Shown here: positions 1 to 31,956 of the stretch, in pieces
How positions within the stretch are numbered: position 1 is the stretch's first letter
Layout of the letters: every line of letters begins with the position of its first letter
IMG/VR virus record: IMGVR_UViG_3300009181_002628
Location: 1-31,956 of that record
Reading direction: 5' to 3' (one strand)
Length of the DNA stretch: 31,956 bases
Source: a virus
Notes under the pieces: model-generated
The model's database searches: none
The model's input: the letters and a program-made list of their open reading frames with translations, nothing else
Told to the model about the DNA's origin: nothing
Position numbers and translations under genes: made by a program

Positions 1-108
1 ATTCTTCAACTCCGTATATAACCAGCGGCGGAATCTTGTTGATACTGTTGTTAGAACATTTACACCAACAATAACAACGACTGCGACAATAATAACCATT
101 TCACTCAT
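1..108 (-). CDS. Small membrane protein, C-terminus outside window
   Basis: An ATG at 108 opens a reading frame that runs off the left edge after 36 codons. The first residues (MSEMVIIVAVVVIVGVNVLT) form one hydrophobic segment, followed by a basic patch (RFRRW). This is the pattern of a single-pass inner-membrane protein. A strong Shine-Dalgarno (GGAGGTGA) lies just upstream and overlaps the end of the preceding gene, with three bases between that stop and this ATG, so the two are translationally coupled. I do not recognise the family. Small single-span proteins are common in T4-like phages and most have no known role. The start is well supported; the length is unknown. Confidence 0.6.
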   Translation of the reverse strand, partial: MSEMVIIVAVVVIVGVNVLTTVSTRFRRWLYTELKN

Positions 109-111
109 TCT

Positions 112-348
112 TCACCTCCGAAATGTTCTTTCAATCTCATCCATACAACTCAATACCACTTGCTGTTGTGTAGGTGGCACCAAATGTCTAATCTCATTTG
201 CTCTGCTACAAGCCTCCAAACATTCTTTCACAATCAACTCGGCAAAAACTTGCGCCCAGGAACTGCGATTTTCCTCCTGAACTTTTTCCAACAGATATTC
301 ATCTGCTTGTTTAGCAAGTTCTTCGACGCGTTCGTGAATTAGTATCAT
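112..348 (-). CDS. Small conserved phage protein, helical, function unknown
   Basis: A 78-residue, charged, mostly helical protein. Its central stretch FAELIVKECLEAC resembles a motif seen in a widespread family of small hypothetical proteins of T4-like and cyanobacterial phages (typically ...KFAELIVRECA...), from memory rather than a search. No membrane segment, signal peptide or catalytic motif is visible. It sits two bases after the 138-aa gene upstream and three bases before the small membrane protein downstream. All three appear to be co-transcribed from the sigma70 promoter at 776-804, so this is probably an early gene. The ATG at 348 is the first in frame. Confidence 0.7.
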   Translation of the reverse strand: MILIHERVEELAKQADEYLLEKVQEENRSSWAQVFAELIVKECLEACSRANEIRHLVPPTQQQVVLSCMDEIERTFRR

Positions 349-350
349 GC

Positions 351-767
351 TTAACTATCACGTTCCATTTCAGCAACTTCGGCAATCAATACAAGCAATT
401 GCTCACTTGTTGACACCATGATCTTTGCTGTTTTGTATTCGTTGTCAGCATCCTTACCACTTACTTCCAACATGAATCCATTGTCATACATGTTAACATT
501 GAAATTTTCATTTACCTTAGCTAACTTGTCACTTACCTTGGATACTACTGTTTTAGTCTTTGCCATTTTAATCTCCTTTGTGTTTGTATCTGCTTCATCT
601 AGCCATTGTCTTACATAAAAAAAGTTTCCACACGCATCAATCTCTTGTTGTGGATACCCTTCACTAAGTAACCATTCATTCATATCACCAGTCTGGTCCC
701 ACGTTTTAGGGAAACCGTATCTCCAACCGGACGGTGGATCAATCCAAAGTTTTGTAGATTTTTTCAT
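351..767 (-). CDS. Two-part conserved phage protein with an internal start
   Basis: 138 codons in two unlike parts. Residues 1-60 (starting KLWIDPPSGWRYGFPKTWD, ending FYVRQWLDE) match a small phage family I know as a stand-alone protein of about 60 residues that normally ends shortly after the RQW motif. Residues 68-138 start at a second Met (MAKTKTVVSKVSDKLAKVN) and look like a separate beta-rich domain. An AGGAG lies six bases before this internal ATG (at about 566), so the second part can probably be made alone as about 71 residues. The upstream sigma70 promoter puts the transcription start only about two bases before the ATG at 767, so the first start may be read from a leaderless message. 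Function unknown. Confidence 0.65.
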   Translation of the reverse strand: MKKSTKLWIDPPSGWRYGFPKTWDQTGDMNEWLLSEGYPQQEIDACGNFFYVRQWLDEADTNTKEIKMAKTKTVVSKVSDKLAKVNENFNVNMYDNGFMLEVSGKDADNEYKTAKIMVSTSEQLLVLIAEVAEMERDS

Positions 768-775
768 ATGTTAGT

Positions 776-804
776 AGTATAGCAAATAAATCGTTCGATG
801 TCAA
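776..804 (-). promoter_or_regulatory. Sigma70 early promoter (TTGACA-17-TATACT)
   Basis: On the minus strand, TTGACA (804-799) is followed by exactly 17 bases and then TATACT (781-776). A TG one base before the -10 makes it an extended -10 promoter. The predicted start, near 769, is almost on the ATG at 767. It should drive the leftmost three small genes by host RNA polymerase. Confidence 0.8.
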
Positions 805-807
805 CCA

Positions 808-1848
808 TTAAGAAACAATACTCACCGCGTCTTTGTTGTTTTTCCAGAAGTTATACAACTGTTGGGCACCTAAGTTCTTCGATTTACTTTCGCACATGAT
901 ATCGAACTGATCACAAAAACCACCGGCCCATGTGTTTACTGCTGTATTCCAATAAAAGTCCGAATGCGCCCTTAACTTTTGTTTTTTATGTCCAGCTAAG
1001 AGCAAAGCGCCCAGATCTGGAAGAATATCGGCAGGATGATCTGTGAGTAGATCTTCACGACTGACGGAATAGTGCATAGTAGGACGATGCCCACGCCAAC
1101 TATCAATAACTTGTTGCACCCGGGCATCGTCAGGTTGTATATATTCCCCTTCTCTAATAAAGTGATGATGTATGTCAAGAACACAAGGTACAATATCGGC
1201 AAGGCTAAGACAATCAGCAAGTCCATGTGTTATTTCTTCATTTTCGATGGTGATACAGTTGCGGGCTTCAACACTGAGCTTGTTCCAAGCACGTCGGATT
1301 CCTTCGGGGCCTTGCCTACCTGAGATGTGTACGTTGATTTTAAAATCCTGGAAGCTTTTGCCAAATCCCATCCACCGGGCCATATCTGCATGATATTCAA
1401 ACTCCTCTATACTACGAACAACAATGTTTTCATTTACACTGGCCAGCACACAAAATTGTCCAGGATGGAAACTTATACGCACACCCAATCGTCGTGCAGT
1501 TTCGCCCACCGGAGCAAATATACGTTCCAAATGATCTTGGATTTCTCTACGTTGCCACCAGGCCTGCCAATCTTGTTGGGTATAGCCTTGTAGCATTTCA
1601 CTACCTAGCCTGACCATACGCAACTCGGGTGCTAAACTACCCACACGTTCGATCATTTTCACAGCCGCAGCGGCATTGTGATTCATTATGTCCCATTGGC
1701 GCTGTTCAGCTTCGGCAGGATGCTCGCGTAACCAACGCATGGTGGTACTACGCCCATTTAAGTCACGATCCACAGCATTCACCTTCATGCCGCCACATTC
1801 GGACGGATCATTTAACCATTTGCAAGCAAAACCAATTTTACCACGCAT
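808..1848 (-). CDS. uvsE: UV-damage endonuclease UvsE/UVDE
   Basis: UVDE-family enzymes nick DNA 5' to UV photoproducts and start alternative excision repair. The 346 residues match the family length and carry its TIM-barrel metal-binding motifs in order: SFHPGQF (126-132), NVH (172-174), IENEE (201-205), DIHHH (225-229), MHYS (258-261), HSDF (295-298) and a C-terminal CESKSK. The N-terminal IGFACKW is the usual first barrel strand. The ATG at 1848 has AAGGA upstream, and a strong sigma70 promoter (1879-1907) points to early expression. T4 itself uses the unrelated DenV glycosylase, so this is a functional replacement. The downstream gene has its own promoter, so uvsE is probably transcribed largely on its own. 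Confidence 0.95.
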   Translation of the reverse strand: MRGKIGFACKWLNDPSECGGMKVNAVDRDLNGRSTTMRWLREHPAEAEQRQWDIMNHNAAAAVKMIERVGSLAPELRMVRLGSEMLQGYTQQDWQAWWQRREIQDHLERIFAPVGETARRLGVRISFHPGQFCVLASVNENIVVRSIEEFEYHADMARWMGFGKSFQDFKINVHISGRQGPEGIRRAWNKLSVEARNCITIENEEITHGLADCLSLADIVPCVLDIHHHFIREGEYIQPDDARVQQVIDSWRGHRPTMHYSVSREDLLTDHPADILPDLGALLLAGHKKQKLRAHSDFYWNTAVNTWAGGFCDQFDIMCESKSKNLGAQQLYNFWKNNKDAVSIVS

Positions 1849-1878
1849 ATTAACATCCTTGAGTAATAATGTTGTATA

Positions 1879-1907
1879 AGTATAACATAAATATAGAATA
1901 TGGTCAA
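1879..1907 (-). promoter_or_regulatory. Sigma70 early promoter of uvsE (TTGACC-17-TATACT)
   Basis: Minus strand TTGACC (1907-1902), a 17-base spacer, then TATACT (1884-1879). The predicted start near 1872 leaves a leader of about 24 bases containing an AAGGA before the uvsE ATG at 1848. Confidence 0.8.
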
Positions 1908-1928
1908 GCGGCTATTGCTCAAAACTAT

Positions 1929-1936
1929 TATAAATA
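1929..1936 (+). promoter_or_regulatory. T4-type late promoter (TATAAATA) inside an inverted repeat
   Basis: An exact T4 late consensus TATAAATA on the plus strand, followed after a plausible leader by AAGGAG and the ATG at 1962. The motif lies inside a perfect 8-bp inverted repeat with a 2-base centre (1924-1941). It is the only clear promoter for a plus-strand gene in the window. Confidence 0.75.
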
Positions 1937-1961
1937 ATAGTAGAGATTATAAGGAGAAATC

Positions 1962-2324
1962 ATGTTTCAAACTAAAATATTAGTAACTTTTCCAAGTTAT
2001 GGACCTACACCACTAACAACAGAAGGTCTAGCGAAGATCGAAATTCTAAAAGCCGAGGGAAAAACCGACGGTATTCTTATTATTGATCCTCCACTTAACT
2101 TTGATGAACTCCCAACCCAGTATTGGATTAAAGAGGAATATGCGCCGGATATTTTTGGCTCGGACCAGGCTAGGTTTAAATTCTTTAATCCTTATAAAGA
2201 ACGCTACGGATTACGAACTTGGATTGATCGTGCGGCGGCAGAAGAATACGTGAGTTGGTGGAATGGAAAATGTACAGAACATGGTCATGAAACCCCAGCA
2301 TACGAAATTATTGAAATAGTGTAA
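1962..2324 (+). CDS. Hypothetical phage protein, plus strand
   Basis: A 120-residue soluble protein of mixed composition, rich in aromatic and acidic residues, with no signal peptide or membrane segment. The opening FQTKILVTFPSYGPTPLT and a later WIDRAAAEEYVSWWNG suggest a small alpha/beta fold, but I do not recognise the family. The start is firm: AAGGAG lies six bases before the ATG, with an exact late promoter upstream. It is one of two plus-strand genes among minus-strand neighbours, and its TAA abuts the stop codon of the convergent amidinotransferase gene with no gap. That layout suggests an inserted accessory gene with its own promoter. Confidence 0.7.
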   Translation: MFQTKILVTFPSYGPTPLTTEGLAKIEILKAEGKTDGILIIDPPLNFDELPTQYWIKEEYAPDIFGSDQARFKFFNPYKERYGLRTWIDRAAAEEYVSWWNGKCTEHGHETPAYEIIEIV

Positions 2325-3239
2325 TTATATATTTCGTACTATATCCAACGTGGTACAATGAAATCCACCGCCCAGAGTTCTACTATGACGTAGTTCCAAC
2401 GGTATAACGGTAAATTTGTACTGTGTTAGTTTATCTATTATTTTTTTCTGATGTTTATCAACAATGACTGTATGTGGATCAACAACTAAAACATTCATTG
2501 CTATCCATTTACTTGCATAGGGATATTGATAAAAATCCTGCTCATAAACATCATCAATCCAAATCTTGTTCCAATCATCAAACGCACGTGGGCAATTTTT
2601 TTCAGTCACCCGAGCTGCATTTAACATTACCAATCCTTCGCGTAACGGAACAATAGTTGAATATACGTGTACTCCGGCATAGAAATTACATCGTTCAATA
2701 TTGACTGTAGGAAAATGTTGCTGTAGCCAAAATAATGCGGCGCGGTTTCCACTAGCACTTTCGAGGTATATCCATGTATCTCCTAGTCTACATACGTTAG
2801 CTGCATCAAATACCAGCCCAGGTTCGCGTGGCATGGTTATCACAGTCTTTGCACGATTAACCACGTTTGCTAACGCATGTATCTCTTGATCTCTGCATGG
2901 ATACATCATTGCACAATCTACTACAGTTGATCCTGCAACTAATATTCGATCTCGTGGACAATAATTATACATACCAGCTGTTTTAACAAAATCTATTTCT
3001 TTAGGTCTATGAACAATAATACCAAGATTATGTAATGTTGCTGCTAGTATATCTAAATCCTCATTAGCTTCATCGATTATCCATTGTGGGACAGGCCCAG
3101 ATGGTACCGGAGTTTCTTTCCATTTTGTACGGGTATATTCCATTGCAAATACTGGATCTGTGCTTGGCCAATTTGCTCCAGTTGCCGATCCTACTACCAC
3201 TTCTCGCAACGGATCCCATTCATTAAATGATGATATCAC
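2325..3239 (-). CDS. Amidinotransferase-like (pentein) enzyme
   Basis: Related to glycine/inosamine amidinotransferases, which move an amidino group from arginine to an amine through a covalent cysteine intermediate. The 304 residues show the family landmarks: N-terminal FNEWDPLREVVVG (5-17), FDAANVCRLG with the catalytic-type Asp145, GVHVYST with His191, and C-terminal LGGGFHC with the nucleophile Cys295. This Cys/His/Asp triad matches human AGAT in kind and order. It is shorter than bacterial members (about 350-390), lacking part of the N-terminus. It starts with GTG at 3239, directly after the TAG of the upstream dioxygenase-like gene, so the two are coupled. The acceptor substrate cannot be read from the sequence; arginine deiminase or dihydrolase activity is a possible alternative. 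Confidence 0.85.
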   Translation of the reverse strand: MISSFNEWDPLREVVVGSATGANWPSTDPVFAMEYTRTKWKETPVPSGPVPQWIIDEANEDLDILAATLHNLGIIVHRPKEIDFVKTAGMYNYCPRDRILVAGSTVVDCAMMYPCRDQEIHALANVVNRAKTVITMPREPGLVFDAANVCRLGDTWIYLESASGNRAALFWLQQHFPTVNIERCNFYAGVHVYSTIVPLREGLVMLNAARVTEKNCPRAFDDWNKIWIDDVYEQDFYQYPYASKWIAMNVLVVDPHTVIVDKHQKKIIDKLTQYKFTVIPLELRHSRTLGGGFHCTTLDIVRNI

Positions 3240-3758
3240 CTAAATATGTCCGGTGAGTTGTAATGTATATCGCGGAGCAAGACCAAGATTAGCAGCCATG
3301 TGTGACGTATCATAAGCCCATTCGACTGTGTCACCAGCTTGCCAATTTACATATGGTTTATCCACTTGCTCAGAGTAATGTCCTGGTTGCCAATCTTCTA
3401 AAAATACCACTGCTCTACGTATAGTATGTTCTTTACCTTGAAGATTGAATAATGAAATATATCGTAGATAAAGATCACCATGTGTGGGTAACACCGTGCC
3501 GGTGGACATGCGATAGTAACTTGTACCAATATCTTTCCATCCTAGCGTAGCATAATGCTCGATAAATTTACAATTCCAACTTGGTTGTTGCTCACGCATA
3601 TCACACATATCACCAGTTACTTTGCTAGAATATCCTTGTTCTTTCCATAACTGTAATTTTGCCATATCATTAAAATCTTCGTTGCTATACTTTAGATATT
3701 TAAATTCTTCATTCCAAAATTTGAAGAATTTATATTTAATAATATCTTGATTAATCAT
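3240..3758 (-). CDS. Fe(II)/2-oxoglutarate dioxygenase-like protein
   Basis: 172 residues ending in a double-stranded beta-helix type domain. The HxD...H metal triad is visible as His93/Asp95 (PTHGDLY) and His153 (TSHMAAN), followed by Arg163 in PRYTLQLTG, the place of the 2-oxoglutarate-binding Arg. Between them lies FLEDWQPGHY (119-128), shared with the second dioxygenase-like protein at 24728-25453, so the two are paralogues. Family members hydroxylate proteins or small molecules; the substrate here is unknown. It is directly followed by the amidinotransferase, suggesting successive steps on one substrate such as an arginine-derived group (inference). The ATG at 3758 lies 14 bases from the ATG of the divergent gene. 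Confidence 0.7.
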   Translation of the reverse strand: MINQDIIKYKFFKFWNEEFKYLKYSNEDFNDMAKLQLWKEQGYSSKVTGDMCDMREQQPSWNCKFIEHYATLGWKDIGTSYYRMSTGTVLPTHGDLYLRYISLFNLQGKEHTIRRAVVFLEDWQPGHYSEQVDKPYVNWQAGDTVEWAYDTSHMAANLGLAPRYTLQLTGHI

Positions 3759-3772
3759 AACTACTTATATTC

Positions 3773-4981
3773 ATGAGTATTCCTTTAGATCGATTATATC
3801 ATTTTTTAGAAGACATCGTTAACGATAATATAATAATTTATCGTTTTTGGCCACATGGTTTAAAAAAGTTAGAAAATTTATTACCATTACGTGAATATTC
3901 GTGGAATAAACACATGTTTTCTCATATGGTAATATGTCATGATCAGGAACCACTGGATTTTGCATTATTTGGAAAATTAACAGATCCTTCAATACCGCTA
4001 ATATCAGATGATCATATTAAAGAGAGTGTTACTCGAAATATAAAATCAGTATCAGAATTTTCCACCGGCAATTTGACTTGTCCTAATTTTTATCTAGCAT
4101 CCAACGAAAAGATAATATGTCATTCCGAACAAAGATCAACACAATTAGATTTATATAAGAAATATGGATTTGTTGACGTTTATTATTGGAGCCATGCCAT
4201 TATAGCACAGGATTGGTTTAGATATGCTAAACATGATAGTGTATTGCTGCAAAAAAAACAAGATAGATATGATTTTTTAATCTATAATAGAGCATGGCAA
4301 GGCACACGAGAATATCGACTGCGATTTGCCGAAATGCTATTAGAAAACAATATTAAAGAATTTTGTAATATTCGATTCGCACCCATTGACGATAATGTTC
4401 ATTATCTAGATCATGCATATCATAATCAAAAATGGACTATACACACTAACCTTGAATCATATTATGATTTAAATACGTTTGATAGTACAGCCAGCGCCGA
4501 CTATACTTCATTGGATTATATTACAAGTAATATAGAGGTTGTGTTGGAAACATTGTTTGATGATGATAGATTACATCTAACTGAAAAAACATTGCGACCT
4601 ATTGCATGTCGACAACCATTTATGTTAATGGCCACACATGGTAGTTTAGAATATTTACGTCGATATGGATTTGAAACTTTTAACGATCTACTAGATGAAT
4701 CATACGATACTGTAATTGATCCTGTCGCAAGAATGGCCGCGGTTGTGGCTGAGATGAAAAGAATAACGCAACTACCACCTGCTGAAAAGATAGAATTATT
4801 TTCTAAACTTAATATAATTGCTGCACGTAATCAAGAGAGATTCTTCTCAGATGATTTCTTTGAACAAGTTACACAAGAATATAAAACAAATATCTCCCAG
4901 GCCATAACAATATGCGAACAAGGACGTCATCCGGCATGGCTTGCCGAAGTAAAGAAATTGTTAAGTAAGTCACATGACTAA
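3773..4981 (+). CDS. Glycosyltransferase-like conserved phage protein
   Basis: 402 residues on the plus strand, soluble. The C-terminal third has LTEKTLRPIACRQPFMLMA (269-287) followed by HGSLEYLRRYGFETF and LLDESYD. I know this signature from a family of uncharacterised proteins in marine and freshwater phages. The EKT...PI...PF arrangement resembles the donor-binding region of retaining glycosyltransferases, so sugar transfer is possible but unproven. The middle region YNRAWQGTREYRL (171-183) is also typical of that family. Codon use is very AT-rich compared with the structural genes, and the gene is divergent from the dioxygenase/amidinotransferase pair, which suggests acquisition as an accessory module. 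A bidirectional terminator follows it. Confidence 0.6.
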   Translation: MSIPLDRLYHFLEDIVNDNIIIYRFWPHGLKKLENLLPLREYSWNKHMFSHMVICHDQEPLDFALFGKLTDPSIPLISDDHIKESVTRNIKSVSEFSTGNLTCPNFYLASNEKIICHSEQRSTQLDLYKKYGFVDVYYWSHAIIAQDWFRYAKHDSVLLQKKQDRYDFLIYNRAWQGTREYRLRFAEMLLENNIKEFCNIRFAPIDDNVHYLDHAYHNQKWTIHTNLESYYDLNTFDSTASADYTSLDYITSNIEVVLETLFDDDRLHLTEKTLRPIACRQPFMLMATHGSLEYLRRYGFETFNDLLDESYDTVIDPVARMAAVVAEMKRITQLPPAEKIELFSKLNIIAARNQERFFSDDFFEQVTQEYKTNISQAITICEQGRHPAWLAEVKKLLSKSHD

Positions 4982-4990
4982 TTTTAGATC

Positions 4991-5022
4991 AAAATAAAAC
5001 CCCAATTAAGAGGTTTTATTTT
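4991..5022. terminator. Bidirectional intrinsic terminator
   Basis: A perfect 11-bp stem (4991-5001 with 5012-5022) and a 10-base loop. T-rich tracts flank it on both strands. It separates two convergent genes, the plus-strand gene ending at 4981 and the porin gene ending at 5037, and can stop transcription from both sides. Confidence 0.8.
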
Positions 5023-5036
5023 TAAACATAAATCTA

Positions 5037-5762
5037 TTAGAATGATTTGCCAGCTGATAAAACAACTGCATTTTTGTACAGCTGACGATTATCTACTGTA
5101 TCAGCAACACGAACTGCCGAACCTAACCCAGCATTGGTGTAATAATGTGCACCAATTTTCCACCCGGTAAGATTATAAGTTGCACCAAGTTTGTAGTCGG
5201 TGTAATCTGCGGTGGTGGAATTGGCAACATTGGTACGGCCAATATGTGCATCTGCTGTTAACTTTACTGCCACTGGATAGCTAACATCAGCTTGGTAGTA
5301 TTGCGTACCTTTGCTGTTAACTGCACCAAAATAATCACTAATTGAACGGCTATACTTAACTGCAACAGGACCAGTGCTTACACCAACGTAAATTTCATTT
5401 GTGTCAAACCTTGGATTGTTGCCATTGGTGGCACGTTGAAAGAAATAATTGTAAGAGCCTACATCAAGTGTAACACCCTTAACTACTTCTGTCTTGTAAC
5501 CACCATAAATGTCACTTTCGGTGCCATTGCCATTGCGGTATACTAATGTGCTAACTGAACTATTCCAGTTACCGACATAGAATCCGTTGCCTGGAGCATA
5601 ATTAACACCACCTTGTACTGCCGAGCCATTTTGTGACTGGCTGATACCACGTAATTTATAATCTGTGGTTAATCCAAAGTTACCAGTTACTGGTGATGGA
5701 TCTGCAGCATAGGCCAAACTTGCGCCAACTGCTAATAGTACTGCTAAAATTACTTGTTTCAT
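5037..5762 (-). CDS. TorF-type outer-membrane porin (gcw_chp family)
   Basis: 241 residues from the ATG at 5762, chosen because it follows a purine-rich ribosome site and opens a textbook signal peptide (MKQVILAVLLAVGASLAYA, cleavage before ADPSP). The mature part begins TGNFGLTTDYKLRGISQSQ, the hallmark of the TorF/gcw_chp putative porins of proteobacteria. Alternating aromatic/polar strands continue to a C-terminal Phe (AGKSF), the signal for outer-membrane insertion by BAM. It should form a small beta barrel in the host outer membrane. Possible roles are altering permeability to nutrients or masking a receptor; neither can be read from sequence. A late-type promoter and a 5' hairpin precede it, and a terminator follows. 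A porin is very unusual phage cargo. Confidence 0.85.
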   Translation of the reverse strand: MKQVILAVLLAVGASLAYAADPSPVTGNFGLTTDYKLRGISQSQNGSAVQGGVNYAPGNGFYVGNWNSSVSTLVYRNGNGTESDIYGGYKTEVVKGVTLDVGSYNYFFQRATNGNNPRFDTNEIYVGVSTGPVAVKYSRSISDYFGAVNSKGTQYYQADVSYPVAVKLTADAHIGRTNVANSTTADYTDYKLGATYNLTGWKIGAHYYTNAGLGSAVRVADTVDNRQLYKNAVVLSAGKSF

Positions 5763-5782
5763 TATATTTCCTTTTTTAAAGT

Positions 5783-5801
5783 CTATCATCTTACATGATA
5801 G
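5783..5801 (-). other. 5'-UTR hairpin of the porin message
   Basis: A perfect 7-bp inverted repeat (5783-5789 with 5795-5801, 5-base loop). From the predicted late start near 5803, the message would begin almost at the first base of this stem. A 5'-terminal stem of this kind typically protects mRNA from decay. Confidence 0.5.
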
Positions 5802-5808
5802 CATAACA

Positions 5809-5815
5809 TATTTAG
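5809..5815 (-). promoter_or_regulatory. Late-type promoter (CTAAATA) of the porin gene
   Basis: CTAAATA on the minus strand, one mismatch from the T4 core TATAAATA and identical to motifs before several other genes here. It lies about 47 bases upstream of the porin ATG, with a ribosome site and hairpin between. Confidence 0.6.
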
Positions 5816-5847
5816 CTCTACATACGAGCTTTACAGTTATTCTGTGG

Positions 5848-6090
5848 TTAAATAGGTAATTTCATCAATGCATCTATCACTGCATTTAATGCAATCGCCT
5901 GATCTAATTCTGTTGCTGCTGATTCTGCAATCTCTAATTTTTTAAGATCGTTCATAAGTTCTTGATATTCGTCACGTGACAACTCGCCGGCTTTCATTGC
6001 AACATGATATTGCTCTGCTTGACGAGCACGTTCACCTAACTTATTTTCCTGTGTGGTAAAATGTCGTAGCGTATCTTCAATATTCATCAT
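5848..6090 (-). CDS. Small helical phage protein, function unknown
   Basis: 80 residues, almost entirely predicted helix with many Glu/Lys/Gln (QENKLGERARQAEQYHVAMK, then SRDEYQELMNDLKKLEIAES). This suggests a coiled coil or helical hairpin. The segment AGELSRDEYQELMNDL is typical of small T4-like phage proteins of unknown role. Its ATG overlaps the stop of the lipoprotein gene upstream (ATGA), so the two are translated together and may act together. No enzyme motif, signal peptide or membrane segment is present. Confidence 0.65.
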   Translation of the reverse strand: MMNIEDTLRHFTTQENKLGERARQAEQYHVAMKAGELSRDEYQELMNDLKKLEIAESAATELDQAIALNAVIDALMKLPI

Positions 6091-6491
6091 CGCGGTCTCC
6101 TTGCACTAACACCATGCATGATGTCGGCTAGTTTATGTACATTATCTAATTTAAGTTCACAATACACACGCCCTGGTGGCGATGCTTGTGCATATCTTGT
6201 TTGTAATTCGTTTGTGGCTTGCCAAAGCTGGAGTGCCATAACTTGCATAGGACCATTGTTTGGAATGGTGGTGCCATATATCTTAAGCCATTCGGCTTGT
6301 GTGTTAAGGACTTTGACTGTGGTTGTTATAGCACCAGCATCAGTACACACACGCTTGTCTTGGCTTACTTGAACTATTGTGGTCAGCACCGATTGCTCAT
6401 TACTATCAAAATGACTTACAGCTAACAAACTGCATCCAGTTGCGAGTATTGCGATACTAAGTAAAAGACAAAGATTTTTCAATGCAGCCAT
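6087..6491 (-). CDS. Phage-encoded lipoprotein
   Basis: 134 residues with a lipoprotein signal: a short basic start, a hydrophobic core (LCLLLSIAILATG) and the lipobox LATGC, giving lipidation at Cys20. The remainder is a small periplasmic domain with two further cysteines (KRVC and VYC) that could form a disulfide. A GAAGGAG lies before the ATG at 6491, which is inside the end of the preceding gene. Phage lipoproteins of this size are known in superinfection exclusion and in spanin or lysis complexes. No spanin partner arrangement is visible, so exclusion or envelope modification is a guess. It is translationally coupled to the helical protein downstream. Confidence 0.75.
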   Translation of the reverse strand: MAALKNLCLLLSIAILATGCSLLAVSHFDSNEQSVLTTIVQVSQDKRVCTDAGAITTTVKVLNTQAEWLKIYGTTIPNNGPMQVMALQLWQATNELQTRYAQASPPGRVYCELKLDNVHKLADIMHGVSARRPR

Positions 6492-6822
6492 CCCATTCTC
6501 CTTCGGGTGCTTTTTTCTGATATGTTTCTATTCTGGTACGAAGGTCACTGTAATATGTGTCTAACTCAGTGCCCCAGAATCCTTGAAGATGTTCCAAGGC
6601 TTGCTCACAAAAGTTCCAATCACGTTTTCTGTAATTGATCAGGAGATTCTCATGTAATGATCGCATACTATCTACCTTGGGCATATCAAGAATAGGAACC
6701 TGTTCCACCACACAATATGCTGTGACTTTTTTGTTAGTTGGTTGGAACCGTATAGTATCAAGTTCTAAAACAATATACTTGTTATCTTGCTTGATATTCT
6801 CTTTACCAAAAATTATATTCAT
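6457..6822 (-). CDS. Conserved T4-like phage protein, function unknown
   Basis: 121 residues with a recognisable pattern: FGKENIKQDNKYIVLELDT at the start, VTAYCVVEQVPI in the middle, then LHENLLINYRKRDWNFCEQALEHL and WGTELDTYYSDLRTRI. I know this arrangement from conserved hypothetical proteins of T4-like phages of marine bacteria and cyanobacteria; the function is unknown. It is soluble, with a C-terminal helical half. It lies seven bases downstream of clpS and its 3' end overlaps the lipoprotein start by 35 bases, so it belongs to the Hsp20-ClpS-lipoprotein transcription unit. Confidence 0.75.
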   Translation of the reverse strand: MNIIFGKENIKQDNKYIVLELDTIRFQPTNKKVTAYCVVEQVPILDMPKVDSMRSLHENLLINYRKRDWNFCEQALEHLQGFWGTELDTYYSDLRTRIETYQKKAPEGEWDGCIEKSLSFT

Positions 6823-6828
6823 GTATGT

Positions 6829-7137
6829 TTATGCAGTTTCCGGTTCTAGTTTAATCTGCAAAGGAAAGTTTTCCGAACGAGCACAGATGGTAACTTCAAT
6901 ACCTTTCTGTTCTGCAATTTCAAATGGACAGATTGCAACCACAGCTGATCCAGCTTCATGTATATCTTCTGTGATCTTTATAGCTGTTTGGGAATTATAA
7001 TCGAAAAAATTAACTAGAGTTTGAACAACAAATTCCATGCTGGTGATACTGTCATTAATATAAATCACTTTATACAGGGGTGGTTCTTTAATGGAAGTAT
7101 TGATTTTTGTTTTTGTAGTTGTATCAGATTGTGACAT
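6829..7137 (-). CDS. clpS: ClpS-like adaptor of the Clp protease
   Basis: ClpS delivers proteins with destabilising N-terminal residues to ClpAP. The 102 residues from the ATG at 7137 (preceded by AAGGA) have the family core: PPLYKVIYINDSITSMEFVV (19-38), a helix LVNFFDYNSQTAIKITEDIH ending in His60, GSAVVAICPFEIAEQK, and a final strand FPLQIKLEP. Asn28-Asp29 and His60 match the residues that hold the substrate N-terminus in bacterial ClpS. A longer frame from 7194 exists but lacks a good ribosome site. No Clp ATPase or peptidase is encoded nearby, so it must work with the host protease and could redirect it. It lies 62 bases downstream of hsp20 and probably shares its late message. Confidence 0.9.
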   Translation of the reverse strand: MSQSDTTTKTKINTSIKEPPLYKVIYINDSITSMEFVVQTLVNFFDYNSQTAIKITEDIHEAGSAVVAICPFEIAEQKGIEVTICARSENFPLQIKLEPETA

Positions 7138-7199
7138 GTCAATTCCTTGGTGGTTGCAGCAAAGGGCAAAATACCCTCTGCTGTATTTACACAATTACA

Positions 7200-7640
7200 T
7201 CAATTTGAATACGTAATTGCAATGCTTTTTGGTTTCATTGCATCTGGTACACGGCGTTCTAGTCCAACAGTAAGAATACCATCTTTAACTGATGCATTAA
7301 CGACTTCAACATAATCGGCTAAACTAAAACTGCGCACAAATCTCCGTGCGCTAATGCCCTGATGTTGGAATACAATTTCTGGTCCAGGTTCTGTTTTCTT
7401 TTCTCCGGTAATAACCAATTCACCTTCATGGAAATTTACGTCAATGTCACCTTGCGTAAATCCGGCTACCGCCACTTGTATTTCAAAATTGTCATCGCTG
7501 ATTTTTAAAATGTTATATGGTGGGTATCCAGGCGCTGTTGTTGCATGATCAATTTGATTTACTATACGGTCAAATAAACGATCAATACCAATGGAATTAC
7601 GATAAAACGGGGATAGATCTAATGCTGTGATTTTCGTCAT
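7200..7640 (-). CDS. hsp20: Small heat-shock protein (Hsp20/IbpA-like)
   Basis: 146 residues with an alpha-crystallin domain: PPYNILKISDDNFEIQVAVA (about 40-59), then a strand pair around GELVITGEKK, the segment RRFVRSFSLADYVEVVNASV, and GILTVGLERRVPDAMKPKSI. These are the usual family positions. The start FYRNSIGIDRLFDRI matches IbpA-type N-termini. As an ATP-independent holdase it would keep unfolding proteins soluble. hsp20 is a common gene in T4-like cyanophages. The ATG at 7640 has AAAGGAG upstream. An exact late promoter (7700-7707) and a strong hairpin lie in the leader, indicating late expression and possible use in virion assembly. Confidence 0.95.
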   Translation of the reverse strand: MTKITALDLSPFYRNSIGIDRLFDRIVNQIDHATTAPGYPPYNILKISDDNFEIQVAVAGFTQGDIDVNFHEGELVITGEKKTEPGPEIVFQHQGISARRFVRSFSLADYVEVVNASVKDGILTVGLERRVPDAMKPKSIAITYSN

Positions 7641-7671
7641 GTTAATTCTCCTTTAAGTAAGCGAAAATATC

Positions 7672-7697
7672 CTGTGGCCCGACCATCGGCACCACAG
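7672..7697 (-). other. Structured leader hairpin upstream of hsp20
   Basis: The minus-strand RNA can fold as CTGTGG paired with CCACAG (7697-7692 with 7677-7672) around an inner CCGA/TCGG stem with a 3-base loop. The predicted transcription start lies at or just inside the outer stem, so the hairpin would cap the 5' end of the message. It does not cover the AAAGGAG. Confidence 0.55.
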
Positions 7698-7699
7698 TG

Positions 7700-7707
7700 T
7701 ATTTATA
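7700..7707 (-). promoter_or_regulatory. T4-type late promoter (TATAAATA) of hsp20
   Basis: Exact TATAAATA on the minus strand, about 60 bases upstream of the hsp20 ATG. It is the best late-promoter match on the minus strand in the window. Confidence 0.8.
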
Positions 7708-7732
7708 ACACAGAAAAGCAATTGCTGTCAAA

Positions 7733-9214
7733 TTATGCTTTGCCAATATGCAGTGCTATCTGAGCACGTTCTGCATCGTTCAGCAGCTCGGGGTCATATT
7801 CACCAGAATCTATCTTGGCGATAAGATGCTCTACATACGCTGCATCATAAGAAAACTCATCGCTGAGATTCTTATCTATTTCGATCCAATCAAGTCCGTT
7901 GAATTTAAACAATGCAGAGGGCATACGATCGATTCTTACATACATAGATCCACGTGTTGGGGCGGTAGGAAATTGAAGTCCAAATCCCAACATACTTCCT
8001 TGCTTATTACTATTATCGATTGTGATCCAAGGTAACTGCTGGATTTTTCCTTGTTCCAACAATGCTCTTTGATGTTTTAGCGTGTCGTTTGGGTTTGCTG
8101 TTTTCCATGCACGTTCGGCCGCCTTCTCATCAGGTGTGCCTTCTTCCACATCATCAACGGGTTTATCTAGTACAGCTATTTCTTCAGCAGTAAATGGTCT
8201 GGTGGTGACACCATGTATTTCTTCCGGAGGTACTATGTTCATTGCAGCCTTGTCATCCTCAACCATTGCTGATAGTATACCTTCGGACTTAGGCATTTCT
8301 ATTACTTTTGGTCTTTCGTAAAAGTCGTAAAAGTCGTCCTGTAACCGTGCAGCCTCCTGTTTTTCTACCTCGGTTGGTTGAGCCGGATGTGGTTCAACAG
8401 CAGTAGGTATAGTAGTCTCGGGCACTACAGGAGTATCTATTACTACAGATTTAAGTTCGGCTTTTTTCCAACCTAAACTTTCTGTGGCGGCTAATAACAT
8501 CATTATAGCCAATGGATCAAATACAAAAACAATTGTTACTATAACCCAACGCACAGCTCTTTCTAACATTCCTTCATCTGGCTTATCATTGTAGATAAAC
8601 GCCGCAATGTATTTGATAGGTCCAACCTCAGCTTCGACCTTTCTTAATTCGCTGGCAATAGGCGCACGTTCTTCACTTAGTTTGGTGATTATTTTTTGTG
8701 CTGCATCAATATCTTTTTGTATACGGGCCCGTTCGGCTTGTTGACTACGGCGTATCTGTACTGCACGTTCGGCGCCTTTTTCATCATCACTCCTGGCCAT
8801 GCGTTGATCTACTGCGGCATCCATTTGTTTTAATGCTGTGCGAGATGTGGCGATATTGCTTTTCTCTGTGGCTATCTTATCATCAAACAATGCTACCTTG
8901 GCAGCAACATCGCCGGCGGGCACAGCTTGATCAAGGTGGGCCTTGCTGAGGAAGCCGAAGATTCCCATACTGGTGATCAACATCAACACCATCACTGCCG
9001 TTGTGAGATACATCTTCATCAATATCCTACAACGTGGCCAATGTTCATGTAACCAAACGGTGACTGTGAGTTTGGCCACTTCGAGAATACTTCCCATAAC
9101 CACAATAGGGATTACTGCCGCGGCGAAAATAGCTGCCAGGCCCATTATAGAATAAAATGCAGCAATCATGCTCAGACTCAGCGCGACTGTCAACATGAGA
9201 TAACTTAAGAACAT
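7733..9214 (-). CDS. Membrane protein with coiled-coil domain, conserved in phages
   Basis: 493 residues from the ATG at 9214. The N-terminus has about three membrane spans (residues 3-22, 24-48, 66-90), including SMIAAFYSIMGLAAIFAAAV and MLITSMGIFGFLSKAH. A long charged coiled coil follows (about 105-200), then another hydrophobic segment near RWVIVTIVFVFDPLAIMMLL. The rest is an acidic linker and a soluble C-terminal domain. I know similar proteins from T4-like phages of aquatic bacteria, always unassigned; a role in remodelling the host membrane is a guess. The frame stays open to about 9316 but only with a TTG start; an AAGGAG near 9260 has no standard start codon after it. GATAAATA lies just before the chosen ATG, so the message may be leaderless. 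Confidence 0.75.
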   Translation of the reverse strand: MFLSYLMLTVALSLSMIAAFYSIMGLAAIFAAAVIPIVVMGSILEVAKLTVTVWLHEHWPRCRILMKMYLTTAVMVLMLITSMGIFGFLSKAHLDQAVPAGDVAAKVALFDDKIATEKSNIATSRTALKQMDAAVDQRMARSDDEKGAERAVQIRRSQQAERARIQKDIDAAQKIITKLSEERAPIASELRKVEAEVGPIKYIAAFIYNDKPDEGMLERAVRWVIVTIVFVFDPLAIMMLLAATESLGWKKAELKSVVIDTPVVPETTIPTAVEPHPAQPTEVEKQEAARLQDDFYDFYERPKVIEMPKSEGILSAMVEDDKAAMNIVPPEEIHGVTTRPFTAEEIAVLDKPVDDVEEGTPDEKAAERAWKTANPNDTLKHQRALLEQGKIQQLPWITIDNSNKQGSMLGFGLQFPTAPTRGSMYVRIDRMPSALFKFNGLDWIEIDKNLSDEFSYDAAYVEHLIAKIDSGEYDPELLNDAERAQIALHIGKA

Positions 9215-9218
9215 GTTA

Positions 9219-9226
9219 TATTTATC
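9219..9226 (-). promoter_or_regulatory. Late-type motif (GATAAATA) directly before a start codon
   Basis: GATAAATA on the minus strand, ending five bases before the ATG at 9214. Using T4 spacing, transcription would start on the start codon itself. One mismatch from the T4 core. Confidence 0.4.
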
Positions 9227-9284
9227 GAGTATTTGTGTTGTTTTGATGTTGATTAAATTTCTCCTTAGAGATATTTTAACACAA

Positions 9285-9389
9285 TTATTTTTTATATCTA
9301 TTACGAATACAGTCAATTAACATACAAATACCAGTTGGCCCAACACAAACAATTATTGCGATAGTTGTTAAAAGTAGTATATTCCACAT
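9285..9389 (-). CDS. Tiny single-pass membrane protein (34 aa)
   Basis: A 34-codon gene: an ATG at 9389 with AGGAAAGG eight bases upstream, and a TAA at 9285-9287. The protein begins MWNILLLTTIAIIVCVGPTG, one hydrophobic span, and ends with a basic tail (RNRYKK), which predicts the tail in the cytoplasm. It lies in the gap between ligA and the large membrane protein. The good ribosome site and clear topology support a real gene. Family unknown; phage mini-proteins of this type often modulate host membrane proteins or are lysis-related. Confidence 0.6.
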   Translation of the reverse strand: MWNILLLTTIAIIVCVGPTGICMLIDCIRNRYKK

Positions 9390-9411
9390 GTTGTTTCCTT
9401 TCCTGGAGAAA

Positions 9412-11298
9412 TTAAATCACGTACATCTTTTTAAATTCCGACCACGTCATTACAGCAATGCCTTTTGTTGCTGCCTTGTCAAGCTTGCTGGACTTCTTAC
9501 CACCTGCCTTATACAGCAACACAGTTGTTTTAGAACCAAACGATATAACCTCACCACCGTTGGCTTCAACATACTTTTCTTCATCTTCATCACGATAGCC
9601 AGTAAATGTTACTTTAACATCTTTTAACGCTCCTGTCGAATCTTTCGTAACCTTTTTCACTGGTGCGGCCACAGTAAGACCCGTTTCTTTCATCCACGCT
9701 TTGAACCCCTTTACACCGCTTTCGAACATTATGGCAGTCTTCATTTCAAATTGTGGCACATTGGACACGGTTTCAATAATCTCTTTACTGCTCTTGCTCA
9801 TCAGCACATCTAAATCATGTGCAACTCCAATCATCTCTGCACGCCGGGTACCAATACCACGCGGGAAGGCACCACTTGCATCCATCAACATGGGCATTGA
9901 CATCCCATTATCAATCACTTTGTGGATTGCATCGTAAATCTTTTGTGCGCCACGCAGTTGGATTCCATCTGCTTTCATTAAATCTCGCACACTGGCTTTG
10001 AATATGCTGTTTGCAGTTGTAAACCCTGCTTCATATAATCGTTGTACATTGCCTTCGCCCATAAAGTCAATGTCAAGTGTTTGGAATGTGCGTAGGATAC
10101 GCTTGACCTGATACGCTGGGCTTGCTTCGGGATCGGATAAAATATAATCAGTTCCACCATCATTCCATTTATACTCACCTACTACAGCAGCATCGGGCTT
10201 TTGTATTTTCTTAGCAGTCTTTATCACGCCAATGATGCACGGAATAATATCACCACTACGCACAATTGCGATCTCTGCACCGATACCAATGTTGTTTGCT
10301 TCCATCCAACGTGCATTTTTTACAGAAACATATTGCACAGTTGCCCCATCAAACTCAACTGGTTCAACTTTGGCTTTGGGAATGATATAACCATGTGATG
10401 ACACTTCCCAAAGTATATCGATGATCTTTGTTTTTGGTGCATCGGCAGCATCATCATTTTTCTTAAACGCCACAGCCCAATCTGGGTTATCTTCTGTAGG
10501 TAGCGGATTGGCTTCATCGAGGGCAATCACAATACCATCACAGCGATATAGTGAAGTTGCTTTGCGTTCCTCGAGCATATCGGACATAACAGTTGCATCA
10601 AGTGTAACTGTATTACAAATATTGCTATACACTGTCTTAAATCCTTGAGCAGCAGCCCAATCAAGTCCAAGCGATATGCTCATGCTTGGATCAAGTACTT
10701 GCAACACAACAAAATCTACATCTTTTAATGCCGGCTGTGCAATTTGGTTATTCAACAAGCCACTAACAGCATTACGATCTGATTTAAATTCTGTATCCCA
10801 TTTTTTAAACGCTTGTTTGGAAAACAATGCTTCCATACGTACTATGAAATCAATACGGTCAAATGTGACTTTGGGAATATTCATGCTGGGAATAAGGAAA
10901 CTGATATCTCCGCCTTCGATACCATCACCACGTGTAAAGGCCTTAACTGGTTTTCCTGCTTTGTACACCAACTGAACACTGGCACCATCCAGCTTGTCCA
11001 TTAGCACAACATTTTTTGATTTATGTTGTGCGAACCATTTTCCCACAGTATCAATTTTGACCTTGTCCAGGCTGAACATTGGTATAGGTAATTGCGCACG
11101 GACTTTAACTGTCTTAACAGGTGCGCCAACGATGTTGGCCCATTCTTTTACGTTGGCTTTGAGGTGGTCTTCAAGTTTATCAAATTCCACATCAGAGAAC
11201 AACGGAGCAGCATCTTCGTAATATGCAGTTTTCGCCGTAAGATATAACTCTTTAAGCTCTACTATACTTGCGGTATAATCAATTTTTACTTGTTTCAC
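9412..11298 (-). CDS. ligA: NAD-dependent DNA ligase, without zinc finger
   Basis: LigA seals DNA nicks using NAD+. From the GTG at 11298 (GGAG six bases upstream) it has 628 residues. Domains in order: Ia NAD-binding region (YYEDAAPLFSDVEFDKLEDH, about 26-45), the adenylated Lys102 in DKLDG, the nucleotidyltransferase and OB core (to about 380), a helix-hairpin-helix region (about 425-500) and a C-terminal BRCT domain (VKVTFTGYRDEDEEKYVEAN onward). The four-cysteine zinc finger normally between OB and HhH is absent: the stretch around YILSDPEASPAYQVKRIL has no cysteines. T4 uses an ATP ligase, so this is a replacement. A longer frame from a TTG at 11310 is possible but less likely. A sigma70 promoter indicates early expression. 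Confidence 0.93.
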   Translation of the reverse strand: MKQVKIDYTASIVELKELYLTAKTAYYEDAAPLFSDVEFDKLEDHLKANVKEWANIVGAPVKTVKVRAQLPIPMFSLDKVKIDTVGKWFAQHKSKNVVLMDKLDGASVQLVYKAGKPVKAFTRGDGIEGGDISFLIPSMNIPKVTFDRIDFIVRMEALFSKQAFKKWDTEFKSDRNAVSGLLNNQIAQPALKDVDFVVLQVLDPSMSISLGLDWAAAQGFKTVYSNICNTVTLDATVMSDMLEERKATSLYRCDGIVIALDEANPLPTEDNPDWAVAFKKNDDAADAPKTKIIDILWEVSSHGYIIPKAKVEPVEFDGATVQYVSVKNARWMEANNIGIGAEIAIVRSGDIIPCIIGVIKTAKKIQKPDAAVVGEYKWNDGGTDYILSDPEASPAYQVKRILRTFQTLDIDFMGEGNVQRLYEAGFTTANSIFKASVRDLMKADGIQLRGAQKIYDAIHKVIDNGMSMPMLMDASGAFPRGIGTRRAEMIGVAHDLDVLMSKSSKEIIETVSNVPQFEMKTAIMFESGVKGFKAWMKETGLTVAAPVKKVTKDSTGALKDVKVTFTGYRDEDEEKYVEANGGEVISFGSKTTVLLYKAGGKKSSKLDKAATKGIAVMTWSEFKKMYVI

Positions 11299-11327
11299 GG
11301 GCTGCTCCAAACATTTACTATACCGCT

Positions 11328-11356
11328 ATTATAGCAGATTCAGGGTTTTTAGTCAA
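11328..11356 (-). promoter_or_regulatory. Sigma70 early promoter of ligA (TTGACT-17-TATAAT)
   Basis: Minus strand TTGACT (11356-11351), a 17-base spacer, then a perfect TATAAT (11333-11328), with TG one base before it (extended -10). The predicted start near 11321 gives a leader of about 23 bases before the GTG. It overlaps the last codons of the preceding gene. Confidence 0.85.
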
Positions 11357-12060
11357 CCTGGAGTCCATATGCATTTTTGCGTGGTTTCTACTAGATTTTG
11401 TTGATAACCATTAAGCCATTGAAAAAATTGGGGTTTTTTAAAATTGTCTATTAGATCAAATGATGGTGTTATATCTTGTTCTTGTAGTAACGCTGTTGCC
11501 CAAATCTGCCAACTTACATGATTTGTGTTTATTTTAATTTTAGATAAGGTTTGTTTATAATCGTTTACAGCCTGTATCCATTTATCCACCTTCCAATAAT
11601 TATGTTGATGATTAGCATCTAGAAACTCATGTATAACTTGCCAAACAGCTCCTGGATCCTGCAACATTTCTGTCCAACTTATTTTCCATGGTTGCGATGA
11701 TCGATAGCTTATAATATATCTACATTGATTTAACACCCAAAATCCGTCATTGTGTCTAGTTTCATATTTATATGGAGCCCTAATCCAACGACACCCCTCG
11801 TAATTATATCTTGATAATTCATAGGCTACACGTTTTCTAAAATAGTTTATCCAAAAATTATATCTAGCATCCGTTGAGTCTATACTAATAACGTTTTGAG
11901 CTGATTCGGTATAATGACAGTTTTCTATTTTGCTAAGATCGTGAAAATTCATTCTTTTCTTAGATACCCAGTGCAAATTTTCTGTGCAATGTCCCAGAAC
12001 CGACGCTAAAAATGCACCTCCGGCGCCAGGTGGATATTCTACACATATTTTATGAAGCAT
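11353..12060 (-). CDS. Hypothetical protein with P-loop-like N-terminus
   Basis: 235 residues, rich in Trp, Tyr, Asn and His, soluble. The start ICVEYPPGAGGAFLASVLG (5-23) is a hydrophobic strand, a glycine-rich turn and a helix. This resembles the nucleotide/PAPS-binding loop of sulfotransferase-like and kinase-like folds, but the Lys-Ser/Thr of a true Walker A is missing. I do not recognise the family; similar N-termini occur in unassigned aquatic-phage proteins. Base composition is AT-rich compared with the structural genes next to it. A CTAAATA motif lies about 40 bases before the ATG, and the gene's end overlaps the ligA promoter. Confidence 0.6.
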   Translation of the reverse strand: MLHKICVEYPPGAGGAFLASVLGHCTENLHWVSKKRMNFHDLSKIENCHYTESAQNVISIDSTDARYNFWINYFRKRVAYELSRYNYEGCRWIRAPYKYETRHNDGFWVLNQCRYIISYRSSQPWKISWTEMLQDPGAVWQVIHEFLDANHQHNYWKVDKWIQAVNDYKQTLSKIKINTNHVSWQIWATALLQEQDITPSFDLIDNFKKPQFFQWLNGYQQNLVETTQKCIWTPG

Positions 12061-12098
12061 GGTATTATTAGTTAACCAATTATTAATATGATTAATTA

Positions 12099-12105
12099 TA
12101 TTTAG
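12099..12105 (-). promoter_or_regulatory. Late-type promoter (CTAAATA)
   Basis: CTAAATA on the minus strand, partly overlapping the stop of the upstream structural gene and about 40 bases before the ATG at 12060. The same motif precedes the porin and tail-spike genes. Confidence 0.5.
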
Positions 12106-13058
12106 ATAATAATTTGTGCTATGGCTTGATCCACCGAGTAATTGCCACTGCTGAGTGGAGCAGGTGGTTCGAGTCCTACATCACTTACTAAAATGTCTGT
12201 CACTATGCCTGCTTCGGATAATCTTGCAAGATTTCTACCTTCACGCATGGTACTAACAACTGCTTGACCTCCGCGTGTGGCCATTGTTGCTAGTGCTTCT
12301 AATATGTAGGCAGCACCGCCTTTGGCACCATCAAGCCCATAGGATTTCAAATTATCCACTAGCGGCAGTGGAGGTATTCCCGGTGTTACCTGCGAAAATG
12401 ATATTGGAACTTGTGCTAAATTAGTGTTCTCTCGTACCAACTGTGCTGCCATGGTAGAAAAGGCCACAGTGGATTGTGCTACCACAGCAGTATTGGCAGC
12501 TACTATGGCAGCAATAAGACTATAGGCAGCCGGTATTAATCCTTGATTATATGCATTATCATACGAGTCGTATGAACCTGCGCCTGGTAATCCAAATGGT
12601 ATGTCGATAGAAATTACTCCTGGACTAATGTCTGTTGTATATAATCCAGCATTGGTGTTTTGCATAACAGTATAAACACCTGTTGTGGAGTTTGTTAGCG
12701 AGGTCAATGCACCAGCGGCAGTTAATGTTGATACTACCGAAGTTGCTATTGGTAATTCTGTATTATGCACCCATCCTGCAGCAGTTCCCATAACGTCTGC
12801 TAATAATAGTGTTCCGTCTGTACCTGTTCCATTTGCATACGTAGCATAGAATGCAGCAACATCTGCCGGCAATGCCACAGTCAATGCATTGATAAGTGGT
12901 AACCCTTTATTACTTTCAAGATTATATATTGCTATAGAAAGTATAGGTAATGCCGCATCAAAAATATTTTTAACTTGTTGCAAAGATGCTTCTATTGCCT
13001 TGTTGGCAAGAGCCTGGTCGGATGGAATAATCTTTTTAAGTTGACTGTATGTGCTCAT
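12102..13058 (-). CDS. Probable virion (tail/baseplate) protein
   Basis: 318 residues, low in charge and rich in Ala, Thr, Gly, Ser and Val, the composition of a phage structural protein. An N-terminal helical part (MSTYSQLKKIIPSDQALANK) is followed by Ala/Thr-rich stretches without signal peptide or membrane span. The C-terminus contains MATRGGQAVVSTMREGRNLA, an unusually charged segment. It is the third gene of a PAAR - 332-aa - 318-aa row with 1-6-base gaps, so it probably belongs to the central spike or baseplate region. No family recognised; the structural role rests on composition and position. Confidence 0.65.
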   Translation of the reverse strand: MSTYSQLKKIIPSDQALANKAIEASLQQVKNIFDAALPILSIAIYNLESNKGLPLINALTVALPADVAAFYATYANGTGTDGTLLLADVMGTAAGWVHNTELPIATSVVSTLTAAGALTSLTNSTTGVYTVMQNTNAGLYTTDISPGVISIDIPFGLPGAGSYDSYDNAYNQGLIPAAYSLIAAIVAANTAVVAQSTVAFSTMAAQLVRENTNLAQVPISFSQVTPGIPPLPLVDNLKSYGLDGAKGGAAYILEALATMATRGGQAVVSTMREGRNLARLSEAGIVTDILVSDVGLEPPAPLSSGNYSVDQAIAQIII

Positions 13059-13063
13059 GATTC

Positions 13064-14062
13064 TTACCGCGGAATACTCTGCAAGGGATTGCCCTGCAAT
13101 GGCGCTAATACAGAACTTGGTAATTCAGTTGCTAATTTACTGTTGACTGCTCCCGAGGAATCTATATAAACTCCTCTTAGTCCATTACTTGTTGGAGCAG
13201 TCAATGTCTGGAAACTGTTTGGAAATAGCTTAAATGGATTAAGTAGATCTGCCAGAGTGTTTATATTTGGTGTGGTAACTTTTAGTAATTTTAATATTTG
13301 GGTAAGGTCATTACCCGTTACCATTAACATAGCTTGGTATGCCAGTTTTTCTAATGCGCCGGAAAATTCCGGAGAACTTAAATCTTGTGCAATCTCTTCT
13401 GGTACTCCGGAATTAATTAACGCAGCAGATAATCCTGGTAGCCCAAACGATACGCTATCAATCTGTCGAAGCAATGCGGCAGGATTACCAAGATTATCTA
13501 AATTGCCAAGATCTATCAATATACCCAATTTAGACATATCATATCCAAGCGCACTAAATGCAAGACTTACGTCACTGAAGCCACCAGTGATTGTATTGTC
13601 TTGGCTGGTGTATCCAACATTTTCAGCATTCTTAGCAGTACGTATGGCTTGATTAGTAATAGAAACAAATCCATTACATGCAGTAAGTACCTGACTGAAT
13701 ATACCTAGATCACCATTACCCATGATATTATTAGCTTGAGCCGATACCACACCACTAAATCCACCAGTTGGTGTATTACCAAGTGATGCGACGTATGCAC
13801 TAGGAATAGCATTGGTCACAGCAGGAAATATGCCCCCTGCTAAATTCTTTAAACTAGTCAGTGTTGCACCACTCACATTGGCTATATTACCGGCAGCACC
13901 CGATATAACACTGGCAAATTGTGATACCACCGCAAGACTGTTGTAACTGGCAATGTCAGCTACTAATGTAGTGTTTGCAGCAATGGCAGTGCCGCCAACA
14001 TTGCCTAGTATGCTTGCCCCGGCAATAAGATTTATTGAACTAAGTGATCCACGTCGTGGCAT
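13064..14062 (-). CDS. Probable structural protein downstream of PAAR gene
   Basis: 332 residues, strongly enriched in Ala, Gly, Ser, Asn and Leu, with few charged residues and no cleavable signal. The N-terminus MPRRGSLSSINLIAGASILG is basic then hydrophobic; later segments such as FASVISGAAGNIANVSGATL suggest a repetitive, fibrous or helical structure. TAGGATAACAAATG gives a good ribosome site directly after the PAAR stop. Position between PAAR and another structural gene suggests a baseplate/tail-tip role, or a protein delivered with the spike. Family not recognised. Confidence 0.65.
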   Translation of the reverse strand: MPRRGSLSSINLIAGASILGNVGGTAIAANTTLVADIASYNSLAVVSQFASVISGAAGNIANVSGATLTSLKNLAGGIFPAVTNAIPSAYVASLGNTPTGGFSGVVSAQANNIMGNGDLGIFSQVLTACNGFVSITNQAIRTAKNAENVGYTSQDNTITGGFSDVSLAFSALGYDMSKLGILIDLGNLDNLGNPAALLRQIDSVSFGLPGLSAALINSGVPEEIAQDLSSPEFSGALEKLAYQAMLMVTGNDLTQILKLLKVTTPNINTLADLLNPFKLFPNSFQTLTAPTSNGLRGVYIDSSGAVNSKLATELPSSVLAPLQGNPLQSIPR

Positions 14063-14065
14063 TTG

Positions 14066-14497
14066 TTATCCTACGTTTACATCTGAACTGCCGCCAACTC
14101 GAGGGCAAATACACGAATCCATATCACCGTCAACAATGATTGGTTTACCGTTTACTAATACTCCGGCGCCGCCGCCCAATAAGCCAGCTGCTGCTTTTCC
14201 GGCAGCTTCACCAATTTTTTCGCTGACTGTTTCCGAAAGCCCGGCAGCAGTACCAATTGGTCCAAAGAAATAACTTCCGGCTGCTGACGCTATGGCACCA
14301 AGACCACTTCCTTTTTGAGTGGTTGCAAAGCAGTGTTTCTGACATGGTGTGCAATACGGAATCCCACATGGTAAATGTGGCAGTACCCGCATACCTGGAA
14401 TAGCAATTGCTCGACCGTTGACTAATACCGAGCTGTCACCGCCCATGCTTATTCCTCCCAGTAAATTTATATCCCCTTGACGTTGAACTCCGGCCAT
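14066..14497 (-). CDS. PAAR-domain spike-tip protein
   Basis: PAAR proteins form the sharp metal-bound tip on the tail spike (T4 gp5.4 and type VI secretion tips). Two half-repeats are visible: QGDINLLGG...SSVLVNGRAIAIPGMRVLPH near the start, and AGVLVNGKPIIVDGDMDSC near the end. Metal-ligand candidates are His41, the cysteines in LPCGIPYCTPCQKHC and those in SCICP. A hydrophobic Ala/Gly-rich insertion (GAIASAAGSYFFGPIGTAAG) lies between the repeats, making it longer (143 aa) than the minimal 95-residue form. The ATG at 14497 is four bases after the preceding stop. It opens a structural gene cluster. Confidence 0.85.
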   Translation of the reverse strand: MAGVQRQGDINLLGGISMGGDSSVLVNGRAIAIPGMRVLPHLPCGIPYCTPCQKHCFATTQKGSGLGAIASAAGSYFFGPIGTAAGLSETVSEKIGEAAGKAAAGLLGGGAGVLVNGKPIIVDGDMDSCICPRVGGSSDVNVG

Positions 14498-14501
14498 GCT
14501 G

Positions 14502-14807
14502 TTATCCCATTAATATTTTGTTCGTAACTGGTTTAATTCCAGTTGTTGCTTCCACATAGCTATCACGCACCTCTGCTCTGCAACATGATATCATAACACA
14601 TGTTATATTATTTAGCCGGATGATTTTGTCTGGATCTGCTGTAAACAAACTCATTAATAATTGCAGACCTTGTTGACCAGGGATAACAGTAAGTGGCCGG
14701 GTAATGCCATAATATCCACGGTCAAGATCAATATCAACTATCTTAGCTACAATCTCATCACCATTTGTGAGTTTAAATGTGTAAATTTCATTCAGTTCAA
14801 TTAACAT
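14502..14807 (-). CDS. LSm-like small phage protein
   Basis: 101 residues. The opening YTFKLTNGDEIVAKIVDIDL and later RGYYGITRPLTVIPGQQGLQ have the strand-turn-strand pattern of an Sm/LSm-like beta fold. I know closely similar phage proteins with the same ending (LNNITCVMI, then RAEVRDSYVEATTGI). In bacteria such folds bind RNA (Hfq), but this family's function is not established. Its start overlaps the end of the glutaredoxin gene by 11 bases, so it is translated with the ribonucleotide-reductase operon. Confidence 0.7.
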   Translation of the reverse strand: MLIELNEIYTFKLTNGDEIVAKIVDIDLDRGYYGITRPLTVIPGQQGLQLLMSLFTADPDKIIRLNNITCVMISCCRAEVRDSYVEATTGIKPVTNKILMG

Positions 14808-15033
14808 GTTTTTCCTTTAAGTATTGTTTCAATTCTGTAAATCCACCGACTAATACCTCGTCGATGAAGATTTGAGGCACGGTCCGTGCATTGGGCACAG
14901 CTTCTAACAATTGCTCTCGTGTATGGCCGTTGCCGATATGACGTTCTTCGTATTCAATATGTTGGGATTCTAATAACGACTTTGCTTGTTTGCAAAAGAC
15001 ACAATTGTCCTTGGTCCAGATTATTGCTTTCAT
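14797..15033 (-). CDS. Glutaredoxin
   Basis: A 78-residue thioredoxin-fold redox protein that recycles disulfides, most likely those of the neighbouring ribonucleotide reductase. Active site CVFC (Cys11, Cys14), cis-Pro loop TVP (51-53) and glutathione-binding GGF (63-65) are all at family positions. The Shine-Dalgarno AAGGAG lies before the ATG at 15033, 11 bases after nrdB. The same gene order (nrdA, nrdB, grx) occurs in many T4-like phages, supporting the role as reductant of NrdA. Confidence 0.93.
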   Translation of the reverse strand: MKAIIWTKDNCVFCKQAKSLLESQHIEYEERHIGNGHTREQLLEAVPNARTVPQIFIDEVLVGGFTELKQYLKEKHVN

Positions 15034-15044
15034 CTATCTCCTTA

Positions 15045-16145
15045 TTATATAGTCGGCAAACTGTCATAGTCAAGATCTTCAGACAATACACCAATTACAT
15101 AGGAGGTACTTTCGGATTCCTGCAGAGCAGTTTGTTTGTTGCTGGTATTCACATGTTTTGAAAACCACGGAATGGGGGTTGTTTTTGGTGATGGGAATTG
15201 ATATTTAAGGCCAATCTCTTTCAGGGCGGCCGCAGCGGTAAAGTCCATAAAGTCTTTTAGAATATTTGCATTAAGACCAATCACCGGACCTTTCGAGAAT
15301 AGAAATTCTGCCCAGGCTTTTTCTTCACGTATCACATCTGCATATATCTTTGCGACTTCATCCACACACTCTAATTTCGCAGTGGCAAAACGAGCATCTT
15401 CTTTGACAACTTGATTGATGATATATGCAGTCCAATCTTTATGTAATATTTCATCTTGAAGAATTAATGAAATGATATTTCCATTGCCCATGAAGATTCT
15501 ATTCTCGACCATGGCAAGACTGGTGGCAAAACTAACCATAAAACGCAATGCTTCTAATGCATAACTGGCATGTAGAGCAAGCCAGATTGATTTGACATGC
15601 TCTTTCTCTGATACTGGTTGACCAACTGCTTTACGGCAGTTTAGGATATGTAAATCTTCATAATACTCGCCAACTGTTGATGCCATTTCAATAATTTCAT
15701 TTGTGTCATGTATTGTATTGAAGATATCTTTTGGCACATTATAGATGTTGCGAATGATATGGCTATAGCTTTTGCTATGCAGATTTGTTTCAAACATACT
15801 CCATATTGTGACCAATGCTTCCAATTCTGGTAATGAAACAACTGGGCTGAATATTTGCACAGGGGCTCTTCCCTGTATAGAATCCAGTGCTGTTTGTCGT
15901 AATAGATTGCTGGTGAAGATGTGACGCACTGTATCACTTGCATCTTTAAAATCACCTGCATCTTTAGTAAGACTGATTTCTTCAGGTACCCAGAAAAATC
16001 CACGCTGCATCTCTTCAAATTTTGCAATTTTAGGATAGCGGAATTCTTCAAATCTCTGAACAGTGACTGGTCCAGCAGGATCAAGAAACATCTTACGGTT
16101 TAGATAGTCTGTTCTAGTCTTTAAATTATATTGTTCTTGACTCAT
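15045..16145 (-). CDS. nrdB: Ribonucleotide reductase beta subunit, class Ia
   Basis: Carries the di-iron centre and tyrosyl radical for NrdA. 366 residues from the ATG at 16145, which overlaps the nrdA stop (ATGA). By alignment with E. coli NrdB from memory: Asp88 (ALDSIQGR), Glu119, His123 and radical Tyr127 (FETNLHSKSYSH), Glu198 (ALEALRF), Glu232 and His235 (DEILH). All iron ligands are present, but the first Glu and His are spaced ExxxH rather than the usual ExxH: one residue appears inserted in that helix. The C-terminal acidic tail (SEDLDYDSLPTI) fits the NrdA-docking peptide. Coupled with glutaredoxin downstream. Confidence 0.95.
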   Translation of the reverse strand: MSQEQYNLKTRTDYLNRKMFLDPAGPVTVQRFEEFRYPKIAKFEEMQRGFFWVPEEISLTKDAGDFKDASDTVRHIFTSNLLRQTALDSIQGRAPVQIFSPVVSLPELEALVTIWSMFETNLHSKSYSHIIRNIYNVPKDIFNTIHDTNEIIEMASTVGEYYEDLHILNCRKAVGQPVSEKEHVKSIWLALHASYALEALRFMVSFATSLAMVENRIFMGNGNIISLILQDEILHKDWTAYIINQVVKEDARFATAKLECVDEVAKIYADVIREEKAWAEFLFSKGPVIGLNANILKDFMDFTAAAALKEIGLKYQFPSPKTTPIPWFSKHVNTSNKQTALQESESTSYVIGVLSEDLDYDSLPTI

Positions 16146-18454
16146 AACGTGCATGCCTCACAAGGTTCGTCATCTTCGGGTATTGTCATTGTGGGTGTTT
16201 CTTCAGCCGCTGCCTTTGCCCCTTGCTTGTCTATCAATGAATAGTATACGGTCTTAAGACCCCAATGATGTGCCAGCATTAAATTCTTTGCGATGAGAGT
16301 TGTGGGCACTTTTCTATCAAGGAAATACTTTGGCGAATAGAAAGTATTTGTACTAATACTTTGATCAACATACGCAGCCAATACCGATGCGGTCTTTAAG
16401 TATCCCACACAATCTGGTTGATCCCACATGAGTTGATACTTGTTCTTTAATCTATGATACTCAGGCACAACCTGTGTTAAACTTCCAGCTTTGCTTTCTT
16501 TAACTGAGATTAGGCTCATGGGCATCTCAATACCATTTGTGCTGTTGATTACAACCGAGCTGGACTCAACTGGAGCAATGGCCATGAGTGTGGCATTGCG
16601 AACACCATGTTTCTTCATGTTGATACGTAGAGTTTCCCAATCCATTTCCGGAGAGAAGTTTGTTAGTTCATCGACACCTTTGGCACGCAACTCCCAGGGG
16701 AATGTGCCTTGTCCATACCGTGTCTGTGCGCTATGTAAACATGAGCCACGTTCTTGTGCCATTTCCACAGTGGCTTCTGTCAAGTAGAATGCTTGATGTT
16801 CCATCCAACTCTTTACTTCGGCTAATGCATCGGCTTCGCCATATTTCAACCCACGCTTGGCATGCCAATATGCAAGATTTGTAACACCTATACCAAGTGG
16901 TTGGATTTCATCATTGCTTAATTTACTTTGTATGGAGAGGAAATCTTGATAGTCAAGTATATTGCAAAGGCTACGTTGCAGCACACGGCAAACACGGCGC
17001 ATATCTTCTGGATTACGGAATGCTCCCCAATTTATACTTCCTAACGTGCATAGTGCTATACGTCCTGTTTCGTCATCTAACCGTTTAAACGGCTTGGTGG
17101 GCAACAATATCTCCACACATAAATTACTTTGATATATTGTATGAAAGTCTGGATCAAATGGACCTTGCTTTTGCACGTTGTCAATGTTCACAAGATAGAT
17201 ACGACCGGTGTCGGTTCTCTCTTTAAGAATACCACCTTTAAATACTTCCTCAGCACTCATTACTTTCTTGCGTAGATCTGTACGCTTCTCACATTCTACA
17301 TAAAGTTTTTCAAATGCGGCAGTATTTTTATAAAATGCTTCGTACAGTTCCGGTATTTCATTTGGATCGAAAAATGTTATATTTTCTTTGTTCTTAAAAC
17401 GTCTCCAAAAGAATGCAGACAGCACAACACCATAGTCCATGTGCCGCACACGAGTTTCGTCTGTGCCTTGATTGTTCTTTAATACAATAAGGTCATCGAA
17501 TTGATGATGCCATATGGGATAGAATACTGTGGCGCTGGCATTGCGAATCCCACCTTGACTGCAGGAACGTAGATCACCAAACCATTTTTTAAGGAATGGT
17601 ATCATACCGGTGTGCATGATCTCTCCACCTCTGATAGGACTTCCGAGTGGTCTCAGTCTACCAATCTCTAAACCAATACCAGCACGTTTGCTGGCATACT
17701 TTGCCATCATCTCGCCACTAGCAAAAATGCTGTCAAGATCATCATCACTGCGAATGAGTACACAACTACTGAACTGTTTAGTAGGTGTCCCAAGCCCAGC
17801 AAGAACAGGAGTAGCGAGAGTAAATAAACCGTCAGAAGCCGCATGGTAATAATCCTTTATGTAACGCATCTTCGCGTTGTTGGGTTCTTCGTTGTGGAAC
17901 ACAGTGGCGGCTGCAATCATATACCGTACTTGAGGAGTTTCGTAAATTTCCTTTGTGGCACGATTGCGAACCAGGTACTTTTCAATCAGTTGTTCAATCG
18001 CAGCATAGCTATATTGTTCATCCTTGTCATGGTCGATGAGATCATTCATCTTATCCCATTCTTCTTTGTTATACCATGTTAATAGTTCGGCGGTATATAA
18101 TCCAGTTGCCACATTCTTCTTCACGATGTCATACAGATGAGGAGGTTCATAACTGCCATATACATCTTTGCGTAACATGCTTAGTCGTTGCCTACCAGCT
18201 ACATATTGATAATTTGTATGTCCAACATCCGGATTAGATTCAACATCGATCAGATCAACAATTGCACGTAATGTTATGCCGTCAATTTCTTTGGTGGTAA
18301 TGCCATCATAGAAATGCAATTGTGCTTTAATTTCCACCATGCTCTGACTGACATCAGCCGTACCTTTGCACACTTTAGCAATTTGCGTTTGCCATTTTTC
18401 CAACGACAATAGTTCTTTCTTGCCATCTCGTTTTAATACTGTGATTGCGGTCAT
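16142..18454 (-). CDS. nrdA: Ribonucleotide reductase alpha subunit, class Ia
   Basis: Reduces ribonucleoside diphosphates to deoxy forms for phage DNA synthesis. 770 residues, the full family length. Residues 1-90 form the ATP-cone (VLKRDGKKELLSLEKW), the allosteric switch. Catalytic features: Cys231 (FSSCVL), the radical-site loop Asn444-Leu-Cys446-Val-Glu448, Cys469 (IALCTLGS), the radical-transfer Tyr-Tyr in KTVYYSL, and the C-terminal redox pair Cys765/Cys768 (PCEACTL). No intron, intein or frameshift is present. An AAGGTGAG precedes the ATG. nrdB overlaps its end. Confidence 0.97.
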   Translation of the reverse strand: MTAITVLKRDGKKELLSLEKWQTQIAKVCKGTADVSQSMVEIKAQLHFYDGITTKEIDGITLRAIVDLIDVESNPDVGHTNYQYVAGRQRLSMLRKDVYGSYEPPHLYDIVKKNVATGLYTAELLTWYNKEEWDKMNDLIDHDKDEQYSYAAIEQLIEKYLVRNRATKEIYETPQVRYMIAAATVFHNEEPNNAKMRYIKDYYHAASDGLFTLATPVLAGLGTPTKQFSSCVLIRSDDDLDSIFASGEMMAKYASKRAGIGLEIGRLRPLGSPIRGGEIMHTGMIPFLKKWFGDLRSCSQGGIRNASATVFYPIWHHQFDDLIVLKNNQGTDETRVRHMDYGVVLSAFFWRRFKNKENITFFDPNEIPELYEAFYKNTAAFEKLYVECEKRTDLRKKVMSAEEVFKGGILKERTDTGRIYLVNIDNVQKQGPFDPDFHTIYQSNLCVEILLPTKPFKRLDDETGRIALCTLGSINWGAFRNPEDMRRVCRVLQRSLCNILDYQDFLSIQSKLSNDEIQPLGIGVTNLAYWHAKRGLKYGEADALAEVKSWMEHQAFYLTEATVEMAQERGSCLHSAQTRYGQGTFPWELRAKGVDELTNFSPEMDWETLRINMKKHGVRNATLMAIAPVESSSVVINSTNGIEMPMSLISVKESKAGSLTQVVPEYHRLKNKYQLMWDQPDCVGYLKTASVLAAYVDQSISTNTFYSPKYFLDRKVPTTLIAKNLMLAHHWGLKTVYYSLIDKQGAKAAAEETPTMTIPEDDEPCEACTL

Positions 18455-18466
18455 TTACTTCTCACC

Positions 18467-18961
18467 TTAATATTTTTGTTTTATATCTTTTTCTGTAATT
18501 ATTTTTTTATATATGGAATTTGAATCAGTATTTAACAACAATTCTGTTTCCCAATTTAGAATGTATTTGTTGCTGCATGCTATCACTATGCTATGGTCTT
18601 GTTCGGTCAATACCATTTGAAAATCCTGTATATCTGGATGCTCTGCCAGTGTTAAAGTATAGCATATTCCAAGACATTTTGCAACATCACAATAGAGATT
18701 ATCATCCAGAAGTTGCCAAGGATTGGGCCAGGTCTCATATTCATCCCAGTGCAAATGATATGCGGTCCAAGGTGCTGCTGCCCACCATGTGTTTACAGCA
18801 GCAAGTGCTATTTCTATTGGTTGTGTTGAAAGAGATTCACGCAAGTTGTGCCAAGCAGCCAGCCGGTCTTCAAATCTCGCCGGCCACATGTTATACCAAT
18901 CGTGTAATAGAATACGAAAGGATGCCGTCAAAGCCGGTATTGGTGGTGGTGTATTTGACAA
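18467..18961 (-). CDS. Conserved phage protein overlapping the tail-spike gene
   Basis: 164 residues rich in Trp. The pattern NTWWAAAPWTAYHLHWDEYE, TWPNPWQLLDDNLYCDVAK and LGICYTLTLAEHP is a signature I know from conserved hypothetical proteins of T4-like phages of aquatic bacteria, where it lies beside tail-fibre genes; function unknown. The longest start is a TTG at 18961, which would overlap the tail-spike end by 71 bases in another frame. The segment HDWYNMWPARFEDRLAAWH looks coding and lies across the overlap, favouring the long form. The alternative is the ATG at 18889, two bases after the spike stop (140 aa). A role as tail-fibre assembly helper is a guess from position. Confidence 0.7.
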   Translation of the reverse strand: MSNTPPPIPALTASFRILLHDWYNMWPARFEDRLAAWHNLRESLSTQPIEIALAAVNTWWAAAPWTAYHLHWDEYETWPNPWQLLDDNLYCDVAKCLGICYTLTLAEHPDIQDFQMVLTEQDHSIVIACSNKYILNWETELLLNTDSNSIYKKIITEKDIKQKY

Positions 18962-20492
18962 AGATAACCCCGGCAGTTTCTGTCACACTAAACGTTACTC
19001 CTGGGCTAACGTTTTGAACGCTAGTATTATTAGAGTTTAAATTAGTGCCTGCATTGTCTGTACCGCCCACCACTGTGAGAGTACCTGTTTGCACATTAAC
19101 ATCTCGAATTATGGTATAATCCATTTTAAATGCCTGGCCAACGAGTGCTGCATTCAAGGTAACGACGGTAGCTGCAACTGCCGTATTGTTTACTAAAGTT
19201 GCACGTAATCCACTGCTGCGCACATAGGTACCAAGTGCCCACGTTACTCCATTTTGACTGGCTATACTGGCAGTGTTATTGAGATTAATCCTACGATACG
19301 TTGCTGTATACGCATCCCCACGTTGAAACATATCTCCCAAGCATATATTATTGCTGGCAGTAATTTCAATTATTGTGGTAGCTGGATTTGTTGTACCATT
19401 AAAATGATTACCAACATCATAAAAAATATTGTATCCAGTGCTATTAAGACTTACTGCGCCAATATACACACCTTGTGCGTATATGTTATCGAACGTACTA
19501 CTCAATATTTTAAATCCAGTTGGGCCGCCTAACACTGGCGTGCCTGCACCAAGCACCACTCCTTGATATAGGGTATCAAAATTAGAACTACTTATGGTTA
19601 TGCCTTTTACTTGTGCGTCAGTATTAGCACCATACACTGTACCGGAAAATTCGCAGCGATCAAATACAATCTGACTTGTTACTAAACTGGCAGTGCTGGC
19701 AAATCTCACGCCGGCTGTGTCTTTTACTGTTGTGGTAAGATCAGCTTGAAGCAATGGTCCACGAAATGTTACATTTTGAAAACTACAGTCGACCGCATCT
19801 TCAACAAGAAATATATCAGCATCTGGATCTAATGATTCGAATGCCATGTTAGAGATAGTGATACTCTGTGGTGGTGTTGCTGAATTAGAACCAATATTAG
19901 CGCCGGTCTGTTGTTTACTATCACCAGTACGGGCAACGTATGCTCTTAATGCACTATCATCGCCCGAATTAAGCTGTATCCGGCTGTTACTAACTCCCTC
20001 CCCATACAGGGTCGCCCAAGTGGGAATTACTATACTTTGGCTAACAAGATATACACCTGCTGGGAAAAATAACGAACGGCGAATTTCCGGATTTACTTCT
20101 CTGCAATATAACTGATATAATGCGCGATTTATAGCATCTGTGTCATCTGTGATACCATCACCTACTGCTCCAAAGTCCTTGACACTGGCAAATTGATCTA
20201 ACCATGTTTGCAAACTTTGTACTATGGGATTTCCTGTAGTTGGTCCGGTCTGCACAGTGTATCCGGCAGCAGCACCTTCATACGTGTAGGCAGTATTAAA
20301 TCCCAGTATATCTGAAAACTCAGTGAGTATTTCAGTATTACCTACTACAGGGGCACCTTCCTCCAGCGTACCATTTCCAATGTATAGCTGGCGTGTATCT
20401 ATACTCCAGCCCAATTCAGCACCGCTGAGCTGTGGAAGATTTTCTGCAGTTCCTTTGCGCTGAGTAATCCTAGATATTGATACAATTGCCAT
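18891..20492 (-). CDS. Tail spike / receptor-binding protein with pectate-lyase-like fold
   Basis: 533 residues. The N-terminal SRITQRKGTAENLPQLSGAE, then LGWSIDTRQLYIGNG (to about 41), resembles the virion-attachment domain of major tropism determinant proteins. Residues 103-122 (VKDFGAVGDGITDDTDAINR) and FPAGVYLVSQSIVIP are the start of a right-handed beta-helix of the Pectate_lyase_3 type, common in polysaccharide-cleaving phage spikes. Repeated Asn/Ser/Thr-rich strands fill the middle, and a small C-terminal beta domain ends SYSITRLV. It probably recognises or degrades a surface glycan of the host. Catalytic residues cannot be assigned. A CTAAATA late motif lies about 27 bases before the ATG. 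Confidence 0.88.
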   Translation of the reverse strand: MAIVSISRITQRKGTAENLPQLSGAELGWSIDTRQLYIGNGTLEEGAPVVGNTEILTEFSDILGFNTAYTYEGAAAGYTVQTGPTTGNPIVQSLQTWLDQFASVKDFGAVGDGITDDTDAINRALYQLYCREVNPEIRRSLFFPAGVYLVSQSIVIPTWATLYGEGVSNSRIQLNSGDDSALRAYVARTGDSKQQTGANIGSNSATPPQSITISNMAFESLDPDADIFLVEDAVDCSFQNVTFRGPLLQADLTTTVKDTAGVRFASTASLVTSQIVFDRCEFSGTVYGANTDAQVKGITISSSNFDTLYQGVVLGAGTPVLGGPTGFKILSSTFDNIYAQGVYIGAVSLNSTGYNIFYDVGNHFNGTTNPATTIIEITASNNICLGDMFQRGDAYTATYRRINLNNTASIASQNGVTWALGTYVRSSGLRATLVNNTAVAATVVTLNAALVGQAFKMDYTIIRDVNVQTGTLTVVGGTDNAGTNLNSNNTSVQNVSPGVTFSVTETAGVIFVKYTTTNTGFDGILSYSITRLV

Positions 20493-20513
20493 GTTTATTG
20501 TCCTTGCGTTTGG

Positions 20514-21227
20514 TCAAGTATTTAGCATATAATACTGTTCCACCTTCTCCCACCATTTGACCCGATACTTTTCAAACTCAGCACCTTCAACTATAAATTC
20601 TTGATATATTGGCTGTGTGGTAAAGTTTCCAGCTGCATCTACCGTGGGTTTAACGCACATTAGAATCACACCTTTACTAATTGTAGTCCCATGCAGGGCA
20701 TTATGTGCTTCTGCATACGCAGCTAATTGTATGAAATAATCATCAATCCATTCACGTTTCTTGGGACGATTAGTTTGTTTGTAATCAAGTATGCTTTCAG
20801 AATTTAAATGCAAGCCAGCACCATCTGTCGTTCCTGCATATACTTCCGGATAATACAGTGGTACTTCCACTCCCCAGAATTCATTGACGTTGCACAATCC
20901 CCGTTCAATTACCAACTGCGCCATGGCATGGCTAGGCCAACTAAATGGGTTTGTGCCACGTTGTTTAAGCTCACCAGTTTTGATATAGTCTTCCAAATAG
21001 CTGTGCATCCTGGTGCCGCGATTGGCTGCTTCTGTGGTAATTTCCTGTGCTTTTTTTACTCCCACAGTGGCACGCCATTTGGCAAGACCTTGACGTTTTT
21101 CTTCTGATTCTGTTCGACTTAGAATTGTAGTTACACTGGGCAAATTGCCACCGGGTGTAGAATACATACGACTGCCATTTACTGTTTGTCTTGATAGTGC
21201 TTGATAGTTAAATCGTTCGTTAAACAT
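20514..21227 (-). CDS. PD-(D/E)XK exonuclease (RecB/MGME1-like)
   Basis: 237 residues. N-terminal SVTTILSRTESEEKRQGLAK is the usual opening of phage and mitochondrial MGME1-like single-strand exonucleases. The catalytic core reads RGTRMH (His75), WGVEVPL (Glu121), AGTTDGAG (Asp135), ILDYKQ (Asp148, Lys150) and FIQLAAY (Gln167), the complete motif set. Only two cysteines are present, so it is not one of the nucleases that carry an iron-sulfur cluster. Its ATG overlaps the iscA stop (TAATG), so it is co-translated with the iron-sulfur pair. The probable role is DNA recombination/processing or host DNA recycling. Confidence 0.88.
   Translation of the reverse strand: MFNERFNYQALSRQTVNGSRMYSTPGGNLPSVTTILSRTESEEKRQGLAKWRATVGVKKAQEITTEAANRGTRMHSYLEDYIKTGELKQRGTNPFSWPSHAMAQLVIERGLCNVNEFWGVEVPLYYPEVYAGTTDGAGLHLNSESILDYKQTNRPKKREWIDDYFIQLAAYAEAHNALHGTTISKGVILMCVKPTVDAAGNFTTQPIYQEFIVEGAEFEKYRVKWWEKVEQYYMLNT
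20519..20525 (-). promoter_or_regulatory. Late-type promoter (CTAAATA) of the tail spike
   Basis: CTAAATA on the minus strand, within the end of the exonuclease gene; an AAGGA ribosome site follows before the spike ATG at 20492. It lets the late spike be expressed independently of the upstream operon. Confidence 0.6.
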
Positions 21228-21547
21228 TATATCCTAAATGATTCACCGCAACCGCAGCGGTCTTTTTCGAGAGTGTTGATAAAATCGAACCCTTCATTGA
21301 GTCCTTTGCGTGTGTAATCCACTGTCATGCCATCGATATACACCAAACTCTTGGGATCAACAAATATGTTACAGCCTTGTGATTCAAAACATTCATCGTC
21401 TGTGGTTGGAGTATCTACATATTCTAACACATAAGCAAGCCCTGAGCAACCGGTAGTTTTAACTCCAACTTTGATTCCAAGACCTCGACCACGTCGTTCT
21501 AATTGATTTTTTATTTTGGTTGCAGCAATTTCAGTTATGGTGATCAT
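21227..21547 (-). CDS. iscA: IscA/HesB iron-sulfur carrier
   Basis: A-type carriers receive Fe-S clusters from a scaffold and pass them to target proteins. The 106 residues contain the three cluster cysteines: Cys34 (TTGCSG) and Cys98/Cys100 (RCGCGESF), plus the family strand pair GIKVGVKTTGCSGLAYVLEY. Length matches host IscA. It overlaps iscU upstream (ATGA) and the exonuclease downstream (TAATG). The pairing with IscU argues that the phage adds to host Fe-S assembly. No IscS, HscA or ferredoxin is encoded, so host sulfur donors are needed. Confidence 0.95.
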   Translation of the reverse strand: MITITEIAATKIKNQLERRGRGLGIKVGVKTTGCSGLAYVLEYVDTPTTDDECFESQGCNIFVDPKSLVYIDGMTVDYTRKGLNEGFDFINTLEKDRCGCGESFRI

Positions 21548-21927
21548 GCTGTTTTTACTTTATTTTTATAGTCAGCAATAGCTGCCTTTATGCTATCTTC
21601 GGCAAGAATAGAACAATGTATTTTCACGGGCGGAAGTGCTAATTCGTTTGCAATAGCTGAATTGTTTATCGCATAGGCTTGATCCAATGTTTTACCTTTG
21701 ATCCATTCTGTCACCAACGATGAACTTGCAATCGCTGATCCACATCCATACGTTTTAAACTTGGCATCAACAATGATATTATCTTCTACTTTGATACTTA
21801 ATTTTAAAACATCACCGCAAGACGGGGCTCCCACCAGTCCAACTCCCACTGAGGTATCGTCCTTGGGGAATGATCCCACATTCCGGGGATTTTCATAATG
21901 GTCCAATAGGGCTTTACTGTATGACAT
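21544..21927 (-). CDS. iscU: IscU iron-sulfur scaffold
   Basis: IscU builds [2Fe-2S] clusters with sulfur from IscS. The 127-residue protein has all ligands: Cys37 and Asp39 (GAPSCGDV), Cys62 (TYGCGSAIASSS), His104 and Cys105 (KIHCSILAED). It also keeps LPPVK (98-102), the motif recognised by the chaperone HscA, so it can use host HscA/HscB. The start DHYENPRNVGSF is typical. AAAGGA lies before the ATG at 21927, directly after the hydrolase stop. Probable clients are host or phage Fe-S enzymes; none is certain in this window. Confidence 0.96.
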   Translation of the reverse strand: MSYSKALLDHYENPRNVGSFPKDDTSVGVGLVGAPSCGDVLKLSIKVEDNIIVDAKFKTYGCGSAIASSSLVTEWIKGKTLDQAYAINNSAIANELALPPVKIHCSILAEDSIKAAIADYKNKVKTA

Positions 21928-21928
21928 A

Positions 21929-22501
21929 TTATCCTTTTATTTTATCACGTATAATATCTACCACTGCCGGATTCATAATAACTTCGTAATGATTTGTATG
22001 TAACTTGATCAAGTGCATGTCAGATCGATACTGCATACTATTTATTGTGACCACCCCGTCATTTGCTCCAACTATCCACGGACTTGATCCACGTGTGGTT
22101 ACTATGTTGGTCCATGGGTGCTGTATCTTTATTTCGTTCGAAGCACGTATTGGCCAACTGCCTGGGCCAATGTCTTGCATAAGACGATTAAAAGGCAAAA
22201 AGTATTGTGCAAAATCGGCAATCTCGGCACCACCATACGGTGTGCTTATGGTAATCGCACCACGCACCTTATTCTCAATTGCATGGGCTAGATGTACTGC
22301 ATATATTCCACCGAGACTATGTGTTATGAAATATATATCATCTAGCCCACGTAACTGTTGTTGCATTTCTTTAAGATTATGCTCAAACCCATTAGCACTG
22401 TCATATTCGATTACCAAATCATCTGTGTGATTTAATTGATCTCGTATGTAATTGAAACTGTCACCGGTGGCACTGGCTCCATGAATATATACCAGCTTCA
22501 T
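21929..22501 (-). CDS. Alpha/beta hydrolase (lipase/esterase-like)
   Basis: 190 residues with the alpha/beta-hydrolase order: oxyanion strand KLVYIHGASATGDSF (2-16), nucleophile elbow THSLGG (Ser62), acid GANDG (Asp148) and histidine HTNHYEV (His171). The YGGAEIADF segment after the elbow is typical of lipase/acyl-hydrolase-like members. No signal peptide, so the enzyme is cytoplasmic. The substrate is unknown; candidates are acyl esters or lipids, for host lipid turnover or lysis timing. No Shine-Dalgarno is visible; a hairpin touches the start codon (22501-22517). It leads the IscU-IscA-exonuclease cluster. Confidence 0.8.
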   Translation of the reverse strand: MKLVYIHGASATGDSFNYIRDQLNHTDDLVIEYDSANGFEHNLKEMQQQLRGLDDIYFITHSLGGIYAVHLAHAIENKVRGAITISTPYGGAEIADFAQYFLPFNRLMQDIGPGSWPIRASNEIKIQHPWTNIVTTRGSSPWIVGANDGVVTINSMQYRSDMHLIKLHTNHYEVIMNPAVVDIIRDKIKG

Positions 22502-22517
22502 TATTGTCTTACAATAA
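22501..22517 (-). other. Hairpin overlapping the hydrolase start codon
   Basis: A perfect 7-bp inverted repeat with a 3-base loop (22501-22507 with 22511-22517); its last base is the A of the hydrolase ATG. With no Shine-Dalgarno nearby, it may control initiation, or act as a weak end signal for the small gene upstream. Confidence 0.4.
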
Positions 22518-22524
22518 GAGTATA

Positions 22525-22638
22525 CTACTTTTTCCTAAAGAAGTCAACTAATTTGACTTGGATACTTACTGCCCAGGATGGTTGTGGGAAGTTCCAACCT
22601 ACGAATGCACCAATTGCTAACCAGAATAGAGTTTCCAT
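22525..22638 (-). CDS. Tiny membrane protein (37 aa)
   Basis: A 37-codon gene from the ATG at 22638 to the TAG at 22525-22527. AAAGGA lies before the start and an AATAAATA late motif upstream. The protein starts METLFWLAIGAFVGWNFPQP, a single amphipathic/hydrophobic span, and ends with an amphipathic basic tail (VKLVDFFRKK). Similar 'GAFVGWNFPQP' mini-proteins occur in other T4-like phages, from memory; none has an assigned function. The dedicated promoter and ribosome site make it a likely real late gene, perhaps membrane- or virion-associated. Confidence 0.65.
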   Translation of the reverse strand: METLFWLAIGAFVGWNFPQPSWAVSIQVKLVDFFRKK

Positions 22639-22662
22639 TTTGTTATCCTTTTCGTTATGCTG

Positions 22663-22670
22663 TATTTATT
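22663..22670 (-). promoter_or_regulatory. Late-type promoter (AATAAATA) for the 37-aa gene
   Basis: AATAAATA on the minus strand at the end of the PP-loop gene, 24 bases before the ATG at 22638, one mismatch from the T4 late core. The ribosome site lies between. Confidence 0.6.
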
Positions 22671-23808
22671 GAATATTTCCAATAAAATGTAGTTTACCTG
22701 TATAGGCTCTAAGCCCAAGTAACTTGCCATTGCTTTCAAATGTAAGAAATTCGGGTATTATACTCACGATATGCTTTAATCCGGCGGCCCATATATCGTG
22801 TTCTCGTGTACCTGCCCATCCCTTGCTAAACCAATAGTCGAATTCACTATCCCATTCTTTAAGAGCCTTACTGACCTGAAACCAAGAAGTATTCCATGTT
22901 GTATATATAATTGTTTTAAGTAATTCTTCTCGAATACGTCTTGACACAACAGGATCATTTATTTCCCAAGCTTTTTTATACTGCTGATTTGTATTAATCC
23001 ACTTGAGAATAGTATGAGCTTGTTTGCATAGTATATCCACGCTATCGGGATCCCAATAGAAAAATAATGGTGTGGCATTGGGATATTCTGCAATATGATC
23101 TTGTACCGATACAATATTAGCAATCTTGTCACGAAATTGCAGATATAGTTTGTTGTCGATTATATTACAATTAGGTTTATCGCAACCAAATAATAATGCT
23201 ATTTTTTGAAATTTATCAAATCGTTTGCGTATATCATCAAAATAGATATAGTTAAACGTATTAGCACCATTTGCATTAAGTACTTCTTTTTTTGATTGTG
23301 TCCAACTTGCATCATCGGCTGTTAACAATCCATCTATTAGAGTTTTAGAAGTGTCTAGTATTGTTATCTTTGTTCTTGGTGACGCATTACGGATGTATTC
23401 TAGCTTGTCTACTGTGTTAAGCTTGAATTCTGCATTGTTGTTCCAGGGCGATCGTTCGGCTTTGTCATAAACTAAAAATTTTTCACTTATATCCAATGAC
23501 CAATTAGTGATGATTTCGTCTATTAGCAGTCCTTGCCTTAGGAAACTCTCAAGCACATTAAAGCTATCTGCACCACCGCTAAAACTTAATATGACATAAT
23601 CATATTCTTCACGTATTTGTCTTGCACGTTGATTATACAATTGGTCTAATTCTGATTCAGGTTCATCAGACCAATTGTGTTTATCAAATACGTCGTCATT
23701 AAAATGCCAAACTATCTCTTTTTTAACTGTTGCGGCATGTATCATGGCTTGAATTTTTGATTCAAACTCCATCCCAGCACATGTATAGTAGCCTAGCTTT
23801 TTAATCAT
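22666..23808 (-). CDS. PP-loop ATP-pyrophosphatase (asparagine-synthase-like)
   Basis: 380 residues. The segment VILSFSGGADSFNVL (72-86) carries the PP-loop SGGxDS that binds ATP pyrophosphate in N-type enzymes (asparagine synthase, QueC, tRNA thiolases, ExsB). These activate a carboxyl or carbonyl group by adenylation, then transfer an amine or sulfur. No glutaminase domain precedes it. The remaining 290 residues are rich in aromatic and charged residues, without recognisable partner motifs. I know similar proteins from phages of aquatic bacteria. Its ATG overlaps the tctC stop (ATGA), tying it to the transport cassette. Possible roles: base or peptide modification; the substrate is unknown. 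Confidence 0.75.
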   Translation of the reverse strand: MIKKLGYYTCAGMEFESKIQAMIHAATVKKEIVWHFNDDVFDKHNWSDEPESELDQLYNQRARQIREEYDYVILSFSGGADSFNVLESFLRQGLLIDEIITNWSLDISEKFLVYDKAERSPWNNNAEFKLNTVDKLEYIRNASPRTKITILDTSKTLIDGLLTADDASWTQSKKEVLNANGANTFNYIYFDDIRKRFDKFQKIALLFGCDKPNCNIIDNKLYLQFRDKIANIVSVQDHIAEYPNATPLFFYWDPDSVDILCKQAHTILKWINTNQQYKKAWEINDPVVSRRIREELLKTIIYTTWNTSWFQVSKALKEWDSEFDYWFSKGWAGTREHDIWAAGLKHIVSIIPEFLTFESNGKLLGLRAYTGKLHFIGNIQ

Positions 23809-24719
23809 TTACTATCTGGTACTTTTGCCTTTGCTGATTGTGCTGCCCAGAATTTAACTTGGTCAGCATACCATTTTGTCTCTTGTTCTTGCGTCATATT
23901 AGCTGGATTAGAAAATTCACGTGCATATGATTCAATTACTGCAGGGATTTTATTTGCTTGTTTAAATAATTCATGTAGTTCTTTAACCTTGACGTCTGGC
24001 ATTTCTTTTGCAGCAACAATAACAGAATTTGATGACAGCCTGTCAAGTCCGGGTACAGCCTGGGATGCAAATGTTTTAAATGTTTTAACATTTCGTGTAC
24101 CAGTTAAGCCAAGTGCATAGGTTTCACCGCTATCCAATATACCATCAACGTCTGACAGGAAATTCCACCCTGCATCAATGTGCCCTCCCAATATATCTTT
24201 GTTAGCATCAGTTAGATTTGTATAGTTAATAATACGAACTGCAGGAAACACATCCTGCAATGCACTTGCCATTAGATGACTGCTGCTGCCCCATCCGCTA
24301 ATAGATACAGTAAAATCTTTTGATTTCTTCAAGTCATCAATTGTTTTATTTTTCTTACTCATTAATACCAATGGTGCGCCTAATGTTTGTACAAATACTG
24401 GTTTAAAATTTTCAGCATTATATCCAGTGTCTTTATAAAAGTTTGGACGGATGAAATAGCTGCTGGTACCACCATAGATCGTGCTCTGTGGATTTTGAGC
24501 TGTATAATTAACAGCAATTGCTCCACCATTACCTGGCCGGGCATCAAATACAATTTCGTATTTGTCCTGTGTTGCATTTATTTGTTTAATTAGTAATCGA
24601 TAGATATTGGCAACACTGGCAGCTGGGCTAAATCCAAATGTCAATGTAATCTTTTCAGCTGCTGCCGCAGATGAAATCATTGCGCTCAATAGTACTCCAA
24701 ATAATATTTTCTTAAACAT
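23805..24719 (-). CDS. tctC: TctC/Bug-family periplasmic solute-binding protein
   Basis: The binding component of tripartite tricarboxylate (TTT) transporters, which captures carboxylates in the periplasm. 304 residues with a signal peptide (MFKKILFGVLLSAMISSAAA, cleavage before EKITLTF). The mature part has the family order: FGFSPAASVANIYRLLIKQI, RPGNGGAIAVNYTAQ, YKDTGYNAENFKPVFVQTLG, and a C-terminal helix with YADQVKFWAAQ. This is a complete, intact-looking protein, not a remnant. The membrane parts TctA/TctB are absent, so it would need host permeases. A binding protein exported by a phage is comparable to PstS in cyanophages (family knowledge). The ligand is unknown. Confidence 0.9.
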   Translation of the reverse strand: MFKKILFGVLLSAMISSAAAAEKITLTFGFSPAASVANIYRLLIKQINATQDKYEIVFDARPGNGGAIAVNYTAQNPQSTIYGGTSSYFIRPNFYKDTGYNAENFKPVFVQTLGAPLVLMSKKNKTIDDLKKSKDFTVSISGWGSSSHLMASALQDVFPAVRIINYTNLTDANKDILGGHIDAGWNFLSDVDGILDSGETYALGLTGTRNVKTFKTFASQAVPGLDRLSSNSVIVAAKEMPDVKVKELHELFKQANKIPAVIESYAREFSNPANMTQEQETKWYADQVKFWAAQSAKAKVPDSK

Positions 24720-24727
24720 GATATCCT

Positions 24728-25453
24728 TTATAATGTGTGTGGTAAAAAGTTATACGTTCCTATTATAGCATTAGTTCTTGCTGTTCGCAAGCCTGTGATC
24801 TGTAATGTGCAACGTGAATGTTCGCTGGCGTTTGCGGTAGCATGTGGAATGTTTACCCAATCATGCATGTGAATATCACCAGCAGCCCATTTTTGATAGA
24901 CTGAATTTCCATATTGATAAAATTGTCCCGGTTGCCAATCTTCTAACATAACCGTAATACGTACTATATCTTTTGGATCGTAGTCAAATTTATCACCTGG
25001 TTTAGCATCTGGTCCGGCAAATAGCCTATGTATTGGATCAAGATGCATGGTAAACATTTGCCCGGTATATTGTACATGGATACGGGCTTGTGTTCTGTCT
25101 AAACAGAAATAATCGATGATTTTTTGTAGTTTGGGATATTTGGTAAAATCATCTGTGATATCTGTCACTTCAATTTTCTTAATATCCCCGCCACCTTTTG
25201 CAAGGTCTGCGGCACGCTTATCGTAACCAATTGGATATTGATTTCCGCCGCCGGCGTAAGTTATTGTTTCCCAATTAGTTGGATTTGAATCGGCTTTGAT
25301 TTGATCAATATACTCTGCCCATGTATTGTCAAATCTACCGATTACCTTAAAGGCTTCACCCGGCCGGTCTTCTTGTTTATTATTGAAATGGTAAGTGCTT
25401 TGCTGCTTAGTCCATTCCCATAAAGAGTCATACTCAGTTAGTGATTTTGTCAT
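24728..25453 (-). CDS. Fe(II)/2-oxoglutarate dioxygenase-like protein, second copy
   Basis: 241 residues from the ATG at 25453. Its double-stranded beta-helix keeps HLD (His137, Asp139), a distal His204 (IPHATAN) and Arg214 (SRCTLQITG), the metal and 2-oxoglutarate ligands. MLEDWQPGQF (169-178) and KWAAGDIH match the same places in the protein at 3240-3758, so the two are paralogues with different N-termini. It lies between the TctC and TRAP-like binding-protein genes. A longer frame starting from a TTG at 25498 overlaps the preceding stop. A perfect inverted repeat with a CTAAATA motif ends three bases before the ATG, and no Shine-Dalgarno is visible. Substrate unknown; aspartyl/asparaginyl-hydroxylase-like action is a possibility. 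Confidence 0.72.
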   Translation of the reverse strand: MTKSLTEYDSLWEWTKQQSTYHFNNKQEDRPGEAFKVIGRFDNTWAEYIDQIKADSNPTNWETITYAGGGNQYPIGYDKRAADLAKGGGDIKKIEVTDITDDFTKYPKLQKIIDYFCLDRTQARIHVQYTGQMFTMHLDPIHRLFAGPDAKPGDKFDYDPKDIVRITVMLEDWQPGQFYQYGNSVYQKWAAGDIHMHDWVNIPHATANASEHSRCTLQITGLRTARTNAIIGTYNFLPHTL

Positions 25454-25455
25454 GC

Positions 25456-25491
25456 AAATATTTAGTGAGTGAATCGGCTCACTAAATATTT
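25456..25491 (-). promoter_or_regulatory. 14-bp inverted repeat containing two CTAAATA motifs
   Basis: Perfect arms 25456-25469 and 25478-25491 with an 8-base centre. Each arm contains CTAAATA, one on each strand, so the repeat is a pair of face-to-face late-type motifs. The minus-strand copy (25465-25459) ends six bases before the ATG at 25453. It may be a promoter, a protein-binding operator or an RNA hairpin controlling the dioxygenase-like gene. No T-tract follows, so it is a poor terminator. Confidence 0.55.
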
Positions 25492-25494
25492 TCT

Positions 25495-26466
25495 TCAATG
25501 TTTTGAACTACTGATCAATGATGTAACTAACCCTGGACTAAAATAGTTTTGATATTTACTGTAGATACCAGCTGTGGCAGATTCAAATTTGCTTTTTTCT
25601 GCAGCACTCATTCTAATAGTAGGAATGCCTTGTGCCGCTGCTTTAGCTTGTACTACAATATTATCATTTAAACTGTCAATGCGTTCGACTTTTGCTGCAC
25701 GAAGAGCTGCTGCTGAAAAGATTCGTTGTACTGATTCACTTAGCGATTGCCATATCTGTTTGTTAATAACCAAACTTGTAAGGAATAAACTATGCTCATT
25801 ATCATTGATATAATTAGTTTGTTCATCATGACCAAGGATAAAGAAACGTGTATAAGTGGTTTCGCCCCCCTCAACTTCTTTATTAGCAAGTTTTTCTTTA
25901 AGATCTTCTATGAACATAGGAACTGGTTTAGCACCAACAGCTTTAAATGTATCAACAACAACTGGATTTTTACCACAGCCAATATTCATATTATAAAAAT
26001 CTTCTAATGTTTCTATTGCATTCTTGCTTGGAACAATTCTAAACCCACCCGAATATGTAAATGCAAGACCACGTACATTGCTATGATCAGCTACCTTAGC
26101 TAACAAATGTTGGCCAACTTCACCATCTAATGTTTTCTGGGCAGATTCATGATCATGGAATAAAAATGGTAAGCTTAGTGCATACATATCCTTGTCAATG
26201 CGGCCTAATGTACTGGCATATAATGTTGCCATATTAATAGTACCATCATCAACAAGGTCAATGATTGCTTCACGACCAACATGACAAGTAGTGAGTCGTG
26301 TGTCATTGCCGGCGTATGATGCATTCCATTCAGTTAAATCAATCACATTGATTTTGTATTCGCCCTTTGTTTCTACCAGGACTTCTTCGGCAAATTGCTT
26401 CGCTGCTTTAATAAACACATGATATGGTTCATGTGCCAAAACCCAATTTAATGTAATTTGTTTCAT
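25495..26466 (-). CDS. TRAP (DctP-like) binding protein without signal peptide
   Basis: 323 residues of the DctP fold: ITLNWVLAHEPYHVFIKAAK near the start, MATLYASTLGRIDKDMYALS, LPFLFHDHESAQ, GFRIVPSKNAIETLEDFYN and VVVDTFKAVGAKPVPMF, in family order. The protein starts directly at the mature domain: the ATG at 26466 has AAGG upstream, and there is no hydrophobic N-terminus. It should stay in the cytoplasm unless packaged. The family's ligand-binding Arg (usually in KIR before the PVxVxTFKALGA segment) seems replaced (NIGCGKNP). It may therefore be repurposed, for example to sequester a ligand or as a virion component. A CATAAATA motif precedes it. Confidence 0.8.
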   Translation of the reverse strand: MKQITLNWVLAHEPYHVFIKAAKQFAEEVLVETKGEYKINVIDLTEWNASYAGNDTRLTTCHVGREAIIDLVDDGTINMATLYASTLGRIDKDMYALSLPFLFHDHESAQKTLDGEVGQHLLAKVADHSNVRGLAFTYSGGFRIVPSKNAIETLEDFYNMNIGCGKNPVVVDTFKAVGAKPVPMFIEDLKEKLANKEVEGGETTYTRFFILGHDEQTNYINDNEHSLFLTSLVINKQIWQSLSESVQRIFSAAALRAAKVERIDSLNDNIVVQAKAAAQGIPTIRMSAAEKSKFESATAGIYSKYQNYFSPGLVTSLISSSKH

Positions 26467-26487
26467 TGTATTTTCCTTAGTTGTATA

Positions 26488-26495
26488 TATTTATG
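26488..26495 (-). promoter_or_regulatory. Late-type promoter (CATAAATA) of the TRAP-like gene
   Basis: CATAAATA on the minus strand across the stop codon of the upstream gene. With T4 spacing, transcription starts near 26482, giving a 16-base leader that contains AAGG before the ATG at 26466. Confidence 0.6.
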
Positions 26496-26838
26496 CGCGA
26501 CGTTTTAGTGCTGCTTTGGCATTACGATCCACAGTATCACGTGCTTGATTCACACTCATACCTGTTGCAATTGGCGTGTTGCCTTTGAATCTTACCACAC
26601 CCTCATTGGGTTGCAGTGGTTCTAGTACTTCTTTTAAACTTCCATTGGGGTCACTTATTAGTTCGCCCAATTGTTCTGCACTAATTGATGCACCTGCATC
26701 TCGAGCAGCGTCAAGAAATGCTGGCAATGTCATTTGATTTTTAGCACCAGTGTCCGAATTCTGACCCATTAATAACTTACTCAATACAAATACTTTTTGA
26801 GCGTTAGTATCGGTTCCGGCCACTTCCATTATTAACAT
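26491..26838 (-). CDS. Conserved small phage protein, function unknown
   Basis: 115 residues; helical N-terminus (AQKVFVLSKLLMGQNSDTG), a central segment MTLPAFLDAARDAGASISAE and a basic C-terminus (NAKAALKRRA). Soluble, no signal. The start codon overlaps the stop of the upstream protein (TAATG), so the two are coupled and may interact. Similar gene pairs occur in T4-like phages of aquatic bacteria as unassigned, possibly structural genes. A second in-frame ATG three codons in is an alternative start. Confidence 0.65.
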   Translation of the reverse strand: MLIMEVAGTDTNAQKVFVLSKLLMGQNSDTGAKNQMTLPAFLDAARDAGASISAEQLGELISDPNGSLKEVLEPLQPNEGVVRFKGNTPIATGMSVNQARDTVDRNAKAALKRRA

Positions 26839-27713
26839 TATCTACGCGCACGGCCAAGAGCAGCTGGTGGAGCAACCTCATCCGGCATCATATCTGTTTC
26901 ATCAGGTGGTGATAATGTGTCATCCGGCATTGCCATTGTATCATCCGGTGGCATCATTCCTGCATCGGCACCCAACTGATCCGGTGCACCAGGCATGGTT
27001 GAAGCTTGCCCTGTGACAACTCCCAATGCTGCTTCAAGTTGCTGTTTGCTACCTTGTAGATTTTGCATCAAGCCCGACAATGCTGCTGTGGCATCATTGT
27101 TGAATTGCGCACTTTGATCAACTCCAACTTCATTTTTGATTTGATCTACCAGTGCTGGAAGATCCTTAAATTGCATTGAACTAACATCTTCTAACATTTT
27201 CTGCACACGATCCACCATGTCTTGCGATGCTAATACTACTTGTGCTTGCTGGATTTCGCTTTCACGTAAGATATTATATAAAGCACGACGACGACTTTCT
27301 TTGGCAATAACAGCAGAATCATTTATAGCCGATTGCTCAACTGGAGTTAGCGTTTGTCTGGCAGCTAACTTGGCTTGGGCCGTTTTTAACAAATTTGGAT
27401 CTATTGGTTTAGCTGGTTTGGCTGATGCTCCTGCCACGGGTGCTGCGGGTGCCACCGGACCAATTGCCTCACGTAGTTTGCTGGTTAATCCTTGCTCCAG
27501 CATGATCAATTTGAGATATGCTGGATTGCGCTCACTAACATGAAATGCTGGTTGAGCACGATGCTCGCGTAACAATCCGCGTACCCGCTGTAACATGCTG
27601 CGAGCTTGCACAGAAGTTACCGTGGCAAATGGTACTCGTTTGCCAAAATAACTTTCAAATACCTGCGTTAATTGTTTGGTTAAGTTTGGTGCAGCCAGTT
27701 CTGTTAGTTTCAT
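26838..27713 (-). CDS. Probable head/virion-associated helical protein
   Basis: 291 residues. N-terminal ARSMLQRVRGLLREHRAQPA and NPAYLKLIMLEQGL, then a long helical part (RALYNILRESEIQQAQVVLA, DMVDRVQKMLEDVSSMQFKD, LPALVDQIKNEVG) and a low-complexity acidic tail of PDDT/PDET units (about 255-285). I know highly similar helices from unassigned proteins of T4-like phages. The coiled, acidic, Ala-rich build fits a scaffold or core protein, but this is inference. The ATG overlaps the upstream stop (ATGA); a CTAAATA motif lies 22 bases upstream with an AGAGGA ribosome site. Confidence 0.7.
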   Translation of the reverse strand: MKLTELAAPNLTKQLTQVFESYFGKRVPFATVTSVQARSMLQRVRGLLREHRAQPAFHVSERNPAYLKLIMLEQGLTSKLREAIGPVAPAAPVAGASAKPAKPIDPNLLKTAQAKLAARQTLTPVEQSAINDSAVIAKESRRRALYNILRESEIQQAQVVLASQDMVDRVQKMLEDVSSMQFKDLPALVDQIKNEVGVDQSAQFNNDATAALSGLMQNLQGSKQQLEAALGVVTGQASTMPGAPDQLGADAGMMPPDDTMAMPDDTLSPPDETDMMPDEVAPPAALGRARR

Positions 27714-28156
27714 TGTTGTAATCCTCTATGTTGATATTTAGTCAAATTTATACATTTCGCAAGAGTATTTTCCAGCTGTGCTTTTCGTAATATCTTGCTT
27801 TCTATCTTATAACTTAATTCTTCTCGAAACTCGCTCTTATTACTGCGTTCTGCGATGGCAACACGCACTGCGATGTCGTTTTTAAGTGCATACAAGCGGT
27901 TATCGGCATCCAGCAATTGATCAGCTAGACTATACTTTTGATATTTATTGGCTATACACCATGATAGTGCTGCTCGTGTGCTGTGAAAGATCCCAATCTC
28001 TGTTGCATAGCTAAACACTCTATATGCTGCGCCAGATGGCACGATATGATAACGATCGAATACATGATATTCGTTATTTTTGCCACGAATGATCAGATTT
28101 ATATTGCTGTGTATTTCGTCTTGCACTATGCCGCGGAATTTAGAGTATTTGTTCAT
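27710..28156 (-). CDS. Conserved T4-like phage protein, function unknown
   Basis: 148 residues from the ATG at 28156, which overlaps the upstream stop (ATGA). The core (RYHIVPSGAAYRVFSYATEI, STRAALSWCIANKYQKYSLA, LLDADNRLYALKNDIAVRVA, ending KCINLTKYQHRG) matches a conserved hypothetical protein I know from many T4-like phages of aquatic bacteria. Its charged helical C-terminal half (FREELSYKIESKILRKAQLE) suggests protein contacts. The frame stays open upstream to 28237, but only through sequence already used by the preceding gene. No function is established. Confidence 0.75.
   Translation of the reverse strand: MNKYSKFRGIVQDEIHSNINLIIRGKNNEYHVFDRYHIVPSGAAYRVFSYATEIGIFHSTRAALSWCIANKYQKYSLADQLLDADNRLYALKNDIAVRVAIAERSNKSEFREELSYKIESKILRKAQLENTLAKCINLTKYQHRGLQQ
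27735..27741 (-). promoter_or_regulatory. Late-type promoter (CTAAATA)
   Basis: CTAAATA on the minus strand within the last codons of the 148-aa gene, 22 bases before the ATG at 27713. An AGAGGA ribosome site lies between, the same layout as at 26488-26495. Confidence 0.5.
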
Positions 28157-28458
28157 TTTAATAAATTTGCTATCGCATTCATGTGACCAGATACCCATCC
28201 AAATACTGCTATACCACCCAAGACCATGTATGTCCATTTATTCTTAAATTTTTCTAATTCAGAAATTTTACCGGCCAGTTCGTTGTGTTGTTGTGTTGCT
28301 GTTGAGCAGGCTTTGTCTAAGTGTTCTTTAAGTTCTTCACCTGTGCGATGCAGACAATCATGCACCTCTTTGACGTCAGCTTTAATATCGTCAAGTTTGG
28401 TATCAAGATTATCAACTCTGGTTTCAAGTACGCCGATTCGTTCGTTTGCTGTTGCCAT
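28153..28458 (-). CDS. Coiled-coil protein with C-terminal membrane anchor (XhlA-like)
   Basis: 101 residues: an N-terminal coiled coil with regular heptads (RIGVLETRVDNLDTKLDDIK, then VKEVHDCLHRTGEELKEHLD and HNELAGKISELEKF) and one C-terminal membrane span (WTYMVLGGIAVFGWVSGHM). This layout is that of the XhlA/hemolysin family, which works with holins in some phages. A tail-anchored lysis accessory is therefore possible, but no holin or endolysin is nearby. It could equally be an adhesion or exclusion factor. The start has AGGAAAA upstream, after a 113-base gap containing two palindromes. Confidence 0.65.
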   Translation of the reverse strand: MATANERIGVLETRVDNLDTKLDDIKADVKEVHDCLHRTGEELKEHLDKACSTATQQHNELAGKISELEKFKNKWTYMVLGGIAVFGWVSGHMNAIANLLK

Positions 28459-28528
28459 TTAATGTTTTTCCTAATAGTAGTTTATAGCATATCACGGGAA
28501 ACACAGGGTTCTGAGAGATTGCGATTTA

Positions 28529-28562
28529 AATAGGCCTATTAGGATCTATGCGATGCATAGAT
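28529..28562. repeat. Two adjacent palindromes in an intergenic gap
   Basis: A perfect 12-base palindrome (AATAGGCCTATT, 28529-28540) is followed four bases later by a perfect 8-bp inverted repeat with a 3-base loop (28544-28551 with 28555-28562). There is no T-tract after the hairpin on the minus strand, so neither is a typical terminator. They fill much of the gap 28459-28571 and could be protein-binding sites or RNA-processing signals. Confidence 0.6.
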
Positions 28563-28571
28563 GTCATTATG

Positions 28572-29000
28572 TTATTTATCGTTAATTGTAACAAACCAGA
28601 TGTTCTGTTTTGGACCACTTGATAGTAATGCCCCTATACTGACTTGATTTTTATCTAAGCCTAACAGCATAGGCACATTCTCACAATCGGCTTTGAGCAA
28701 GGCAAGATCGTCAGTTTCAATTCGGAATATATCTGTACCTTCGATCGCAAATTCAAAGAACCATTGCTCTGAGTCAGGCAGGAACTGTGGCTCATGTATG
28801 TCAAACAACTGTGTACGCATGGCGATTAGCTGTGTGAGGGTTTCCCAGTTTCTTTGTCTATTACGACTGTGATGCCAGGCTGATTCGGTATTGATCACGG
28901 TTCCGGTCAGATCAGTAAATGGCAATCGTGCAGCACGATAGTTTCCTGTGACCCCTGTTACCGCCAGCTCAAACGTGCAATGGCAACTAATCCTTTGCAT
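28572..29000 (-). CDS. Conserved phage protein, function unknown
   Basis: 142 residues. The opening MQRISCHCTFELAVTGVTGN, then SAWHHSRNRQRNWETLTQLI, and the final VPMLLGLDKNQVSI and GPKQNIWFV form a pattern I know from conserved hypothetical proteins of T4-like phages. Beta-rich, soluble, no signal peptide. The start overlaps the end of the preceding gene by 12 bases, so the pair is translationally coupled. No functional motif is visible. Confidence 0.72.
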   Translation of the reverse strand: MQRISCHCTFELAVTGVTGNYRAARLPFTDLTGTVINTESAWHHSRNRQRNWETLTQLIAMRTQLFDIHEPQFLPDSEQWFFEFAIEGTDIFRIETDDLALLKADCENVPMLLGLDKNQVSIGALLSSGPKQNIWFVTINDK

Positions 29001-29211
29001 GACTGTATTTCAATTTGTAATATACTTCCGCACGGTCCAGGAGATCTTGCAATACCGCGTCGGTCTTGGCAGCTGAGTGTATGTTACTCCAGCATTGTTG
29101 TTTGCGCATTTGGTCACGACGTTGGATAAACATATCCAACGGTACATTGATATTGCCTTCGCGCACAAACACTGTTTTGCCACCGTCGGGACTTTCGTAT
29201 ATTGAACTCAT
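28987..29211 (-). CDS. Small conserved phage protein, function unknown
   Basis: 74 residues from the ATG at 29211 (a TTG one codon earlier is a weaker option). MSSIYESPDGGKTVFVREGN is a recognisable start of small T4-like phage proteins; the rest is helical and charged (RRDQMRKQQCWSNIH, LLDRAEVYYKLKYSHAKD). No Shine-Dalgarno precedes the ATG. Instead, a GTAAATA motif ends seven bases before it, and a terminator for the preceding gene lies just upstream of that. A leaderless message is therefore possible. Confidence 0.68.
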   Translation of the reverse strand: MSSIYESPDGGKTVFVREGNINVPLDMFIQRRDQMRKQQCWSNIHSAAKTDAVLQDLLDRAEVYYKLKYSHAKD

Positions 29212-29217
29212 CAAGCA

Positions 29218-29224
29218 TATTTAC
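29218..29224 (-). promoter_or_regulatory. Late-type motif (GTAAATA) directly before a start codon
   Basis: GTAAATA on the minus strand between a terminator (29232-29262) and the ATG at 29211. After a terminator a new promoter is needed, which supports function; T4 spacing would place the start at 29212. Confidence 0.45.
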
Positions 29225-29226
29225 GC

Positions 29227-29261
29227 CAACAAAAAGCCCCGGTGTTTTAATCCGGGGCTTT
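29227..29261. repeat. 35-bp direct repeat, copy 1 (terminator)
   Basis: Identical over 35 bases to 29590-29624. It includes the whole terminator stem-loop and five flanking bases. The two copies flank the 75-aa gene at 29266-29493. Confidence 0.85.
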
Positions 29262-29262
29262 T
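29232..29262 (-). terminator. Intrinsic terminator downstream of the 75-aa gene
   Basis: An 11-bp GC-rich stem (AAAAGCCCCGG with its complement; 29232-29242 and 29252-29262), a 9-base loop, and a run of T on the minus-strand side. It starts four bases after the stop of the gene at 29266-29493. T-rich sequence also follows on the plus strand. Confidence 0.85.
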
Positions 29263-29265
29263 ATT

Positions 29266-29493
29266 TTACGCAGCGTCTACAAATTTCTTTAGTGCTTCCG
29301 CTTCAGCGATGATATCCGTAGTAGACGGAAAATCGGGCATGGTGGGAAACGTTAGGATATCACGATTAGCATCAGTCAGCTTGGAATGATATTCGTCGGT
29401 TAGTTTGTTACGTTTTTCGTAAATTGGCGATTGGAGTATGTCTCTGGCCAGGTTAAGAAGTTCAAGACGGATCTCGTAAGGTGTTTTGCTCAT
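29266..29493 (-). CDS. Small conserved phage protein between twin terminators
   Basis: 75 residues from the ATG at 29493, which has AGGAG seven bases upstream; the frame stays open further upstream but without a ribosome site. The start MSKTPYEIRLELLNLARDIL and the later FPTTTDI-like segment (MPDFPSTTDIIAEAEALKKF) match small T4-like phage proteins of unknown function. Helical and charged. Identical terminators lie on both sides, so it is a single-gene transcription unit; a CATAAGTA sequence about 70 bases upstream is a possible weak late promoter. Confidence 0.7.
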   Translation of the reverse strand: MSKTPYEIRLELLNLARDILQSPIYEKRNKLTDEYHSKLTDANRDILTFPTMPDFPSTTDIIAEAEALKKFVDAA

Positions 29494-29589
29494 GTTATTC
29501 TCCTGTGTGATGTGTGTGTTATCAAGCCCCGCCCTATGCAGGACAAGATTACTACACGAGCATGAATACTTATGCTTGTAAAATCCAGT

Positions 29590-29624
29590 CAACAAAAAGC
29601 CCCGGTGTTTTAATCCGGGGCTTT
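29590..29624. repeat. 35-bp direct repeat, copy 2 (terminator)
   Basis: Second copy of the 35-base identical sequence at 29227-29261. Identity runs through stem, loop and flank, which suggests recent duplication or gene conversion rather than convergence. Confidence 0.85.
29594..29624 (-). terminator. Intrinsic terminator downstream of the virion-type gene
   Basis: A 10-bp stem (29596-29605 with 29615-29624) and the same 9-base loop as the first copy, followed on the minus strand by TTTTTGTT. It lies 25 bases after the stop of the 137-aa gene. Confidence 0.85.
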
Positions 29625-29648
29625 AAGATTAACTCGTTACTCAGTTAA

Positions 29649-30062
29649 TTAAGTTTGTGTGCAGCTGAATGTTGCCACGTTTGAAACGTTGGCAGTTGGA
29701 ATGCCAATGTCTAATCCACCTGTGGAATTTGCGGTTTGTGCAGCAGCAACTAAGGTTGCTGTTGTATACGCGCCGGTTGGGTAGATTGCCAAGCTGATGT
29801 TACCAGCAGCTGGATTGGCTTGATACATTGCGATTGTGCCGATCTGCTGGATTGCTTGCAGAACGTTGTTGAGATAACCATTGACGTTACCAGCACTTGT
29901 CAATGCTCCGTTTGCTTTCAATGAGAAAAAGTCAAGTTTTGGACCTTGCATTTGAACTGCAACGTTGCCTGCAACGTTTGCTGTACCGGATATTGAACCA
30001 TTTTGAACGTCTAGGTTAAATACCGGTTGTGTTGTACCTGATACCCGTGTAACTGATGCCAT
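29649..30062 (-). CDS. Probable abundant virion protein
   Basis: 137 residues, beta-rich, almost free of Lys/Glu and rich in Ala, Asn, Thr, Val and Gly (MASVTRVSGTTQPVFNLDVQ, NGSISGTANVAGNVAVQMQG, TGGLDIGIPTANVSNVATFS). This is the composition of a capsid decoration or tail surface protein, and similar small proteins occur in aquatic T4-like phages. It is a single-gene unit: a CTAAATA late motif, an AAGGAG ribosome site and a strong terminator directly after, the layout expected for a highly expressed late gene. The exact position in the virion is unknown. Confidence 0.7.
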   Translation of the reverse strand: MASVTRVSGTTQPVFNLDVQNGSISGTANVAGNVAVQMQGPKLDFFSLKANGALTSAGNVNGYLNNVLQAIQQIGTIAMYQANPAAGNISLAIYPTGAYTTATLVAAAQTANSTGGLDIGIPTANVSNVATFSCTQT

Positions 30063-30105
30063 TTTTGATACTCCTTATAGTGTGTGAGCGTGTTTGCCCT
30101 ACACT

Positions 30106-30112
30106 TATTTAG
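30106..30112 (-). promoter_or_regulatory. Late-type promoter (CTAAATA) of the virion-type gene
   Basis: CTAAATA on the minus strand about 44 bases before the ATG at 30062, with AAGGAG in the leader. The same core as before the porin and tail-spike genes. Confidence 0.65.
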
Positions 30113-30145
30113 CCCAAATGGAAAAAATCAGTCTACAGCCGGGAT

Positions 30146-30703
30146 TTATTTAAGTTCATGCAGCAATACATATAAGTCACTGTTGATCCAATGCCGGCGT
30201 TCTTGCATGGCAAACAATAACTGGCTAATGATATTTTGTCGAGAATTTTTGCTAAGAGTCGCATAGTTAGATATCTCTCTACGTAAATTGATCTGACGGG
30301 CTGTAAGATTGGGGAAACGACGTTGCAATAACAGCATCATACGGTTAAAATCTTGCAGGTCAAATTTACCTGCTGCAATGGCACGGATATTACGCCGTAT
30401 GATAAACTCCGGCATAACAATTGATAGATTCTTTTTTACATGCCGCTCATACTGCTCCGGACGCATTAACAATACCAGGAAGTTGTAAAGATCTGTTTGA
30501 TTAGCACGAAATCCATTAAATGTTTGTGCCTGCACGATTTGCTCTGCATATTTCCTGGCTGCTGTAGGATGCTCCTGCACCAATAACTGCAGGCCTAACA
30601 TGTGTTCAAATACCCGTTCGGCGAGATCAGTCGTGCTTAATCCATGCACATTTGCCAATGTGCGTAGCATACGACCTTCGGCTATTTCTTGGTATAGGTT
30701 CAT
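30146..30703 (-). CDS. Hypothetical helical phage protein
   Basis: 185 residues, almost all helix, rich in Arg, Leu and Gln. Segments: MNLYQEIAEGRMLRTLANVH, ARKYAEQIVQAQTFNGFRAN, QTDLYNFLVLLMRPEQYERH, and FPNLTARQINLRREISNYAT. No signal peptide, membrane span or catalytic motif is visible. The ATG overlaps the upstream stop (ATGA), coupling it to the ligase-like protein, so the two probably act together. Family not recognised. Confidence 0.65.
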   Translation of the reverse strand: MNLYQEIAEGRMLRTLANVHGLSTTDLAERVFEHMLGLQLLVQEHPTAARKYAEQIVQAQTFNGFRANQTDLYNFLVLLMRPEQYERHVKKNLSIVMPEFIIRRNIRAIAAGKFDLQDFNRMMLLLQRRFPNLTARQINLRREISNYATLSKNSRQNIISQLLFAMQERRHWINSDLYVLLHELK

Positions 30704-31956
30704 GCCCGGGGTGGATTATTACGGGCAGCATTGGCACGGCTAAATCCAAATCTATCCACAGACTTACCATATCCATGTGGAGTAGCCATTACCCATCCTT
30801 CTTGACCCGGATGTTGGAGATCCCATTGTTTTCGCATGGTTTCATTCAATGCATGTAACTGTACAAATGCTGTAAATGCAGCGGCCAATGCATCTGTGTT
30901 ACTTCGTGGGCTTTGTAAGTATTCCACAATGTGACGGAACTTAGATGCCGGAGCAGTAATGGTAATTTTTTCTCCTGGGACAAGTTCATCGGGTAAAGAG
31001 TCTGGATCAATACCATACTTTGTAGCAATGCTTATAGCGGTATCTCCATTTTTTACAATATAGTTAATTATTTTTGGTGGAAATTTAGTTTCCAGATATT
31101 CACCAAAATTTGGTAATAACGCATTGATATCGAAGCTGCTGACATTTGGATTTTTAACCAGACTATTAATATAGTCTACACACATTACTGGAAAGTTTGT
31201 TATGCCCCAAGTACGTAAATCTGCTGGATTAAATAATTGATCTATGTCAGCACCATGTTGACGGTTCAATGCTTTGATACTTTTAATCAACTTGTTGTCT
31301 GCTGCAATATTTTCTTTCGGAAATACTGGTGGCAATAACAGCAGGCCTGGCACTGGATTAAACTTAATATTACCAACTGGTTCTTTTGGGGCGCCCGGTT
31401 CGGCATATCGTGTGTGTATCGCTATACCTATGTTACTAGGTGCGATTTGCTTTCCAACATCACTTGACGCCGGAATGCGATATTCTACAGTATTGGGTTT
31501 GAATACATATGCTCCGGCTTCCAATGGCGGCTTCGTCATATACAGCAAATCACCTTGTACATAGCCACGGAATTTTTCCGGTGTTGCGGCAGATAGTAAT
31601 GGCCACAATGTGGTATATATTGGCAACAATTTTTCAACGCGATCTGCTTTATCGCCTTTGGCAGCAGCATCAGTATCACGCTTGACCATTATGTCGCTAA
31701 TCTGTCTGGGGCTACGTGCCAACCCCTCATATCCTTTGGCTGTAAATCCAGAAACATCGGTTAACACAAATGCACCGTCAGGATCCCGACCCCAAACAAT
31801 GGCAGGGATTCCGTCCCATTTTGCACTTGTAGATTTTAGTTCCTGTATTGCATGTTCAGCAATTGCCAATGCTTTTGTAATTCCTGCACTGCCGTTACGG
31901 AACACATAATCTTCTAAATGCTCAATGCCCTTGGCATGCCCACCACTGACAGCAGG
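30700..31956 (-). CDS. Nucleotidyltransferase-like protein with LysM-like segment (5' end outside)
   Basis: At least 418 residues; the frame continues past the right edge. Near its start, AKWDGIPAIVWGRDPDGAFV has the KxDG motif of covalent nucleotidyltransferases (DNA/RNA ligases), followed by LTDVSGFTAKGYEG, then YVQGDLLYM and NTVEYRIP as possible further motifs. I know this as a conserved phage family of unknown activity. Downstream, NYIVKNGDTAISIATKYGID and LVPGEKITIT read as a LysM-like glycan-binding motif, an odd partner for a ligase core. A GTG at 31905 inside the frame is unlikely to be the start, because the upstream residues (GIEHLEDYV) are family-like. Ligase-like activity is inferred. 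Confidence 0.7.
   Translation of the reverse strand, partial: PAVSGGHAKGIEHLEDYVFRNGSAGITKALAIAEHAIQELKSTSAKWDGIPAIVWGRDPDGAFVLTDVSGFTAKGYEGLARSPRQISDIMVKRDTDAAAKGDKADRVEKLLPIYTTLWPLLSAATPEKFRGYVQGDLLYMTKPPLEAGAYVFKPNTVEYRIPASSDVGKQIAPSNIGIAIHTRYAEPGAPKEPVGNIKFNPVPGLLLLPPVFPKENIAADNKLIKSIKALNRQHGADIDQLFNPADLRTWGITNFPVMCVDYINSLVKNPNVSSFDINALLPNFGEYLETKFPPKIINYIVKNGDTAISIATKYGIDPDSLPDELVPGEKITITAPASKFRHIVEYLQSPRSNTDALAAAFTAFVQLHALNETMRKQWDLQHPGQEGWVMATPHGYGKSVDRFGFSRANAARNNPPRA

Follow-up and report, generated by a model that had tools for sequence, protein, structure and literature searches.

A recurrent phage gene cassette that joins solute-binding proteins to an oxygenase-like protein and a virus-specific PP-loop family

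Why would a phage carry genes for two solute-binding proteins of bacterial transport families side by side with two putative enzymes? The question is raised by the window, the whole stretch of 31,956 nucleotides analyzed here, in which four contiguous minus-strand genes follow one another in the order DctP-like, 2OG-oxygenase-like, TctC and PP-loop. An earlier note, made from the sequence alone, had located these four genes correctly. The interval 21929-26466 that it treated as one cassette holds all four but also includes an alpha/beta hydrolase gene that lies outside the conserved cassette. The features are as follows.

25495..26466, minus strand: DctP-like protein (TRAP-type solute-binding fold), 323 aa, first cassette gene, with an AAGGA Shine-Dalgarno sequence (Pfam, NCBIfam)
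25456..25491, minus strand: hairpin, a 14-bp perfect inverted repeat in the gap that follows the DctP stop and precedes the probable 2OG start (RNA fold)
24728..25453, minus strand: Fe(II)/2-oxoglutarate-oxygenase-like protein, 241 aa from the probable ATG at 25453 (motif, weak model)
23805..24719, minus strand: TctC/Bug-type periplasmic solute-binding protein, 304 aa, with a Sec-type signal peptide (Pfam, profile)
22666..23808, minus strand: PP-loop protein, 380 aa, with an SGGADS motif (motif, predicted fold)
21929-22501: alpha/beta hydrolase, unrelated to the cassette, 164 bases from the PP-loop gene

The earlier description holds for the gap of 8 bases ahead of TctC and for the ATGA at 23805-23808 that TctC and the PP-loop gene share, and overlapping ATGA-type junctions between cassette genes are typical of co-translation. 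The overlap claimed between the DctP stop (25495) and the 2OG gene is probably not real. The start codon of the 2OG gene is in all likelihood the ATG at 25453 and not a TTG, because the conserved N-terminus of its relatives begins there; with this start the gene does not overlap the DctP stop, and a gap of 41 bases holds the 14-bp hairpin instead (RNA fold -16.8 kcal/mol, z -3.85).

Bacterial contamination is ruled out by the phage genes found throughout the window, which include exonuclease, RNR, ligase and tail/virion genes, and by the presence of terminase and/or a T4-type gp23 in 12 related records. A DNA search of the window against cultured phages gave no match, nor did protein searches of cultured phages with TctC and the PP-loop protein; the corresponding DctP search returned 13 records that share 21-28% identity, and several of these appear to be bacterial DNA submitted under a phage label. 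No description of the cassette was found in the open PMC literature. The available text of a report on SUP05 viral contigs mentions a tctA-domain gene and a 2OG-Fe(II) oxygenase gene, separate from each other and with no role assigned (PMC4164917). Both types of gene had thus been seen earlier in viral DNA, but that text describes no TctC, DctP or PP-loop cassette.

The cassette is not confined to the window. At least three further phage contigs have its gene order, at 42-67% protein identity; the order is conserved in contigs L004 and L017 and, with one extra diiron-type gene, in L009, and dozens of contigs carry partial or multi-copy forms. The pairing of TctC with the PP-loop gene is repeated in both orders and also in multi-copy arrays. 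Across 75 non-redundant loci the two are same-strand neighbors 33 times, against a shuffled mean of 6.8, and 0/2000 shuffles scored as high. The earlier note held that the genes form a distinct accessory module and that the lack of a conserved neighborhood in relatives would speak against it; a conserved neighborhood was found, and the proposal of a distinct phage cassette stands, recurrent across relatives and with an adjacency far above that of the shuffles. TctC and PP-loop proteins encoded next to each other have diverged in a correlated manner (Mantel r 0.65, 0/5000 permutations), to which phage ancestry alone may contribute part. Nearest-neighbor partners of the TctC and PP-loop paralogues match for no more than 4 of 19 pairs, and strict one-to-one co-inheritance is therefore not supported. 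At about half of the non-redundant PP-loop loci (23 of 42) no binding protein lies within roughly 7 kb, which means that this family also functions in the absence of such proteins.

The TctC protein matches Pfam PF03401 (7e-13; 49.1 bits against a curated cut-off of 27), and its profile matches solved Bug/TctC/TphC structures (best 4.6e-23). The Sec-type signal peptide attributed to it is present at about residues 1-21 (MFKKILFGVLLSAMISSAAAAEK), and 63 of 65 phage TctC copies pass the signal-peptide test, a hydropathy heuristic. The phage proteins group apart from 13 sampled cellular TctCs with a support of 94. A TctA permease is encoded in 5 of 30 related records, two of those five with phage hallmark genes, and in two records TctA lies next to TctC and PP-loop genes; the order is TctA-SP protein-PP-loop in G017 and TctC-TctB-TctA-PP-loop in G015. 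Of 31 records, 7 contain Gram-negative porin genes that exceed the cut-off, and in G017 the porin gene lies two genes away from TctA. No TctA/TctAB permease was recognized among the annotated genes of the window record; the window is a genome fragment, and permeases of the host may take on this task. Carboxylate uptake by phage TctC is plausible, because the phage copies retain their signal peptides and five of the 30 related records encode TctA. The likeness to proteobacterial TctCBA systems and orphan Bug/TctC proteins lies in the TctC family itself with its signal peptide and in the TctA and TctB homologues of some related phage records; in contrast to TctCBA, the window TctC has no adjoining permease gene and sits with the PP-loop and 2OG proteins.

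The DctP-like protein clearly belongs to the DctP fold family by sequence (Pfam PF03480, 1e-43, 150 bits against a cut-off of 23.4; NCBIfam TRAP_S1, 1.6e-37), but it differs from a TRAP receptor in signal peptide, DctQM partner and, within the window's subclade, the ligand-binding arginine. TctC is the only protein of the window cassette with a signal peptide. By the same heuristic none of 24 full-length phage DctP copies has one, compared with 25 of 26 cellular controls. An overlooked upstream start that would supply the leader is ruled out by an in-frame stop that precedes the window ATG by nine codons and by the leaderless state of all 24 relatives. The phage copies form one viral clade with a support of 99. 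In TRAP DctP proteins a conserved arginine forms a salt bridge with the ligand carboxylate. This residue is glycine in the window protein and glycine or serine in all six members of its subclade, and is retained in 15 of 24 phage copies and in 22 of 23 cellular-genome rows, the 23 including the virus-like L166. The DctM permease (PF06808) was found in 0 of 31 records, which may be fragments, with the control genomes positive. Because the protein is leaderless, its subclade lacks the carboxylate arginine and no TRAP permease occurs in the 31 records, a role as a TRAP uptake receptor is unlikely. The earlier suggestion of two carboxylate-type binding proteins thus keeps its TctC half, and DctP as a parallel uptake receptor is not supported. 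The further suggestion that 2-oxoglutarate, as a ligand of the binding proteins, might tie capture to the dioxygenase gained no specific support.

The PP-loop protein matched no Pfam or NCBIfam model. SGGxD is kept in 90 of 91 full-length copies, with SAGSDS in the remaining one. Its predicted structure (pTM 0.86) aligns in VIA-align with AsnB (1ct9) at Z 10.9 over 282 residues (rmsd 5.2), the next families falling under 8, and the matches to AsnB, beta-lactam and carbapenam synthetases span Z 8.5-10.9 over 238-282 residues. The fold is predicted to be closest to that of the asparagine/beta-lactam synthetases, with which the phage protein shares the predicted fold over nearly its whole length and an SGGxDS PP-loop. 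Unlike them, it has no glutaminase domain and no detectable sequence relation, and it is virus-specific. Sequence profiles detect no relation to AsnB (hhalign to E. coli AsnB, 0.9% probability, catalytic residues unmappable), and the chemistry therefore rests on the predicted fold and one motif. Two other identities were rejected: PAPS reductase, from a weak PHROG match (E 0.049), ranks far lower by fold (Z 6.8), and the DNA methyltransferase PDB profile matches cover only 65 residues with no support from fold comparison. The family occurs at 417 viral loci and once in 84,980 bacterial and archaeal genomes; a profile search of cellular genomes gave 1/369. It is virus-specific and nearly absent from the searched cellular genomes, a large unnamed viral enzyme family whose predicted activity is easily assayed.

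The 2OG-like protein likewise matched no Pfam or NCBIfam model. The HxD...H...(+10)R motif is invariant in seven proteins of its family (H137, D139, H204, R214), and over 36% of its length the protein is 33% identical to a 2OG-Fe(II) oxygenase from a cyanophage. In a comparison aimed at the double-stranded beta-helix fold, the best matches of a low-confidence model (pLDDT 60) are 2OG oxygenases at Z about 7, too weak for family placement. Some relatives encode a ferritin-like diiron protein instead of, or alongside, the 2OG oxygenase. Radical SAM, ATP-grasp, sulfotransferase-like, methyltransferase and halogenase enzymes are neighbors in various relatives; they differ between phages, and wide recurrence is limited to the core families.

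We tentatively propose, with a little less than even confidence, that the cassette encodes a phage module for the capture of a small carboxylate and its conversion by ATP-dependent condensation and oxidation. Gene content, order, recurrence, leader distribution, viral specificity and TctA co-occurrence are directly established; the chemistry of the steps and their coupling we infer from family and fold. Exported TctC would bind an organic acid in the periplasm and deliver it to a TctA(B) permease, which would be supplied by the host or, in some phages, encoded by the virus itself. The cytosolic PP-loop protein may then activate a carboxylate at the expense of ATP, with release of AMP and PPi, and couple it to ammonia or an amine. 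The putative Fe(II)/2OG enzyme, or in some relatives the diiron protein instead or as well, could hydroxylate the substrate or the product, and the leaderless DctP-like protein might be a cytosolic binding or carrier protein for either one, and not a transport receptor. A fuller version, which we hold more hesitantly, is an undescribed phage system in which dedicated solute-binding proteins supply a PP-loop enzyme, virus-specific and amide-synthetase-like, that produces or alters a particular small molecule in the course of infection. TctC would be exported, DctP secondarily cytosolic after losing its leader and, in the window subclade, its carboxylate arginine, and the paralogue arrays would handle different ligands. 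Phage-borne solute-binding proteins are already known from PstS; a TTT-type receptor, sometimes with its permease, coupled to dedicated enzymes would mean a phage-encoded route for the whole of uptake and conversion. The leaderless DctP clade is an unusual relocation for a transport receptor, and it offers a direct test of a cytosolic binding-protein role.

It is unlikely, if well worth weighing, that TctC simply raises the host's TTT uptake during infection, or supplies a sensor of the host, with the PP-loop protein and oxygenase merely co-transcribed and serving other pathways. Cyanophages encode a periplasmic phosphate-binding PstS acquired from bacteria (PMC6359870), and TctC proteins may have a part in sensing as well (PMC5812351). 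The signal peptide of TctC, the TctA and porin genes of related records and the roughly 40% of TctC-found loci with no PP-loop gene in reach would all fit. Like PstS, TctC is a phage-encoded periplasmic solute-binding protein of bacterial origin, but the cassette differs in its TctC and DctP families, paralogue arrays, fixed partner enzymes and one leaderless binding protein. The repeated, two-way and multi-copy pairing with the PP-loop gene argues against plain uptake or sensing, which also leaves the leaderless DctP clade unexplained.

A biosynthetic or modification role, in which the PP-loop protein, oxygenases and neighbors produce a metabolite, nucleotide or protein group in modified form and precursors or product are carried or sequestered by the binding proteins, seems to us rather improbable. 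The neighboring enzyme families given above, the association of two oxygenase types and the fact that the closest folds include those of beta-lactam and carbapenam synthetases are consistent with it; however, the neighbors vary by phage and only the core families recur widely.

That unrelated accessory genes have gathered in a variable phage region with no common function is strongly disfavored. Many other accessory genes do occur in these regions and the order varies among relatives, but the shuffle test, the paired divergence, the ATGA-type overlaps, the single leaderless viral DctP clade and an adjacency conserved at about 30-50% protein identity all oppose it. Least probable of all is that leaderless DctP, TctC or both are directed at competitors or the host, as a virion component, periplasmic decoy or means of superinfection exclusion with the arrays as an arms race: the arrays are divergent and multi-copy and some cassettes lie beside tail genes (L007), but the proteins have kept their ligand-binding folds and the catalytic motif, the TctA association would go unexplained and the location varies, being the replication/PhoH region in L004, L009 and L017.

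The cassette in the window, a virus record of 31,956 bases, is a minus-strand run of four genes, given here in order of transcription together with a hydrolase gene from the same interval.

25495-26466, minus strand: DctP-like protein, first gene (Pfam PF03480, 1e-43)
24728 to probably 25453, minus strand: 2OG-oxygenase-like protein, second gene (HxD...H...R set invariant in the family)
23805-24719, minus strand: TctC, third gene (Pfam PF03401, 7e-13)
22666-23808, minus strand: PP-loop protein, fourth gene (motif SGGADS)
21929-22501: alpha/beta hydrolase

The interval of 21929-26466 proposed in the earlier note holds the four cassette genes, together with a hydrolase gene that does not recur alongside them. 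The 2OG-oxygenase-like and PP-loop proteins had zero matches among Pfam or NCBIfam models. An overlap of genes at 25495 is unlikely: it needs a TTG start, and the starts of relatives correspond to the ATG at 25453, probably the true start of the 2OG gene. A perfect 14-bp hairpin (25456-25491), with GAAG immediately ahead of it, separates the DctP stop from this ATG. In T4 gene 38 a hairpin brings the Shine-Dalgarno sequence close to the start; by analogy, GAAG could be a Shine-Dalgarno sequence drawn near the 2OG start; alternatively, the hairpin might act in processing or termination. Between the PP-loop and hydrolase genes lies a 37-residue open frame (22525-22638, minus strand) that encodes a single hydrophobic segment and has a strong Shine-Dalgarno sequence, AAAGGAT; directly past the hydrolase are IscU-like and IscA/ErpA-like Fe-S assembly genes (21227-21927, minus strand), and an IscU fragment occurs near a PP-loop pair in the related viral locus L021.

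Four scans, each with one protein, against 2.9 million viral contigs yielded relatives with 27-69% identity. The order DctP-2OG-TctC-PP-loop is also found in loci L004 and L017 and, with one additional gene, in L009, and DctP-2OG-TctC in L007 and L008. A 230-residue protein with DEAKH and DEKFH motifs, which we read as a ferritin-like diiron protein on weak Pfam support, comes after DctP in three loci, replacing the 2OG gene in L005 and L003 and preceding it in L009. Paralogous TctC, DctP and PP-loop genes form multi-copy arrays at many loci. Two profile scans contributed 80 and 46 further loci. Counted over 75 non-redundant loci, a PP-loop gene is no more than three genes away for 44 of 66 TctC genes, and a TctC gene is equally close for 24/28 DctP genes; TctC and PP-loop genes are same-strand neighbors 33 times, where shuffling gave a mean of 6.8 and none of 2000 shuffles reached the observed count. 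This adjacency and the conserved gene order support the distinct module envisaged in the earlier note and show that it recurs in phages. Since the loci themselves came from searches with members of the set, cleaner figures are given by co-occurrence per query: a PP-loop gene is present in 14/24 non-redundant loci found with TctC, and a binding protein in 19/42 found with PP-loop, and the association is therefore strong, yet not obligatory. Pairwise divergences of adjacent TctC and PP-loop proteins are correlated (Mantel r 0.65, 0/5000), to which shared phage ancestry could contribute; their nearest relatives are concordant in only 4/19 pairs.

The window also carries phage exonuclease, ribonucleotide reductase, DNA ligase and tail or virion genes. 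Among 30 related records, nine have a terminase match and eight a T4-type major capsid match (12 in all), on contigs reaching 524 kb. Elsewhere in the window are a UvdE-type UV endonuclease (808-1848, minus strand; PF03851, 6e-29), a Gcw_chp family protein with a signal peptide, possibly an outer-membrane barrel (5037-5804, minus strand; PF09694, 1e-45), and, far from the cassette, a second, distant 2OG-oxygenase-like protein with an HGD...H...R pattern (3240-3758, minus strand).

The idea of two parallel uptake receptors is not supported for DctP. All 24 non-redundant full-length phage DctP proteins start straight at the mature domain ([W]VLAHEP...) and lack the hydrophobic leader seen in 25/26 cellular proteins fetched with the same profile, the 26th being marginally below threshold; in the window an in-frame stop lies nine codons upstream. 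The DctM permease was found in 0/31 records. In most homologues of SiaP, an arginine forms a salt bridge with the carboxylate of the substrate (PMC5812351); this residue is kept in 22/23 cellular-genome alignment rows (the virus-like L166 being among the 23) and in 15/24 phage DctP proteins, and is Gly or Ser in all six of the window's subclade. With no leader, no DctM and the arginine replaced, the window protein is a DctP-fold protein for which a role as TRAP receptor is very unlikely. Phage DctP copies form one clade (support 99) against 22 gammaproteobacterial sequences. A scan of 397 other Pseudomonadota genomes gave no DctP of the phage type; the sole exception is an orphan 3-kb contig, probably viral, of a Methylococcaceae MAG, which also carries PP-loop genes.

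Carboxylate uptake by TctC is plausible. A simple signal-peptide heuristic is passed by 63/65 phage TctC proteins, the other two being leader-like as well, and TctA occurs in 5/30 records:

G015: TctC, TctB-like, TctA, PP-loop
G017: porin, one unassigned gene, TctA, signal-peptide protein with FPPGGGSD, PP-loop, all on a single strand; T4-type capsid gene in the record
G028: TctB and TctA
G019: TctA, next to terminase; PP-loop neighbors
G021: TctA; PP-loop neighbors

Phage TctC separates from 13 cellular TctC proteins, a small sample, with support 94. Gram-negative porin genes exceed the cut-off in 7/31 records. Together with TctA they support genuine uptake of solutes and hosts that are Gram-negative; judging by the type of porin and by how abundant TctC is in betaproteobacteria (PMC5812351), the hosts may belong to that class.

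PP-loop relatives occur in 417 viral stretches versus one of 84,980 bacterial and archaeal genomes; the profile hit 1/369 genomes, on the same Methylococcaceae contig. Several unnamed relatives are within the viral structure library. The AlphaFold model (pTM 0.86) is nearest to asparagine synthetase B (Z 10.9, 282 residues), beta-lactam synthetase (9.9) and carbapenam synthetase (8.9), the remaining PP-loop families giving Z <8 over ~170 residues. Sequence profiles of the family do not reach AsnB, so only the fold and the motif let us infer its chemistry. Another PP-loop family without a name, marked by a TSGLDSQ motif, is encoded close to this one in 11 non-redundant loci (L041:2318-3298 and related).

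Alongside the observed gene content, order, recurrence, leaders and viral specificity, we infer a chemistry and a coupling of steps, most likely uptake, condensation and hydroxylation with a cytosolic DctP. Periplasmic TctC would capture an organic acid and hand it over to a TctA(B) permease; a carboxylate would be activated and condensed by the PP-loop enzyme, which would convert ATP to AMP; the iron-dependent oxygenase would hydroxylate substrate or product, either of which leaderless DctP might bind in the cytosol. As rivals to this reading, the cassette could serve plain uptake with no coupled chemistry, form a module for biosynthesis or modification, or act against competitors, or its genes could be hitch-hiking.

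Cyanophage PstS is one binding protein only, whereas the present cassette is multi-gene. SUP05 viral contigs have been reported to carry a gene with a TctA domain and one for a 2OG oxygenase, without explanation (PMC4164917). We found no description of the cassette in the open-access literature. It can be placed with phage auxiliary uptake genes, though it has a genuine chance of representing a system of a new kind. In a 158-kb viral record, a tryptophan-halogenase family gene (L155:3100-4677; PF04820, 1e-84) lies three genes upstream of TctB-TctA. A distinct TctC subfamily repeatedly adjoins 2OG genes and small proteins of sulfotransferase-like (P-loop) type, the second such pairing to recur (L003:14220-15802; L009:15259-16811; L121; L129).
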